In this document: positions 1 through 64,000 of the stretch, one piece after another
Layout: each line of letters starts with the position of its first letter
How positions within the stretch are numbered: position 1 is the stretch's first letter
Assembly: GCA_030949705.1 (NCBI GenBank)
Contig: JAUZSF010000018.1
Coordinates: 1 to 64,000, forward strand
Source of the DNA: Robiginitomaculum sp.
Lineage (GTDB): Bacteria; Pseudomonadota; Alphaproteobacteria; Caulobacterales; Maricaulaceae
Reading direction: 5' to 3'
Length of the DNA: 64,000 nt
The notes under the pieces: model-generated
Told to the model about the DNA's origin: nothing
The model's database searches: none
The model's input: the letters and a program-made list of their open reading frames with translations, nothing else
Position numbers and translations under genes: made by a program

Positions 1-167
1 GTATGCTTGTCTAGTTTCTGCCCCATGAATAGCCCCAGCGAGATCACAACAGTTTAGTGATTAAGTAGTGACGCCAGAATCGCGCTTTTGAAACCTGTAA
101 CCCCTGACGGAAACAAATAACTTATTGAATTATATATTGTTATTTTTGTCACAAAACTAACATCTTG

Positions 168-932
168 CTAGAGAATAACCTCGACATTGCGAATAGCCGT
201 CAAAACGGCCTGCAAACGCGTGCTGGCACCCAGCTTTGCTTTGGCATTTTTAATATGGAACACCACGGTGCGCTCGGAAATGTCCAGCAATGCCGCCACC
301 TCCCGGTCTGTCTTTCCCATAGCCACCCAGGTCAGACATTCCCGCTCCCGCCCGGTAAGGGCATAGGCCTTGGGGGAAAGAATGAGGTGCTCGACCCCGC
401 CGTCCAGTGCACAGGCCCTAGAATAATACCCCGCCGCCAGACAGGATAGCAGCCATATCTGGTATTCGCTCAAAACACTGGGGTCTCCAGTCAAGCTCAC
501 CCCGGCAATGCGGTTATGCCTGCCTTTGACGGGAAAAGTAATTCCAACGATAATACCCACATCCTTGGCCTTTTCCCAGGCTTCACGCTCCCTGTCCGTA
601 ATATTGGGATTGTTGATCAGATCGGCGGTGAGAAATGGAATACCGCTGAGCTTGGTCTGGTGAATGACTGAAGAATCATAGGTGCGCCGCTCATTCCAGA
701 ACTTTGCCAAATATTCCTCAGGAAAGGTACCGAGCACCAAATGCTGCTGCCAATGCGTCGCTTGGGGCAAAATTTCGAACAGACAATGGCGATCCATACC
801 AAAGGATTTCACCACTTGGTCAAAGCTCTTCACCAGCTCTTCAACACTGGTGGCTTCAAAAAGCTTTTTAAAATACGACAGATATGACATTTCATCCGTC
901 GTCATCACACCCGGATCCACATTCATCCACAC
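168..932 (-). CDS. LuxR-family transcriptional regulator with autoinducer-binding-type domain (orphan)
   Basis: A 254-residue protein with the two-part layout of quorum-sensing LuxR regulators: an N-terminal ligand-binding-type domain (about residues 20-165) and a C-terminal GerE/LuxR helix-turn-helix (about 192-254, beginning LTGRERECL and containing SERTVVFHIKNAKAKLG). It would bind DNA and act as a transcription factor. The ligand pocket deviates from TraR/LuxR: the usual Asp-Pro pair reads DSS after RRTY, and the Trp usual near PFxW reads PFLTAD. Acyl-homoserine-lactone binding is therefore doubtful. No luxI synthase is present in the window, so it is an orphan ('solo') regulator here. 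The upstream 220 bases are AT-rich and hold two inverted repeats that could be its targets. Several ATG codons lie close together at the start; the first was kept. Confidence 0.85.
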   Translation of the reverse strand: MWMNVDPGVMTTDEMSYLSYFKKLFEATSVEELVKSFDQVVKSFGMDRHCLFEILPQATHWQQHLVLGTFPEEYLAKFWNERRTYDSSVIHQTKLSGIPFLTADLINNPNITDREREAWEKAKDVGIIVGITFPVKGRHNRIAGVSLTGDPSVLSEYQIWLLSCLAAGYYSRACALDGGVEHLILSPKAYALTGRERECLTWVAMGKTDREVAALLDISERTVVFHIKNAKAKLGASTRLQAVLTAIRNVEVIL

Positions 933-987
933 CAGTCATTTCAAATGAACACAATAAATAATGCATAAAACATTACTAAAATGCAAT

Positions 988-1013
988 ACCTGCAATAAAA
1001 TTGTTGTGCAGAT
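988..1013. promoter_or_regulatory. Imperfect dyad upstream of luxR-type gene
   Basis: ACCTGCA and TGCAGAT form near-complementary half sites (6 of 7) separated by 12 bases, 56 bases before the LuxR start codon. The half sites resemble lux-box arms, but the canonical spacer is 6 bases. It may be an autoregulatory site or chance. Confidence 0.25.
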
Positions 1014-1071
1014 AAACTAAAAATACCCATTTTCTCTATTTTACTGAACTATAATTATTTTACATGTAATT

Positions 1072-1086
1072 CATGAAAGTTTCATG
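1072..1086. promoter_or_regulatory. Perfect 15-bp palindrome in AT-rich spacer
   Basis: CATGAAAGTTTCATG is a perfect inverted repeat (7-base arms, one central base) between the LuxR gene and xerC. It is a plausible operator for the orphan LuxR protein, but only position and symmetry support this. Confidence 0.3.
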
Positions 1087-1152
1087 CAATTAATATTTTT
1101 ACATAAAGAAAGAACTTACAGAATATTACAATTAATGATCGTAATTTTTACT

Positions 1153-2114
1153 TTACACCTTACGCTTATAGATACCCCCACCTTTCGGGTGTGCTTTATC
1201 ATAAATCCGCAATAACGATTGCGCATCTACATCCGCATAGATTTGCGTTGAAGACAGGCTTTCGTGTCCCAACAGTTCTTGCAATGCTCGCAAATCTCCA
1301 CCACCGGCCAGCAAATGCGTGGCAAACGAATGGCGCAAGGCATGAGGGGTGGCACTATCGGGCAGGCCCAACTGGGCGCGCAGCCTCTGCATCAGCTTTT
1401 GGGCGGCACGGGGCCCCATGGCGCCGCCCCGCACCCCGCGAAACAAGGGTTGTGATGGCTCTATGGACCAGGGGCAGAGCCCTACATACTGATCCACCGC
1501 CTCAATAGTGGCCGGCAACAAGGGAACCAGGCGGGTTTTATTACCCTTGCCAACAATGCGCAGTGTATCGCCAAAGGGATAATCCGCACCGGTCAGGGAC
1601 AGGGCCTCGGCAATGCGCAAACCAGCGCCATAGAGCAGGGTCAGCAAAGCCGCATCACGGGCGGCAATCCATGGCTCGCCCTTTGTTTTTGTCCGGGCGC
1701 TGGCCTGCAAAACCTCCCCGGCGGCCCGGACCGACAAGGGACGGGGGGTAGTGCGCGCCAGTTTCGGCCCTTCGATCAGAGACAGCTGGTCATTTTTGAG
1801 ACCCCAGCGGCGCTCTAAAAACCGGTAAAAACTGCGAATGGAAGAGAGGGCCCGGGCCAGTGAGCGCGATGATAATGGCAATGCGCCCCGGCGCCGCGCC
1901 GCCAGATAGCTGCGAAAATCCTGGGCGCTGAGGCGACCCAGCCCCCCCCCAGATCCACCCTTTCCCCACCATGGTCGCGGATATGAGCGAAAAAGGCGTT
2001 CAGATCGCGCTCATAGGCTGCCAGTGTGTTGGGGCTGAGGCGTCGTTCCGCGCGCAAATGATTGATAAAAGCCCCCAGGGCTTCGTATGCGGGTATGTCT
2101 AAATCGGTGCCCAT
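1153..2114 (-). CDS. xerC: Tyrosine recombinase XerC (frame broken at a 9-base G/C run)
   Basis: Site-specific recombinase that resolves chromosome dimers at dif with XerD. The N-terminal SAM-like core-binding part is in one frame (start [13 protein letters not shown]). The catalytic part is in another and carries the family residues: Arg in GAGLRIAE, Lys in GKGNKTR, HALRHSFATHLL, LLGHESLSSTQIYAD with the nucleophilic Tyr. The switch falls in nine consecutive C (1942-1950 on the plus strand). Past it the frame reads LGRLSAQDFRSYLAARR, as expected for XerC. The span is 962 nt, so one missing base (or two extra) is implied; repaired length is about 320 residues. The start overlaps the end of the DUF484 gene, suggesting one transcript with fsa and DUF484. 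Probably intact in the organism and miscalled here. Confidence 0.85.
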
Positions 2115-2663
2115 GCGGCCACCAGCCGTTCAACGACCCGGGCCAGAAAGGCGGCCAGGTCCGTGCCCTGATCCGGGCGGTAGGTCAGCCGGTCCCGACT
2201 GCCAAGGGCAAACAGACCCTCCCGGCCCCGCACCTGGATACGCAACAGCATTTCCGAACTCAGGCCCTCCGCCTCTTGTCCAAAAATATCGGCCGTATAG
2301 GGCTGGCACGGGCCAAGACGTTCGCTGTGGCCATCCAGCACGCGCAATACCAGGCCTTTGGGGGGCGCCCATAATGGCCCGTGTATTGTCGGGCGATTGC
2401 AAACCCTCCACCAGCACTCGCAACACATCTGCCCCCAGAGAATGGCGCACATGCCCGGCCAGACGCTGATCCAGCATACCCAGATCGCGGGCATCAACCA
2501 GCGCCAGAACGGCCCCGTGAATTTGTGCCGTGCTGGCATGATTGGTACGCATGGTTTGCACCAGGGCATCGCGTTCCATGGTCAGGCGACGCACCTTGCC
2601 TTCCAGCCGCAGTTTGGCAGCGCTATCAAAGTCTATGATGGATGCGCCCGGATCCTCGCTCAT
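2099..2663 (-). CDS. DUF484 family protein (frame broken at a 6-base C run)
   Basis: DUF484 proteins are small GAF-like proteins of unknown role commonly found next to xerC. The N-terminal frame gives [13 protein letters not shown] followed by a coiled stretch ([19 protein letters not shown]). The C-terminal frame gives [15 protein letters not shown], then [21 protein letters not shown] and the family-typical end [16 protein letters not shown]. The frames join at six C on the coding strand (plus strand GGGGGG near 2360); with five the text reads [16 protein letters not shown] without a break. The span of 565 nt is one more than a multiple of three, which agrees. The start ATG at 2663 overlaps the fsa stop in an ATGA tetranucleotide, so translation is likely coupled. 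Confidence 0.75.
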
Positions 2664-3319
2664 GGCAAAATGCTTTGCCCGGTGCTTTCCCAATCCGCCA
2701 TAAACGCCGCCAGGCCCTTATCCGTCAGGGGGTGTTTGACCAAGGCCTGCAACACATTGGCCGGAATGGTGGCCACATCCGCCCCCAGCAAAGCCGATTG
2801 CTTCACATGCAGCACATTGCGAATGGAGGCCGCCAGAATTTGTGTGTCCAGCTCTGGGTAATTATCATAAATGGTACGAATTTCGCCGATCAGCTCCATG
2901 CCATCGGCCCCGGTATCATCAATACGACCGATAAAGGGGGAAATATACGTGGCACCGGCCTTGGCCGCGAGCAAGGCCTGATTGGCACTGAAACACAAAG
3001 TGACATTCACCGGATGGCCTTTACCGCTGAGCACATGGGTGGCCTTCAGCCCTTCCCAGGTCAGCGGCACCTTGACGCAAACATTATCGGCAATGTCGCG
3101 CAAAAACTCGCCTTCCTTTACCATGCCCTCGGCATCACTGGCGGTAACTTCGGCACTGACCGGCCCGGTGGTCAGGGTACATATTTCCTTGATGGTCTGC
3201 ACCAGATCGCGCCCGGACTTGGCAATCAGCGACGGATTGGTGGTTACCCCGTCGACCAGCCCGGTGGCGGTCATGGCCCTGATCTCGTCCACATTGGCGG
3301 TGTCGAGAAAAAACTGCAT
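2660..3319 (-). CDS. fsa: Fructose-6-phosphate aldolase / transaldolase-like (TalC family)
   Basis: Small transaldolase-family (beta/alpha)8 enzyme of 219 residues, the usual length for the FSA/TalC subfamily. Cytosolic; expected to act on sugar phosphates through a Schiff-base lysine, here in VCVKVPLT. Other conserved stretches are [43 protein letters not shown] and SPFIGRIDD. The second ATG (3319) was chosen because AGAGGG lies at proper spacing before it and because family members begin MKFFVDTA. The ORF-track start is two codons earlier. It is the first gene of the minus-strand set fsa-DUF484-xerC and is divergent from priA. Whether it is a true transaldolase or an F6P aldolase cannot be told from sequence. 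Confidence 0.9.
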
Positions 3320-3410
3320 GATCATTGCCCTCTATAATGGTTCTTGTGAAAACTGATTCGCTCACTCTACCCTGTGCTCTCCAGCCCTGCCAGACGAAGG
3401 TTAAATAAGC

Positions 3411-5588
3411 ATGTCTGCACCGCTCCTGGCATCAGTATTATTTCCGATGCCGGTCCCCGAACCTTTTGATTATGAGATCCCGGATACCCTGTCCCTGGGC
3501 CAAGGCTCCATTGTCTATGCACCTTTGGGTGCGCGTATGGTTTGCGGCGTGGTGTGGAAAGTATTTCGTGCCCAAGAAAAAGATCAGGAACGCGCCCTCA
3601 AACCCATTGCCAATGTGGTCGACACGCCGCCCTTGCCAGTTTCCTGCCTTGAATTTGTGGATTTTGTCGCGCGCTATTGCTGTCATCGCCAAGGGGTGGT
3701 GTTGCGTATGGTGCTCAGCAGTCCTGAAGCCCTAAAGCCTTCACCCGTACAAACTCTCTATGCCCCCGCCGACACTCTGCCAGAAAAAATGACTCCGGCA
3801 CGCGAAAAGGTTTTACAGGCCGCCCGGAAAGGCCATTTCAGCATCACCGAACTGGCCCGGCGCGCCCAGGTCAGCCCCGGGGTAATTACCGCCCTGGCCA
3901 AGGCTGGCGGTCTGATCGCCAAGACACAGCCCGTAGACAGGCCCTTTGCGCCGCCCAACCCCGAACGTACCGGCCTGGACCTAACCGCCTCGCAACGCAC
4001 CGCGGCCAGCGACCTGATCAGCCTGACCCAGCAAAACCGTTTTGCCCCGGCATTGCTGGATGGCGTCACCGGATCGGGAAAAACGGAAGTTTATTTTGAT
4101 GCCATTGCCGATGTGCTGTTGCGGGATCCATCGGCACAGGTGCTGGTGCTCTTGCCAGAAATTGCCCTGACCCAGGATGTATTGGCGCGCTTTGAACGCC
4201 GTTTTGGGGCACCCCCGGCCGAATGGCATTCAGAACGCACAAACATGCAGCGCCGCCGGGTTTGGCGCGAAGTGACCAATGGACGTGCCCGCATAGTGGT
4301 CGGTGCCCGTTCGGCCCTCTTCCTGCCTTTTGCCAATCTGCGCCTGATTGTCGTCGATGAAGAACATGACAGTTCCTACAAGCAGGAAGACGGGGTATTG
4401 TATCATGCGCGCGACATGGCGGTGGCCCGTGCCAAATTTGCCGATGCGGCGATTATTCTGGCCTCGGCAACCCCGTCTCTTGAGACCATGCTCAACGCCC
4501 GCTCGGGCCGTTATGCCCATGTCCGGTTGCAGGCGCGCCCCGGCGCCGCCGTTTTACCGCCCATCTCAACCATCGATCTGCGCGAACATCCGCCCGCCTC
4601 TGGCGGCTGGCTGTCGCCGCCGCTGATCGAGGCCATCCAAGAAACACTGCAACAAAAAGAGCAATGCCTGTTGTTTTTGAACCGGCGCGGCTATGCGCCC
4701 CTGACCATTTGCCGTCATTGCGGCGAACGCATGAAAGCCCCAGACAGTTCCACCTATCTGGTGGAACACCGCTATAATGGGCGGCTGGTCTGTCATTTAA
4801 CCGGCTATTCCATGCCCAAACCAAAGGCCTGTCCGGCGTGCGGCACCCCAGACAGCCTACACCCGGTTGGGCCGGGGGTAGAGCGCTTGCAAGAAGAAGT
4901 CGAGACGTTGTTCCCCGATGCATCGATTGAGATATTTTCCTCGGACAGCACCAAAAATGCCGAGGAAGTCCGCGCCCTGATTGCCCGCATGGAACAAGGT
5001 AAAATCGATATCCTGATCGGCACGCAAATGGCCGCCAAGGGGCATAATTTTCCGGGCCTGACACTGGTCGGGGTGGTGGATGCGGATATGGGGCTGCATG
5101 GAGCTGACATGCGGGCAGGCGAGCGCACCTATCAGACGCTTATGCAGGTGGCCGGGCGCGCCGGGCGGGCAAGCCGGCCAGGCCGGGCCTTGCTGCAAAC
5201 CCATCAACCGGATCATGAGGCCATACTGGCCCTATGCTCGGGCGATCGGGAAACCTTTATCAGTGCCGAGCTGGGTTTGCGCGAAGATATGGGCTTCCCC
5301 CCGTTTGGCCGCCTGGCGGCGCTGGTCTTTTCGGCCCCCACCGAGCCAGAGGCACAACGGGCGGCGCGCGATTTTGTGGCCATGGCCCCCCTGGTACAGG
5401 GGGTGGATATATGGGGGCCGACCGAGCCGCCTCTTAGCCGGGTACGGGGACGTTGGCGGCAAAGATTATTGTTGCGCGCCGAGCGCCAGATTGATCTTTC
5501 GGCCATGATCAGCGCCTGGCGCAGCCGGGTAAACCTGCCGCGCAACATACGCCTCAAAGTGGATATCGATCCGTATTCGTTTTTATGA
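3411..5588 (+). CDS. priA: Primosomal protein N' (replication restart helicase PriA) with one zinc site degraded
   Basis: 725-residue superfamily-2 3'-5' helicase that reloads the replisome at stalled forks. Visible: N-terminal 3'-DNA-binding domain, Walker A GVTGSGKT (about 218-225), DEEH box (about 316-319), LFLNRRGYAP, and helicase motifs V/VI (GTQMAAKGHNFPGLTLVG, QVAGRAGR). In E. coli PriA eight cysteines bind two zinc ions. Here the positions with identical spacing are C434, C437, A443, S446, C461, T464, C474, C477. One zinc site (434/437/474/477) is intact, while the other keeps only C461. The reading is clear in the DNA (KAPDSS where KCPDCS is usual; CHLT where CHHC is usual). The gene is divergent from fsa, as in many alphaproteobacteria. 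Confidence 0.95.
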   Translation: MSAPLLASVLFPMPVPEPFDYEIPDTLSLGQGSIVYAPLGARMVCGVVWKVFRAQEKDQERALKPIANVVDTPPLPVSCLEFVDFVARYCCHRQGVVLRMVLSSPEALKPSPVQTLYAPADTLPEKMTPAREKVLQAARKGHFSITELARRAQVSPGVITALAKAGGLIAKTQPVDRPFAPPNPERTGLDLTASQRTAASDLISLTQQNRFAPALLDGVTGSGKTEVYFDAIADVLLRDPSAQVLVLLPEIALTQDVLARFERRFGAPPAEWHSERTNMQRRRVWREVTNGRARIVVGARSALFLPFANLRLIVVDEEHDSSYKQEDGVLYHARDMAVARAKFADAAIILASATPSLETMLNARSGRYAHVRLQARPGAAVLPPISTIDLREHPPASGGWLSPPLIEAIQETLQQKEQCLLFLNRRGYAPLTICRHCGERMKAPDSSTYLVEHRYNGRLVCHLTGYSMPKPKACPACGTPDSLHPVGPGVERLQEEVETLFPDASIEIFSSDSTKNAEEVRALIARMEQGKIDILIGTQMAAKGHNFPGLTLVGVVDADMGLHGADMRAGERTYQTLMQVAGRAGRASRPGRALLQTHQPDHEAILALCSGDRETFISAELGLREDMGFPPFGRLAALVFSAPTEPEAQRAARDFVAMAPLVQGVDIWGPTEPPLSRVRGRWRQRLLLRAERQIDLSAMISAWRSRVNLPRNIRLKVDIDPYSFL

Positions 5589-5598
5589 AAAGCGTGGA

Positions 5599-7539
5599 TC
5601 AGCCGTTCGCTGCACAGATCGGCGATGATTCATTGGCCGGCTGATTATGATTGCTCAGTGCCCCCTTCATCGCCGCATAGAGGCGCTGTGGCTCAATAGG
5701 TTTAGCCACATGGTCGTCCATGCCAGCGGCCAGATATTCCTGGCGCTGGTGCGGCATGGCATTGGCCGTCACCGCCACAATCGGCGTTTTGGGCATTTGC
5801 TCGCTGGCTTCGATCTGGCGAATGGCCTGAGTGGCCTCGACCCCATTCATATGAGGCATCTGGATATCCATCAGCACCAGATCAAACGGTTGAGCCTGCC
5901 AGGTTTTCACCGCCTCTTGCCCGTCCTCAACAAAGGTAACGTCGGCCTTGGCATGGCTGAGAATCGCCTTGATCACCATGCGGTTGGTGGGATTGTCCTC
6001 GGCAACCAGAATACGCAAGGCCCGTTTTGTTTTTTTCTCTGCCCCGGCTTTATCGGTGCTACTCTCTTCAGACACCTGCATGTTTTCGACTTTTTTAACG
6101 GAAACAAAAAAGCAGAATTTGGACCCTTTGCCCGGCTCGCTCTTGAGATTAATCTCGCCGTCCATACGTTCGACCAGTTCCTTGCAAATGGCCAGCCCCA
6201 AGCCTGTCCCCTGATACTCGCGGCTAAGAGAGGAATCCACCTGGGTAAAGCGATCAAAAATGCTTTTTTGCGCCAACAGGGGAATCCCCGCGCCAGTATC
6301 CATTACCGAAACGCTTAGATAGGTTGTTTGCTCATTATCCGTCTCTTCGGACAGAAAGACTTTGATGCCGCCTTTTTGCGTAAATTTCACCGCGTTAGAG
6401 AGCAGATTGTTCAGCACTTGCCGGATCCGCGCCGCATCACCAATAAAACGTGTGTCTTCATCAATATTGCTCTGCACATCAAAGGTCAGCCCTTTGGCAC
6501 GCGCCGCATGGCCAAACATTTCCAGTGAAGAATGAGAGATTTCGCGGATCGTGAATTCGCTTTTATGAAGTTTGAACTGGCCGGCTTCGATTTTCGACAT
6601 ATCCAGCACATCGTTCAATATGGTCAGCAGGGCCGCCCCCGATTGCTCGACCACTTCCAGCATGGAACTTTGTTCTGATGAAACTTCGGTTTGGCTCAGC
6701 GCCTTGGTCATGCCCAAAATACCGTTTAAAGGCGTGCGGATTTCATGGCTCATTACGGCCAGAAATTCCGATTTGGCCTTGCTGGCGCTTTCCGCCGTAT
6801 CGCGGGCTTTCTTTAACGCCTGTGTACGTTCACGCACCCGCTGTTCCAGCTTGTCGCGATAAGCCAAAAGCTCTGCCTGTGCCACCGCCAGGGCCTTGCC
6901 GCGCTTTTGTGCATCCCGCAAAATAGCATACCAGATCAAGCTGAGTATAATCAGCACCACCACGTCCCCGGTTAATGCCATGCGCGTTGTTTTCTGGGCG
7001 GCCACACGTTGTTGTTCTACATGCGTCCAGGTGGCACGCAGCAAATCATCCACGGCTTTGTTATAGGCATCGGCATTGGCAACATAGCGGGGATCGCTAA
7101 TGATCTGGCTGGCCTTGACCGCATTGCCTTTACGAATTTCGGCAAACGCCCGGGATTCGGCCTGTGCCACCCGTTGTCGCAGGGAACCGGCTCGCGCGGC
7201 AGCGGCCTTGACCACCGGACTGATCGCCAACTCGCTGGCATCATGCAGGCGTTTTTCCAATTGGGCGCCCAGCGAGCGGTACCGGCTTTCCCAGCGCCGG
7301 TCACCGCTTTCCTTGGCGGCCCGGATCACAAACCCGCGTTCGCGGTTGATGGAAACCAGATCCCCATGCACCTGTGCCAGTTGGGCACTGGTATGAGAAG
7401 CATCAGCGATATTGATGGCGGCTTTACGTACAGTCAGCCCCAACCCTGCAACCATGGCTATGGTCAAGGTAACCGCGAGTACAACCAACGCAGTGCGTGA
7501 TCGAAATACCGCCAGCTCTGTAATCCGTATGGGAGACAT
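5599..7539 (-). CDS. Hybrid sensor histidine kinase/response regulator
   Basis: Inner-membrane hybrid kinase. In ORF-track numbering: TM1 about 23-45, a periplasmic helical segment of about 145 residues, TM2 about 197-216, a coiled coil (220-265), HisKA with phospho-acceptor His273 in AVMSHEIRTPLNG, HATPase_c with NNLLSNAVKFTQ, DTGAGIP and GTGLGLAICKEL, then a receiver domain with acidic pair AEDN, phospho-acceptor Asp near 566 (LMDIQMPHMNG) and the K of VAKPI. There is no HPt domain or output domain, so a separate phosphotransfer partner is needed. The start at 7539 follows GGCAGGA; the ORF track begins 24 bases earlier. The input is unknown, because the periplasmic part has no recognisable ligand domain. 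It ends 10 bases after the convergent priA stop. Confidence 0.93.
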   Translation of the reverse strand: MSPIRITELAVFRSRTALVVLAVTLTIAMVAGLGLTVRKAAINIADASHTSAQLAQVHGDLVSINRERGFVIRAAKESGDRRWESRYRSLGAQLEKRLHDASELAISPVVKAAAARAGSLRQRVAQAESRAFAEIRKGNAVKASQIISDPRYVANADAYNKAVDDLLRATWTHVEQQRVAAQKTTRMALTGDVVVLIILSLIWYAILRDAQKRGKALAVAQAELLAYRDKLEQRVRERTQALKKARDTAESASKAKSEFLAVMSHEIRTPLNGILGMTKALSQTEVSSEQSSMLEVVEQSGAALLTILNDVLDMSKIEAGQFKLHKSEFTIREISHSSLEMFGHAARAKGLTFDVQSNIDEDTRFIGDAARIRQVLNNLLSNAVKFTQKGGIKVFLSEETDNEQTTYLSVSVMDTGAGIPLLAQKSIFDRFTQVDSSLSREYQGTGLGLAICKELVERMDGEINLKSEPGKGSKFCFFVSVKKVENMQVSEESSTDKAGAEKKTKRALRILVAEDNPTNRMVIKAILSHAKADVTFVEDGQEAVKTWQAQPFDLVLMDIQMPHMNGVEATQAIRQIEASEQMPKTPIVAVTANAMPHQRQEYLAAGMDDHVAKPIEPQRLYAAMKGALSNHNQPANESSPICAANG

Positions 7540-7832
7540 TATTCCTGCCCTTTTCCCCGACAAGGAAGGGAAGCTGGCACAAAGATATTAACATTGGGTG
7601 GAGCCGGAGGATTTATTCTATCCATGCCGTTTCACAGGGTGTTAATGCAAAGGACAGGCAATCGTGCTGTCCTGCCTATCTTGCCCCCCCCTGAAGGGCG
7701 TGCTATGCCCCCGCCGGGCTGTGGGAATACGCAAGAATTCAAGTTTTTGCCATCCTCACAAACCAGAGTGAAATCAATGTGTTAACCTTCTGCGATACGA
7801 CAGCAGGCGAATTTGACGACAGGTGGAAAAGA

Positions 7833-8390
7833 GTGTCAGGCCAGGATGTAAAAACTTCCGGTGCGGCGGACCGCTACGCCAGAGCGTTGTTTGAATTGGC
7901 ACAGGATGCCAAAAGTACAGGTGTTCTTGAAAAAGAATTATTGGTACTCAAAAACATGCTGGATAACAATGCAGAGCTGATGCAGGTTCTGGCTTCCCCC
8001 ATTGTAGGCAGCACAGAAAAGGCGTCCGCCATTACGGCCATTGCCAAAAAAGCAGGCTTTTCCAAACTTGCCATTAATTTTGTCGGGGCCGTCGCCATGG
8101 CCGGACGGGCGGGTGAATTGTCTCAAATGGCTGACCATTTTGCTTTCTTGTGCGCCCAGGCGCGCGGCGCAGTGCAGGCCGAGGCCACCACGGCACAGCC
8201 GATGAGTGCAAAACAGGAAAAAGACCTGGTCAGTACCCTGAAAAAGGTACTGGGTCAGGATGTTAAGGTTGAAACGCGGGTTGACCCCGCAATGCTGGGC
8301 GGGCTGATTGTAAAAATCGGGTCCCGTATGTTTGATAGCTCCCTCAAATCCAAACTTGAGGGACTAACGATGGTAATGAAAGAGAGCTAG
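7833..8390 (+). CDS. atpH: ATP synthase F1 subunit delta
   Basis: Peripheral-stalk (OSCP) subunit linking F1 to the b stator of the ATP synthase. The body [16 protein letters not shown] and the C-terminal [15 protein letters not shown] are family hallmarks. The ORF track starts at 7779, but the extra 18 residues do not look like delta. A GTG at 7833 sits right after AGGTGG with good spacing and gives [16 protein letters not shown], matching alphaproteobacterial N-termini, for 185 residues. It is the first gene of atpHAGDC, with only 5 bases before atpA. F0 genes (atpB, E, F) are absent from the window, as expected for this class, where F1 and F0 operons are separate. Confidence 0.93.
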
Positions 8391-8395
8391 GCGTC

Positions 8396-9927
8396 ATGGA
8401 TATCCGTGCGGCGGAAGTTTCTGCAATCCTCAAAAAACAAATTAAAGGCTATGGCACCAAGGCGAAAGTCTCGGACGTTGGCCAGGTGCTGTCCGTTGGG
8501 GACGGTATTGCCCGGGTTTATGGCCTGGATGAAGTGCAAGCCGGGGAAATGGTTGAATTTCCGGGCGGCATCAAAGGCATGGCGCTGAACCTGGAAAGCG
8601 ACAATGTCGGCGTCGTGATCTTTGGGGAAGACCGCAGCATTCGCGAAGGCGATACGGTCAAACGTCTTGGCGAAATTGTGGACGTGCCGGTGGGCAAGGA
8701 ATTGCTGGGCCGTGTGGTCAACGCCCTGGGCGAGCCGATCGACGGCAAAGGCCCGATCAAAACCAAGAAACGCGCCCGTGTGGACGTCAAGGCCCCGGGC
8801 ATTATCCCCCCGGAAATCCGTGCACGAGCCAATGGCCACTGGCATCAAGGCCATTGACGCCCTGATCCCCATTGGCCGGGGTCAGCGCGAGCTGATCATT
8901 GGTGACCGCCAGACCGGCAAAACCGCCATCGCCGTTGATGCGATTTTGAACCAGAAAGAAGTCAATCAGAGCGATGATGAGAGCAAGAAGCTCTATTGCA
9001 TCTACGTGGCCATTGGCCAGAAACGCTCCACGGTGGCGCAGATTGTAAAAACCCTCGAAGAAAATGGCGCCATGGAATATTCCATCGTTGTGGCCGCCAC
9101 CGCCTCCGAGCCGGCTCCACTGCAATATCTGGCACCGTTTACCGGTTGCGCTATGGGCGAATTTTTCCGTGATAACGCCATGCACGCTTTGATCGTGTAT
9201 GATGATCTGTCCAAACAGGCCGTAGCCTATCGCCAGATGTCCTTACTTCTGCGTCGTCCGCCAGGCCGTGAAGCCTATCCCGGTGATGTGTTCTATCTGC
9301 ATTCGCGTCTTCTGGAACGCGCTGCCAAGCTCAGTGACGAGCACGGCGGTGGTTCGCTGACCGCCTTGCCGATTATTGAAACCCAGGCCAATGACGTGTC
9401 CGCCTATATCCCGACCAATGTGATTTCGATCACCGATGGTCAGATCTTTTTGGAAACCGACCTTTTCTATCAGGGCATTCGCCCGGCAGTGAATGTCGGC
9501 CTGTCGGTTAGCCGGGTGGGCTCCTCCGCACAAACCAAGATCATGAAAAAAGGTGGCCGGCCCGGTTAAGGGTGAATTGGCACAGTATCGTGAAATGGCG
9601 GCTTTTGCTAAATTTGGCTCAGACCTTGATGCTTCTACCCAGGCCATGTTGGCTCGGGGTGAACGCCTGACGGAACTTTTGAAACAGCCGCAATTCTCAC
9701 CGCTCTCCATGGCCGAAGAATCCTGCATGATTTATGCGGGGACGCGGGGCTATCTGGATGGCATCGACGTTGCTGATGTTCAGCGATATGAAGAAGAACT
9801 GCTTTTGAACCTGCATGCCGATCACAAGGATCTGTTGGACGAAATCACCAAGGAACAGGCCCTGACCGACAGTATTGAGAGCAAGCTCAAAGCCGCCCTT
9901 GAGGCCTTTACCAAGCGCTTTGCATAA
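8396..9927 (+). CDS. atpA: ATP synthase F1 subunit alpha (two apparent single-base insertions)
   Basis: Non-catalytic nucleotide-binding alpha subunit of F1. Three reading frames together give one collinear Atp[21 protein letters not shown] to VDVKAPGII in frame one; [20 protein letters not shown], Walker [28 protein letters not shown] and the alpha signature up to AQTKIMKK in frame two; [14 protein letters not shown] to the end in frame three. The first break is a run of six C near 8806-8811 (five gives [10 protein letters not shown]); the second is a run of six A near 9546-9551 (five gives [12 protein letters not shown]). The span of 1532 nt minus two is 510 codons, or 509 residues, the normal size. 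AtpA is a core respiratory subunit and its neighbours are intact, so sequencing error is the likeliest cause. Confidence 0.93.
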
Positions 9928-9952
9928 CCTCAGGGTATAAAGGAAGAGTCCC

Positions 9953-10840
9953 ATGGCGAGTTTGAAGGAATTCCGCGATCGTATTGATAGCGTGAAATCC
10001 ATTCAGAAAATCACCAAGGCCATGCAGATGGTGGCCGCAGCCAAATTGCGCCGGGCGCAAGAGGCCGTTGAGGCCGCCCGCCCCTATGCCGCGCGGATGA
10101 GCGCGGTGGTTGGTAATCTGTCATCGGCCATGGACGGGCGCCCAGGCGCGCCTGAACTGTTGGTGGGTACGGGCAAAAGCGATGTGCACCTGTTGGTGGT
10201 GGCCAGCGCAGACCGAGGCTTGTGCGGCGGCTTTAACAGCCAGATTGCCCGCCATGCCCGTGCCGAGGTTTCCCGCCTGGTCCAGGAAGGCAAGACCGTC
10301 AAAATTCTCTGTGTGGGTGTCAAAGCTGCCGACCAGCTGAAACGAATTTACGAAGACAAGATTATCGAAATCATTTCCTTGCGCGAACACAAGGACATAG
10401 ACAGCACGGTTGCCGCCGATATATCGGCGCGTATTCTGCATATGTTCGAAGCCGGTGAATTTGATGTCTGTACCCTGGTATTTTCGCGCTTTAAGTCGGT
10501 GATCTCGCAGATTCCGACCGCGCAAACCCTGATCCCGGCCATGCAATCGCTCGACCAAGAGGTGGCGGCCCCTGACCTTGGCGGCGCGGCCTATGATTAC
10601 GAACCCGATGAAGAAGACATCTTAAAAGTTCTGCTGCCCCGGAACCTGACCACACAGATTTTTCAAGCCTTGCTGGAAAATGTGGCCGGTGAAATGGGCG
10701 CAAAAATGTCGGCCATGGATAACTCCACCCGCAATGCCGGTGAAATGATCGACAAATTATCGCTGCAATACAACCGCAAACGCCAGAGCATGATCACCAC
10801 TGAACTGATCGAAATTATTGCCGGCGCCGAAGCCGTATAG
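9953..10840 (+). CDS. atpG: ATP synthase F1 subunit gamma
   Basis: Central rotor shaft of F1, 295 residues. The N-terminal helix [24 protein letters not shown] with KLRRAQEA and the C-terminal helix ending [21 protein letters not shown] form the coiled-coil shaft; the central [14 protein letters not shown] is a gamma signature. An AGGAAG ribosome site precedes the ATG. It lies 25 bases after atpA and about 40 before atpD in the same operon. Confidence 0.96.
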
Positions 10841-12343
<1,503 letters not shown>

Positions 12344-12547
12344 ATGGCTAGCGCTGAACGTGCGCTGAGACTGGCGGACTGCATCAATGATGTCTGTCCC
12401 TGGTCCGGCGATCCGGTCAGCAAGGATGCCTTGAGTACTTATCGCGGCGAAGTGGTTGGCTTTTGCAATCCCGGATGCCGCGACAAATTTGAAAAGGCGA
12501 TCAGCCTTTTCGAGACCAAATTAAAGCGTGCGAAAGCACAAGGGTAA
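12344..12547 (+). CDS. Small YHS-like cysteine protein inserted between atpD and atpC
   Basis: 67-residue protein whose ATG directly abuts the atpD stop (TAAATG). The core CPWSGDPVSKDALSTYRG followed by VVGFCNPGCRDKFEKAI resembles the YHS/TRASH metal-binding fold: CPxxGxPV, an aromatic-Gly turn, then FCNPxCRxxF. It has three cysteines in that core and one further N-terminal cysteine (RLADCINDV). There is no signal peptide or membrane segment, so it should be cytosolic. It is cotranscribed with the F1 genes and probably translationally coupled to atpD; atpC follows five bases after its stop. I do not know its function; a metal or redox-sensing role, or an assembly role for ATP synthase, is only inference. 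The tight packing argues that it is expressed. Confidence 0.8.
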   Translation: MASAERALRLADCINDVCPWSGDPVSKDALSTYRGEVVGFCNPGCRDKFEKAISLFETKLKRAKAQG

Positions 12548-12552
12548 GCGCT

Positions 12553-12954
12553 ATGGCGGCTAAATTGAAATTCTCACTGGTTTCCCCGGAAAAGGAATTG
12601 TTTTCCGGGGAAGTGGACGGCGTGGATGTGCCCGGCGAAGAGGGTGATTTTGGGGTTCTGCCTAATCACGCGCCGGTCATGACCACTATCCGCATGGGCA
12701 CCATCGCCATCAAAGACGGACAAGACACCCGCCGTATGTTTTTGCGCGGCGGCTTTGCTGATGTCACCCCCGATGGGCTGATTATTCTGGCCGAGGAAGC
12801 GGTGGATATTGCCGATCTGGATGCAGAAAAGCTGTCCATCGATCTGCGAAATGCCGAAGAAGATCTGCGCGACGCCAAAACTGATGAAAAACGCGCTGCC
12901 GCCAGCGACCGGCTGGAATATGTGCGTGGCCTTTCCGAAGCCCTGGCCAGCTAA
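12553..12954 (+). CDS. atpC: ATP synthase F1 subunit epsilon
   Basis: Epsilon subunit, 133 residues, with the N-terminal beta-sandwich (KLKFSLVSPEKELFSGEVDGV, PGEEGDFGVLPNHAPVMTTI) and the C-terminal two-helix inhibitory segment. It couples gamma rotation to F0 and can inhibit ATP hydrolysis. Last gene of the atp operon. A short inverted repeat GGCCAG/CTGGCC spans its stop codon but lacks a T-run, so no clear terminator is called. Confidence 0.95.
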   Translation: MAAKLKFSLVSPEKELFSGEVDGVDVPGEEGDFGVLPNHAPVMTTIRMGTIAIKDGQDTRRMFLRGGFADVTPDGLIILAEEAVDIADLDAEKLSIDLRNAEEDLRDAKTDEKRAAASDRLEYVRGLSEALAS

Positions 12955-13020
12955 GACTGGCCCTAGCGGTGCCTAACTCGCGGGTCTGGCCATCGTCGTA
13001 TGGCTGTCCCTTTTACACGA

Positions 13021-14175
13021 TCAGGCCCCTTGAAAAATTTCAATCTCTGTGGGGTGCGCCATTGCCGCGCCAAAATAGTGCGTGCCCAAGTCCCCCTTTC
13101 CGTCCGGCCTGTGTACCTTGACCAATTGTTCTTGTCCCTGGGCAAAATCTGGCAAAGCCTCCCCTGTGCGCGGCATTTCAAATTCCACCCATACACACTC
13201 TTTATCCGCCCAAGGGCCGTTAAAGGTATCAGCAATAGCGCGGCACAAAGTGGTATAATGATCATCGTCCAGATAACAGCTGGCCACCGTATTGAACACC
13301 ACCACCATGGGCGTGTTGGCAAAGCTTCGTGCGGATAAATGCTTTACGCAGGCCACCATATCGCCGCGCTCAAAGCATAAATCATACTGGTCTTGCGTTT
13401 TGATCGCGGCGCGCAGACGGGCAAGGCGCGGCGCATTATCTGGCCAGATCAAGGCCTCCAGAATACGTTTCTGGTTTTCTTGCCGACAATCCAGCGGATT
13501 AAGGTCACAGCCGATACGGCGGGTGATGGCGGCACTTAACGCTGGCATATCGGCCAGCGAGGCAAAGGCCTGTTCTGCGCCCGCACCGCCCAGCGTAACC
13601 TCAAAGTTCGGGTCCCCTTCTTGTGCCCAGACCCGTTCTGCCGGGCCGTGCACCCGATAACCATACCCATCAGCCACCAGCCCAAGACCCGCACTGCACC
13701 CCAGCTCGATCAAAGTGATGTCAGGCCGTGCCTTTTGCCAGTACGCCAACACCGGCAATAGCCAGGCCAGCCCGCGGGAGGTTTCGTTGGTCTGTATCGT
13801 CTCTTGCGATAAAAATGGCACCATGTGCCGATGCCGATCACCCAGCACCTGGCTGACCGCATTGCCCAGTGCCTCGCTTTGCGATGGTGAAAAATCCCCA
13901 CCACAACTGGCATAAAAACGCGACAGTTCAGGGGCATTGCCTTGCAAAACCTGTTCATGAATGGCCCCCGCCAGCAAAAGCGGGCGTTCGAACCAGGCGG
14001 TGAAACTGCGCCCGGCCCAGCAATGATCCACCGTTTCAAAAAAAACCTGCAGGTCCGGATCTGCCCGCCCATCGGCACGATCCTGATAAAGGGCCGCCAA
14101 ATGTGTATAGAGCGCCGCGTATAGCGGGGAGGTTTTCTGGCAATAATCGGCTTGTAAACGCAGATCGTCGATCAT
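13021..14175 (-). CDS. DUF2332 family protein
   Basis: 384-residue protein matching the DUF2332 family in overall layout: an N-terminal helical part (ALYTHLAALYQDRADG), then LIELGCSAGLGLVADGYGY, which looks like a Rossmann methyltransferase-type glycine loop, IGCDLNPLD as a possible acidic second strand, and later MVVVFNTVASCYLDDDHY. No catalytic role is established for the family. A SAM-dependent methyltransferase-like fold is inference from the ELGCSAG motif. Cytosolic, no signal peptide. It is convergent with the atp operon and 30 bases downstream of the nitroreductase-like gene on the same strand, so the two may share a transcript. Confidence 0.8.
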   Translation of the reverse strand: MIDDLRLQADYCQKTSPLYAALYTHLAALYQDRADGRADPDLQVFFETVDHCWAGRSFTAWFERPLLLAGAIHEQVLQGNAPELSRFYASCGGDFSPSQSEALGNAVSQVLGDRHRHMVPFLSQETIQTNETSRGLAWLLPVLAYWQKARPDITLIELGCSAGLGLVADGYGYRVHGPAERVWAQEGDPNFEVTLGGAGAEQAFASLADMPALSAAITRRIGCDLNPLDCRQENQKRILEALIWPDNAPRLARLRAAIKTQDQYDLCFERGDMVACVKHLSARSFANTPMVVVFNTVASCYLDDDHYTTLCRAIADTFNGPWADKECVWVEFEMPRTGEALPDFAQGQEQLVKVHRPDGKGDLGTHYFGAAMAHPTEIEIFQGA

Positions 14176-14205
14176 GATATTGCTCCATCATGCTCACTCC
14201 CTACG

Positions 14206-14904
14206 TTATTTAAACTCGGCGATTTCTTCGAGCGCCTTGCGGGTGATGTCCGGCACCATAGCATGATCATCCGGGTAACCGGCAACGATAATCATGACGG
14301 CCCGTTCGTTTTTTGGACGGTCCAACAAATCACGCAGAAAATTCATCGGGCTGGGGGTATGGGTCAGGGTAGCCAGACCTGCATGGTGCAAGCTGGCAAT
14401 CAGCAAGCCACAAGCCAGACCAACGCTTTCATGGATGTAATAGTTTTTACGGCGCTTGCCGGTATCCGGATCAAGGCTGTAATTTTGCTGGAACACCACA
14501 ATCAGCCAAGGCGCCGTTTCCAAAAATGGCTTGTGTTCATTGGTACCCAGATGTTCAAGATCACGCAGCCATTCCTCGCCGGCCTTACCGGCGTAAAAGG
14601 CTTTTTCTTCTTTTTCAGCCGCCACCCGGATTTGCGCTTTGGTCTTCGAATCATTAATCGCCACAAAAAACCAGGGCTGTTTATTAGCCCCCGACGGGGC
14701 ACTACCGGCGGTACGAATGGCATATTCGATAATCTTTTGTGGTATGGCCTCGTTGGAAAAGTCCCGCACGGTTCGTCGCGATCGCATGTCTTCATAGAAA
14801 GCCCGCGCTCGTTCCTCCATGGTTTCAACCTCTCTGTGCGGTGGTTTTTCCAACGGGACAAAGTGTGCATGAGGTATTGATTGCAAAGAGATTTCTCCGT
14901 TCAT
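14206..14904 (-). CDS. Nitroreductase-superfamily flavoprotein, iodotyrosine-deiodinase-like
   Basis: 232-residue FMN-binding nitroreductase fold: RSRRTVRDFSNEAIP (FMN phosphate binding), GSAPSGANKQPWFFVAI, and a C-terminal MIIVAGYPDD. It resembles iodotyrosine deiodinase more than generic nitroreductases. The three substrate-clamping residues of IYD are present with identical spacing (Glu100, Tyr104 and Lys125 in EKAFY and TNEHK), within a helix-lid region EEWLRDLEHLGTNEHKPFLETAP. It would therefore be predicted to reduce halogenated tyrosines or similar phenols using FMN; this is family inference. Start MNGEISLQ. The promoter region is shared divergently with the large SEL1 protein. No halide-handling genes are adjacent. 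Confidence 0.88.
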   Translation of the reverse strand: MNGEISLQSIPHAHFVPLEKPPHREVETMEERARAFYEDMRSRRTVRDFSNEAIPQKIIEYAIRTAGSAPSGANKQPWFFVAINDSKTKAQIRVAAEKEEKAFYAGKAGEEWLRDLEHLGTNEHKPFLETAPWLIVVFQQNYSLDPDTGKRRKNYYIHESVGLACGLLIASLHHAGLATLTHTPSPMNFLRDLLDRPKNERAVMIIVAGYPDDHAMVPDITRKALEEIAEFK

Positions 14905-15082
14905 TGTATGAAGATCGGTTAACCATATTTACGTGATCTTAACGCTATCGGTGCATTTGTTAACCAAGATTGACGAGGGGTTACCAGGGTGTGTCCGGTG
15001 GTATTGCCCGTATATTGTGTGTCTTACCGCATATTTACACCTTATCTAGGTGTGACTAACTTAAGACTTATGGAATAGGGGA

Positions 15083-18000
15083 GTGATTCGGATGGCCACC
15101 GGCCCGTGGAGCGTTAAAGGCATTGATCCGCGCGCGCGCGAAGCTGCCAAAGCCGCTGCCCAGCGCGAGGGCCTGACCCTAGGCGAATGGATGAACCAGC
15201 GCCTGCTGCCAGAAAACCCGGCGGAAGGGCACACCCCATATAACCGGGCGCAACCCAATGGTGAATCCTATGACCGTTCCCGGTTTGGCGCCCCCAATGC
15301 CCTGTCCATTTTTAACGGCACAAATGAACACCGTGATCTGCATGGCATTGTCGAAGAACTGACCGCCCGCCTGGAAGCTGCCGAACGACGTAGCACCCTG
15401 GCCATTACCGGCATTGATCAATCCGTGCTGGGCATGCTGACGCGTCTGGAAAGCGTGGAAAAAGTAAATGGTGAATTATCCAGCAAACTGGATAGCTCAC
15501 TAAAAACCCTTGAGACCGTGGTAACAAAATCACGCAATGAAATTGACCGGGTGGTGAGCAAGGTGGATCGCGCCACCGAAGATTCAGCCCGGCGCATAGA
15601 TACGGTTGCTGAGCACACAGAACTGCAATTGGGCCGCGCCCGTCATGAGCTTTCCAAAGAACTGGAACTGGTCAATACGCGCTCTGACGAACTGAGCCAG
15701 CGTCTGAGTGCCGCCGAACGTATGACCGATAATGCGGTACGCACGCTGGAGGCCAGTTTTGCTTCGGTGGATGAACGGCTGCGCCGCACCGAAAAGAAAC
15801 TGGAAGAGAACAGCGCCGCCGGCCTGTCCGAGACCTTTAACCGGCGGTTCAAGAGCCTCAGCGAAGAACTCATTCAGGTGGTTGCCCAGACCCGTGGCCA
15901 GTTGGCCGCCCAGATTGAAGCTCAGGCCGCCGCCCCGCGCATGGAACAATTCGAAGCCTCCTTGCGTGAAGTTCGTGGCCATATTGCCAATGCAGAACGT
16001 CGCCATGCCGATACTCTGGAACGCATTGCCCGCGAAGTTGGCAAGCTGGGCGGTGCCATTGATCACCGTTTTTCAGAAGCCGAACGTAATACCGCGATCA
16101 GTCTGGATAAGATGCTGGATGCCCGCTTTAGAGATTTTCAAAATGATCACGCCACCGCCATTGATAAAATCGGTGATGGCATGACCGGGGCCATTACCCG
16201 TCTGGAAGAAAAGTTCAATACGCTGGAGAGACAACGCAGCACAGAGGACAGTCTGGAGGCACGTATTCTTGCCTCCGAAGAGCGGACCGCCAAAATGGTC
16301 GAAGATGCCTTGCAGCGACTGCAAGATCGTTTGGACAGCAATGCCAGACAAGAACAGGAAGAAGATTCACCAGTACAAAAAGCCATGATGGCTCTGGCCT
16401 CCCGTTTGGAAGCTCTGGAAAGTGCCAATCAGGCTCCCCCTCCGTTTGACCCTACCGTAAACACCGAGTCCCCCGCCTCCACCAGGGACGAGACGGCCAG
16501 CGCTGATCTGAATCCTGCCCTGGAAGAAGTATTACGCCCCCCCCATCATTTTGCTGAAGATGCCCCTCCCTCTTTACCACCGCTATCGACAGACGCTCCC
16601 AATGAGATTGATGACGGCCTTGAGGAAATGCTGGGTCAGGACTTTTCCTCTATGCCCGATGGTATTGACGAGTCTGTAATTTCTCCGATCTATGGCCCTG
16701 GTGACAACAGCCAGTATGCCCCCGCTGGTGCCACGGCAGATGCCCGTTTTGTGGCGGCTGCCAGGCGTTCTGTACGCATGTCCGGGGCAGAAAACCCGCC
16801 GTCCCATGAAAACCACCCCTCTGCCCCTGGCGGCTCGCGCAAGCTGCTTATGGCGGCCAGCTTTATGGCAATTATCGCCATTATCGGTGTGGCCGGCGGC
16901 ATTACATTTCTGGAATTTGGCAAAAGCGCCAACGGCAATGCCCCCGGCAGCGCCACCGCATCCAATCTGGGCTGGGATGCCTTGATTGATGGTACGGAAG
17001 CCCCCGTACAAAGCGCCCAGAACAATGAACCGGCCCCTGTCGGCAAGACGACAGACCCGGGGAATGATACTGCCGAGGCCCTTGATGGGCCCGCCTATGC
17101 TTCCCCCCCTTCACATATGGCCAAGGCCGATACGACCACCACTCCGCCCAAGGCCCAGGTTAAACCCACCGTGCAACACAAACCGGCACGCCCGGCGCCA
17201 CAGAACAGCGGGCCAACGCGCCAGGCCGCCAATCACCCCCGTGATGCCCGTCCCAAATCACAGCCCACCACACCGGTTAGCGTGGCCCCATTGGCGCAAC
17301 AAACCAAAACCGCTGCGATCTCCAGAGCCACACCTGTACGCCAACAAACAACCAATATCAGTGCAACCGGACGTCTTAGCATTCAACAAGCCGCCGCCAA
17401 TGGAGACCCCATTGCCCAATTCCAGCTAGCATCCGCCAAACTGGATGCCGGTGATACAAAGGATGGCGTCGCCCTGATGCGTCAGGCCGCCAATCGAGGG
17501 CTGCCCATTGCGCAATATCGTCTGGGCAAGCTGTATGAAGAAGGTACCGGCGTGCCCAAAGACTTGACCGAAAGTCGACGCTGGACAGAACGGGCCGCCA
17601 ATGGCGGCAATCGCCGGGCGATGCATAATCTGGCCATGATGTATGCCGAGGGCAGTAGCGTACCGCAAAGCTATGAAACTGCCGCCAAATGGTTTCAGGA
17701 AGCGGCCCGTATGGGGTTAACCAATTCCCAGTACAATCTGGCGTTTTTGTATGAACAGGGCCTGGGCGTTCCCGAATCCCTTGCCCAGGCCTATGCCTGG
17801 TATTCCATCGCCGCCAAAGCCGGAGATAAGGGCGCCAAGGAACGGGCCGATGAAATCGGGGCCACCTTGCCCAGCAGTGCAAAAAATGAGGCCAACACCA
17901 TCATTGCCAATTTCCGTCCCCGGCCACTGGACCTAGCGGCCAATGGTGTATTTCGCAATGTGAGCTGGGCCAGACCCCAGCTTAATACCGCCCCCAATAT

Positions 18001-18178
18001 TGCCCGGGCACAGATTTTATTGGCCCGGCTTGGCTATAAACCTGGCCCCGCGGACGGCAATCCCGGCAAGGCCACCCGCAATGCCATTATCGCTTATGAG
18101 CGAGATCAAGGACTGGCCCAGACCGGCCGGATCGATTCTGCCCTGCTTGCCAAACTGGAAAATTCCGCCGTCAATTAG
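15083..18178 (+). CDS. Large coiled-coil / SEL1-repeat / peptidoglycan-binding protein (PodJ-like)
   Basis: 1031 residues. It begins with PWSVKGIDPRAREAAKAAA and GLTLGEWMNQRL, the N-terminal motif of alphaproteobacterial PodJ-like localization factors. A long coiled coil follows (about 95-450), then an acidic/proline-rich linker, one transmembrane segment (about 588-610, LLMAASFMAIIAIIGVAGG), a Pro/Thr-rich periplasmic linker, three to four SEL1 repeats (about 763-900, e.g. AQYRLGKLYEEGTGVPKD), and a C-terminal peptidoglycan-binding domain (about 970-1027, LLARLGYKPGPADGNPGKATR). A cytoplasmic scaffold tied to the cell wall is implied, plausibly a polarity determinant. GTG at 15083 is the ORF-track start; ATG at 15092 is equally credible. 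Several TTAAC half sites lie upstream. Not in an operon. Confidence 0.85.
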   Translation: MIRMATGPWSVKGIDPRAREAAKAAAQREGLTLGEWMNQRLLPENPAEGHTPYNRAQPNGESYDRSRFGAPNALSIFNGTNEHRDLHGIVEELTARLEAAERRSTLAITGIDQSVLGMLTRLESVEKVNGELSSKLDSSLKTLETVVTKSRNEIDRVVSKVDRATEDSARRIDTVAEHTELQLGRARHELSKELELVNTRSDELSQRLSAAERMTDNAVRTLEASFASVDERLRRTEKKLEENSAAGLSETFNRRFKSLSEELIQVVAQTRGQLAAQIEAQAAAPRMEQFEASLREVRGHIANAERRHADTLERIAREVGKLGGAIDHRFSEAERNTAISLDKMLDARFRDFQNDHATAIDKIGDGMTGAITRLEEKFNTLERQRSTEDSLEARILASEERTAKMVEDALQRLQDRLDSNARQEQEEDSPVQKAMMALASRLEALESANQAPPPFDPTVNTESPASTRDETASADLNPALEEVLRPPHHFAEDAPPSLPPLSTDAPNEIDDGLEEMLGQDFSSMPDGIDESVISPIYGPGDNSQYAPAGATADARFVAAARRSVRMSGAENPPSHENHPSAPGGSRKLLMAASFMAIIAIIGVAGGITFLEFGKSANGNAPGSATASNLGWDALIDGTEAPVQSAQNNEPAPVGKTTDPGNDTAEALDGPAYASPPSHMAKADTTTTPPKAQVKPTVQHKPARPAPQNSGPTRQAANHPRDARPKSQPTTPVSVAPLAQQTKTAAISRATPVRQQTTNISATGRLSIQQAAANGDPIAQFQLASAKLDAGDTKDGVALMRQAANRGLPIAQYRLGKLYEEGTGVPKDLTESRRWTERAANGGNRRAMHNLAMMYAEGSSVPQSYETAAKWFQEAARMGLTNSQYNLAFLYEQGLGVPESLAQAYAWYSIAAKAGDKGAKERADEIGATLPSSAKNEANTIIANFRPRPLDLAANGVFRNVSWARPQLNTAPNIARAQILLARLGYKPGPADGNPGKATRNAIIAYERDQGLAQTGRIDSALLAKLENSAVN

Positions 18179-18227
18179 TGGTTTAAGACCCGCGCTTTTC
18201 CTGATCCCGCGCTGGGCCTTTGTCTGC

Positions 18228-18335
18228 ATGACCGTCGGCATCGCTTTGTAGATTGTTGTTGCGATTGGCTATTCATTTTTGATCTGGAAAAATGATCCGA
18301 AGCGCGAGCCCCTGATACCCGAGAAAGCCAGTTAG
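18228..18335 (+). pseudogene. Possible remnant of a small membrane-protein ORF with in-frame TAG
   Basis: The reading frame starting ATG 18228 gives MTVGIAL, a TAG, then IVVAIGYSFLIWKNDPKREP and a second stop at 18333. A hydrophobic helix followed by a basic tail looks protein-like, but the stop codon in the middle and the lack of a ribosome site make expression unlikely. It may be a decayed small gene or chance. Confidence 0.25.
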
Positions 18336-18898
18336 GCGGTTTCTTTCTTGCTCATTTTGGCACGTACAATCTGGACAATGACGGCGAGCACCACCAACCC
18401 GATCGCAATCAACGGCAAGATGGCCTTGGCCTTTTCGCCGCCAACCTCGCCCAGAGCATGGAAAAGACCAAACAGCAACGCCCCATAAAGCGTACCCGAC
18501 AAGACAACCCACACGGCAAAATACCCAAAGGGTGCTTTAAAAAATCCCGCGGCCACATAGGTAGGAATGCGCGTGCCCGGGATAAACCGCACCGCCAGCA
18601 AGGTGGGGGCCAGCCGCTTTAACACTTTGTCGCGGGCCGCCTGCACCCCTTCGCGGGCGGCAAAGCGTTCGGCCCAGTGCCGGGTGCGCGCGGCACGGCC
18701 AGCCCAGTATTTCCACAAATCACTGGCGCTCAGGCCCACAATCAACGAGGCAAACAGCCAGGCCGGCTCGCCCAGCCCCATGGAGGAGGCCGATGCCGCC
18801 CCGATTACCGCCGCATCTTCCTGGATAAACGGGGCCAACAGCAAAAAAGCATAAATCCCCCATGGGTAGGCTGCCAAAGCGGCCTCTAGAGCGTGCAT
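18332..18898 (-). CDS. DedA/VTT family membrane protein
   Basis: About 188 residues with the SNARE-associated/VTT domain: re-entrant helices around APFIQEDAAVIGAASA and RFIPGTRIPTYVAAGFFKAPFGYF, then a C-terminal TM helix and the basic tail RAKMSKKETA. DedA proteins are inner-membrane proteins linked to undecaprenyl-phosphate or phospholipid scrambling and membrane-potential homeostasis. The motif R-x-[IL]-P-G-T-R-I-P is conserved. The start at 18898 (MHALEAALAAYPWG) follows AAAGGACAG and was preferred over the ORF-track start at 18922. The exact substrate is unknown. Monocistronic, convergent with the SEL1 gene and divergent from argG. Confidence 0.85.
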   Translation of the reverse strand: MHALEAALAAYPWGIYAFLLLAPFIQEDAAVIGAASASSMGLGEPAWLFASLIVGLSASDLWKYWAGRAARTRHWAERFAAREGVQAARDKVLKRLAPTLLAVRFIPGTRIPTYVAAGFFKAPFGYFAVWVVLSGTLYGALLFGLFHALGEVGGEKAKAILPLIAIGLVVLAVIVQIVRAKMSKKETA

Positions 18899-19064
18899 GG
18901 AGTCTGTCCTTTGCCAACACACCGGCCAGGCTATGCCGACCCGTCTCCAAACACATTTATGTGGTTTTGGCGGGCAATTCCAGCCACCAAGTGGAATTAC
19001 GCATTGACTTTCAGAGCAATTGCGTCATTTCCACATCATACTCACTTTTTTTCGGAGAGCGAAC

Positions 19065-20291
19065 ATGGCGCATGCGCCCAAAAAAGTGGTTCTGGCCTAT
19101 TCCGGTGGGCTGGATACCTCAATCATCCTCAAATGGCTGCAAAGCGAAATGGGGGCCGAAGTGGTGGCCTTCACCGCAGATCTGGGCCAGGGCGAAGAGC
19201 TGGAACCGGCGCGCAAGAAGGCGCAAGAGCTGGGCGTACAGGAAATCTTTATCGAGGATTTGCGCGAGGAATTTGTCCGCGATTATGTCTTTCCGATGTT
19301 TCGCGCCAACACGGTTTATGAGGGGCAATACCTTCTGGGGACCGCCATTGCCCGGCCATTGATTGCCAAACGCCAGATCGAGATCGCCCATGAAACCGGG
19401 GCCGATGCGGTGTGCCATGGGGCCACCGGCAAGGGCAATGATCAGGTGCGTTTTGAACTGGCCTATCTGGCGCTGGACCCCGATGTGCAAATCATTTCAC
19501 CCTGGCGGCAATGGGATTTTGGCTCGCGCACGGACCTGATCGCCTATGCCGAAGAACACGGCATTGATGTGCCCGCCGACAAGCGCGGCGAAGCGCCGTT
19601 TTCGGTTGATGCCAATCTTCTGCATACCTCGTCAGAGGGCAAGGCGCTGGAAGACCCGGCCGTGGAAGCCCCGGAGTTTGTATATCAGCGCACCGTGGCC
19701 CCCGAAGATGCCCCCGATGCGCCGCAAACCATTGAAATTGGCTTTAAACACGGCGATCCGGTCAGCGTTGATGGCATTGCCCTGTCCCCGGCCAGCCTGC
19801 TCACCCGATTGAACGAGCTGGGCGGCAAGCACGGTATTGGCCGTCTGGATTTGCTGGAAAATCGCTTTATCGGCATGAAGTCCCGGGGCATTTACGAAAC
19901 CCCCGGCGGCACTATCTTGCTGGAGGCGCACCGCGGCATAGAACAGATCACGCTGGATGGCGGGGCCACCCACCTCAAAGACGAACTGATGCCACGCTAT
20001 GCAGAACTGATTTATAATGGCTTCTGGTTTTCACCCGAACGCAAAATGTTGCAGGCCGCCATTGATGCCTCTCAGGAAATGGTCACCGGCACGGTGCGCG
20101 TCAAACTCTATAAAGGCTCAGTCAATGTGGTAGGCCGGTCCTCTCCTCGCTCGCTTTACTCGCTGGATCATGTGACGTTTGAAGATGATGTGGTTTATGA
20201 TCAGTCTGACGCCGACGGCTTTATCGAGCTAAACGCCTTGCGCCTGAAACTTCTGGCACGGCGCAACCGGGCCAGCGGCAAGAACCGCTAA
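19065..20291 (+). CDS. argG: Argininosuccinate synthase
   Basis: ATP-dependent ligation of citrulline and aspartate, the penultimate step of arginine synthesis; cytosolic homotetramer. The N-terminal PP-loop [16 protein letters not shown] binds [17 protein letters not shown] and [20 protein letters not shown] are argininosuccinate synthase signatures. Length is 408 residues, normal for the family. The ATG at 19065 follows CGGAGAGCGA; the ORF-track start 45 bases earlier adds an unrelated tail. It stands apart from argF and argD (23 kb away). Its stop overlaps the last 4 bases of the convergent ATPase gene. Confidence 0.97.
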
Positions 20292-21775
20292 GGGTGAAAC
20301 AAGTCTGGCTGTTCATCAGAGTTTTCATCTGATGAGACCGCTTTTTTGTGCTTAAGGACATTCTTCCCAACGGTGTAACAATATTCAGCCGAAGGCGTGA
20401 ATTCTACAACCTCTCCCATTACCCGTCGCATTCCGCGCTTTGTTTTTGTTGTTGCTCCTGCAACATCAATGAGCTGTGGATTTTTGCTGATAAAATATGC
20501 AAGTGACTTTAATTTATTTGGGGCATCATAATATCGGTCAGACCATTTCACTTCCAGACACCAAATTGGCTTTGGTAAATGACGGTCTAAATATACTATG
20601 TCCACTTCACCGTCTTTACTTTTATCCCACCGTGCATAGCGTAATTGATCAATATGACTTGAATGAAACCATTGACTAAAGATGGCTGTTTCCACCAGTC
20701 CACCCATGGCATTATCTGCCTCATCAACGGGTCCAAACAAAGCCGCCCGCATGGATGGGCTGGTCAGGTAAATCTTGAAAGACATAGCTCGTTTGAACCG
20801 TTTTGCATTTTGATCAATGCGTTCAACACGCTTAATCAAAAAGGCAGATTCCAAATATTCCAAATAGCGTTTTAGCGTATTTTTAGAAATATTTGCACTT
20901 TGTGACAGTTCATCAAGTGTGACCTCTTGGCCGGTATTATAAGCTAGTGTCGTGAACAGAGCGTGCAGTTCAGTTACATCCCCGATGCCATAAAGTGAAG
21001 GTAGATCCCGCAGCAAGACCTTTTCAATTACATCGGCACCCAGACGCTTGGCTAGGCTTTCGGCCCCCTCATTAGACAATGCTATCTCAGGGTAGCCTCC
21101 AAAATTAATATAATCCACAAAGCGCTTGTTTAACACCTGTATGTCTTGAGCGCCGTATATTTCTGCGTTGCTATATTCATCGTGTCCTACAACCGTAATT
21201 ACTTCATCTTCCAACCCTTTAAGATTCAAATATTCTGAAAACGTCAGAGGGGGCAACAAAAAATCGGTAAACCGGCCAGCCCCGGATTCAGCGCTTTTCA
21301 TTTTCAGGGCCGCTGCCGCCGAGCCACTGACTACAAAGCGGATGGATGGATAGCCATCGACCAGGCTTTTCAAATGCACTTCCCAGTCTTTAACATACTG
21401 GATTTCATCAAAATAAATGACAGGGTTTGCTTTACGCTCACCGATCAGGTTTTTCAGATATATTTTCATTGCCTGCTCAGGGGACAAGCGATTGTAAACC
21501 GGCGTATCCATGCTGATGTACAATATATCTTCGGGAGGCATGCCATTTTCAATCAAGTCGGCAATGAGTTGGTGAATCATCACCGTTTTGCCAACCCGGC
21601 GGGGCCCCATGAGAACCACAGCCCGGCGAAATGCCGTTTGCATGGCTTCTTCAGCAAAACTCTCATAATACGCACGCTTTTTATAATCGGATACAGTCAG
21701 TACCTGGCCAGTACTCCACCACGGGTTATCGACCCGCATCCGATCAAGAATATCATCTTCAGAAATTTCTAGCAT
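20288..21775 (-). CDS. AAA_14/DUF4143 ATPase
   Basis: 495-residue ATPase with Walker [12 protein letters not shown], Walker [12 protein letters not shown], sensor-like [12 protein letters not shown], then a winged-helix segment ([30 protein letters not shown] as consecutive helices) and a C-terminal DUF4143 PD-(D/E)XK-like domain ([18 protein letters not shown]). This architecture belongs to widespread, poorly understood ATPases often found in variable regions; no reaction is established. Base composition is visibly more AT-rich than its neighbours and codon choice differs, suggesting acquisition by transfer. The upstream 120 bases hold repeated ATAAGATCA motifs and a strong inverted repeat. 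It overlaps argG by 4 bases tail to tail. Confidence 0.85.
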
Positions 21776-21837
21776 AAAACGCCTATAAGATCACTTAATT
21801 GACCTTATATAGCATAAATCCATGATAGCATCAACAT

Positions 21838-21875
21838 GATGATCTTATTTGCGATCATCGAAAAATAAGATCATC
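21838..21875. promoter_or_regulatory. 13-bp perfect inverted repeat (operator-like) upstream of the AAA_14 ATPase
   Basis: GATGATCTTATTT and AAATAAGATCATC are exact inverse complements separated by 12 bases. A further ATAAGATCA copy lies at about 21785, just before the ATPase start. Repeated half sites plus a dyad suggest binding by a dimeric regulator, possibly autoregulation; a transcript hairpin is an alternative. Confidence 0.5.
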
Positions 21876-21899
21876 GTAGTGATCCTATCTTGTCTCGCC

Positions 21900-22238
21900 C
21901 TATTCCTCCACCGGCTCACATCTGGCCTTGGCCTTGTCTTGCAAGGCATCGGCCTTCATCGCCAGTGTAAAAATCTCACCTGCCGTCAGTCCCTTGGCCG
22001 TCAGTGCCTTTAAGGCGGATTCCAGTGAGCCACGATGTTTGGGGTCGGTCAGCACGGTCAGAGCAGAAAGCTCCCGGTCATTGGTATTATCCGCAATGAA
22101 ACCGGCATAGCATTCACACAAGGCAGCGCTTTCGCCTTCGGCAATACAACTATCGGCAAGGGTGCGTGCATCGGTCACCAGGGGGGTAGACCCTATGGCA
22201 GCATTACTGAACACGGCAATAAAAACAAGAGCTAACAT
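21900..22238 (-). CDS. Small exported cysteine-containing protein
   Basis: About 112 residues from the ATG at 22238. A short signal peptide (MLALVFIAVFSNAAIG) precedes a small helical domain with DSCIAEGESAALCECYAGFI; four cysteines in the mature part allow disulphides in the periplasm. The ORF track extends 41 codons upstream, but that stretch overlaps the divergent lipoprotein promoter and lacks a ribosome site, while AAAAGAGA precedes 22238. Unknown function; many alphaproteobacteria encode short proteins with a similar CxC pattern. It is divergent from the lipoprotein gene at 22410. Confidence 0.6.
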   Translation of the reverse strand: MLALVFIAVFSNAAIGSTPLVTDARTLADSCIAEGESAALCECYAGFIADNTNDRELSALTVLTDPKHRGSLESALKALTAKGLTAGEIFTLAMKADALQDKAKARCEPVEE

Positions 22239-22409
22239 TGAAGTCTCTTTTCCTACAAGCAATACACAGACGAGCCCTATAGCGCATATAAAGCGCCTTG
22301 AATATGAATGACGGATGAACAAATGGTGATAACCCTCGACGCCGAGGCCAGATCGTCCCATATTAAAGAAGTACCAACGCCCCCTCCGCTCATATACTGG
22401 AGAAGATTA

Positions 22410-22961
22410 ATGCGCAAACTCACCCTCCTCGCCTTGGCAACCGCCGGCTTGATCCTCACGGCCTGTGCTACGGCCACCCCCTATCAGGCCGCCGTGGATT
22501 CGTCGCGCGGCTATAGCGAACAACGCATTGAAAGCAATCGCTATCGTGTTTCTTTCTCGGGAAACTCCCTTACCAATCTGGAAACCGTAGAGAACTATCT
22601 GCTGTACCGTGCCGCCGAACTGACCAAACAGAATGGTTATGACTATTTTGTCATTGCCGATCGCAATACCGAAAAAAAGGAACGCTATTCAAGCAGTGCC
22701 GGTTTTGGCTCGCACTTTGGCTATCTAGGCCATTATGGATTTGGCTGGAGCTATTACAGCCCTTTTTACGGCTATGGTTATGGCTATGATCCATTTTTTG
22801 ATGGCTATGATATCCGCCAGATCACCCGCTATAAGGCAACGGCAGAGATCGCCATGTACCATGGTGAAAAACCGGCCAAAAACGAAAAAGCCTATCAGGC
22901 AGATGAAGTCCTGAAAGAACTGGGCTCGAAAATTGTCCGTCCAGAAGATCTCCAAAGCTGA
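22410..22961 (+). CDS. CC0125/CC1285 family lipoprotein
   Basis: 183 residues. Signal peptide with lipobox LTAC (MRKLTLLALATAGLILTAC). The conserved core SRGYSEQRIESNRYRVSFSGNS, then VENYLLYRAAELTKQNGYDYF, is characteristic of this alphaproteobacterial lipoprotein family. A Gly/Tyr/Phe-rich segment (about residues 105-135) follows. The start at 22410 has GGAGAAG before it; the ORF-track start at 22308 adds 34 unrelated residues. The role is unknown; envelope location is implied. Its stop is 4 bases from the end of the convergent TonB receptor gene. Confidence 0.82.
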   Translation: MRKLTLLALATAGLILTACATATPYQAAVDSSRGYSEQRIESNRYRVSFSGNSLTNLETVENYLLYRAAELTKQNGYDYFVIADRNTEKKERYSSSAGFGSHFGYLGHYGFGWSYYSPFYGYGYGYDPFFDGYDIRQITRYKATAEIAMYHGEKPAKNEKAYQADEVLKELGSKIVRPEDLQS

Positions 22962-22965
22962 GCCA

Positions 22966-25242
22966 TCAGTAGGATAGCGTCAGGCCGACCAGCGCCATGC
23001 GAGGCAGCCCCGGTCGCAAGCCGGCCGGGCGTCTGGCCACCGCATAAGTGGTGTCGAACAGATTGCGCACACTGGCCGATACCCGCACGCGGTCATGGAC
23101 CTGCCAATAGGTGCTAAGATCAGCCACCAGATGGCTTTGCACCCGCGAAGAAGGGGGAATGGGGCCCTGGCCAGCCTGGGTACGCACGGCGGAAAGATAA
23201 GATAGGGACAGTTCGCCGCCAAAGCGTGTTCCCTCCAGGCCCAATGCCGCCGATCCCTGATGGCGGGGAATATAGGGCACTTTGTCACCGGCGGTGACCG
23301 CCCCCCAGGGCTCGAACCCGCTTTGGAAACTGGTTTTGAAACTGGCGTCCGTATAGGTGTAGGCAACGCGAAGGGGCATTTTGAAGGATGTGTTCAAAAG
23401 ATCGGCCATATCCATACTGGCCGTAGCCTCGATCCCTTTCACATCCACCTTGCCGCCATTAAACTGATCGCCAATGGCCGCATTGCCGCCCGTGGAGGCC
23501 GTGACCGTGCCCACCATATTGGAAAAGGCATTATAAAATCCGGTCAATTCGACGAGATAGCCATCGCGATGCCAGCGGCTGCCCAGCTCCCAATTGGTGG
23601 CGGTTTCGGCGCGGGCGTTTTGACGGCCCGGCGATGGCGGTGAAAAACCTTCGTGCACGCCGCCAAACAGCGCATAATTGTCATTCACATCATAGATAAT
23701 ACCCAGACCCGGTATAAAGGCGGTAACGGTATTGTCGGTTTGTTTCAAGGCCCCGCCAAGGCGGTTTGGGTCGGCCTTGCCATAATCGCGCCTTTGTAAA
23801 TCCACGCTTTCAAAACGCGCGCCCGGCACTAATGTCCAGCGCCCGATAATGGCCGTATCCTGCACATAAAGCGCCAGCGCCTTGGCGCTGTCTATACGAT
23901 TGGATTCGGTGCCAGCCGTGTCCACGCCAGTGCGGACCAATGTCCCGGCCTCGCTTTTATAGCGATCCCACCATTGATAACGATCCTGTTGGTCTTCATG
24001 GTAGCGCGCGCTGGCCTCGATGGTGTGGTTAACCTTTCCCAAATCGCCATTCCAACTCATCGCGCCCTGGAAACCTTGCGCATAATAGTCGCGATTATTG
24101 TGTTTGATCAGCAAGGCCCCGTCCGCCGAAACCAGGCCATTTTCACCCTTCAAAATAGCCAGCTCGGCGCCATAACGGTTCGGGTTGGCCAGTATCGAAG
24201 AAATCCCAACGCCGCTTTTGCCGCCATTGGAAACCGTGCCCGCGGCATCCACCCGATCCAGCTTGAACCAGTCCCGGGAAAAGTCTGTGCGATAGGCCAA
24301 AACCGTGCCGGTGAAGCCGTTGCCCAGATCCCCCTGCCACCGGGCAGAAAACAGCGAATGCTCACCGGTAAATTCATCCAGCGAAGAGCCGCTATAGCGG
24401 CGAAACGGTGTGGCGGCAAAGTCTGCATCGGTCAGCCCCAGATAGGTCTCATCCGAGGTTTGATCAGAATATTGCGCCTTAACTTCCAGACTTTGCTGGC
24501 GCGCCGCCGTGCTTGGTGATTGCAGGCGCAGTTTGACCACATAATCCTGAATATCAAAGCCGGTATTGCCGCCATTATCCAGGCGTTTAAAGCCATCGGA
24601 TGAATTAAAGAAACCCTCGCCCAGCAGGCTGATGCGCACGCCCTCTTCGCGCACCGGACCACCGGCCCAGACATGGGCGCGCCGGGTATTAAAATCCCCC
24701 AGGCGCAAATCCGCCAACGCGCCAAACGCGCCAGGTACCGCCGTTGAAAGCAGGTTTACTGAGCCGCCCTGGGTCCGGGGGCCATATTTGATGCCCGCCG
24801 CGCCCTTGATCACCTCAACGCCGCTCATACGACCGGCCGAAGGAAAGTAATAAGCGCTGGGTGCCGCATAAGGGGCCGGCGCGATCAGCACGCTGTCTTC
24901 CATCAGGGTGATCTTGGCCGAACGGTCCAGCCCGGTGCCGCGAATGCCAATATTGGGGCGCAGGCCAAAGCCGTCCTCTTCCTGAATATTGACCCCCGGT
25001 ACCGCCCGCAATACGCGATTAATATCGCTGTAATCCTGTTTTTGCAGCTCCTCCAGACCAATAAAACTGGCCGAACCTGGCACATCCTCTACCGAAGCAT
25101 GGGTACCAGTAATGATGATCAGGTCATCCGATGGCCAGGGATGCTCCTCACCCTCGTGCTCCGCCGCCATGACCGGCATGGCGGTACTCGTCAGCAAAGC
25201 GCCCATCACTAATTTCAACATGCCCCTGTGTTGATTACCCAT
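22966..25242 (-). CDS. TonB-dependent outer-membrane receptor (FecA-like), probably iron-linked
   Basis: About 758 residues: signal peptide (MLKLVMGALLTSTAMPVMA), a TonB-box-like DDLIIITGTH, plug domain (VPGSASFIGLEELQKQDYSDINRVLRAVPGVNI as consecutive elements, RPNIGIRGTG, VEVIKGAAGIKYGP), and a 22-strand-type barrel ending in YAVARRPAGLRPGLPRM and an aromatic C-terminal residue (TLSY). It imports a ligand across the outer membrane using TonB energy. The plug most resembles ferric-dicitrate-type receptors, but substrate assignment is inference. Two Fur-box-like sites lie upstream, indicating iron repression. The start at 25242 leaves room between the Fur site and the gene; the ORF track begins at 25275. 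Confidence 0.88.
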   Translation of the reverse strand: MGNQHRGMLKLVMGALLTSTAMPVMAAEHEGEEHPWPSDDLIIITGTHASVEDVPGSASFIGLEELQKQDYSDINRVLRAVPGVNIQEEDGFGLRPNIGIRGTGLDRSAKITLMEDSVLIAPAPYAAPSAYYFPSAGRMSGVEVIKGAAGIKYGPRTQGGSVNLLSTAVPGAFGALADLRLGDFNTRRAHVWAGGPVREEGVRISLLGEGFFNSSDGFKRLDNGGNTGFDIQDYVVKLRLQSPSTAARQQSLEVKAQYSDQTSDETYLGLTDADFAATPFRRYSGSSLDEFTGEHSLFSARWQGDLGNGFTGTVLAYRTDFSRDWFKLDRVDAAGTVSNGGKSGVGISSILANPNRYGAELAILKGENGLVSADGALLIKHNNRDYYAQGFQGAMSWNGDLGKVNHTIEASARYHEDQQDRYQWWDRYKSEAGTLVRTGVDTAGTESNRIDSAKALALYVQDTAIIGRWTLVPGARFESVDLQRRDYGKADPNRLGGALKQTDNTVTAFIPGLGIIYDVNDNYALFGGVHEGFSPPSPGRQNARAETATNWELGSRWHRDGYLVELTGFYNAFSNMVGTVTASTGGNAAIGDQFNGGKVDVKGIEATASMDMADLLNTSFKMPLRVAYTYTDASFKTSFQSGFEPWGAVTAGDKVPYIPRHQGSAALGLEGTRFGGELSLSYLSAVRTQAGQGPIPPSSRVQSHLVADLSTYWQVHDRVRVSASVRNLFDTTYAVARRPAGLRPGLPRMALVGLTLSY

Positions 25243-25291
25243 ACTCTGTAAAACCCTCTGATTGGGAATGACCATATGGCATTCCGTTATT

Positions 25292-25310
25292 GCGAATGAT
25301 TCTCATCTAC
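25292..25310. promoter_or_regulatory. Fur-box-like site upstream of the TonB receptor
   Basis: GCGAATGATTCTCATCTAC matches the Fur consensus GATAATGATAATCATTATC at about two thirds of positions and keeps the central AATGAT/TCAT symmetry. It lies just upstream of the receptor gene, consistent with iron-dependent repression. Confidence 0.5.
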
Positions 25311-25328
25311 ACAGTATAATTTGTTTAT

Positions 25329-25347
25329 GCAACTCATTCTCAACATA
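25329..25347. promoter_or_regulatory. Second Fur-like element
   Basis: On the minus strand this reads TTGAGAATGAGTTGC, a common variant of Fur hexamer arrays (GAGAATGAG). It is 19 bases from the first site, so the two may form an extended operator for the receptor gene. The rest of the 25276-25613 spacer shows nothing else recognisable. Confidence 0.4.
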
Positions 25348-25613
25348 AATCTGTGAATTTATGCAGCGGTCGGCGAGGGTGTTCCAGCTCACCATTTTCT
25401 GCCTGAATCCATGAGCATTGGCACGTTAATCAATAGTCGAATATTTTAAGGGATACGCTCTGGTGGTCAGATTCAAATTAACCAAAACCTGCTCCAACCA
25501 AGCCATGCATATGTGCATACCTCTTCCGACAAGCTGGCAGTTCTCATTGCGGCGCAACAGGCCCATATGCCGTTCACAAGATAAAAACACCACAAGAAAA
25601 AAAGGAAACTATC

Positions 25614-25886
25614 ATGTCGGTCGCTGAAGCTTTTTCGCATTTTGATGCCAACACCATGTTCGACAACGCCCTGGCGCGGGTTCGCCGCACCATTGGGGTA
25701 CGGCATCTGCCACACACCACCAGTGTTCGTGATTATCTGGATGCCCAGGGTCTGATGACCATGGCTGCCGATCTGAACACCAAGGCATTGGAAGCTGCCA
25801 ACGAATCCGTTGCCAACGGTACTTACCGTGCCAGCACGGTTGGTCGTCGCCGGTCCCGCCGGGATCGCCGGGCCATGCGTGGCTAA
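25614..25886 (+). CDS. Small basic-tailed hypothetical protein
   Basis: 90 residues, cytosolic, not recognised. A mixed N-terminal part (MSVAEAFSHFDANTMFDNALARV) is followed by a helical centre and an Arg-rich tail (VGRRRSRRDRRAMRG) that could contact nucleic acid; this is inference. Strong support that it is a real gene: AAAGGAAAC ribosome site, plus-strand codon usage like neighbours, and two hairpins just after the stop, the second terminator-like. The longer antisense ORF at 25473-25913 has no such signals. Confidence 0.65.
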   Translation: MSVAEAFSHFDANTMFDNALARVRRTIGVRHLPHTTSVRDYLDAQGLMTMAADLNTKALEAANESVANGTYRASTVGRRRSRRDRRAMRG

Positions 25887-25904
25887 ACCTCCCCGAACGT
25901 CCCC

Positions 25905-25936
25905 AAGGTTCAAATGTACACAAAGGTTTGAACCTT
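25905..25936 (+). terminator. Stem-loop after small basic protein gene
   Basis: AAGGTTCAAA and TTTGAACCTT are exact inverse complements with a 12-base loop, 18 bases after the stop codon. It lacks a U-run, so it may be an mRNA-stabilising hairpin rather than a terminator. Confidence 0.4.
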
Positions 25937-25958
25937 AAAAACCCTCTAAACCGCACTG

Positions 25959-25995
25959 CCCCCGTCTGCCAATGCGCAGGCGGGGGTTTGTGTTT
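25959..25995 (+). terminator. Rho-independent terminator
   Basis: CCCCCGTCTG pairs with CAGGCGGGGG (ten pairs including one G-T wobble) around an 8-base loop and is followed by TTTGTGTTT. It would end the transcript of the 90-residue gene before yaaA. Confidence 0.65.
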
Positions 25996-26069
25996 ATACA
26001 GTCATTTTTTTGGGTTAGATTTGCACGGTGCGTCAATCCTGATTACATCTTCATCTAAAGGAGATTCCC

Positions 26070-26855
26070 ATGCTGTGTGTCCTGTCCCCGGCCAAAAAAA
26101 TTACCGTCCCGGAGGCCCCGAAGGGGGTAACCACGACCCCACCCCCCCTGATTGAAGAGGCACAGGCACTGGGTGAAATTGCCAAAAAACTGAGCCGGAC
26201 AGAGATCAAACAGCTCATGAGCCTCTCGGATGCCTTGGCGGAACTGACCCAGGCACGCTTTGCTGCACTGGACTTAAAGGATGATGCAAAGGGCAGCCCG
26301 GCGGTACTGACCTTTGCCGGTGATGTCTATCGGGGCCTGGATGCGTCCAGCCTCAGCCCCGACGATCTGTCCTTTGCCCAAGACCATCTGCGCATCCTTT
26401 CGGGTCTTTATGGCGTGTTGCGCCCACTGGACCGGATGCAGCCCTATCGGCTGGAAATGGGGCGCAAGCTGAAAAACCCGCGCGGCGAGGATCTTTATGA
26501 CTTTTGGGGTCCACGCATTGCGCAGCAACTCAATGCCGATCTGGCACGCACTGGCAATAAGGTGCTGCTAAACTTGGCCTCCAATGAATATTTTAAAAGC
26601 GTCGATAAAAAGGCCCTGAACGCACAGGTGGTCAGCCCGGTATTCAAAGAAATCAAAGATGGCCAGGCCCGCACATTGGCGGTCTTTGCCAAACCGGCCC
26701 GCGGCATGATGGCCAGATGGATCATCAAAAACCGTATTGATGATGTTGACCGGCTCAAAGACTTCTCGGTTGCCGGCTATCGCTATGATGCCCAAGGCTC
26801 CACACCGGACAAACCATTATTTGCGCGTCAGCAACCGGCCAAAAAGGCGGCCTGA
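26070..26855 (+). CDS. yaaA: Peroxide stress protein YaaA (DUF328)
   Basis: 261 residues, full-length member of the YaaA/UPF0246 family: MLCVLSPAKKI at the N-terminus, FAGDVYRGLDA, RILSGLYGVLRPLDRMQPYRLEMG and NLASNEYFKSV are all family blocks. In E. coli YaaA lowers free iron during H2O2 stress and binds DNA. Cytosolic. AAAGGAG precedes the ATG. Its stop is one base before the bdhA start, so the two are probably co-transcribed. Confidence 0.95.
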   Translation: MLCVLSPAKKITVPEAPKGVTTTPPPLIEEAQALGEIAKKLSRTEIKQLMSLSDALAELTQARFAALDLKDDAKGSPAVLTFAGDVYRGLDASSLSPDDLSFAQDHLRILSGLYGVLRPLDRMQPYRLEMGRKLKNPRGEDLYDFWGPRIAQQLNADLARTGNKVLLNLASNEYFKSVDKKALNAQVVSPVFKEIKDGQARTLAVFAKPARGMMARWIIKNRIDDVDRLKDFSVAGYRYDAQGSTPDKPLFARQQPAKKAA

Positions 26856-26856
26856 C

Positions 26857-27654
26857 ATGACCGACAACAAACCTCTGGCCGGGCGCGCGGCCCTGATCAC
26901 TGGCTCTACTTCAGGTATCGGCCTGGCCTTGGCCGATGCCCTGGCCAAGGCCGGGGCCAACATCATGCTGAACGGGCTTGGTGATCGCAATGCGATTGAG
27001 CGCACCCGGGCGGAATTAGCGCAAAAACATGCCGTGGATGTGCGCTATCATGGGGCCGATATGACCCGCCCGGACGAGATTGCCGATTTGGTTGCACAAA
27101 CCCATCTCGCCTTTGGCCGCTTGGACATTGTGATCCCCAATGCGGGTATCCAGCATGTAGCCCCCATAGAGGATTTCCCGGTGGAAAAATGGGACGCCAT
27201 TCTGGCGATCAATCTTTCCGCTGCCTTTCATATTATCCGCGCCGCCGTACCCATCATGAAGACGCAAGGATCTGGCCGGATCGTCAATATGGCCTCGGCC
27301 CATGCGCTGGTGGCCTCGCCGTTCAAATCCGCCTATGTGGCGGCCAAGCATGGTCTGGCCGGGCTAACCAAAACCGTGGGGCTGGAGGTGGCCGAACACG
27401 GCATCACCTGTAATGCCATCTGTCCGGGTTATGTGAAAACCCCGCTGGTTGAGGCACAGATTGGCCCTACCGCCAAGGCCCGCGGCCTAAGCGAAGAAGA
27501 GGTGGTGCGCGATGTGTTGCTGGCCGCTCAGCCGACCAAGGCCTTTGTCAGTTACGAACAATTGGCCGGCATGTTGCTCTATCTGGTCTCCGATGCCGGG
27601 GCCTCGGTCAATGGCGCCATGTTGTCCATTGATGGTGGCTGGACCGCGCAATAA
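26857..27654 (+). CDS. bdhA: 3-hydroxybutyrate dehydrogenase (SDR family)
   Basis: 265-residue short-chain dehydrogenase: NAD-binding ITGSTSGIGLALAD, NAG in IPNAGIQHVAP, catalytic Ser in VNMASAHALVAS and YxxxK in AYVAAKHG. The motifs IQHVAPIEDFPVEKWD, ITCNAICPGYVKTPLVE and a C-terminal SIDGGWTAQ are typical of D-3-hydroxybutyrate dehydrogenases, which oxidise 3-hydroxybutyrate to acetoacetate in PHB or ketone-body use. The ATG at 26857 is 120 bases inside the ORF-track line and one base past the yaaA stop. A sodium:solute symporter follows after 38 bases and may belong to the same unit. Confidence 0.92.
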   Translation: MTDNKPLAGRAALITGSTSGIGLALADALAKAGANIMLNGLGDRNAIERTRAELAQKHAVDVRYHGADMTRPDEIADLVAQTHLAFGRLDIVIPNAGIQHVAPIEDFPVEKWDAILAINLSAAFHIIRAAVPIMKTQGSGRIVNMASAHALVASPFKSAYVAAKHGLAGLTKTVGLEVAEHGITCNAICPGYVKTPLVEAQIGPTAKARGLSEEEVVRDVLLAAQPTKAFVSYEQLAGMLLYLVSDAGASVNGAMLSIDGGWTAQ

Positions 27655-27692
27655 TTCAAACGAATGGACGACCTTCCCCAAGGAACCCCCGC

Positions 27693-29096
27693 ATGAGCAC
27701 CATGACCATCACCTTGATCACCCTGATTGCCTATCAAGGGGTATTGCTGGGCATCGGGTTTTGGGCCAAGGGGCGCAACACCAATGAACGGGATTTCTTT
27801 TTGGGCGGGCGCAATGTCGGCCCCTTTATCACCGCCATGTCCTATGGGGCCAGCTCTTCATCCGCCTGGGTGTTGCTGGGCCTGACCGGGTATTTTTACA
27901 CCACCGGGGCAAGGGCCCTGTGGATTTTGCCCGGGGTATGGGCGGGCTATGTTGTGGTCTGGCTCTTTATCGGCCCCGGCCTTCGGGCACTGGCGGGCAA
28001 ACATGATCTGGTCACCCTGACCGATTATCTGGCGCTGGGGGCGACGGGCAAGGCCCGCCAGATGATCGTCGGGCTGGCTGCTTTTATGATCATCTTTTCA
28101 TTTTCCTTTTATGTTGCCGGCCAGTTTCAGGGTGCTGGCACCGCCTTTGTCAGCGCCTTTGATCTGCCCATGAGCATCAGCGTGCTGATCGGGGCTGGCG
28201 TGGTGCTGGTCTATACCTGGCTTGGCGGATTTTGGGCGGTCAGCGTTACCGATGCGGTGCAGGCCGGTTTGATGCTGATCGTGGCCATTCTTCTGCCCTT
28301 TGCCGCCATAGCTGCCCTGGGCGGGCCGGGTGCTTTTTGGCATGCCGTGACCAGCGGCGCGGCCAGCACCGCCGCCCCGGGTGCCGGAACCCTGGCCGGT
28401 GTAGGCTTTGTCATCGGCTCGCTGGGCATTGGCATTGGCCCGGTGGGCCAGCCGCAATTGCTGACCCGGCTCATGGCCATAGACGACCAGCGCGATATCA
28501 AACGCGGCTTTGCCATGGCACTGGGCTGGGCCGTGGTGGTGTTTAGCGCCATGGCGGTTTTGGGCCTTGCCGCCCGGGCCCTGATTGCGCCGGGCGCCGG
28601 GGCCAGCGAAGGGGTTTTCTTTGCGCTCAGCGCGCAAATCCTGCCCGGGGTGCTGGGCGGCATTGTGCTGGCCGCCGTACTCTCGGCCATTATGTCCACC
28701 GCCGACAGCCTGTTGCTGGTCGCCGGATCCGCCGCCGCCCATGATCTGGGGCTGGCACGGCGCTTTCCCCGCCATGCCTTGTTGATCTCGCGCCTGATGA
28801 CCGCGCTGTTATGCGTGGCCGCGGCCGTTCTTACCCTGGCGCTGCCGGCCAGTATTTATGGGCGCGTGCTGTTTGCCTGGTCCGCCTTGGGGGCCGCCTT
28901 TGGCCCGCTGGTCATAGTCATGGCCATGGGCCGCCCGGCACGACCCGCCGGGGTGATTATCGCCATGCTCACCGGCTTTATTCTGACCGTGATTTTTTAC
29001 CTACAGCCCAACACGCCCGGTGACTGGCTGGAACGGGTGTTGCCCTTTGTCATCGCCCTTTGTATTGCCCTTTTAATGCCCAGGCGCCAACGCTAG
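27693..29096 (+). CDS. Sodium:solute symporter (SSS/PutP family)
   Basis: 467 residues with about 12-13 hydrophobic segments and no signal peptide. SSS-family blocks: DFFLGGRNVGPFITAMSYGASSSSAWVLLG (as consecutive segments), IIFSFSFYVAGQFQGAG, and AVSVTDAVQAGLML. The later helix carries IMSTADSLLLVAGS, the family signature close to the Na2 site. Substrate unknown: the fold transports proline, pantothenate, sugars or acids. Its position after bdhA raises the possibility of a hydroxy- or keto-acid substrate, which is inference only. The last 4 bases overlap the convergent S10 peptidase gene. Confidence 0.87.
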   Translation: MSTMTITLITLIAYQGVLLGIGFWAKGRNTNERDFFLGGRNVGPFITAMSYGASSSSAWVLLGLTGYFYTTGARALWILPGVWAGYVVVWLFIGPGLRALAGKHDLVTLTDYLALGATGKARQMIVGLAAFMIIFSFSFYVAGQFQGAGTAFVSAFDLPMSISVLIGAGVVLVYTWLGGFWAVSVTDAVQAGLMLIVAILLPFAAIAALGGPGAFWHAVTSGAASTAAPGAGTLAGVGFVIGSLGIGIGPVGQPQLLTRLMAIDDQRDIKRGFAMALGWAVVVFSAMAVLGLAARALIAPGAGASEGVFFALSAQILPGVLGGIVLAAVLSAIMSTADSLLLVAGSAAAHDLGLARRFPRHALLISRLMTALLCVAAAVLTLALPASIYGRVLFAWSALGAAFGPLVIVMAMGRPARPAGVIIAMLTGFILTVIFYLQPNTPGDWLERVLPFVIALCIALLMPRRQR

Positions 29097-30604
29097 CGCG
29101 CCTGTAAAAACGCACGCATATCTCTGGTCACCGCCCGCAGTGAGGAATCATCCACATACATCATATGGCCAGCCTGATAGTAATGGGTGGTCACCCGGGT
29201 TACATCAATTCCATTGCGGTTCATGGTCAGATCAGTGGCGAAAAACGGGGTGGCAAAATCATAAAAGCCCGAAGCAACAAACACCCGGTAATCAGAATTT
29301 TCCCGCATGGCTTCACCGATCCACGGGGCTACATTAGGATAAGCTGGCCAGTTGCGTTCCTTGGTTAAATTCCAGTTCCAGCTTTGACCTGGTTTGCCGC
29401 TAAGCACTTTAAAGGGCCGCTCGATTGGCACCGCCAATTCGCGAGTAAAGTAATCAATGGAGGCAGCCGTATAGGCTGAATCGATACCATAACCCGATGG
29501 ATCATTATCGAAGGTTTCCCCGGCTTCGTCATAATCCTTGCCTGTATAGCGCCCATCAAGTCGCCCAATGGTTTTCCCTTCATCACGCAGTAACTCTTTT
29601 TCAAAGCGAAAAGCACTGATGCGTAAGTGTGCACGGCGAATATAGGTTTGCGAAAGCCCGGTATATTTTGAAAGCCCCTCCACAATTGCGCTTTTCTTTT
29701 CTTCGCTAAGGGAAGACCCGCGCAACAGCGCCGGGGCATAATCTTCAATGGCAAAGGTTTTAACCTCATCCAGAAAAGCCTGCTGGTCATTATCCCAGGC
29801 GGCACGATCAATTTTGTTATGATACCAGGCGGTTGCCGCCATGGTTGGCAGATAGGCAATATGCGGGGCATCATTGCCAGGTGCAAACCGGGCCGTTTGA
29901 AAATCCAGTATGGAGGAAATCAGGATAACGCCATTCAGACCCATATCGGTCCACCCGCCTTGTAATTCCTTGGTCAGTGCTGCCGCCCGGGTGGTGCCAT
30001 AGCTTTCTCCAACAAGGTATTTGGGACTGTTCCAGCGTTTGTTTTTCGTGACCCAGATACGAATAAATTCAGCCAGGGAACGGGCATCCTCACGCACGCC
30101 CCAGTATTTCTTGGGATCTTCTTTGCCAAGAGCCCGGCTCCACCCTGTGCCAACCGGATCAATAAAAACAAGATCGGCAATATCAAGAAGGGTGTAGGGG
30201 TTGTCTTCTATGTCATAAGGCGGCGCGCCATCGTCCTTGCCCCCTTGCGGCAAGGCCACCCGGCGCGGACCAAAAACTCCCATATGTAACCAGATTGATG
30301 CCGAACCCGGACCGCCATTGAAGATGAACAATACGGGCCGCTTGTGCGCATTCTTCACACCAGCACGAAAATAACTGGTCGAGAAAATACTGGCGACCGG
30401 TTTACCTTTGTCGTTTTTTAAATAGGTTTCACCGGCAAGGACCGCATAGCCGATTTTCTGGCCATCAATCTGCACTGCACCACTTTTTTCCACCAATACC
30501 GGATCTGGGATATTAACAGTTTCCTTGTCTTTTTTATCCTTTGCAAAGGCTGGTGCCACCAACAGGGCACCGGCGACAAGCGCTGCCAGTATATTTCGTA
30601 TCAT
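29093..30604 (-). CDS. Exported S10 family serine carboxypeptidase-like peptidase
   Basis: 503 residues from ATG 30604, which has AAGGAG before it. Signal peptide MIRNILAALVAGALLVAPAFA. The alpha/beta-hydrolase fold of S10 peptidases: oxyanion-hole FIFNGGPGSASIWLH, nucleophile in LVGESYGTTRAA, Asp in VASGFYDFATPF and His in YYQAGHMMYVD. It removes C-terminal residues from peptides, here in the periplasm or outside. Bacterial S10 members are common in alphaproteobacteria, usually scavenging. The ORF-track start at 30658 adds residues without a signal-peptide pattern. It is divergent from the small gene split by the IS element. Confidence 0.93.
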   Translation of the reverse strand: MIRNILAALVAGALLVAPAFAKDKKDKETVNIPDPVLVEKSGAVQIDGQKIGYAVLAGETYLKNDKGKPVASIFSTSYFRAGVKNAHKRPVLFIFNGGPGSASIWLHMGVFGPRRVALPQGGKDDGAPPYDIEDNPYTLLDIADLVFIDPVGTGWSRALGKEDPKKYWGVREDARSLAEFIRIWVTKNKRWNSPKYLVGESYGTTRAAALTKELQGGWTDMGLNGVILISSILDFQTARFAPGNDAPHIAYLPTMAATAWYHNKIDRAAWDNDQQAFLDEVKTFAIEDYAPALLRGSSLSEEKKSAIVEGLSKYTGLSQTYIRRAHLRISAFRFEKELLRDEGKTIGRLDGRYTGKDYDEAGETFDNDPSGYGIDSAYTAASIDYFTRELAVPIERPFKVLSGKPGQSWNWNLTKERNWPAYPNVAPWIGEAMRENSDYRVFVASGFYDFATPFFATDLTMNRNGIDVTRVTTHYYQAGHMMYVDDSSLRAVTRDMRAFLQAR

Positions 30605-30905
30605 GATGTGCTCCTTCTTCCTTACGATGAGTGAAACACGCTCATGGGAAAACACCAAGAGGTGATCCGGAACGTTTTCAAATGGCGAAGAAGATCAATC
30701 TTATTCATCCTATGTAAATCAAAGGCTTGCATCATGATGACAGAAGTACGTCGCACGTGGGTGCCAAAATCCGGAGGTGGGCATGGCGTTCAGACAAAAA
30801 ATGTCCGTTTGGTTTGGCAATAAAACCCGGGCAAAAGTGCTAAAATATGAAGGCTATCCGGTCTGGCTGCCGACCGTGCAATTACCTTTTGCCACGCTGA
30901 TCCTA

Positions 30906-32081
30906 GTCACCCGAATCTAAAGTTCGGCACATAATCTAAAGTTCGGTGCATAAGGTTTGCTGTGTTTTGTGGCAGAAGCGTTTGACGGAGGCAAGGATTT
31001 CATCGGCGGATTTGACCCATCTGTATGGTTTTGGGTTTTCATTGTGGGTCTCAATGAAGGCGAGAATGTCAGCTTCCAGTTCGCGGGTTGATCGGTGAAC
31101 ACCGCGTTTAAGTTTCTTTCGGCTCAACTCGGCAAACCAGCGTTCGACCTGATTGATCCAGGAGGCGGAGGTGGGCGTGAAGTGAACATGCCAGTGAGGC
31201 CGCCGGACCAACCACGCCTTGACTTCTTTGGTCTTGTGGGTCGCGTAGTTATCCATCACCAGATGCACGTCCGGTCCTTTAGGCAGACACTCATCAATCT
31301 GTTTGAGAAAGCCCAGAAATTCTTGTGAGCGGTGGCGTTTGTAGCACTTGCCGATCACCGCACCGGTGGCAATATCAAGGGCGGCAAACAGGGAAGTCGT
31401 GCCATGGCGGATATAGGTGTGAGTTTGTCGCTCTGCCACCCCAGGCATCATTGGCAGAACCGGCTGTTCGCGATCCAGCGCCTGAATTTGGGACTTTTCG
31501 TCTACACAAAGCACAATCGCCCGGTTGGGCGGTGACATATAGAGACCAACAATGTCCCGCACCTTGTCAACAAACAAAGGGTCGGTCGAGAGCTTGAAGG
31601 TCTCACGCCGATGTGGTTGCAGGCCAAAGGCATTCCAGATGCGCCGGATGGTGGTATGCGAAAGACCGACCTCTTTGGCCATCGAGCGGATCGACCAGTG
31701 GGTGGCATCTTTGGGTGTGCTGTGCAGCGTGCGCTCAATCACCTTCGCCACTTGTGCATCAGACACCGTGCGCGGTCGGCCCGGGCGATACTCGTCCGAC
31801 AAACCCTGCACACGGTCCCTCACAAATCGTCGCCGCCATTTGCCAACCGTATGTTCATGCACGCCCATGGTGCTGGCCACTTCCTTGCTGGGCAACCCAT
31901 CGGCGCACAGCAGGATCATCCGGCAGCGATCCGAAAGTGAACGCGGTGCCTTGTGCCGCCTGACCTGACTTTCCAGAAAAGAACGTTCTTCAACACTCAA
32001 TACAACAACACCAGCAACACGACCCACCAAAACCTCCAAATCAATAGCATCATAATGATATCAATTACAGTTCCAGATGAC
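30906..32081 (-). mobile_element. IS630-family insertion sequence with TA target duplication
   Basis: Element of 1176 bases flanked by TA (30904-30905 and 32082-32083) within CTAG on both sides, the target preference of IS630/Tc1-type elements. The ends are imperfect inverted repeats: left GTCACCCGAATCTAAAGTTC, right (inverse complement) GTCATCTGGAACTGTAATT, about 13 of 19 matching. The left end carries a tandem near-copy of a 19-base unit (AATCTAAAGTTCGGCACAT / AATCTAAAGTTCGGTGCAT). It contains one transposase gene on the minus strand. Confidence 0.88.
30936..32039 (-). CDS. IS630 family transposase
   Basis: 367 residues, intact. N-terminal helix-turn-helix domains ([38 protein letters not shown]) bind the inverted repeats. 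The catalytic DDE triad is visible as D180 in [12 protein letters not shown]263 in [12 protein letters not shown] and E299 in [13 protein letters not shown], with the DDE_3 layout. It cuts and joins DNA at TA targets. The stop codon lies inside the left-end repeat region. The uninterrupted frame suggests recent insertion and possible activity. Confidence 0.95.
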
Positions 32082-32303
32082 TAGCCGCTGGGCTGGGATT
32101 GACGCCGCGGGCCAGTGGTCATGTCATCATTGCCACACTGGGTATATTCTGGCTGGTTCGCATCGGCTGGTGCTTCTTTCGGATTGCCCAAACCCGCCTG
32201 ATCCGGCGCCGTTTAAATACCGCCTCGTAAAATCAGTTTTCCGTGCTTGACCCGCGCTGTGTGCGCCCTAGTTTGTTTGCAAACAACAAAAGGGGAAACA
32301 GGT

Positions 32304-33602
32304 ATGGGTTGGTGGTTTAAACTGGTTTTGTGGCAACGGGTGTTGGGTGCCTTATTGTTGGGCGTGGCGGTTGGCCTGGCCTTTCGCAGCTTTGGCGGCA
32401 CTGTGGTGGTGGATGGGGTCACCCATTATCCGGGCGCTGAATTTGTCACCATCTGGATCAAGCCCTTTGGCACCGCCTTTGTGCAGTTGATCAAAATGCT
32501 GGTTGTACCTTTGGTGTTTACCACGCTGGTTACCGGCATCACCTCCATGGGCCACCCGTCCAAACTGGGCACCATCGGGGTGCGCGCCTTTTTGCTCTAT
32601 GTCTTTACCACTTTGGTGGCCGTTTCCATCGGCCTCTTTTTTGGGAGCATTTTCAAACCTGGTTCCGGGGTCGATTTTACCGATGTTGCCCCCAATGTTC
32701 TGGCGGGCAAGGCCCCGTCCATGACCGAGCGCCTGATCAACATTATTCCGGCCAATCCGGTCCATGCTCTGGCCAATGGCGACATGCTGGCCATTATTTT
32801 CTTTGCGCTCCTGCTGGGCGTGGCCATATTGATGGTCGGCAAAAAGGCCAAGCCGGTCGAGGATTTTTTCAAGGCTTCGGTCGAGATCATGTTCAAGATC
32901 ACCCATTGGGTAATGGAAGTGGCCCCCTATGGCGTATTTGCCCTGATTACCTGGGTCACCGCCACCAAGGGGGTTGAGACGTTCAGCTCGGTTCTGATGC
33001 TGGCACTGGCGCTCTATCTTGGTTGTATCACCCACATGCTGGTGATGTATGGCGGCCTGATCAAATTTGTCTTGCGTCTGCCGCTGATCCGGTTTTTCAG
33101 GGGCATTCTGGACGCGCAGGTGGTTGCCTATTCCACCTCAACCAGCGCCGGCACCTTGCCGGTGACCATTGCCTGTGTACAGGACAATCTGGGCATCAAA
33201 CCGGTGGTGGCCGGCTCGGTCCTGCCACTGGGCGCCACCATCAATATGGATGGCACCTCGCTGTATCTGGGCCTGTTGGCACTGTTTGCCGCCAATGCCT
33301 TTGGTCTGGACGTCACCATGGCTGATTATGCTCTGATCGCCATGACGGCCACCCTGGCCTCCATTGGTACCGCCTCCATCCCGTCGGCTTCTCTTTTCAT
33401 GCTGGCCATTGTTTTGCCGGTGATCGGCGTATCGCCAGAACAGATCGCCTTGATGGTGGGTTTCATCTTGCCCTTTGATCGGCCGCTGGACATGATGCGC
33501 ACCATGACCAATGTCACCGGCGATGCCGCCGTGGCCACCGCCGTTGCCAAATGGGAAGGCGAGCTGGACGAAGAGGTCTATCGCACGGTGGCCAAGGTCT
33601 AG
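32304..33602 (+). CDS. Dicarboxylate/amino acid:cation symporter (DAACS/SDF family)
   Basis: 432 residues, membrane transporter of the GltP/DctA fold. Re-entrant hairpin 1 carries STSTSAGTLPVTIACV, TM7 has the family motif NMDGTSLYLGLLALF, and hairpin 2 has IGTASIPSASLFMLAI. These bind cation and carboxylate substrate. The ATG at 32304 follows AGGGGAAACAG; the ORF-track start at 32247 lies in the split small-gene tail region. The substrate (C4-dicarboxylate, glutamate or aspartate) cannot be fixed. It ends at a strong bidirectional terminator shared with the petABC operon. Confidence 0.92.
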   Translation: MGWWFKLVLWQRVLGALLLGVAVGLAFRSFGGTVVVDGVTHYPGAEFVTIWIKPFGTAFVQLIKMLVVPLVFTTLVTGITSMGHPSKLGTIGVRAFLLYVFTTLVAVSIGLFFGSIFKPGSGVDFTDVAPNVLAGKAPSMTERLINIIPANPVHALANGDMLAIIFFALLLGVAILMVGKKAKPVEDFFKASVEIMFKITHWVMEVAPYGVFALITWVTATKGVETFSSVLMLALALYLGCITHMLVMYGGLIKFVLRLPLIRFFRGILDAQVVAYSTSTSAGTLPVTIACVQDNLGIKPVVAGSVLPLGATINMDGTSLYLGLLALFAANAFGLDVTMADYALIAMTATLASIGTASIPSASLFMLAIVLPVIGVSPEQIALMVGFILPFDRPLDMMRTMTNVTGDAAVATAVAKWEGELDEEVYRTVAKV

Positions 33603-33624
33603 CGGCTTTTACATGCCACCATTA

Positions 33625-33654
33625 AAAAGGGCCGCTCATCAGAGCGGCCCTTTT
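33625..33654. terminator. Bidirectional rho-independent terminator
   Basis: AAAAGGGCCGCTC and GAGCGGCCCTTTT form a perfect 13-base stem with a 4-base loop, with A-run and T-run on opposite sides. It sits between the convergent symporter and petC ends and can serve both. Confidence 0.88.
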
Positions 33655-33675
33655 CATACCTGCAAAGCGTTTGGC

Positions 33676-34482
33676 TTAATGCTCTACGTCACGCCAGACA
33701 GCCTTGTAAGAGCCATACATCAACAGGGCAAAGATAAAGAGATAGATCATCACCATCCAGCCCATGCGCTTGCGCTCTTCCATTTTAGGATCTGATGCCC
33801 AAGCCATAAAGGTCACCACATCGTGGGCCATTTGTTCTACGCTGGCCTTGGTGCCATCCGAATATTCAACCAGATCTTCAAACAGGGGGGGCGGCATACC
33901 AATCTGCCCGCCTTTAAAGGCCGGATTGTAATTCATGCCGTCACGCAGCTCGACCCCATCGGGGGCTTCATCTTCATAGCTGGTCAGAATGCTGTAGATA
34001 TATTGCGGGCCGTGCTCGCGAGCACTGACCAGCACCGAAAAATCCGGTGGCAAGGCACCGCCATTGGACGCCCGTGCTGCCTGTTCATTTGGAAATGGTG
34101 AAGGAAAATGATCAAACGGCTTGGCCGGACGCTCAAACATATCACCTTCGCTATCCGGGCCATCGGTAACGGTAAACATGGCCGCAATGGCCTTGATAAC
34201 TGGATTGTCGTTAGCGTTGGGGTGTTCCTCGTCATAGAACGGACCACCGGGCTCACCCAGGCTGCGAATGGCTACCAGTTTCATGGAATGGCAATTGGAA
34301 CAGCTTTCCTGGTAAACCTGAAAGCCGCGCTGGGCCGCTGCCTTGTCATAGGTGCCAAAGGGGCCCTCGAATGAGAACTCCACATGCTTTAGCTCCGGCC
34401 CTTCCGATGCGATTGCCGAACCGGCAGTGGTGCCCAGGGCGACCGTCGCAAAGATTGTGGCCGTCAGTTTGGATAAGCGCAT
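33676..34482 (-). CDS. petC: Ubiquinol-cytochrome c reductase cytochrome c1
   Basis: 268 residues. Signal peptide (MRLSKLTATIFATVALGTTAGSAIA), haem-c motif CSNCH (ESCSNCHSMKLV), a Met axial-ligand region GGQIGMPPPL, and a C-terminal membrane anchor MGWMVMIYLFIFALLMYGSY. It passes electrons from the Rieske centre to cytochrome c on the periplasmic side of complex III. Last gene of petABC; the start is one base after the petB stop. Confidence 0.97.
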   Translation of the reverse strand: MRLSKLTATIFATVALGTTAGSAIASEGPELKHVEFSFEGPFGTYDKAAAQRGFQVYQESCSNCHSMKLVAIRSLGEPGGPFYDEEHPNANDNPVIKAIAAMFTVTDGPDSEGDMFERPAKPFDHFPSPFPNEQAARASNGGALPPDFSVLVSAREHGPQYIYSILTSYEDEAPDGVELRDGMNYNPAFKGGQIGMPPPLFEDLVEYSDGTKASVEQMAHDVVTFMAWASDPKMEERKRMGWMVMIYLFIFALLMYGSYKAVWRDVEH

Positions 34483-34483
34483 C

Positions 34484-35770
34484 TCAGGCCTCCTTAGGTG
34501 CGGATTTCAGCACAGATTTTTCAATACTTTCCGGTCGATCCTTGGGCTTTTCAACCAGACCCAGCACCGGCAGAATGACAACAAAAAACGCATAATAATA
34601 AAGCGTCAGTATGCGGGCAAACCACAAAAAGCTAAGCCCTGTAGGTGCCCCGGTGGCTGCATCCGTACCGGTCACAAATACCAGATCGGTTGGCGATTTA
34701 GCACCGGCCCAGCCCAAACCAACACAGGCCAGAACAAAGATGATGAAAAACAGCTTGGCCAGCGGACGATAACGCATGGAGCGAACTTTGGAGGTGTCCA
34801 GCCAGGGCAGCACAAACAGCACCGCAATGGCCCCAAACATGGTGATCACCCCGCCCAGCTTGTTCGGCACCGCCCGCAACATGGCGTAGAAAGGCAGATA
34901 ATACCATTCAGGCACAATGTGTGGCGGCGTCACCAATGGATTGGCCCGGATGTAATTGTCCGGATGGTTCAAAGCGTCGGGCATAAAGAACACAAATGCC
35001 ACAAACACCATCAGAAAGACCACAATCGCAAAGCCATCCTTGACGGTGTAATAGGGGTGAAACGGCAAGGTATCTTTGTCGACATTTTTAACACTGACAC
35101 CAGTGGGATTGTTATTGCCCGGCACATGCAGTGCCCAAACGTGCAAAATAACCAGCCCCAAAATGGCAAACGGCAACACAAAGTGCAGGCTGAAAAACCG
35201 GTTGAGCGTGGGATCATCCACCGCAAAACCACCCCACAGCCATTGGGTAATGCTCTCGCCGATCAGTGGGAAGGCGCTGAACAAATTGGTGATCACCGTG
35301 GCGCCCCAAAAAGACATCTGCCCCCAGGGCAGCACATAGCCCATAAAGCCGGTGGCCATCATCAGCAGGTAAATCACCACCCCGACAATCCACAATACCT
35401 CGCGCGGAGATTTGTACGAGCCATAATAAATGCCCCGGAACATATGAATATACACCGCCAGGAACATCATCGAGGCCCCGACCGCGTGCATGGGTTGCAG
35501 CATCCAGCCAAAATTCACATCACGCTTGATGTGCTGAACACTGTCAAATGCCAGATCCACATGCGGCACATAGTGCATGGCCAGAATGATGCCCGTGATG
35601 ATCTGGCTCATCAGAATGACCGCCAGAATGCCACCAAACGTCCACCAGTAATTCAGGTTTCTGGGGGTTGGAAAAATGAAAGTGTCATAACCCAGCCGAA
35701 TGATGGGCAGACGTGCATCCAGCCATTTTTCAAAGCCAGATTTGGGATCGTATCCAGGATAACCGCTCAT
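34484..35770 (-). CDS. petB: Ubiquinol-cytochrome c reductase cytochrome b
   Basis: 428-residue integral membrane subunit carrying both b haems and the quinone sites. One histidine pair near H95 and H109 ([25 protein letters not shown]) and a second pair in [11 protein letters not shown] and [12 protein letters not shown] ligate haem; the Qo-site PEWY motif is [23 protein letters not shown] (shown in part). The plus-strand ORF 34352-35818 over this gene is a shadow. It lies between petA (8 bases upstream) and petC. Confidence 0.98.
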
Positions 35771-35778
35771 AATGTCCC

Positions 35779-36348
35779 CTATCCGATTTTGACAAGTGTG
35801 TCATTGAGGTATTGGTAAGGTGGCAGTACCAGATTTTTTGGTGCCGGCCCCTTGCGAATGCGTCCTGCCGTATCATAGTGCGAACCGTGACAGGGGCAGA
35901 ACCAGCCGTCATAGTCACCGGCATTATTGCCAATGGGCACACACCCCAGATGGGTGCAGATACCGATCATGATGAGGTATTGCGGCTCGTATTTGCCTTC
36001 GCCATTGACGACCAGACGTTGTTCGTCGGTTGCCGGATCCCGCAGGGTAGTAATATCAACGGCCCGGGCCTCGTCGATCTCCTTTTGCGTCCGATGACGC
36101 ACAAAGACCGGCTTGCCCTGCCATTTGACGATGATTTGCTGCCCTTCTTCGACGCTGGACAAATCCACTTCGGTAGTCGAGAGCGCCTTGGTATCGGCCG
36201 CAGGGTTCATCTGGTCAATCAGTGGCCAGGCATACAGCCCCGCCCCCACGACGCCCGCGGCGCCCGTGGCGATATAGATGAAATCTCTGCGGCTTGGGTT
36301 TTCAGAAGACGTTGAGACAGTTTCAGCCACGACGGTAACCTCTTGCAT
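35779..36348 (-). CDS. petA: Ubiquinol-cytochrome c reductase Rieske iron-sulfur subunit
   Basis: About 189 residues from ATG 36348. A twin-arginine type N-terminus ([20 protein letters not shown]) serves as signal-anchor. The Rieske motifs CTHLGC and CPCHGSHYD supply two Cys and two His for the 2Fe-2S cluster, and their inner cysteines give the usual disulphide. The insertion between them ([14 protein letters not shown]) is that of alphaproteobacterial enzymes. The ORF-track start (36522) adds 58 residues not found in the family and was not used. First gene of petABC. Confidence 0.95.
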
Positions 36349-36651
36349 ACAGATGCGCCAGAACAATAATCCATATCCCGTCTCTCTGGCGCACCGGCCG
36401 GGATATGTGAGCGGCGATGAGAAAGGAATAGACGAACCGCCGCCATATTGACCTGTGGCCAATCGACACGGACGCCCCCCAATAAAGCGCTTCTCACAAG
36501 CGGAATAAATTGTGCCGCGCATTTATTCAACCGCCGGGACGCAAAAGAGGTCAAAATTCTGAGCTTTTACGCAGCCGTTTTGGCAAAAAAGCACAGTTTA
36601 CGGTCGCAAGCAGCACCAGAGCGCGCTACCAACAGGTCTCAGGAGCCTGAA
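36349..36651. other. Divergent promoter region petA / hemF
   Basis: About 300 bases between the divergent petA and hemF starts. It must hold both promoters. I looked for FNR-type TTGAT-N4-ATCAA dyads and found none; no hairpin or repeat stands out. Confidence 0.4.
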
Positions 36652-37524
36652 ATGTCGAACACAGAATCACACAAACTGGCGGCCAGAGACTGGTTTTGTG
36701 CCCTGCAAAACCGCATTTGCACCGCGCTGGAAACCCTTGAGGACAAGGCCGATCCGGCCCTGTATGGCGACACACCGGGCCGGTTTGTCAAAACCCCCTG
36801 GAAACGTGGCGACGGCAAGGAAGACCTTGGCGGCGGCACCGCGGCCATGCTCAAAGGGCGCCTGTTTGAAAAGGCCGGTGTGCATGTTTCCGAGGTCTGG
36901 GGCGAATTTTCGGACGAATTTCGCGGCCAGATACCTGGTACCAAAGACGACCCCGGCTTTTGGGCTGCCGGCATTTCCCTGATCATCCACCCCAAAAACC
37001 CACACGTACCCGCCGTGCACATGAACACCCGCTTTATCGTCACCACACAAAGCTGGTTTGGCGGCGGCGCCGACCTGACCCCGGTGCTGGATGTGGATCG
37101 GCGCCAGGATGCCCCCGACACCCTGGCCTTTCATGCGGCCATGAAGGCGGCCTGTGATGCCCATTCGTCCGGTGATTACGAAGCCTATCGCGCCTGGTGT
37201 GACCGGTATTTCTATCTGCCACACCGGGACGAACCCCGGGGCACCGGCGGCATATTCTATGACCGTCTGCAAAACCGGTGGGACGATGACTTTGCCTTTA
37301 CCAAGGCCGTGGGCGAAGCCTTCCTGGAGGTTTATCCCGCCATTGTGGCCGGGCGCATGGATGAAAAATGGAGCGAGGCGGAGCGCGAAGAACAGCTCAT
37401 CCGCCGGGGCCGTTATGTGGAGTTCAACCTGCTCTATGATCGCGGCACCACCTTTGGCCTGAAGACCGGCGGCAATGTCGCCACCATTTTGTCCTCTATG
37501 CCACCCGTGGTGAAATGGCCATAA
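36652..37524 (+). CDS. hemF: Oxygen-dependent coproporphyrinogen III oxidase
   Basis: 290 residues. Converts coproporphyrinogen III to protoporphyrinogen IX using O2. HemF blocks: [39 protein letters not shown] with the conserved active-site stretch, [26 protein letters not shown], and [22 protein letters not shown] (each cited in part). The ATG at 36652 follows CAGGAGCC; the ORF-track start adds 68 unrelated residues. It lies beside petABC, so haem supply and complex III genes are neighbours but on separate transcripts. Confidence 0.96.
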
Positions 37525-38064
37525 TACAAGGCCCCCATCCCGCGTGAATAAGTCCATTTTATCCCCGCCCTTGCCAAGGGACACATAGGGGTAAAAAGGG
37601 ATAATCGAGGGACATTTCAGGGATATTTTGTTCTCTTTTAGGGGCATTGTAGGGATAAATGAAGGCTGGCCGAGGGGTAAGGATTGCCCCTTATTGACCC
37701 TTGCGTTCGTTATCCTCGGCGCACCCCTTCTCCCCCGGGGAGAAGGTTGGGATGAGGGGCTTGTGAATCAAAGACTGCGCTCTGTCTTTAAGTCTATGAT
37801 CCCTCACCTTATTCCTCTCCCGCCCGGGAGAGGAAAGAGATTGTCTCCATGCCGGTGCGATGCTTTTGGGGCGGGAATAGGAAAACCTTACCCCACTGGG
37901 GCGTTAGTGGGGTATACTATATGCCATTACCCACCCCTCATCCTGAGGTGCGAACGTAAGGGAGCCTCGAAGTATGAGGCGGTCGTTAAAGGAACAAGAC
38001 CCTTATCCTGAGGTGCGAACGAAGAGAGCCTCGAAGGATGGCGAAATAATGAGTCGAAAGCACC
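37525..38064. repeat. Repeat-rich intergenic spacer (REP-like palindromes)
   Basis: 540 bases without a gene. It contains a 21-base palindrome CCTTCTCCCC/GGGGAGAAGG (37726-37746), a second CCTCTCCCG/CGGGAGAGG (37814-37833), a TACCCCACT/AGTGGGGTA stem with 8-base loop (37889-37914), and two copies of a CCT(C/T)ATCCTGAGGTGCGAACG...GAGCCTCGAAG unit (37936-37979 and 38001-38040). These resemble dispersed palindromic repeats that accumulate between genes in proteobacteria. No ORF with a credible start or ribosome site was seen. Confidence 0.7.
37936..38040. repeat. Two tandem copies of a CCTCATCCTGAGGTGCG repeat
   Basis: Copy 1 (37936-37979) and copy 2 (38001-38040) share TCCTGAGGTGCGAACG and GAGCCTCGAAG. 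The ends of each copy (CATCCT / AGGATG type) are inverse complements, so each folds as a hairpin. A related unit occurs at 46751-46789. Confidence 0.75.
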
Positions 38065-39096
38065 CTACACCCACGCGCCGAACAGTTTGGACAGCTTCAG
38101 TCCCTGACCCTGATAGTTGGAGCCGGTGGATCCATAAAGCGCGGACGGATTTTGGCTCATGGGTTCGAATACCAGTTTGGCGACGGTCTGGCCGTCCTCA
38201 AGGATGAAGGGCACATCGCGGCCGCGCACTTCCAACACTGCCTTGGCCCCTGCCCCACCGGCCCCATCATAGCCAAAGCCCGGGTCAAAAAACCCGGCGT
38301 AATGGACGCGGAATTCACCGATTTCCGGCGCAATGGGGGCCATTTCGGCGGCCTCGCCGGGGGGAATGCAAATGGCCTCTTTGGAGGCCAGAATATAAAA
38401 TTCACCGGGGTCCAGGATCAATTGACCATTTCGCGGGCAAAGCGCCTCCCAGTAATCGCGGGGGTCATGGCCGCCAATGACACGCAAATCCAGCACCCCG
38501 GCATGGCGTTTGGCCCGATAGCCGACCAAAGTATCGGCAGCCAGCGCCAGCGATACATCCAGCGAGCGACTGGGTGCATTTGTAATGGCACCATCACCTT
38601 TGCGCCGAAGGCGGATTTGCGCCAATCGGTCGCCGGGGCGCACCAGCACGGAAAACGTACGCGGGCTGATCTCCAGCCACAGGCCGCCCGTATAGCCCGG
38701 CGCGATGGTATCAAATGCGGTGGCCCCATCGGTGATCACCCGGGTGAACACATCAATGCGCCCGGTCGAGCTTTTGGGATTGGTGCGCGCGCAAACATCA
38801 TCCGGCAGGTTCAGGGTTTCCTGCAAGGGCACCAGATAGATACACCCGGTTTCCAGCACCGCCCCCGGAGAAAGGTCTATTTCATGCATGACCAGCGGGG
38901 CGTTAAGCCGCGATTGCACCGCCACGTTTTGCCCGGGCAGAAAGCTGGCACGCAGGCGATAGGCCGTGTGGCCCAGGCGCAAATCCATGCTGGCCGGCTG
39001 GATCTGGTCCCCATCCGGCGGGGTATGGAATGTGATGATGCCATCATCAACACATTCGCGAATTTGCTGATCCGCAAGGATTTTGGCCGTGCTCAT
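38065..39096 (-). CDS. dcd: 2'-deoxycytidine 5'-triphosphate deaminase (long alphaproteobacterial form)
   Basis: 343 residues; deaminates dCTP to dUTP for thymidylate synthesis. Two dUTPase/Dcd-like jelly-roll segments are visible. The first has IQPASMDLRLG, then NPKSSTGRIDVFTRVITDG and the PGYTGGLWLEISPRTF motif. The second has FYILASKEAICIPP, HYAGFFDPGFGYDG and GQTVAKLVFEPM. It is nearly twice the length of E. coli Dcd (193 residues), as is usual for alphaproteobacterial versions. ATG 39096 follows GGCAGAG; the ORF-track start adds 25 residues. It is divergent from apaG. Confidence 0.9.
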   Translation of the reverse strand: MSTAKILADQQIRECVDDGIITFHTPPDGDQIQPASMDLRLGHTAYRLRASFLPGQNVAVQSRLNAPLVMHEIDLSPGAVLETGCIYLVPLQETLNLPDDVCARTNPKSSTGRIDVFTRVITDGATAFDTIAPGYTGGLWLEISPRTFSVLVRPGDRLAQIRLRRKGDGAITNAPSRSLDVSLALAADTLVGYRAKRHAGVLDLRVIGGHDPRDYWEALCPRNGQLILDPGEFYILASKEAICIPPGEAAEMAPIAPEIGEFRVHYAGFFDPGFGYDGAGGAGAKAVLEVRGRDVPFILEDGQTVAKLVFEPMSQNPSALYGSTGSNYQGQGLKLSKLFGAWV

Positions 39097-39185
39097 TTTC
39101 ACTCTGCCTTTATGTTTACACAAAACAGACGCGATTCGTTCCCATGGCGCAAGCGCTTGATGATCGCCCAAAACCGGATAGAGAT

Positions 39186-39569
39186 ATGACCATGACCTGG
39201 GAAAAGACCACCAACGGCATATTGGTTCGCGTCGAGCCGTTTTTTCTGGACGAGCGCTCCAGCGTTTCGGAAAGGCGTTTTGTCTGGGCCTATCAGGTGG
39301 AGATTGAAAACCACAGCGACATTACAGTACAAGTGCTCAACCGGTATTGGCGCATCACCGACGCCCATGGTCATGTCGAAGAGGTTTACGGCCCCGGTGT
39401 AGTGGGGGAACAGCCAGTGCTGGCGCCAGGTCAATCCTATCGTTATACTTCGGGGACCCCCTTGACCACACCATCGGGCCTGATGGAAGGCTATTATGAA
39501 ATGCAGGGCAATACCGGCATGGTGTTTCGCGCCCCTATCCCGCTTTTTTTCCCTGGACAGCCCCCATGA
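39186..39569 (+). CDS. apaG: ApaG/Co2+-Mg2+ efflux-like protein
   Basis: About 127 residues forming the ApaG fibronectin-III-like fold: GILVRVEPFFLDERSS, RFVWAYQVEIENHSD, VQVLNRYWRITDAHG, GPGVVGEQPVLAPGQSYRYTSGTPLTTPSG (in part), and EGYYEMQ. Role unclear; linked genetically to Co2+ resistance and Ap4A metabolism in enterics. The start within MTMTWEKTTNG was chosen because family members begin close to this strand; ATG 39192 is an equal choice. trkH begins about 55 bases downstream. Confidence 0.92.
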   Translation: MTMTWEKTTNGILVRVEPFFLDERSSVSERRFVWAYQVEIENHSDITVQVLNRYWRITDAHGHVEEVYGPGVVGEQPVLAPGQSYRYTSGTPLTTPSGLMEGYYEMQGNTGMVFRAPIPLFFPGQPP

Positions 39570-39623
39570 CACAACCAGCAGGCATTAGCGAAGAAAGCCC
39601 ATGGCCCACGAGCATACATCCCC

Positions 39624-41072
39624 ATGAATAGCGCCCGGTCTGTTTCCCTGATCATAGGGGCCTTGTTGATCCTGTTGGGGGTTTTCATGCTGGCCCCGAT
39701 GCTGACTGACTTTGTCACCGGGTCCGATGAATGGCGCAGCTTTGCCACGGCCTCGGCGCTGACCCTGTTTGCCGGAGCGATTTTAATGCTGGTGGCACGC
39801 GGCGGCCAATTGCACATGAATTTGCGCGCCGCCTTCATCCTGACCACGGTTTCCTGGGTGGTAATGGCGGCCTTTGCCACCCTGCCCTTTATGCTGAGCC
39901 AGACGCCGCTGTCTTTTGCTGATGCGTATTTTGAAACCATGTCCGGCCTGACCACCACCGGGTCCACGGTGATGAGCGGGCTGGACGATCTGCCCAAGGG
40001 CATATTGTTGTGGCGGGCCATTCTGCAATGGCTGGGAGGGATCGGCATTATTGTGATCGCCATGGCGGTGTTGCCGATGTTGCGCGTGGGCGGCATGCAA
40101 TTGTTTCGCGCCGAATGGTTTGAACCCATGGGCAAAATCCTGCCCCGGGCCCAGGCCATCGCCATTGGCATTGGCGCGGCCTATCTGGGCCTGACCATAT
40201 TATGCGCCGGGGTGTATTGGATGCTGGGCATTTCGGCCTTTGATGCCATCTGCCTTTCCATGACCACACTGGCCACCGGGGGATTTGCCAATTCGGATGC
40301 CTCGTTTGCCGCCTATGCCCATGGCGGGGCCGATATTGCCGCCAATATATTTATGGTGCTGGGGGCGCTGCCCTTTGCCATTTACATTCTGGCGGCACGG
40401 GGCAATCCGGCGGCGCTTTTCAAAAACGCCCAGGTGCGCGGCTTTTTGATCCTGTTGCTGGTGCTGATTATCGGTGTGACCATCTATCTGGTCATGGCCG
40501 GCGAGAATTACAGTGAAAACGCCCTGCGGCTGGCGGCGTTTAACGTCATCTCCATGGTCACCGGCACCGGCTATGCGTTTGGGGATTTTCAGCTCTGGGC
40601 ACCGGCATTGGGGCCATTGTTTTTTGTGCTGATGTTTGTTGGTGGCTGTGCCGGGTCCATGTCCGGCGGCATTAAAATCTTCCGCTTTCAGGTGGCCATC
40701 GAGGGTCTGCGCGCCTTTGTGCGGCGCATGGCCAGCCCCCATCTGGTCAGTCCGTTGCGTTATGACGGGGTGCCTTTGCCACAAAGCGCGCTGTTTTCGG
40801 TTTATGACTTTTTCTTTGTGTATTTTGCCTGTTTTGCCCTGGCCGGGCTGGCGCTGTCCTTTGCCGGGCTGGATACCGCCACCGCGTTATCCAGTGCGGC
40901 TACGGCCATGGGCAATGTTGGCCCGGGCCTTGGCGATGTGGTGGGACCGGCGGGGAATTTCTCTTCCCTGCCCGACTTTGCCAAATGGGTATTGTCGCTG
41001 ACCATGCTGGTCGGTCGGCTGGAACTGTTCACCGTATTGGTGCTGTTCACGCCGCGTTTCTGGGTGAGTTAA
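39624..41072 (+). CDS. trkH: TrkH family potassium uptake channel subunit
   Basis: 482-residue integral membrane protein with the four selectivity-filter loops of the SKT fold: LTTTGSTVMSG, TTLATGGFANSD, VTGTGYAFGDF and TAMGNVGPGLG. It conducts K+ and needs a cytosolic TrkA ring, absent from the window. The C-terminus GRLELFTVLVLFTPRFW is typical of TrkH/TrkG. The ribosome site is weak. Its last 4 bases overlap the convergent hslO gene. Confidence 0.95.
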   Translation: MNSARSVSLIIGALLILLGVFMLAPMLTDFVTGSDEWRSFATASALTLFAGAILMLVARGGQLHMNLRAAFILTTVSWVVMAAFATLPFMLSQTPLSFADAYFETMSGLTTTGSTVMSGLDDLPKGILLWRAILQWLGGIGIIVIAMAVLPMLRVGGMQLFRAEWFEPMGKILPRAQAIAIGIGAAYLGLTILCAGVYWMLGISAFDAICLSMTTLATGGFANSDASFAAYAHGGADIAANIFMVLGALPFAIYILAARGNPAALFKNAQVRGFLILLLVLIIGVTIYLVMAGENYSENALRLAAFNVISMVTGTGYAFGDFQLWAPALGPLFFVLMFVGGCAGSMSGGIKIFRFQVAIEGLRAFVRRMASPHLVSPLRYDGVPLPQSALFSVYDFFFVYFACFALAGLALSFAGLDTATALSSAATAMGNVGPGLGDVVGPAGNFSSLPDFAKWVLSLTMLVGRLELFTVLVLFTPRFWVS

Positions 41073-41980
41073 GTCAGCTCTCCCGGCGCAAAGAAAAAGT
41101 CTTTTGAGCAGAAGGCACAGGTCATGCGAATGCGCCCGTCGTCTTCAGTCATGCTGTCATGTTCCTCGGGGGGAAACTGGCTGAGGATGGATTTCAGATA
41201 ATCCGGGGTGCAGGGACAGCGTTTGTGCAAAGGCGAGGTTTCAAAAATCCGCACTCCGTCTTCGTGGAACAAACGATAGAGCAAAGTGCCAGCGCTCAGC
41301 TGTGGATCAGTCAGTTCGTCCGCACTAATGGTATCAAACAGGGCGCTGGCATAATCCCAGTCTTCGTTTCTGGCATCATCAGTGCCGCTTTGCCCCGCGA
41401 TCAATTGCAGTATCGCACCGCCGCCGCGCCAGTTTTGCGTGCCGTCCGCATTCGTTAGACGGGCTATGGTGGCGTTCAGGCGCGTGGGCACCTGTTCCGA
41501 AGTGGCAAAATAGCGCACGGCACTGTCGCTCAAAGAGGCCCCCTCCAGCGCCACCACGCCCTGATAGCGCTCGGCCGCCGCGCCCGGATCAATGGTCAAG
41601 GCGAAACGCCCCTTGCCCACCAACTGGCCCAGATCCGGCGACAAGCCTTTCAGGCTTTGCAAGGCCTCTTCATCATAGCGCGCATAGCCGCGCACGCCTC
41701 CCGTGGTGGAATAATCGGCCAGTACCAGCGAGACCGGCCCATCGCCGCTGACCTGAATGATCAGACGGCCATCAAATTTCAAGGAAGATCCCGCCAGGAT
41801 GGCGATCAATACCGCCTCGCCCAACAGGGCTGCCACTGGCTCGGGATAATCATGGGCGTGCAGAATATCATCCAGCACCGGCCCCAGACGCACCATGCGC
41901 CCCCGTATGGGCCGGTTTTCCAACGCAAACGGAACCACCTGATCATCTTGCGCCCCCAGGGCCTCAACCGCATCGCTCAT
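41069..41980 (-). CDS. hslO: Hsp33 redox-regulated chaperone
   Basis: About 303 residues. The N-terminal domain has [20 protein letters not shown] and [12 protein letters not shown]; the C-terminal zinc switch carries RCPCTPDYL and TCAFCSKDF, the CxC...CxxC cysteines that form disulphides on oxidation and unleash holdase activity. Start 41980 overlaps the argF stop as ATGA, so the two are coupled; the ORF-track start is 5 codons earlier. Final gene of argD-argF-hslO, an order seen in many alphaproteobacteria. Confidence 0.95.
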
Positions 41981-42897
41981 CCTGTAAAGCACCATTTCAG
42001 GATGGCTTTTTGCCCGTGCAGGCGGTTTTCGGCCTCGTCAAACACCAGGGACCTGGGCCCGTCGATCACCGCCGCCGAGACCTCCTCGCCCCGATGCGCC
42101 GGCAGGCAATGCAAAAATACCGCCTTGGGTTTGGCCAGCCCCATCAGGTCTTCGGTGACGCAATAGGGGGCCAGATCCACAAGGCGCTTTTCGGCGTATT
42201 TATCGCCCATGGAAACAAAGGTATCGGCAATGATCACATCGGCCCCGTCCACCGCCGCGCGGGGGTCGGTGGTCAGTTCGACCTTGGCCCCCGAATTGGT
42301 GGCATAGGCCAGATCATCTTCGCGCGGCGCGTAGCCATCGGGGCAGCCAAGGGTAAGTTCAAAACCCAGCTTTGCCGCCGCATGGACAAAGCTGGCCGCG
42401 ACATTATTGCCATCGCCCACCCAGGCGATTTTCAGGTCGCCAAGATCGCCAAAATGTTCCTGCAGGGTCAAAAGATCGGCGACAATCTGGCACGGGTGCG
42501 AGCGATCGGTCAGGCCGTTAATCACCGGCACATCAGCAAAATGGGCAAACTCGACCACATCTTCATGGGCATTGGCGCGGATCATCACTGCATCCACAAA
42601 GCGCGACAATACCCGGGCAGTATCGGGAATACTCTCGCCACGCCCCAATTGCATATCGGCGGCGTTCAGCACGAGAGACGAGCCGCCAAGCTGGCGGATA
42701 GCCATATCAAAGGATACCCGGGTACGGGTCGAGCTTTTCTCGAAGATCATGGCCAGCGCCCGGCCCGGCAAAGCCGGATCCGGATCCGGCGTGCCTTTGG
42801 GCAGGCCTTGGCGCGCCGCCTTCATTGCCGCCGCATCAGCCAGAATGGCCTTTAAATCCGCCGCCGCAATATCGGCAATATCCAGAAAATGACGCAT
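41977..42897 (-). CDS. argF: Ornithine carbamoyltransferase
   Basis: 306 residues; makes citrulline from ornithine and carbamoyl phosphate. Carbamoyl-phosphate loop [30 protein letters not shown], ornithine loop [10 protein letters not shown] and [14 protein letters not shown] are all present. The ATG at 42897 lies 4 bases after the argD stop; the ORF-track start at 42963 is inside argD. With argD upstream and argG at 19 kb it covers three arginine-pathway steps in this window. Confidence 0.97.
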
Positions 42898-42901
42898 GGG
42901 A

Positions 42902-44086
42902 TCAGTCTTTCTTGCGCGCCGCAGACAGCGCCTCATCCAGCACGGCGATGGCCTTGCGGGCATGTTCTTCGGTGATGATCAAGGGTGGAGCCATGCGCAG
43001 AACATTATCGCCCGCCGCGCCGCTGAGCAGGCCGCGCTCGCGCGCCAGCCCCATGATTTCGCGATTGACATAGGGTTCTTTCAGCTTGATGCCACACAAC
43101 AGACCCTTGCCGCGCACATCCTCGATCATATCGGGATAGGTATCGGCCAGACCGGCCATTTGCTGTTTCAAGAGCTGGCCCATTTGCGTCACATGATCCA
43201 GAAAGCCGGGCTTCATAATCTCATCCCAAACCGCAATGCCCACGGCCATGGCCAGTGGATTGCCGCCATAGGTGGATCCATGGGTACCCACCACCATGTG
43301 TTCACCCACGGCCTTGGTGGTCAGCCATGCCCCCAGCGGGAAACCACCGCCTACGCCCTTGGCCACAGCCATGATGTCGGGCTGGGCGCCGGACCATTCA
43401 TGGGCGAACATTTTGCCGGTGCGACCGGCGCCACATTGAATTTCATCATAGATAAGCAGCGCGCCGGTCTCGTCGCACAGATCCCGCAACAGGCGCAGAA
43501 AATCATCCGGGGCCGCACGCAAACCGCCCTCGCCCTGCACCGGCTCGATCAGCACCGCGGCGGTGTTACTGGTAATGGCTGCTTTGGCGGCCGCTTCATC
43601 GGCAAAAGCGATTTGGGTGAAGCCCTGCATATGGGGACCAAAGCCCTTCATATAGGCCGGATTGCCACCGGCATTGATGGCCCCGTAAGAACGGCCATGA
43701 AAGGCCCCCTGAAAGGTTACAATTTCGATGCGATCTTCATTCCCGCGGGCCGCATGATATTTACGCGCCGCTTTGAGCGCCCCTTCAATGGCCTCGGTAC
43801 CGGAATTGGTAAAAAACACCAGATCGGCAAAGCTGTTTTCACAATAGCGGCTAGCCAGTTCTTCGCGTGCCGGTACCTCGAACATATTGGATAAATGCCA
43901 CAATTTATGTGCCTGATCTTCCAGCGCCTTGACCAAAGCCGGGTGGCAATGCCCCAGACAATCCACCGCAATCCCGGCAATAAAATCCAGCCAGGCATCA
44001 CCCTTGGCATCATACAGCCATACGCCTTCGCCACGCTCGAATACCAGGTCCGGCGGCGCATAAGTGGGGATAAGATGTGAGGTCAT
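42902..44086 (-). CDS. argD: Acetylornithine aminotransferase
   Basis: 394-residue class-III PLP aminotransferase. Motifs: [55 protein letters not shown], and the PLP-lysine region [16 protein letters not shown] followed by [16 protein letters not shown] (lysine of AKG). It converts N-acetylglutamate semialdehyde to acetylornithine and may also serve lysine synthesis. First gene of the argD-argF-hslO operon. Confidence 0.95.
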
Positions 44087-44121
44087 GACAATACTCCTGT
44101 AAGAGAAACGCAGCTATAAAT

Positions 44122-44943
44122 TCAGGTTTTAAGACGCCAGCCGGAACGCAGAACTGCATAACAGGCAACGGCCAGTACAAGGTTGATCAGACCGACAAAT
44201 ATCACCCCCCGGGTGATGGAACCATCGGCCATGCCGGTAAAGCCATAACGAAACCCGTCTATAAGATAGAAAAACGGATTGGCGGCGCTCAGGTTCTGGA
44301 AAATCTGTGGCAGGATTTTTACCGAATAAAAGGTTCCCGACAAAAATGTCAGCGGCAGAAGCACAAAATTCTGGACCGCGGCCAGATGGTCAAAACGCTG
44401 GGCATAAATGCCGGCCAACAGCCCCACCATGCCCATCATCAGAGCCGCATTCAGAGCAAACCAGAAAGCCACCACAGGATGGGCGATGGTGATGCTCATA
44501 AATGGCCAGATGCACAAAATGGTGACCCCGCCCACCACCAGGCCGCGGGTGGCCGCCCCGCCAATAAAAGCAATGGACAGTTCGGCCGCGGACAGGGGCG
44601 GCATCAGAAAATCAACCGCATTGCCCTGCACCTTGGAGATAATCAGCGACGAAGCGGTATTGGCAAAGGCATTGTTCAATATGCCCATCATGATCAGACC
44701 CGGGGCCAGAAACTGGTTAAACGCCACGCCATTTACCGCCGGGCGCAGATCGCCAAACGCCAGGGTGAAGACCAGCAGGAATAACAGGGTGGAAACCACC
44801 GGGGCCATTACCGTTTGAAAGCCCACCTTGGCAAAGCGGCGCACCTCTTTGACATAAAGCGTCCACAGCCCGAGGCCGTTGATCAGGCCAATGCGACGAA
44901 CGGGAAATTCCGGGGCTGTAGTTTGTTCTGTATGAGTATGCAT
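44122..44943 (-). CDS. ABC-2 type transporter permease without adjacent ATPase
   Basis: 273 residues, six hydrophobic segments in the ABC2_membrane layout: VMAPVVSTLLFLLVFTLAFG, FLAPGLIMMGILNNAFANTASSLI, LLPLTFLSGTFYSVKILP and NPFFYLIDGFRYGFTG (YadH-type hallmark). It would form the membrane part of an exporter. The matching nucleotide-binding subunit is not next door; the nearest ABC ATPase (57.8 kb) belongs to another operon. In other genomes YadH-type permeases pair with YadG. Substrate unknown. It ends 35 bases upstream of argD on the same strand. Confidence 0.88.
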   Translation of the reverse strand: MHTHTEQTTAPEFPVRRIGLINGLGLWTLYVKEVRRFAKVGFQTVMAPVVSTLLFLLVFTLAFGDLRPAVNGVAFNQFLAPGLIMMGILNNAFANTASSLIISKVQGNAVDFLMPPLSAAELSIAFIGGAATRGLVVGGVTILCIWPFMSITIAHPVVAFWFALNAALMMGMVGLLAGIYAQRFDHLAAVQNFVLLPLTFLSGTFYSVKILPQIFQNLSAANPFFYLIDGFRYGFTGMADGSITRGVIFVGLINLVLAVACYAVLRSGWRLKT

Positions 44944-45178
44944 AACCGCCTTGTATGCCGATCCGCATGGCGCGACAATCGTGCCATGTGGAGTTTTTTT
45001 GCCACTGACAGAATTTTACCGGGTTGAGAAAAGTTACCCACAACATATAGAAAACTGTGAATAGCTCACGCCTGCATCTTGTATGTGAGCCGCCGTGGTA
45101 TACGATATATAGCATTGGGGAGAGCCTAAGGGCACTCGGAATACTATATCTAGTAGTGATACGGTGAGGGAGACTGGA

Positions 45179-45718
45179 ATGGCATGGACTGAAGATCGGG
45201 TCGAGACGTTAAAAAAGCTCTGGACGGAGGGCCTTAGCGCCAGTCAGATTGCCAAGGAAATGGGCGAAGGCGTGACCCGTAATGCCATTATCGGCAAGGT
45301 GCACCGCCTGAAGCTGTCCGGACGGGCCACCCCGTCCCGGCCGCCGCGGCCACGGGCCAAGCCGGCCCCCAAACCCCGCATTACCGCCAGCGCGCCGCGT
45401 GCGGGCACCAGCACCACCACACCAGTGGTCAGTCGTGAGACCCCGGTTGCCCCACCACCGTTGGAACCAACGCCTCTTCCCAGTGGCGAGTTTGCCACAG
45501 TGCTGACCCTGACCAATCATATTTGCAAATGGCCGATCGGTGATCCCACGGATCAGAACTTTCGCTTTTGCGGGCGCAAATCAAAGGCCAATTCGCCTTA
45601 TTGCGATGCCCATGCCACCCAGGCCTATCAACCACAATCGCGCCGTCGCCGTCGCGGCCCCGAAAGCGCCACCGCGGCCCTGGACGCCCTGGCCAATGCC
45701 CGGCGCAAATCCATCTGA
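45179..45718 (+). CDS. gcrA: Cell-cycle regulator GcrA
   Basis: 179 residues. The N-terminal WTEDRVETLKKLWTEGLSASQIAKEMG...VTRNAIIGKVHRLKLSGR helix-turn-helix is diagnostic of GcrA, a sigma70-binding cofactor that acts at GANTC sites methylated by CcrM in Caulobacter. A Pro/Ala/Arg-rich linker follows, then the conserved end CKWPIGDPTDQNFRFCGRKS...YCDAHATQAYQP. ATG 45179 follows GAGGGAG. No GANTC site was seen in its own upstream 220 bases. It ends at a terminator-like hairpin and is followed by pilus genes. Confidence 0.95.
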   Translation: MAWTEDRVETLKKLWTEGLSASQIAKEMGEGVTRNAIIGKVHRLKLSGRATPSRPPRPRAKPAPKPRITASAPRAGTSTTTPVVSRETPVAPPPLEPTPLPSGEFATVLTLTNHICKWPIGDPTDQNFRFCGRKSKANSPYCDAHATQAYQPQSRRRRRGPESATAALDALANARRKSI

Positions 45719-45742
45719 TTAAATCTGGGACGCAACAAAAGA

Positions 45743-46204
45743 CTAATCAGACAGGGCGGCATCCTTGCCCTGTTCTGATTTGCTTTTTTGCTGTCTGAGC
45801 AAGGTATTAAAGTGATCCTTGTCATCCCCAATGCTGGGGGTGGGCTCGCAGGTGCCGGCACAGGTGAACGAGCGCTGCTGGCCACCACGATAATAGGTAA
45901 TGGCCGCCATTTTGGGAGCGCGGACCTGAATATCCCGTTCGACGATAACATTGCCGCGCGCATCCAGCGCAATAATATTGGTGCCGCCAAAGATTTTGCC
46001 GGTAATCAGCAACAGGCGTCCATCATGCACCGTCGCATCGGCAATCGCCGGATTGCCGACAATCACCGCCGAGGCGGTACGGGGCAGGCGCATGATCTTG
46101 GCCTTGTCTACCTCGACGGCAAAATCTTCCCCTGTCTCTTGCGCCTGTAGGGGCGCACAAAGCCAGACCGACAATAAAAGGCCAAAAACCACGGACCGGA
46201 ACAT
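45743..46204 (-). CDS. Exported pilus-secretin N-domain protein (CpaC N-terminal-like)
   Basis: 153 residues. Signal peptide MFRSVVFGLLLSVWLCAPLQA, then the domain that starts secretin CpaC/RcpA: VEVDKAKIMRLPRTASAVIVGNPAIADATV and GGTNIIALDARGNVI (in part). It has no secretin pore domain, so it is a stand-alone N-domain protein; the C-terminal part holds a CxxxC pair (FTCAGTCEP). Such proteins often sit in tad loci and may assist secretin assembly, which is inference. It is transcribed away from the flp pilin, and the shared spacer contains the CtrA-like site. Confidence 0.85.
   Translation of the reverse strand: MFRSVVFGLLLSVWLCAPLQAQETGEDFAVEVDKAKIMRLPRTASAVIVGNPAIADATVHDGRLLLITGKIFGGTNIIALDARGNVIVERDIQVRAPKMAAITYYRGGQQRSFTCAGTCEPTPSIGDDKDHFNTLLRQQKSKSEQGKDAALSD
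45745..45789. terminator. Terminator after gcrA (overlapping the 3' end of the secretin-N gene)
   Basis: AATCAGACAGGGC pairs with GCCCTGTTCTGATT (one bulged T) around a 9-base loop and is followed by TTTGCTTTTTT on the plus strand. It would end gcrA transcripts; the arms overlap the last codons of the convergent gene. Confidence 0.7.
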
Positions 46205-46336
46205 GGGTACACCTTTGATGAAACCGAGAGATCAAAGGGGAATCATGCGCTGAACTGGTGAAGACTTCCTAAAGAGAAAGTAAACTCGTCCGTGTGATCC
46301 TTCAGAAGAGCATTCACAAAAAAATAACCAACTCAT

Positions 46337-46351
46337 TTAAACGCCCGTTAA
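46337..46351. promoter_or_regulatory. CtrA-type binding site upstream of flp pilin
   Basis: TTAA-ACGCCCG-TTAA fits the CtrA consensus TTAA-N7-TTAA exactly, 94 bases before the pilin ATG. In Caulobacter CtrA activates pilA through such sites. It lies in the divergent spacer between the secretin-N gene and flp. Confidence 0.65.
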
Positions 46352-46444
46352 AGCGGTCCGGCTATGGTCATTCCAAGGTTCGCTACAAAGAGCCGACAGA
46401 GCTCTAGCGATCCATTGTCGCTAGCAACAAACGGGAGAATGATT

Positions 46445-46609
46445 ATGAACAAGTTTGCAGCACGTTTTTTCAAGGATGAATCTGGTGCTACCGCTATTGA
46501 GTACGGCCTGATTGCCGCGCTGATTGCTGTGGTCATTATCGGCGCTGTAACGTCGCTAGGCTCCAACGCCTCGACCAAGTTCCAGCAAGTCGCTGATGCG
46601 ATGAAATAA
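46445..46609 (+). CDS. Flp/Fap-type pilin
   Basis: 54 residues: MNKFAARFFKDESGATAIEYGL then a hydrophobic helix (IAALIAVVIIGAVTSLG) and a short polar tail. The prepilin peptidase site is after G of DESG, with E at +5 of ATAIEY, as in Flp pilins. GGGAGAA precedes ATG 46445. It is the major subunit of the Tad pilus made by the downstream genes. A hairpin terminator follows, so the pilin is probably transcribed separately at high level. The ORF track starts 27 codons early. Confidence 0.93.
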   Translation: MNKFAARFFKDESGATAIEYGLIAALIAVVIIGAVTSLGSNASTKFQQVADAMK

Positions 46610-46634
46610 GCCAACCGGCTTTTAAGATGAGAAC

Positions 46635-46666
46635 AGGCCGTCCTGAAAGGGGCGGCCTTTTTTCTT
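46635..46666 (+). terminator. Terminator after flp pilin
   Basis: AGGCCGTCC and GGGCGGCCT pair around a short loop, then TTTTTTCTTTT. It separates the pilin transcript from the cpa operon. Confidence 0.8.
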
Positions 46667-46722
46667 TTACGCATGGTCGAGAAGTACCCCTCAGCAAACC
46701 TGGGAAGGTTAAAACGCCACCC

Positions 46723-46789
46723 CATCCTTCGAGACGATTGCTGCGCAATCCCTCATGCTGAGGTGGCGCTTTAGCGCCCTCGAAGCATG
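46723..46789. repeat. Dispersed palindromic repeat copy between pilin and cpaA
   Basis: CATCCTTCGAGACG then CCTCATGCTGAGGTGGCGC with the inner hairpin GGCGCTTTAGCGCC and CTCGAAGCATG. It is related to the units at 37936-38040 (shared CTCAT(C/G)CTGAGGTG and CTCGAAG). It fills most of the 291-base spacer. Confidence 0.7.
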
Positions 46790-46900
46790 CAGGCCCTCAC
46801 CAACCCGGCAATGACTGCACCCTCTTCTGACAACTCTGGCGAAACCCCATGTTAACAGTAAGGCGGTCATAAAAGTTCTGTATTGTCTCAGGAGTACCCC

Positions 46901-47407
46901 ATGCTATCCTTTCTGTTTATGGGTTTTGCCCTCACCATGCTGACGGCGGCGTTTTACGACACCGCCACCATGACCATACCGAACTGGATTTCGGGGGCCC
47001 TGATTCTTCTGTTTGTTGCCGTTGCCCCCTTAAGCGGCATGAGCTGGCACGATATTGGTTTGCATGTCCTGGTGGGTGTTGGCGCGCTGGCCCTGACAGT
47101 GACCATGTTTGCGCTGAACTGGATTGGCGGCGGTGATGCCAAACTGTTTGCCGCCGCCGCCCTGTGGATGGGCTGGCCGGATGTATTAATGTTTGCGGCC
47201 TATGCCGCCATTGCCGGCGGTGTGTTAACGATTGTGCTGTTATTGGCCCGCAAATACCCCATGCCATCCCATCTGGAGAGCTGGAAATGGTCCGCCCGGC
47301 TGCTCAAGGATGGCGGCGATGTACCTTATGGCATAGGCATTTGCGCCGGGGCGCTGTTGGCATTTCCCGAAACTTCACTTTTTCTTACCGCCAGTGCGAC
47401 TGGATGA
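46901..47407 (+). CDS. cpaA: Prepilin peptidase CpaA/TadV
   Basis: 168 residues, A24 aspartic peptidase of the short TadV type with about 5-6 membrane segments. Catalytic Asp in FYDTATMTIPNWIS and the GxGD-like GGGDAKLFAAAALW are both present. It cleaves the Flp leader. ATG 46901 follows TCAGGAG; the ORF-track start (TTG at 46883) precedes the ribosome site. First gene of the cpa cluster proper. Confidence 0.93.
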   Translation: MLSFLFMGFALTMLTAAFYDTATMTIPNWISGALILLFVAVAPLSGMSWHDIGLHVLVGVGALALTVTMFALNWIGGGDAKLFAAAALWMGWPDVLMFAAYAAIAGGVLTIVLLLARKYPMPSHLESWKWSARLLKDGGDVPYGIGICAGALLAFPETSLFLTASATG

Positions 47408-47481
47408 GGTTTTGTTAACCATGCTTTGAGGACTTTCTGGTCATTTCTGTACACGTGCGATTTGCACGAAGGAGTGTTCAG

Positions 47482-48312
47482 ATGAATCCTGGCAGGATTA
47501 TCGTTCTTGTCATCGCCGGGCTGGCGGCGGTGGGGGCGGCGCTGATGGCCCGCAACCTTACACGCCAGCCGGAACCCCAGGCCGTTGCCGAAGTTCCTGT
47601 GCGTGCTCCCAAAGCCGCCGTGGCACAGGTATTGGTGGCCCGGCGCGACATTGCCGTGGGGCGACGCATCACTCCCGAAGAGCTGTCCTGGCAGGAATGG
47701 CCCGTCGAAGCACTGAATGACGCCTTTGTCACCCAGAAGAAAAAACCCGATGCCCTGCAAAACTATGCTGGCGCCATCGCCCGTACCAATATCGCCGCCG
47801 GCGAGCCGGTTTCGGATCGTAAACTGGTCAATCCCGGTGATGCCGGGTTCATGGCCGCAGTGCTGGCCCCCGGCATGCGGGCGGTATCGGTGCGCATATC
47901 CGTGGAAACCGGGGCGGGCGGCTTCATTCTGCCTAATGACCGGGTGGATGTGTTGCTCACTCAAGAAAGGCAAAAAGACCGCCGGGGCGAACAGGCCGAG
48001 GGCTATTTCGCCAGAACCATATTGGAAAATGTGCGGGTGCTGGCCATTGATCAAAGTTTCAAACAGGTAGAGGACGAAGAGGTGGTGATCGGTTCGACCG
48101 CCACTTTGGCCTTGAACCGCAAAGATGCGGAACTTTTGGCCCTGGCCGAAGCCAGTGGCAATTTATCGCTGGCCCTGCGCAGCGTGGCCGACGCTCTGCC
48201 CATCACCCAAAGGGGCGCACAAAGCCATGCCACTCGCACCGCCCGCAAAGAAAAGGCCGTCATCGTCTATCGCTATGGTCAGCCCACCAAGCTTGCCTTG
48301 AAGGACCAATAG
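47482..48312 (+). CDS. cpaB: Flp pilus assembly protein CpaB
   Basis: 276 residues: N-terminal signal-anchor helix (RIIVLVIAGLAAVGAALMARNL), a SAF domain (VLVARRDIAVGRRITPEELSWQEWP in part), then RcpC-type repeats with AVSVRISVETGAGGFILPNDRVDVLLTQ. Periplasmic partner of secretin CpaC. ATG 47482 follows GAAGGAG. A TTAACCAT half site lies about 70 bases upstream. cpaC starts one base after the stop. Confidence 0.93.
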   Translation: MNPGRIIVLVIAGLAAVGAALMARNLTRQPEPQAVAEVPVRAPKAAVAQVLVARRDIAVGRRITPEELSWQEWPVEALNDAFVTQKKKPDALQNYAGAIARTNIAAGEPVSDRKLVNPGDAGFMAAVLAPGMRAVSVRISVETGAGGFILPNDRVDVLLTQERQKDRRGEQAEGYFARTILENVRVLAIDQSFKQVEDEEVVIGSTATLALNRKDAELLALAEASGNLSLALRSVADALPITQRGAQSHATRTARKEKAVIVYRYGQPTKLALKDQ

Positions 48313-48313
48313 C

Positions 48314-49888
48314 ATGAGCGTCCTCTCAAAATCCTGCCTTTTTGCTTCCTGCCTCCTGGCATTGGGCCTGGCCTGCGCCCCGACCAGCTTTGCCGGCGAG
48401 GCCTCACTGCGCCACGTCAAGGTGGATATTGGCGGCAATGGCCCGGTTTCTCAATCTCTGTCTCTGCCCCTGAACAAGGCTGCCGTGATCGAACTGCCCA
48501 TTGATGCGCGCGATGTACTGGTTTCCAACCCCAAAATCGTCGATGCGGTGATCCGCACCCCCCGACGGATTTATATTCTGGGGATGAAACAGGGACAGGC
48601 CAATGCCTTTTTCTTTGATGGCAAGGGCAATCAGATCCTTAATCTGGAAATCACCGTTGCCCAGGATGTGCGCGGCCTTAGCAAAGCCATCGCCGCCCTG
48701 TTACCCCGGGCACGGGTAAAAATCCAGCCGATGGGCGACAACCTGATTTTGTCGGGCACGGTTCCCGATGCAGGCACCGCCGATTCGGTGTTGAAGATTG
48801 CCCGCCAGAGCGTCGAAAAGCCTGAAAACGTACTCTCGCTGTTGACCATACAGGGCAAGGGTCAGGTGTTGCTGAAAGTGCGCGTGGTGGAAATGCAGCG
48901 ATCCCTGGTCAAACAATTGGGCATCAATCTTTCCGGCTCCATTTCCTTTGGCAATTTCATGGCCCCCATCGCCAAGCCCCTGTTGGAAAACGGCGTGCCG
49001 GTGCTGGACCAGTTTGGCAATGCCATCTTTGAAACCGTCATTCCAGGCAGTTTTGGCACCACGGCGGCCCTGGCCACCAATAATGCATTTTCGCTGGCCG
49101 GGCGTTCGCTGGGGGGTACCTCTGGCTCGATCGGCTATACCAATTTTCGCCAGGGCGTACAGCAATCCTCCATCGGTGCCGGGATCAGCGCGCTGGAGCG
49201 GGTCGGTCTGGTGCGCACGCTGGCCGAACCCAATCTGACCGCCATTACCGGCGAATCGGCAAACTTTCTGGCTGGCGGCGAGTTTCCCGTGCCCGTGGGC
49301 CGGGACCGCGATGGCAATATCACCATTGAATACAAAAAGTTCGGCGTTGGCCTTGGCTTTACACCATTGGTGATCAGCAAGGGGCGGATTTCCTTGAAAA
49401 TCTCGACCGAAGTATCAGAGCTGACCACGCAAGGAGCCTTGCAATTGAGCAGCCAGCCTGTGACCGATTCCAATGGCAATGTCGTCAGTACCGTACCAGG
49501 CCTGACCCTGCCAGCGCTGAAAGTGCGTCGCGCCGAAACCACGGTGGAGCTGCCATCGGGTGGCTCCATGGTGATTGCCGGGCTGATTCAGGAAAAAACC
49601 AAACAGGCACTGGAAGGGGTTCCCGGGGCCAAGGACCTGCCCATTCTGGGAGCGCTGTTTCGTTCGCGCGACTACCAGAATGATGAAACCGAGCTGGTGA
49701 TCATGGTCACCCCCTATCTGGTCGACCCCACCCACCCGGACGCGCTGGCCACCCCGGCGGATGGTTTTTCCAATGCCTCGGATCTGGCCACCATCCTGTT
49801 TGGCCGCCTGAACAAAGTCTATCGCGCCCCCGGCACCAAGGCCGATGGCAGGCGCTGGAACGGACCTATTGGTTATGTACTGGAATAA
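48314..49888 (+). CDS. cpaC: Tad pilus outer-membrane secretin CpaC
   Basis: 524 residues. Signal peptide (MSVLSKSCLFASCLLALGLACAPTSFA), pilus-N domain (VIELPIDARDVLVSNPKIVDAVI in part), a BON-like segment (VKIQPMGDNLILSGTVPDAGTADSV), and the secretin pore with VRTLAEPNLTAITGESANFLAGGEFPVPV and the C-terminal signature RRAETTVELPSGGSMVIAGLIQ (each cited in part). It forms the channel for the pilus. The N-domain resembles the stand-alone protein at 45743. Confidence 0.96.
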   Translation: MSVLSKSCLFASCLLALGLACAPTSFAGEASLRHVKVDIGGNGPVSQSLSLPLNKAAVIELPIDARDVLVSNPKIVDAVIRTPRRIYILGMKQGQANAFFFDGKGNQILNLEITVAQDVRGLSKAIAALLPRARVKIQPMGDNLILSGTVPDAGTADSVLKIARQSVEKPENVLSLLTIQGKGQVLLKVRVVEMQRSLVKQLGINLSGSISFGNFMAPIAKPLLENGVPVLDQFGNAIFETVIPGSFGTTAALATNNAFSLAGRSLGGTSGSIGYTNFRQGVQQSSIGAGISALERVGLVRTLAEPNLTAITGESANFLAGGEFPVPVGRDRDGNITIEYKKFGVGLGFTPLVISKGRISLKISTEVSELTTQGALQLSSQPVTDSNGNVVSTVPGLTLPALKVRRAETTVELPSGGSMVIAGLIQEKTKQALEGVPGAKDLPILGALFRSRDYQNDETELVIMVTPYLVDPTHPDALATPADGFSNASDLATILFGRLNKVYRAPGTKADGRRWNGPIGYVLE

Positions 49889-49901
49889 AAAGGAAGCACA
49901 A

Positions 49902-50594
49902 ATGCGTCATGATCTACACCATCGCACCCTGAACGCACTTCTGGGCGGTACGCTTCTTTTGACACTGGGGGCCTGTGGCACGGCGCCCAAAACCCCCTGG
50001 GGTCTGCCCGGCGACCAACACAAAATCACGGTACAGCAAACCCAGGAAAACCTGACTCTGGCGCTGGCCCCCAATATGGAAGGGCTGACCCCGGCACAAA
50101 TGCGCAAACTGCAAGGTTATGCCGCCGCCTATCTGGATCATGGCTATGGTCCGCTGGCCATTTCCGCCCCGCAGGGCGCAAATACCAGCATGGTGGCCGG
50201 ACGCGCCATTCAACAGGCCCAGAAAATCCTGTTCGAAGCCGGGATTGACTGGGCGGTGATCGCCAAAGGGCGTTACCAGGCCGATGGTTCCAGTGGATCG
50301 CCCTTATTATTGTCCTTTACCCGTTACGAGGCCAAGGCGCGGGGCTGTGATGGTCGCTGGCGTAATCTGGTTACCCATCCGGGCAATAACGAATCTGATC
50401 ATTTTGGCTGTGCACTGGCCACCAACACCGCCGCCATGATTGCCAACCCCTATGATCTGGTGCGCCCCCGTGCCACCGAGCCTGCCTCGACGGCGCGCCG
50501 CCAGACCGTCATGGATAAATATATCGCTGGTGAGGCCACCGGCGGCAAACGCACCGCCGATGAAAAGGGCACCGTCTCCAGTGCCGTTAATTAA
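49902..50594 (+). CDS. cpaD: Tad pilus assembly lipoprotein CpaD
   Basis: 230 residues. Signal peptide with lipobox LGAC (LLLTLGACGTAPK), and the CpaD body ITVQQTQENLTLAL ... HGYGPLAISAPQGANTS, FTRYEAKARGCDGRWRNL, ESDHFGCALATNTAAMIANPYDLVRPR (in part). It pilots or stabilises the secretin. ATG 49902 follows AAAAAGGAAG; the ORF track starts in the cpaC tail. Confidence 0.92.
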   Translation: MRHDLHHRTLNALLGGTLLLTLGACGTAPKTPWGLPGDQHKITVQQTQENLTLALAPNMEGLTPAQMRKLQGYAAAYLDHGYGPLAISAPQGANTSMVAGRAIQQAQKILFEAGIDWAVIAKGRYQADGSSGSPLLLSFTRYEAKARGCDGRWRNLVTHPGNNESDHFGCALATNTAAMIANPYDLVRPRATEPASTARRQTVMDKYIAGEATGGKRTADEKGTVSSAVN

Positions 50595-50629
50595 CGCCCA
50601 TACACACAAGGAAAGAACCCCGTTTCACC

Positions 50630-52100
50630 ATGTCTGACGCTTATGACTTTGATGACGATTTCGACCCGACAGAACCTTTCGTTTTGCCTGAGGAACTGCG
50701 TCTGGATAAGCCCGCAGACACCGTGGAGGCAACGCCTCCAATCGATCCGGTAGGCATGGTCCCAACCGATGAGTTGATGCCGGACTTTCCCGCCCCGCCT
50801 GCCATGATTGCCGATGAATTGCCTGCCTTTGGTTATGCAGATACCACGCCGATGCAAGAACCATTGATCGTGGAGGAACCGCTTTCCGCCGGGGCGATTA
50901 ACGGGGTTGATCAGCCGGTGCCACAGATTTCCATCCGGGCCTTTTGCGAACGCCCGGACACGGTGGCCATGATCGGCAGTGCGGCGCTGGACCGGCGGCT
51001 GGCCCGGGCCCATGTACAGGCCAGCCTTGGCGGCCTGCCCGAAGCCATCGAGTATTATCACGATGAAAACACCCCCAATCTGATTTTGATTGAGTCGGGC
51101 ATGCGCGGGCCCGCGCTGTTTGAACAGCTCGAAGAGCTGGCCAATGTCTGTGATCCGGGCACCAAGGTGATCATTATCGGGGCCGCCAATGATGTGGGCC
51201 TGTATCGACAATTGATCCGCCGCGGTATTAGCGATTACCTGGTACCACCGCTGAGCGCCTTGCAACTGATCCGCTCGATTGCCGATGTTTTTACTGACCC
51301 GGACCAACCCTTTGCTGGCAAAGTCACCGCTTTTATTGGTGCCAAGGGGGGGGTTGGGGCCTCCACATTGGCACACAATGTCGCCTGGCAAATTGCTGAG
51401 GGAGCCCAGGCCGGTACCACCATTATGGATCTGGATTTGTCTTTTGGTACGGCGGGATTGGATTTCAACCAGGAAAGCAACAGCAATATTGGCGATGCCC
51501 TGACCGAGCCGGAGCGCGTCGATGACGTATTGCTGGAACGTCTTTTGACCAAATGCACGGAGAACCTTTCCATATTTACCGCTCCGGCCACGCTGGACAA
51601 GGAATGGGAGCTGGACCCCGCCGCCTATGAAACGGTCATTTCACAAGTGCGCGCCACCGTACCCCATGTCATACTGGACCTGCCGCACACCTGGTCACGC
51701 TGGGTGAAATCCACCTTGTTTGCCGCCGATGAAATTGTCATTGTCGCCTCGCCCGATCTGGCCAGCCTGCGCAATGCCAAAAAACCTGTATGACCTGGCC
51801 AAGGCCAGCCGCAGCAATGATGCACCGCCCAAAATTGTCGTCAATCAGGTCGGTGTACCCAAACGGCCCGAAATTCCGATCAAGGATTTTGCCGATGCTC
51901 TGGGCGCCGAACCGGTATTGGTATTGCCATTTGAGCCACAGATTTTTGGTGAAGCCGCCAATAACGGACAAATGATTCAGGAGGTCAAAGCCGACAGCAA
52001 GGCCGCCGAAGGCCTGAGCCATCTGGCCGGCCTGCTGACCGGTCATGCCTGTGCACCGCGCAAGCGCGGTTTGTTGCAAAAACTGCTGGGTCGGGGATAA
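50630..52100 (+). CDS. cpaE: Pilus localization ATPase CpaE (frame broken at a 6-base A run)
   Basis: MinD/ParA-type protein that directs Tad machinery to the pole. An acidic N-terminal region is followed by a receiver-like domain (PNLILIESGMRG, KVIIIGAANDVGLYRQLIRRGISDYLV in part) and the ATPase with deviant Walker A FIGAKGGVGASTLAHNVAW. The first frame ends ASLRNAKKPV; the second resumes NLYDLAKASRSNDAPPKIVVNQ and runs to the end. Six A at about 51779-51784 separate them; five gives RNAKNLYDLA. The span 1471 minus one is 490 codons, about 489 residues. Neighbouring cpa genes are intact. Confidence 0.9.
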
Positions 52101-52106
52101 GGCGCC

Positions 52107-53570
52107 ATGTTTGGTAAACGCGCCGGATCCAATTTTGCCGATCAGAAACCAAAGGCTGCCAAGGTCAGCCCCGAAGTTAATCAATCTGCCCCCAAGGCGA
52201 AAATTGCCCCCAAGGCTGAGGCGGTCAGCCCGATCAATCGGGCCAAGGTCAGTGAGCCAGTAAAGAAAAAACCGCTCCCGGCACCGGCGGCACGTTCCGA
52301 AGAATATTACGCCATCAAAACCATGATCTTTAACGCGCTGATCGATACCATCGATCTGGGGCAATTGGCACAATTGGACCAAAACAGCGCTGCCGAAGAA
52401 ATCCGCGATATTGTTTCCGAAATTATCTCCATCAAAAACGTGGTGATGTCGATTGCAGAACAGGAAAGCCTTCTGCAAGACATTTGCCATGATGTGCTGG
52501 GCTATGGCCCGCTGGAGCCATTGCTGGCCCGCGATGACATTGCCGACATTATGGTCAACGGGGCCAATAACGTCTTTATCGAGGTGGCCGGCAAGGTTGA
52601 AAAAACCAATGTGCGCTTTCGCGATAATGGCCAGTTGATGAACATCTGCCAGCGGATCGTCAGCCAGGTTGGCCGCCGGGTGGACGAATCCAGCCCCATT
52701 TGTGATGCTCGTCTGGCCGATGGCTCGCGGGTCAATGTCATCGCGCCGCCATTGGCGCTGGATGGTCCGACCCTGACCATTCGCAAATTTAAAAAAGACA
52801 AACTGACCATGCAGGATCTGGTCAAGTTTGGTTCTATCTCCCCTGCTGCCGCCCGGGTGCTGGGGGTGATCGGGGCCAGCCGTTGCAATGTGCTGATCTC
52901 GGGTGGTACCGGCTCGGGCAAAACCACTTTGCTGAACTGCATGACCGCCTATATTGATCCGGCGGAGCGGGTGGTCACCTGTGAAGATGCCGCCGAGCTG
53001 CAATTGCAACAGCCCCATGTGGTCCGCCTGGAAACCCGCCCGGCCAATCTGGAAGGGTCAGGCAAGGTCACCATGACCGATTTGGTTAGAAACTGTCTGC
53101 GCATGCGCCCCGAACGTATTATTGTGGGCGAGGTACGCGGGGCCGAGGCCTTTGATTTGTTGCAGGCGATGAATACCGGCCATGATGGCTCTATGGGCAC
53201 GCTGCACGCCAACAGCCCGCGCGAGGCCCTCTCGCGGCTGGAAAGCATGATCACCATGGGTGGGTTCAGCCTGCCGTCGCGCACAATTCGCGAGATGATT
53301 GCCGGGTCCATTGATGTGGTCGTTCAGGCAGCGCGCCTGCGCGATGGGTCGCGGCGCATTACCCACATTTCCGAAGTGCTGGGCATGGAAGGCGATGTGA
53401 TCGTCACCCAGGATATTATTGTCTATGAAATCGATGGCGAAGACGAAAACGGTAAAATCATCGGTGAACACCGTTCCACCGGCATTGCCCGGCCCGCCTT
53501 TTGGGATCGGGTGCGGTATTACGGGCTGGAAAAAGAACTGGCCGAAGCCCTGGACGAGGCGGAGGGATAA
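52107..53570 (+). CDS. cpaF: Tad secretion ATPase CpaF/TadA
   Basis: 487-residue type II/IV secretion ATPase powering Flp extrusion. N-terminal domain with LLQDICHDVLGYGPLEPLL, Walker A SGGTGSGKTTLLNCM, Asp box VVTCEDAAELQLQQPHVVRLETR, Walker B ERIIVGEVRGAEAFDLLQAM and His box TGHDGSMGTLHANSPREAL (in part). Cytosolic hexamer. The stop TAA directly abuts the tadB ATG. Confidence 0.97.
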   Translation: MFGKRAGSNFADQKPKAAKVSPEVNQSAPKAKIAPKAEAVSPINRAKVSEPVKKKPLPAPAARSEEYYAIKTMIFNALIDTIDLGQLAQLDQNSAAEEIRDIVSEIISIKNVVMSIAEQESLLQDICHDVLGYGPLEPLLARDDIADIMVNGANNVFIEVAGKVEKTNVRFRDNGQLMNICQRIVSQVGRRVDESSPICDARLADGSRVNVIAPPLALDGPTLTIRKFKKDKLTMQDLVKFGSISPAAARVLGVIGASRCNVLISGGTGSGKTTLLNCMTAYIDPAERVVTCEDAAELQLQQPHVVRLETRPANLEGSGKVTMTDLVRNCLRMRPERIIVGEVRGAEAFDLLQAMNTGHDGSMGTLHANSPREALSRLESMITMGGFSLPSRTIREMIAGSIDVVVQAARLRDGSRRITHISEVLGMEGDVIVTQDIIVYEIDGEDENGKIIGEHRSTGIARPAFWDRVRYYGLEKELAEALDEAEG

Positions 53571-54563
53571 ATGGGCGATAGCTCCGTTTTTTTGGTCGCG
53601 GCGCTGGCCTTTATCAGTGTAGCCGGGCTGGGCTGGGTTTTTGCTGGCAGCAATAACAGTCGGGCCAATTCCATTCGCCTGCGATCCTTGAACCCGCGGG
53701 ACCAGATGAAGCGGGGCAAGCGTAAAATCTCGGCCCTGGATCAGGCCAGCACGCGGCGCAAGCAATTGCAGGAAACCTTGAAAGACCTGGACCAGCACCA
53801 AAAGGAACAGCGCAAACGCACCATCACCCTGAAATCACGCATCCGCCAGGCCGGATTTTCCTTTTCTCCAATGGCGTTTAATGTGACTACTTTGGTCATT
53901 AGCGTGGTGGTTATGCTGATTTTATTTCTGGCTGGCCAACCACCACTGATTGCGCTGGCCTTTGCCTTTGGGGCCGGATTTGGTCTGCCCCGCTGGTTCT
54001 TGGGCTTTGTGCGCAAGCGGCGGATCAAGAAGTTCAGCCTGGAATTTGGCAATGCCATCGACATCATTGTCCGCGGCATCAAATCAGGCCTGCCCCTGAA
54101 TGAATGCCTTAAAATCATTGCCCGTGAAGCCCCGGCCCCGGTTGGACCCGAGTTTAAAAAACTGATCGAAGGTATGTCGGTTGGGGTAGAACTGGGCCAT
54201 GGACTGGACAAAATGTATGAACGCATGCCCCTGTCTGAACTGAACTTTTTTGCCATCGTGCTGACCATACAACAAAAAACCGGGGGCAATCTGGCCGAAG
54301 CCCTAAGCAATCTTTCCACCGTGTTACGAGCCCGCAAAATGATGCGCGAAAAAATCGGTGCCCTGTCCTCTGAGGCCAAGGCCTCGTCAGGGATTATCGG
54401 CTCTTTGCCGCCTTTGGTGATGGGCATCGTTTATCTGACTACCCCGGCCTATATGAGTTTGATGTTCACCGAGGATCTGGGCCGCCTGATGCTGGCCGGG
54501 GCAGGGATATGGATGGGCCTGGGCATTTTTGTAATGAGCCGCATGATTGCCTTTGATTTTTAG
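53571..54563 (+). CDS. tadB: Tad inner-membrane platform protein TadB
   Basis: 330 residues, T2SSF/GspF fold. N-terminal TM, then the cytosolic part, then SLEFGNAIDIIVRGIKSGLPLNECL and LTIQQKTGGNLAEALSNLSTVLRAR, both GspF hallmarks, and C-terminal TMs. It works with TadC and the ATPase. Start abuts the cpaF stop (TAAATG). Confidence 0.94.
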   Translation: MGDSSVFLVAALAFISVAGLGWVFAGSNNSRANSIRLRSLNPRDQMKRGKRKISALDQASTRRKQLQETLKDLDQHQKEQRKRTITLKSRIRQAGFSFSPMAFNVTTLVISVVVMLILFLAGQPPLIALAFAFGAGFGLPRWFLGFVRKRRIKKFSLEFGNAIDIIVRGIKSGLPLNECLKIIAREAPAPVGPEFKKLIEGMSVGVELGHGLDKMYERMPLSELNFFAIVLTIQQKTGGNLAEALSNLSTVLRARKMMREKIGALSSEAKASSGIIGSLPPLVMGIVYLTTPAYMSLMFTEDLGRLMLAGAGIWMGLGIFVMSRMIAFDF

Positions 54564-54584
54564 GGGAGGGGCATAAGGGACATA

Positions 54585-55556
54585 ATGGAAAAACTGATCA
54601 ACACCCTCACCGATCCGCAAATGGTGGTTTCCCTGCTGGCGGCCATTGCTGTCTTTACCACCGTGGTGACCCTGGTATCCCCCCTGCTGGTCGGCAATAA
54701 ATTTGCCGGGCGGTTAAAATCCGTATCCAACCGGCGGGAACAATTACGCAAACAAAGCCGCGCGGCGCTGGAAAAAAAACAGGCCAATATTCGCGGCGAG
54801 TCCAAAGGCTTCATTACCGATGTGGTGGCCAAGCTGAACCTGCAAAAATTGCTGGAAGACAGTGGTCTGCAAACCAAGCTGATGCAGGCAGGTCTTCGCG
54901 GCCAGGGGCCGGTAGTGACCTTTTATTTCCTGCGCATGGTCATGCCCATTGTATTGTTTGGACTGGGGGCGCTGTACCTGTTTTTTCTTAATGACATGGG
55001 CAAGCCGCCCATTACCCGCCTGGCCATGGCGCTGGGGCTGGCGCTGATGGGCTATTACGCACCGGCGATTTATCTTTCCAATGTGGCCCAAAAGCGTCGC
55101 GAATCCATTATGCGGGCCTTTCCCGATGCGCTGGATTTGCTTCTCATCTGTGTTGAAGCTGGCATGTCGATCGAGGCCGCCTTTCAGAAGGTGGCGGCCG
55201 AGATTGGTTCCAGTTCCATCGAGTTGGCCGAGGAAATGTCCCTAACCACTGCCGAGCTGAGTTATCTGGGGGAACGGCGACAGGCCTATGAAAATCTGGC
55301 CATGCGCACCAATCATCCGGGGGTCAAGGCGGTGGCCACCTCGTTGATCCAGGCCGAGCGCTATGGTACGCCTTTGGGGGCCTCTTTGCGCGTGATGGCC
55401 AAGGAAAACCGCGATATGCGCATGGCACAGGCTGAAAAAAAGGCGGCCGCTCTGCCGGCAAAACTGACCGTGCCGATGATTGTTTTCTTCCTGCCGGTTT
55501 TGTTTGTGGTCATTCTTGGCCCGGCCATCATCCGCTTTCAGCATATGGGTCAATAA
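54585..55556 (+). CDS. tadC: Tad inner-membrane platform protein TadC
   Basis: 323 residues, second T2SSF-domain protein: RAFPDALDLLLICVEAGMSIEAAF, TTAELSYLGERRQAYENLAMRT and VKAVATSLIQAERYGTPLGASLRVMA are TadC-type. N- and C-terminal membrane helices. No tadD, tadE, tadF or tadG genes follow; the next gene is a glycosyl-phosphate transferase. Confidence 0.94.
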   Translation: MEKLINTLTDPQMVVSLLAAIAVFTTVVTLVSPLLVGNKFAGRLKSVSNRREQLRKQSRAALEKKQANIRGESKGFITDVVAKLNLQKLLEDSGLQTKLMQAGLRGQGPVVTFYFLRMVMPIVLFGLGALYLFFLNDMGKPPITRLAMALGLALMGYYAPAIYLSNVAQKRRESIMRAFPDALDLLLICVEAGMSIEAAFQKVAAEIGSSSIELAEEMSLTTAELSYLGERRQAYENLAMRTNHPGVKAVATSLIQAERYGTPLGASLRVMAKENRDMRMAQAEKKAAALPAKLTVPMIVFFLPVLFVVILGPAIIRFQHMGQ

Positions 55557-55675
55557 GCCGGATTTTCCTGGCAAACGCAGGATTTACATTTGAAACCGGG
55601 CAATAATTCCGGCATCCTTTTGCCCATGGCACTTTCGTGTGTGCACCCGTAAATGAAAGAAATGGCCGTTAACGC

Positions 55676-56749
55676 ATGTCTTTGAGTTTTCCCCTCATCC
55701 TTGGCCTGATTTTGGGTGCCATCATGGCCTTCCTGGTTACCAATATGGTGATGAAATGGCGGGTGCTGGATCATCCCAATGACCGTTCCATGCACAGCAT
55801 ATCCACCCCCAAAGCCGGTGGGCTGGGGATTATGGCCGGGGTTTTGGTGACCCTGTCCATCGCGGCACTGGATCCGGGTCTGGGTGTGCTCTCCCCCCCG
55901 GTCATGGCGCTGGTCGCCCTGGCGCTGATGACCGGATTATTGGGGTTGTATGATGATGTTTATGACCTTCCGGCGAAATTGAAATTTCTGATATTGGCGG
56001 CTCTGTCCCTTGGGGCGACCCTGTATCTGGCCCCGGTGCAATCCTTTGCCCTGGATAAGGCACAGATCACCCTGCCCTTTTGGGTGGCCCTTGGGGGCAC
56101 CGCCTTATGGATTTTTGTGCTCAGCAATGCGGCCAATTTTATGGACGGTGCCGATGGCCTGATCACCAGCAGCAGCCTTGCGGCGGCCGCCTTTATGGCT
56201 CTGTTGGCCATGGAGGCGGGCAACAGCATGGCAGTATTGATGGCGCTGGCCATAATGGTGGCATTGATTGGATTTTTGCCGCTGAATCTGCCTACAGCGC
56301 AGATTTTTCTGGGCGATACTGGGGCGTTGTTCATCGGGTTCTGGTTTGGGGCGCTAGCGCTTTTGTACATCCATAACGGCCCGCCGGGGGCTGTCTATGC
56401 GGTAGTGCTGATCTTTATGCCCTGGCTGTCTGATATTTTACTGACCATGGCCTGGCGGCTGGCGCATCATAAAAACCTGTTACAGGCCCATAATGATCAT
56501 CTGTACCAATTGGCCCTGCGCCGCGGTGCCAGCCATGCCAGGGTGACGCTGGTCATGACCATACAAACCGTGTTGTGCGGCGCTTTGGCCTGGCTTTTCC
56601 GGGCCTCCGCCACCAGCGAATTGCTGGCCCTGGCCGCCGTGGCCGTCTTGGCCATTATCGTACACTGGTGGGCACGGGCGCTTTTTGCGGCCAGCCAGAA
56701 CGACGCTAATCCAGCGTACGACGATAACGGGCCAGCGCCAGGGCACTGA
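55676..56749 (+). CDS. WecA/MraY-type glycosyl-phosphate transferase (GT family 4)
   Basis: 357 residues, about 10-11 membrane segments. The polyprenyl-phosphate sugar-1-phosphate transferase motifs are present: DHPNDRSMHSISTPKAGGLGI, GLYDDVYDLPAKLKFL, NAANFMDGADGL, IFLGDTGALFIGF and the C-terminal HNDHLYQLALRRGAS (catalytic His/Asp loop). It loads a sugar-1-phosphate onto undecaprenyl phosphate for a surface polysaccharide. The sugar is unknown. Placement after the Tad genes may reflect adhesion functions. The 3' end overlaps the ABC permease gene by about 44 bases, tail to tail. Confidence 0.92.
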   Translation: MSLSFPLILGLILGAIMAFLVTNMVMKWRVLDHPNDRSMHSISTPKAGGLGIMAGVLVTLSIAALDPGLGVLSPPVMALVALALMTGLLGLYDDVYDLPAKLKFLILAALSLGATLYLAPVQSFALDKAQITLPFWVALGGTALWIFVLSNAANFMDGADGLITSSSLAAAAFMALLAMEAGNSMAVLMALAIMVALIGFLPLNLPTAQIFLGDTGALFIGFWFGALALLYIHNGPPGAVYAVVLIFMPWLSDILLTMAWRLAHHKNLLQAHNDHLYQLALRRGASHARVTLVMTIQTVLCGALAWLFRASATSELLALAAVAVLAIIVHWWARALFAASQNDANPAYDDNGPAPGH

Positions 56750-57842
56750 TCACCACAATCAGGGCAATGAGCGGCCAGATATCCGCAATCAGGTCAAACC
56801 GCGTTGATCCTTTGAGCATAATGCCCCGCACCAGCCGCATATAATGGGTGGCAGGTAATACCTCGCCTATGACCTGGGCCCAACCCGGCATGCCCCGAAA
56901 CGGAAACATAAAGCCCGATAACAAGATTTGTGGCAGCAGCAGGAACACCATCATCTGCATGGCCTGCATTTGCGTGCGCGCCACAGTCGAGAACAAAAAC
57001 CCGATCAGCAGATTGACCACGATATAAAGCGTGGAAATCCAGAAAAACAAAAGCCGCGATCCCTCAAAGGGAATATCAAACAAAAACCGCCCGGCATTCA
57101 GCACCACAATAATCTGGATATAACCCACCAGCACATAGGGAAGCACCTTGCCGACCATCACCTCAAGAGGACGCGCCGGCATGGCCAGCAGGTTTTCCAT
57201 GGTACCGCGCTCGGTCTCCCGGGTCAGGGCCACCGCCGTCATTAAGGTCATGGTCATGGTCAGAATAATGCCCAGCAGACCCGGAATGATATTATACTGG
57301 GTAATGCCTGCCGGGTTATAGCGCCGTTGCAACACCACCTCCACCGGCGGCGGGCCGGTGGCCAAAGAGGCCAGGGCAGTGGAGAATTCGCGGGCCAGGC
57401 CTGTGTTGATGATCTCCCCCGCCGCCGCCAGCGCACCCGAGGCCGCCGAAGGATCCGTGGCATCGGCAATAATGAGCATTTGCGGGCGGGTGCCCCGGGC
57501 AATATCGCGGCCAAAGTGTTCGGGGATTTCAAAAATAAAATTGATCTTGCCCGCCAACATGGCTTTTTCTGCCTCTTCGGGCGTTTGCGGCGCCATGATA
57601 AAATCCACATAGGTGGAATTGGCAAAGGCGGTGACCACCGCCCTTGAAAAGGCCGAATGATCCCGGTCAATTATGGCCGATGGCAAATGTCGCGGGTCAG
57701 AATTGATGGCATAGGAAAACAAAATCAATTGCATGATCGGAATGCCGATCATCATGGCAAAGGTCATGCGATCGCGCCGCATCTGGATGAATTCCTTGGT
57801 CAGGATGGCGCTGATCCGGGCGAGGGAAAAACCACGTCTCAT
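56706..57842 (-). CDS. ABC-2 type efflux permease
   Basis: 378 residues, YhhJ/YbhR-like: N-terminal TM (FAMMIGIPIMQLILFSYAI), a large extracytoplasmic domain (about 55-165), then five TM segments with RETERGTMENLLAMPARPLEVMVGKVLPY, a hallmark of the family, and LLPQILLSGFMFPFRGMP. Overlaps the ATPase gene by 4 bases. Forms an exporter with the ATPase and the HlyD-type protein. Only one permease gene is present, so a homodimer is likely. Confidence 0.93.
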   Translation of the reverse strand: MRRGFSLARISAILTKEFIQMRRDRMTFAMMIGIPIMQLILFSYAINSDPRHLPSAIIDRDHSAFSRAVVTAFANSTYVDFIMAPQTPEEAEKAMLAGKINFIFEIPEHFGRDIARGTRPQMLIIADATDPSAASGALAAAGEIINTGLAREFSTALASLATGPPPVEVVLQRRYNPAGITQYNIIPGLLGIILTMTMTLMTAVALTRETERGTMENLLAMPARPLEVMVGKVLPYVLVGYIQIIVVLNAGRFLFDIPFEGSRLLFFWISTLYIVVNLLIGFLFSTVARTQMQAMQMMVFLLLPQILLSGFMFPFRGMPGWAQVIGEVLPATHYMRLVRGIMLKGSTRFDLIADIWPLIALIVVISALALARYRRTLD

Positions 57843-58786
57843 GCGAAATTATCCTTCACTTCTTTCATCAAATGGATGAAGGCCTCTTCCAGCCCGCTGG
57901 TGACCGGAGTCCAGACCAGTTCCTTTTTATCCCGCCAGGGGGCAATGGCCGCCTCTAACGCCGCTTTATCAGGCCCGCTGATATGCAGCGAGGTACCAAA
58001 ACGCGCCACCTGTTCAACTCCCGGGGTAGTTTTCAAGGCTTTGGAAAGCGCGCCCAGTCCCGGCCCCTCGACCTTCCAGGTGCTCAGGCCGATCTTGCGG
58101 GCAATTTCGCCGGACGGCCCATCGATCAGTTTTTTGCCATAGGCGATATAGGCGATAAAATCACATTGAACCGCCTCGTCCATATAATGGGTGCTGACCA
58201 ATATGGTCACGCCCTGATCCGACAGATCGTGAATGGTTTCCCAGAACTCGCGCCGGGCCTTTGGATCAACGCCGGCGGTTGGCTCGTCCAGAAGCAAGAG
58301 TTTGGGATCATGCAGCATGCAGGCCGACAGGGCCAGCCGCTGTTTCCACCCCCCGGACAATGTGCCGGCCAACTGATTTTTACGCTCATAAAGGCCCAAC
58401 GTCTTCAACGCCGTTTTCACGCGATCTTTTCGGTTATCCAGACCATACATGCGGGCCACAAAGTCCAGATTTTCAGCAATGGTGAGATCTTCCCACAGCG
58501 AAAAACGCTGGGTCATATAACCGACCTGGGTTTTGATCCGGTCTGATTGTTCAATGACGTCCCAGCCCAGACAGGTGCCCGATCCCCCTTCGGGTTTCAG
58601 CAAACCACAGATCATGCGCAGGGTGGTGGTTTTCCCCGATCCATTGGGGCCCAAAAACCCATAGACCGCGCCCTTTGGCACCCGCAGATCAAAATGATCA
58701 ACCACTGTGCGCTTGCCATAGATTTTGGTCAGGCCGCGCACATCAATAGCTGGCGTTTGTTCTGCACTATCAGTTTGCAGGGTCAT
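57839..58786 (-). CDS. ABC transporter ATP-binding protein
   Basis: 315 residues. Walker A GFLGPNGSGKTTTLRMI, Q-loop GYMTQRFSLWEDLT, signature LSGGWKQRLALS, Walker B PKLLLLDEPTAGVDPKARR and H-loop VSTHYMDEAVQ. Similar to YhiH/YbhF-type drug exporters but with a single ATPase domain and a C-terminal regulatory stretch. It overlaps both neighbours by 4 bases, indicating tight coupling. Confidence 0.95.
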   Translation of the reverse strand: MTLQTDSAEQTPAIDVRGLTKIYGKRTVVDHFDLRVPKGAVYGFLGPNGSGKTTTLRMICGLLKPEGGSGTCLGWDVIEQSDRIKTQVGYMTQRFSLWEDLTIAENLDFVARMYGLDNRKDRVKTALKTLGLYERKNQLAGTLSGGWKQRLALSACMLHDPKLLLLDEPTAGVDPKARREFWETIHDLSDQGVTILVSTHYMDEAVQCDFIAYIAYGKKLIDGPSGEIARKIGLSTWKVEGPGLGALSKALKTTPGVEQVARFGTSLHISGPDKAALEAAIAPWRDKKELVWTPVTSGLEEAFIHLMKEVKDNFA

Positions 58787-59745
58787 GGCAGAACGACCAA
58801 TACCGGCTGACCCGGGTGAAAACGGGTCGGATCATCGGGCAGTACCTCGGCCATAAAGACCAGTTTCTGACGCTCTTTTTCCGTAAAAATGACCGGCGGC
58901 GTAAATTCGGCACCCTGGGCAATAAAGATAATACGCCCCTGACGCGCCTCATCGCATCCATCACAGGTGAGTTTTACCCGCTGGCCAACCTGAATGGCAC
59001 CCAGTTTTCTTTCGGGGATAAAAAACCGTATGCGCAATTGCGCCGGCGGCAACAGCGCCAATACCGGTTGCGACGGGCCAGCGATTTCGCCCACCCGGCG
59101 GATCAGGCTTTGCACGGAACCCGCCGTGGGGGCCACAACTTGTAAATCATTCAGCGCCTTTGCGGATTGTGCCACCAAAGCTTTTTGGCGGCGCACCTCT
59201 TCGGCGGCGGCCGCAATGGCATCTTTACGCGCCGGCGCACGGATCAGCGCCAGCCTTGCCTCCTCGGCACGCAATGCGGCCTGCGTCTGGCTCAGTGCCG
59301 CCGTGTCCCGATCCAGTCGTGATTGCGGAGCCTGCCCCTTGGCCACCAGCTCTTTGGACCGGGCATAATTATCCTGCGCCAGTTTCAAGGCGGCGCGGGC
59401 CTGCGCAACACCTTGCCGGGCCGCGGCAATGTTTTCCTTGCGGCCACCGGCCCGCAGATCGGCCAGCCGGGCACGAGCCGCCGACAGGGCGGCCTCGGCT
59501 TGCTCCAGACGTGCCTTTGCTGTGCCATCATCCAGCGAAAACAAGGGCGCGCCCGACGCCACCTGATCGCCCTCCTCCACCATGACCGAGGTCAGCGGCC
59601 CCAAGGTGCGCGGGGCCAGATACAACAGCCGGGCCTCGGCATAACCCTGATAGTGCTGTCCAGCCTCCTCACTTGTATCCGTTGGAGAACAGGCCGCCAG
59701 CAAACCGATAAATAGAATGGCAATGGGCATAACAAGGCGGGTCAT
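58783..59745 (-). CDS. HlyD-family periplasmic adaptor (lipoprotein)
   Basis: 320 residues. Signal peptide with lipobox LLAAC (IAILFIGLLAACSPT). Biotinyl-lipoyl-like ends (MVEEGDQVASGAPLFSLDD; GSVQSLIRRVGEIAGPSQPV) flank a long alpha hairpin rich in Ala/Arg/Gln (about 80-195). This adaptor bridges the ABC permease to an outer-membrane channel, which is not encoded here. Overlaps the TetR and ATPase genes by 4 bases each. Confidence 0.93.
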   Translation of the reverse strand: MTRLVMPIAILFIGLLAACSPTDTSEEAGQHYQGYAEARLLYLAPRTLGPLTSVMVEEGDQVASGAPLFSLDDGTAKARLEQAEAALSAARARLADLRAGGRKENIAAARQGVAQARAALKLAQDNYARSKELVAKGQAPQSRLDRDTAALSQTQAALRAEEARLALIRAPARKDAIAAAAEEVRRQKALVAQSAKALNDLQVVAPTAGSVQSLIRRVGEIAGPSQPVLALLPPAQLRIRFFIPERKLGAIQVGQRVKLTCDGCDEARQGRIIFIAQGAEFTPPVIFTEKERQKLVFMAEVLPDDPTRFHPGQPVLVVLP

Positions 59746-60410
59746 GAGCTGACCTCCTGGGATTTGGGGTTCAAGGCCCCGTTCAGAAAAATATCAAGAT
59801 GCAGCTCAATCAGCGCCCGGCTGTCCAATGGCGGATCACTGGGCTGGGCAAAAATGCCACTCCAGACAATTTGCATCATCATCGGGGCCACCAGCAAACG
59901 GGCCGCATGGACCGGGTTAAACGGGCGAAACTCTCCAGATTTAACGCCGCGGGCAATCAAGTCGGTTATGGCCCCCAGACCAACATCAATAACCTGAGTG
60001 CGGTAGAGTTTGGCCAGTTCAGGAAACTGCCCGGCCTCACTGATCACCAACAGGGGCACCGCCCCGGTTTTGGGGTCGCTGATCCGTTTGGCCGCAAAGG
60101 ATAACATGGCCCGCAAAGACGGGGTCACCGGTCCCTGTTGAACGGTGTCTGCCATGACCTTTAGCTGTGCCGCCACCGGGGCCATAGCCCGGTCGATCAG
60201 GGCCTCCAGCAAAGCATTCTTGCTTTCAAAATAAAGATAAATCGTGCCCTTGGAAATACCGGCCTTTTTGGCAATCTCGTCCATGCGTGCCGCCCCGAAC
60301 CCTTGGGCCCGAAATACCGCCAGCGCCGCATCCAGAATTTGTCCCGGGCGCTCTTCTGGCTGGCGCTGCCAGCGTGGAGCCGATGACGAAGACGACGCAA
60401 TCTTTCCCAT
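59742..60410 (-). CDS. TetR family regulator of the efflux operon
   Basis: 222 residues. N-terminal TetR helix-turn-helix: ILDAALAVFRAQGFGAARMDEIAKKAGISKGTIYLYFESKNALLEALI (in part). The C-terminal ligand domain resembles the AefR-like TetR C-domain. First gene of the operon TetR-HlyD-ABC-permease; it overlaps HlyD by 4 bases. A perfect palindrome 43 bases upstream is its likely operator, so the operon is probably self-repressed and induced by the exported compound. Confidence 0.93.
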   Translation of the reverse strand: MGKIASSSSSAPRWQRQPEERPGQILDAALAVFRAQGFGAARMDEIAKKAGISKGTIYLYFESKNALLEALIDRAMAPVAAQLKVMADTVQQGPVTPSLRAMLSFAAKRISDPKTGAVPLLVISEAGQFPELAKLYRTQVIDVGLGAITDLIARGVKSGEFRPFNPVHAARLLVAPMMMQIVWSGIFAQPSDPPLDSRALIELHLDIFLNGALNPKSQEVSS

Positions 60411-60452
60411 TAACCTGACTTCCTATCGGGAGTATGATTATTTGCATTATAT

Positions 60453-60472
60453 ATAACTGACCAGTCAGTTAT
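60453..60472. promoter_or_regulatory. TetR operator palindrome
   Basis: ATAACTGACCAGTCAGTTAT has perfect 9-base arms (ATAACTGAC/GTCAGTTAT) around CA, the form of TetR/AcrR-type operators with a TGACCAGTCA core. It sits in an AT-rich promoter region right before the TetR gene. Confidence 0.8.
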
Positions 60473-60561
60473 TTTCAAGATGTAGAAATAAGAAATCTGC
60501 TGGCACCAACCCCCAAAGAGATGATCGCTTATGGCCTTATACCTGGACAGGCAAAGGAAGG

Positions 60562-61443
60562 TTAGACGCAGGGCGACAAACCCAGCTTTACTGATTTTAT
60601 CCAGGCTTGCGGATAGGTTTTTTGCAGGTCTTGCGCCAATGACCGGGCGGCGCAGGCGTCACGAACCAGAGCCACACAGGTCGCCCCCGAACCACACAGA
60701 CGCGCCAGTTGAGTTTGGGGCTGGGCATCCAGGGCAGACAGTAATGATGCTATGCGGGGTTCCAACGCACAGGCCGCCGCCGATAAAGAATTCTCAAACC
60801 CTCGTAAGCGCACAATCGCCTCATCAAAATCTTTCGCGCCCGTGCATGATTCTCCAGATAACGTTTCGCCATGGTTCATTTCATCAAAGTGAGAGAACAC
60901 CGCCGCTGTGGAGACGGCAAAGCCCGGATTGACCAGCACCGCATCCAGAACTGGCCAGGTCTTTACATCATGCAGTACTTCGCCGCGCCCACTCATGAAC
61001 CGGGTTCGGCTTTGCACACAGACCGGCACATCCGCTCCCAAAGCCTGACCAATGTTTTCCAGTTCCGTATATGAAAGCTTGCAGCCCCATAGCCGGTTCA
61101 GGCCGCGCAAGGCCGCCGCCGCATCGGCAGAGCCACCGCCAATTCCCGAGGCAATGGGCAGGGCTTTGTCCAAGATTATGTGCGCGCCCGCTCTTTTACC
61201 GCTCGCCTTCAACAGCGCCCGGGCCGCCCGCAGGACCAGATTATCCACCCCGGTATCAAGCCCTTCGCCAAACGGGCCGGTGATCGCCAGCGTCAGATCT
61301 GGCGCGGGAGCAAAGTCCAGCCGGTCCCCCGCATCGGCAAACACCACCAGACTTTCCAGCGGGTGATAGCCATCACGGCCAAGGGGGCCGACCTTCAGGG
61401 TCAGATTGATTTTTGCCCGCGCGAATTCAGTAATGAACGTCAA
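60562..61443 (-). CDS. ispE: 4-diphosphocytidyl-2-C-methyl-D-erythritol kinase
   Basis: 293 residues, GHMP kinase of the MEP isoprenoid pathway. EFARAKINLTLKVGPLGRDGYHPLESLVVF (in part), the ATP-binding glycine loop LPIASGIGGGSADAAAALRGLNRLWG and the C-terminal LARLCGSGATCVALV are diagnostic. Its start overlaps the stop of the upstream TPR gene by 4 bases. Confidence 0.96.
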   Translation of the reverse strand: MTFITEFARAKINLTLKVGPLGRDGYHPLESLVVFADAGDRLDFAPAPDLTLAITGPFGEGLDTGVDNLVLRAARALLKASGKRAGAHIILDKALPIASGIGGGSADAAAALRGLNRLWGCKLSYTELENIGQALGADVPVCVQSRTRFMSGRGEVLHDVKTWPVLDAVLVNPGFAVSTAAVFSHFDEMNHGETLSGESCTGAKDFDEAIVRLRGFENSLSAAACALEPRIASLLSALDAQPQTQLARLCGSGATCVALVRDACAARSLAQDLQKTYPQAWIKSVKLGLSPCV

Positions 61444-63176
61444 GGCTTGGCGTTGGCGATCTCGGGCGCATTACGCAGGCCGTTTTCCAGCTTATCCCGG
61501 ATGAGGTCAAAATCCACATCATCATCGGGTTTCAGGCTCAGCGTGTGGCTCCACTGGAAACGCGCTTCCAGATGCCGTCCGGCCTGCCAATAGGCATCGG
61601 CCAGATGATCCGAAATGGTCGGCTCGCCCGGTTCCATTTCCACGGCGCGTTCCAGATAGCGCACCGCCTGTTCATACTGGCCCAACTGGTAATGGGCCCA
61701 ACCCAGAGAATCGATAATGTAACCGGCATTGGGGCGCAGGCTGAGAGCCTTTTCAATCAGGGTAAACCCTTCATCCAGATTTTCCCCGGCATTGATATAG
61801 GTATAGCCCAGATAGTTCAGCACATCCGGCTGATCCGGATTAATCTCCAGCGCTTTGCGAAAGGCACCAATGCTTTCGCGCCACCGTCCCAGACGTTCCA
61901 ACACCGTACCACGGGCAAAATATAACTGCCAACCGGTGCTCTTGCCCTGGCGGGCAATCAGTTGCTCGTAAATCGGCAAAGCCTCTTTATATTTATTCAC
62001 CGAGCGCAAGGCATCGGCATAGGCGGTTACCAGCCGGTCATTGTCGGGATTCTCTTCGGCAAGTCTGCGAAAGACGGTCAGAGCCTCATCGCGATGATCC
62101 GTGCGGAACAGGACCCGGGCGCGGTTCAGGTCTGCATCCAGACGATAAGGTGATTTTGGCGATATGCTGGCAAAGGCCCTTAAGGCATCTTCGGGGCGTT
62201 TTTCAACTTCCATCACCCGGGCCAGCAATTGCACTGCGGCCCCGTGATCAGGATTAATAAAGCGGGCCATTTCCAGATAGACCAGCGATTTGTCAAAATG
62301 CGCCTGCGCTGCCAAGATCTGCGATGTCCCATAAAGGGCCTCGGCGGCCCCTTCGCTGGCATTGCGCACCAGACGGCGCGGACGGCGTTTGGTGGTTTTA
62401 TGGTCATTCAGCTGGGTCAGTGCCATCGTCGACATGGGGGCCTGGGCGAAAAAGTGGCTGGCCTTTTCATACACCGCCCTGGCCTCATCGATGCGGCCAT
62501 GGCGCTCCAGAAACGCGCCATAGGCATAAAGCGCGCGGTCCGAGACCTGGCCCGGTTCGACCGCAATTTTATAGGCACCTTCGGCCTCGTCCGTGCGGTT
62601 TTCCAGGTCCAGCATCAGCGCCAGTTGCAAATGCACAATGCGTGCAAAAACCGGGGCCTCGCCAGCGCTTTTGATATATTCAAGGGCCTTGTCTGCATCC
62701 CCGGTGCCATAGGCGGCCCAACCGCGCAATAACTGCCTCACCTCGCCGTTAAACGGGCCGTATTTACCGGTTTCCAGCACACCAAGTGCCGCCGCATAAC
62801 GCTTTTTCCCCAACGCATTGGTGGCAATGGCCAGACGCATAAGGTTGGCTTCGCTGTCGGTACCAAGCGCCGGGGCAGCATAATTCGCGCTGTCGGCAAT
62901 CCGACCCGCCAATAGCGCGCTTAAGAAGGCCTGTTGGCGCAACAAATCATTATCGGGTTCTTTTTCCAGCGCCGCCGCATAATAGTGCGCAGCGGCATGC
63001 ACATCATTCATACCACTGGCAAAACGCGCGGCCAGATAGTCCCCATAGGCAGATTCCGTAACCCGTTCCCCACCCTCATCCACCAAAGAGGTGGTCGCAC
63101 AAGAAGCCAGCAGAAACAGCCCCGCGGCAATCGCAAAAGAGGCTATACTTCGTTTTATGGTCCTTGGGGATTTCAT
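61440..63176 (-). CDS. TPR-repeat lipoprotein
   Basis: 578 residues. Lipoprotein signal (RSIASFAIAAGLFLLASCATT). About ten or more tetratricopeptide repeats, clearest near the C-terminus (ALEINPDQPDVLNYLGYTYINAG; LGQYEQAVRYLERAVEMEPGEP). The LNYLGY...DSLGWAHYQLGQYE pattern matches a widely conserved alphaproteobacterial protein found next to ispE and the ETF-QO gene. A scaffold or assembly role at the membrane is likely; no catalytic motif seen. Cotranscribed with ispE downstream. Confidence 0.9.
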   Translation of the reverse strand: MKSPRTIKRSIASFAIAAGLFLLASCATTSLVDEGGERVTESAYGDYLAARFASGMNDVHAAAHYYAAALEKEPDNDLLRQQAFLSALLAGRIADSANYAAPALGTDSEANLMRLAIATNALGKKRYAAALGVLETGKYGPFNGEVRQLLRGWAAYGTGDADKALEYIKSAGEAPVFARIVHLQLALMLDLENRTDEAEGAYKIAVEPGQVSDRALYAYGAFLERHGRIDEARAVYEKASHFFAQAPMSTMALTQLNDHKTTKRRPRRLVRNASEGAAEALYGTSQILAAQAHFDKSLVYLEMARFINPDHGAAVQLLARVMEVEKRPEDALRAFASISPKSPYRLDADLNRARVLFRTDHRDEALTVFRRLAEENPDNDRLVTAYADALRSVNKYKEALPIYEQLIARQGKSTGWQLYFARGTVLERLGRWRESIGAFRKALEINPDQPDVLNYLGYTYINAGENLDEGFTLIEKALSLRPNAGYIIDSLGWAHYQLGQYEQAVRYLERAVEMEPGEPTISDHLADAYWQAGRHLEARFQWSHTLSLKPDDDVDFDLIRDKLENGLRNAPEIANAKP

Positions 63177-63222
63177 ATTCCTAGCCTACGCCAAACCTTC
63201 ACACTCGCAAGTCATGGATACA

Positions 63223-64000
63223 TCACATATTCGGATAATTGGGGCCGCCGGCCCCTTCAGGACAGGTCCAGGTAATATTCTGTGACGGGTCTTTGATATC
63301 ACAGGTTTTACAGTGCACACAATTTTGCGCATTGATCTGGAAGCGCGGGTTTTCACCCTTGTCATCATAAATGAATTCGTACACCCCGGCCGGGCAATAG
63401 CGTTGTGACGGCCCGGCAAATGCCGGCAGATTAACATCCACCGGAACGTCCGGGTTGGCCAATTTCAAATGCACCGGCTGATCTTCTTCATGATTGGTGA
63501 ATGAAAACGACACGCTGGTCAGCTTGTCAAAGGTCAGCACCCCATCGGGTTTGGGATAGGCAATGGGTTTGTGTTCGCTGGCCGGCTCGGTGGATTGGGC
63601 ATCGGTTTTGCCATGATGCAACGTACCAAAGAAAGAAAACCCGCCGGTGATCGTGTTGACCCATAAATCCGCACCGGTCAGCGCAATGCCGCCTGCCCAC
63701 GTGCCAAACTTACTCCATAGCGGCTTGGCATTGCGTACAATTTTCAACTCGCGGCGGACCGGGCTGGCCTGATAGGCCTCGCTATAGCTGTCCAATACAT
63801 CACCGCCGCGGCCACTTTGCACCGCGTCAAACGCTGCCTTGGCCGCCATCATGCCGGTACGCATGGCATTATGGCTGCCCTTGATGCGCGGTAGATTCAT
63901 AAAGCCTGCGGCGCAACCGATCAGTGCCCCCCCCGGGAAAGCCAGTTCCGGTACCGACTGGAACCCGCCTTCGGTCAGGGCGCGCGCGCCATAGGCTATG
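63223..64000 (-). CDS. Electron transfer flavoprotein-ubiquinone oxidoreductase (C-terminal part, runs off window)
   Basis: Partial. The frame stays open to the right edge: YGARALTEGGFQSVPELAFPGGALIGCAAGF leads into NLPRIKGSHNAMRTGMMAAK (each cited in part), so the ORF-track start at 63900 is internal. The C-terminal ferredoxin-like domain carries AQNCVHCKTCDIKDP, which with a further Cys (TWTCPEG) fits the 4Fe-4S cluster. This membrane-bound enzyme passes electrons from ETF (fatty and amino acid oxidation) to ubiquinone, feeding the bc1 complex. The run of eight C near 63926-63934 is in frame here. Confidence 0.95.
   Translation of the reverse strand, partial: IAYGARALTEGGFQSVPELAFPGGALIGCAAGFMNLPRIKGSHNAMRTGMMAAKAAFDAVQSGRGGDVLDSYSEAYQASPVRRELKIVRNAKPLWSKFGTWAGGIALTGADLWVNTITGGFSFFGTLHHGKTDAQSTEPASEHKPIAYPKPDGVLTFDKLTSVSFSFTNHEEDQPVHLKLANPDVPVDVNLPAFAGPSQRYCPAGVYEFIYDDKGENPRFQINAQNCVHCKTCDIKDPSQNITWTCPEGAGGPNYPNM

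Follow-up and report, generated by a model that had tools for sequence, protein, structure and literature searches.

The window analysed here, a stretch of 64,000 nucleotides from Robiginitomaculum sp., encodes an orthologous PriA, the replication restart helicase, in a variant that lacks the second of its two Cys4 zinc sites. This is not a local oddity but an old, stable and order-wide variant of a well-known family, and the loss of the site, referred to as site II in the following, is apparently undescribed in the literature that we searched. The protein has probably remained an active helicase: site II was lost long ago, and a conserved β-hairpin base, presumably metal-free, would have taken its place.

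The gene and its catalytic motifs lie at the following positions of the window:

3411..5588, plus strand: priA, replication restart helicase, 725 aa (NCBIfam, Pfam and AF2/Foldseek matches)
4062..4085, plus strand: Walker A / motif I GVTGSGKT, residues 218-225, intact (invariant or nearly so in A1)
4356..4367, plus strand: motif II DEEH, residues 316-319, intact (D316, E317 and H319 invariant, E318 nearly so in A1)

In the window's genome, the priA reading frame is intact and present in a single copy, and a search for a second, intact PriA found none. The protein matches curated PriA models over its full length, with 1037.7 bits for the PriA subtype model NCBIfam NF004070 (cut-off 921) and 587.5 bits for TIGR00595 (cut-off 230), and it comprises the Pfam domains PriA_3primeBD, DEAD, Helicase_C and PriA_C. 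The NF004070 cut-off was passed by exactly one of 14 control genomes, which we infer to be that of Caulobacter vibrioides. The SF2 helicase motifs I, II and VI are all intact, motif VI (residues 579-586) being likewise invariant or nearly so in A1. A Deinococcus-type pseudohelicase PriA was also considered and ruled out, as the Walker A and B motifs are both intact. We speak of a variant PriA because orthology passes every test except that for two Cys4 zinc sites: site I is complete, while site II retains one of its four cysteines.

To place this variant, we compared 279 distinct alphaproteobacterial PriA sequences (34 are partial), drawn from relatives and from genomes sampled evenly across the class. 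These fall into two clean states with almost nothing between them. All eight cysteines are present in 213 sequences (the ‘kept’ set), and Cys445, Cys448 and Cys466 (E. coli numbering) are missing in 61 (the ‘lost’ set), where the eight positions read C C [AST] [STVA] C/D [TS] C C. The ‘lost’ set consists of every PriA read from the window's order, which spans five families (f1-f5), and of the families f7, f80 and f103. The remaining five sequences belong to neither set: two are without one site II cysteine, and three are cut, ambiguous or misaligned in this region. In the PriA of L173 and L267, the first site II cysteine alone is missing (R or G for C445) and the other three are present. In the GTDB taxonomy, the family of Robiginitomaculum and Hyphobacterium shares one order with Caulobacter; the window's family includes a Hyphobacterium genome, and the Robiginitomaculum MAG L060 is assigned to the order Maricaulales at NCBI.

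The replaced and retained elements map to the cysteine-rich region as follows:

4710..4841, plus strand: cysteine-rich region (CRR), CRHCGERMKAPDSSTYLVEHRYNGRLVCHLTGYSMPKPKACPAC (translation and codon reading)
4710..4721, plus strand: first knuckle of site I, CRHC (E. coli C436, C439), retained; Cys in 61/61 ‘lost’ and 213/213 ‘kept’ PriA
4737..4748, plus strand: first knuckle of site II, APDS in place of CPxC, with C445->A443 and C448->S446 (codons GCC, AGT); A/S/T and T/S/V/A in 61/61 ‘lost’ PriA
4749..4790, plus strand: β-hairpin between the site II knuckles, the wedge element in E. coli (by homology; AF2 strands 451-453 and 458-460)
4791..4802, plus strand: second knuckle of site II, CHLT, with C463 kept as C461 and C466->T464 (codons TGT, ACC); C461 in 57/61 and T464 in 59/61 ‘lost’ PriA
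4830..4841, plus strand: second knuckle of site I, CPAC (E. coli C476, C479), retained; Cys invariant in the ‘lost’ and ‘kept’ sets
Site I codons: C436 TGC 4710; C439 TGC 4719; C476 TGT 4830; C479 TGC 4839
Site II codons: C445->Ala GCC 4737; C448->Ser AGT 4746; C463 TGT 4791; C466->Thr ACC 4800

Aligned with Klebsiella PriA (4nl4), in which all eight cysteines are present, the window protein thus reads C C A S C T C C. The first site II pair is CPxC in relatives, CPRC in the case of Klebsiella. The original prediction, made from the letters of the window, had named precisely these residues and coordinates, and both the codons and the alignment bear it out. It was equally right that the other zinc site is complete, with Cys436, Cys439, Cys476 and Cys479 all in place, and that the loss is coordinated and owes nothing to a frameshift or homopolymer effect. 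A sequencing or frameshift artefact can be discarded and a read error is very unlikely: TGT/TGC turns into GCC or ACC by no fewer than two substitutions, which applies to two of the three replacements; the reading frame continues undisturbed to either side; and independent MAGs, among them L060/L002 with 97% identity, carry the same residues.

Two further observations concern other genes of the window. The gene atpA (ATP synthase alpha; 8396-9927, plus strand) is broken into three frames, owing to one single-base difference in each of two homopolymer runs (near 8805-8810 and 9546-9553). The DNA of relatives, 85-94% identical, can be aligned over the split, and the two that were checked have one open frame. 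Most likely, this split reflects assembly or read errors in the MAG that leave priA unaffected. An open reading frame at 168-932 (minus strand) has, judged by eye, the look of a LuxR-type regulator, with an autoinducer-binding-like N-terminus and an HTH.

The loss of site II is ancient. The alignment across relatives that had been proposed for dating it reveals an order-wide loss and no close relative with eight cysteines; a recent loss in a single species or genus is ruled out, as relatives share it. It had also been anticipated that the loss might turn out to be both widespread and already described: the former holds at the level of the order, but no earlier description was found in the literature searched, with most subscription papers outside its coverage. 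At the level of the phylum, we screened 398 genomes with a strict 41-base DNA pattern for the lost form. Of the 22 genomes that matched, 18 belong to the order, which is represented by 19 genomes in this sample, and four lie outside the class, with matches at places other than PriA. By this pattern, the lost form was found in no PriA outside the class (more than 200 genomes), with the limit that its strictness made it miss the ‘lost’ sequences L035 and L159, so that other lost forms outside the class would escape it. The genome of L129 (G356) carries two divergent PriA-like genes (C4:18221-19816 and C13:382245-383861) and is perhaps a mixed bin.

Phylogenetically, the order (f1-f5) forms one clade with a support of 100/99 in the RpoC and PriA+RpoC trees. 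Families f7, f80 and f103 belong to the same larger group, where they are mixed with eight-cysteine families at poorly resolved nodes. The best trees imply two changes (RpoC and the concatenation) or three (PriA without the CRR), and the AU test does not reject a single origin (p of 0.12 for RpoC, 0.18 for PriA and 0.19 for PriA+RpoC). The loss dates back at least to the order's ancestor, and f7, f80 and f103 came by it through the same event or through parallel ones. For the PriA proteins of the order, vertical descent is the simplest reading, because their tree and that of RpoC agree well enough.

The pattern of loss is also informative about the architecture of the CRR. We take the zinc pairing to be that of Klebsiella PriA (4NL4), with 445/448/463/466 and 436/439/476/479 forming the two Cys4 sites. 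In family f7 (L033, L038, L055), site II has no cysteine left: its four positions read S, S, D and T, with an Asp at Cys463, the one cysteine that remains elsewhere. With f7 included, the loss quartet is exactly 445/448/463/466, while 436/439/476/479 never vary; this fits the known pairing. The quartet brackets the stretch 448-463, which by our own reading is the wedge hairpin: in E. coli PriA, this β-hairpin is essential for unwinding and has been proposed to act as a strand-separating wedge (PMC10175261). Reviews call both zinc fingers of PriA essential (PMC7290993), and E. coli Cys->Gly mutants are described as helicase-deficient with their ATPase kept (Zavitz and Marians 1993, as cited in PMC10175261). 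The original prediction had named a dispensable metal centre as one of two possible readings, and for this lineage it is supported as far as four-cysteine coordination at site II is concerned, which is absent from 61 persisting PriA proteins.

Judged by its conservation, the replaced site II is not decaying. P444, H453, H462, G465 and P471 do not vary across the 61 ‘lost’ sequences, T464, S467, E452 and R458 are found in 59 each, and C461 in 57. S467 and P471 have become fixed in the clade that lost site II, as they occur in just 49 and 169, respectively, of the 213 ‘kept’ sequences. The mean entropy of the hairpin is 0.86 in the ‘lost’ versus 1.39 in the ‘kept’ set (ratio 0.62, against 0.73 for the whole helicase part), a drop for which the narrower spread of the ‘lost’ set accounts in part. 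The AF2 model of the window protein (pLDDT 90.1) keeps the hairpin, and its strand pattern in the CRR is nearly the same as that of an eight-cysteine relative, although both runs used one alignment of mostly eight-cysteine proteins, so that like folds are partly built in. In Foldseek, this predicted fold matches 8fak (E 1.5e-61) and 4nl4 (4.9e-60).

Where E. coli has the site II ligands (445, 448, 463 and 466), the ‘lost’ form has [AST]-P-x-[STVA] ... C-H-x-[TS]-G, and residues that follow the hairpin were newly fixed; site I keeps its ligands. In the scenario that we favor, site II would bind no zinc, and the base of the wedge would instead be held by side-chain packing and hydrogen bonds; the hairpin keeps its place and would still act as a strand-separating wedge. 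Restart may then run from PriA to DnaB with DciA, in place of PriB-DnaT-DnaC. By analogy with E. coli, a working wedge without zinc would not be guaranteed, because the Cys->Gly mutants are helicase-deficient.

These same mutants, deficient as helicases yet active as ATPases in the 1993 work cited in PMC10175261, could also speak for a hairpin without a wedge role, in a PriA that binds forks as a scaffold but unwinds them weakly or not at all, and whose zinc site went once unwinding was unneeded. The helicase-defective E. coli strains priA300 and priA301 grow like the wild type (PMC3325207), and Deinococcus PriA is a pseudohelicase (PMC4504706). We nevertheless regard such a scaffold as rather unlikely, since motifs I, II and VI show neither damage nor variation in the window's lineage, unlike in Deinococcus, and since the tight conservation of hairpin and knuckle residues in the ‘lost’ set is not expected of decay. 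A further suggestion builds on the metal-free wedge base and goes beyond mere tolerance of the loss: its signature (P444, E452, R458, C461, T464-G465, S467-M468, P471) could form a lineage-specific docking or gating surface for the handover from PriA to DnaB with DciA, to which we give a small chance.

Changed contacts with the partners PriB and DnaT, which the original prediction had offered as a possible cause, are a very improbable explanation. It is true that these partners are essentially missing in the lineage, along with PriC: among 61 genomes of the order, neither PriB nor PriC was found in any, and DnaT gave one weak match, with the E. coli control found each time. This lone DnaT-domain match, in a close relative (G017:C12:42833-43036), scores 26.1 bits at a cut-off of 25; the other 60 genomes have none. 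The gene set of a PriA-PriB-DnaT primosome is accordingly not found in this lineage. DciA (PF05258) is present in 57 of the 61 genomes, the window's genome among them, as well as in the Caulobacter control. However, E. coli PriB docks on Asp438, Ser481, Thr482 and His483 of PriA (PMC10175261), which adjoin the retained cysteines of site I, and DnaT binds a surface of HD2/CTD (PMC10175261; PMC13377028). Moreover, eight-cysteine alphaproteobacteria also mostly have A/T/S/K/G at the position of Asp438 (window 436). The change of partners can thus be separated from the loss of zinc, because the PriB contacts lie on the retained site and differ from those of E. coli in eight-cysteine alphaproteobacteria as well.

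It is just as improbable that site II still holds a metal by means of alternative ligands, either C461 together with H453 or H462, or Asp/Ser residues: C461 and both histidines stay conserved across the ‘lost’ set, but the two histidines are equally invariant in eight-cysteine proteins and hence conserved for another reason, family f7 carries Asp at 461, and one of the four site II cysteines is left.

Current models of how PriA recognizes forks, unwinds them and assembles the primosome give the CRR a central place. A large clade, to which the model organism Caulobacter very probably belongs, has persisted for a long time without one of the two zinc sites and without PriB, PriC and DnaT. This clade represents a natural experiment on the division of labour between the zinc sites, and it counsels caution against extending the E. 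coli model across bacteria.

Among known systems, the PriA proteins of E. coli and Klebsiella (4NL4, 6DGD, 8FAK) are the best sequence and fold matches of the window protein, with the same domain order, helicase motifs, site I knuckles and CRR position; they differ in their eight cysteines and two zinc sites, and the window protein is without the conserved PriB-docking residues D438, T482 and H483. It passes the cut-off of NCBIfam NF004070 (PRK05580.2-2), a sequence-based equivalog model that shows nothing on the zinc site. The Deinococcus-Thermus pseudohelicase is an earlier case in which a whole lineage has lost PriA features that are conserved elsewhere (PMC4504706), but there the ATPase motifs are degenerate, whereas the window's lineage keeps these motifs and lacks a structural zinc site. 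Outside the family, the U-box and other fingers that lost their zinc ligands are likewise metal-free with the fold kept (PMC4999995). Finally, in the zinc and non-zinc forms of ribosomal protein S4, a zinc site was also replaced by metal-free residues in a retained fold; according to that work (PMC3087516), the S4 forms spread by transfer, whereas PriA lost one of two sites, apparently by vertical descent.
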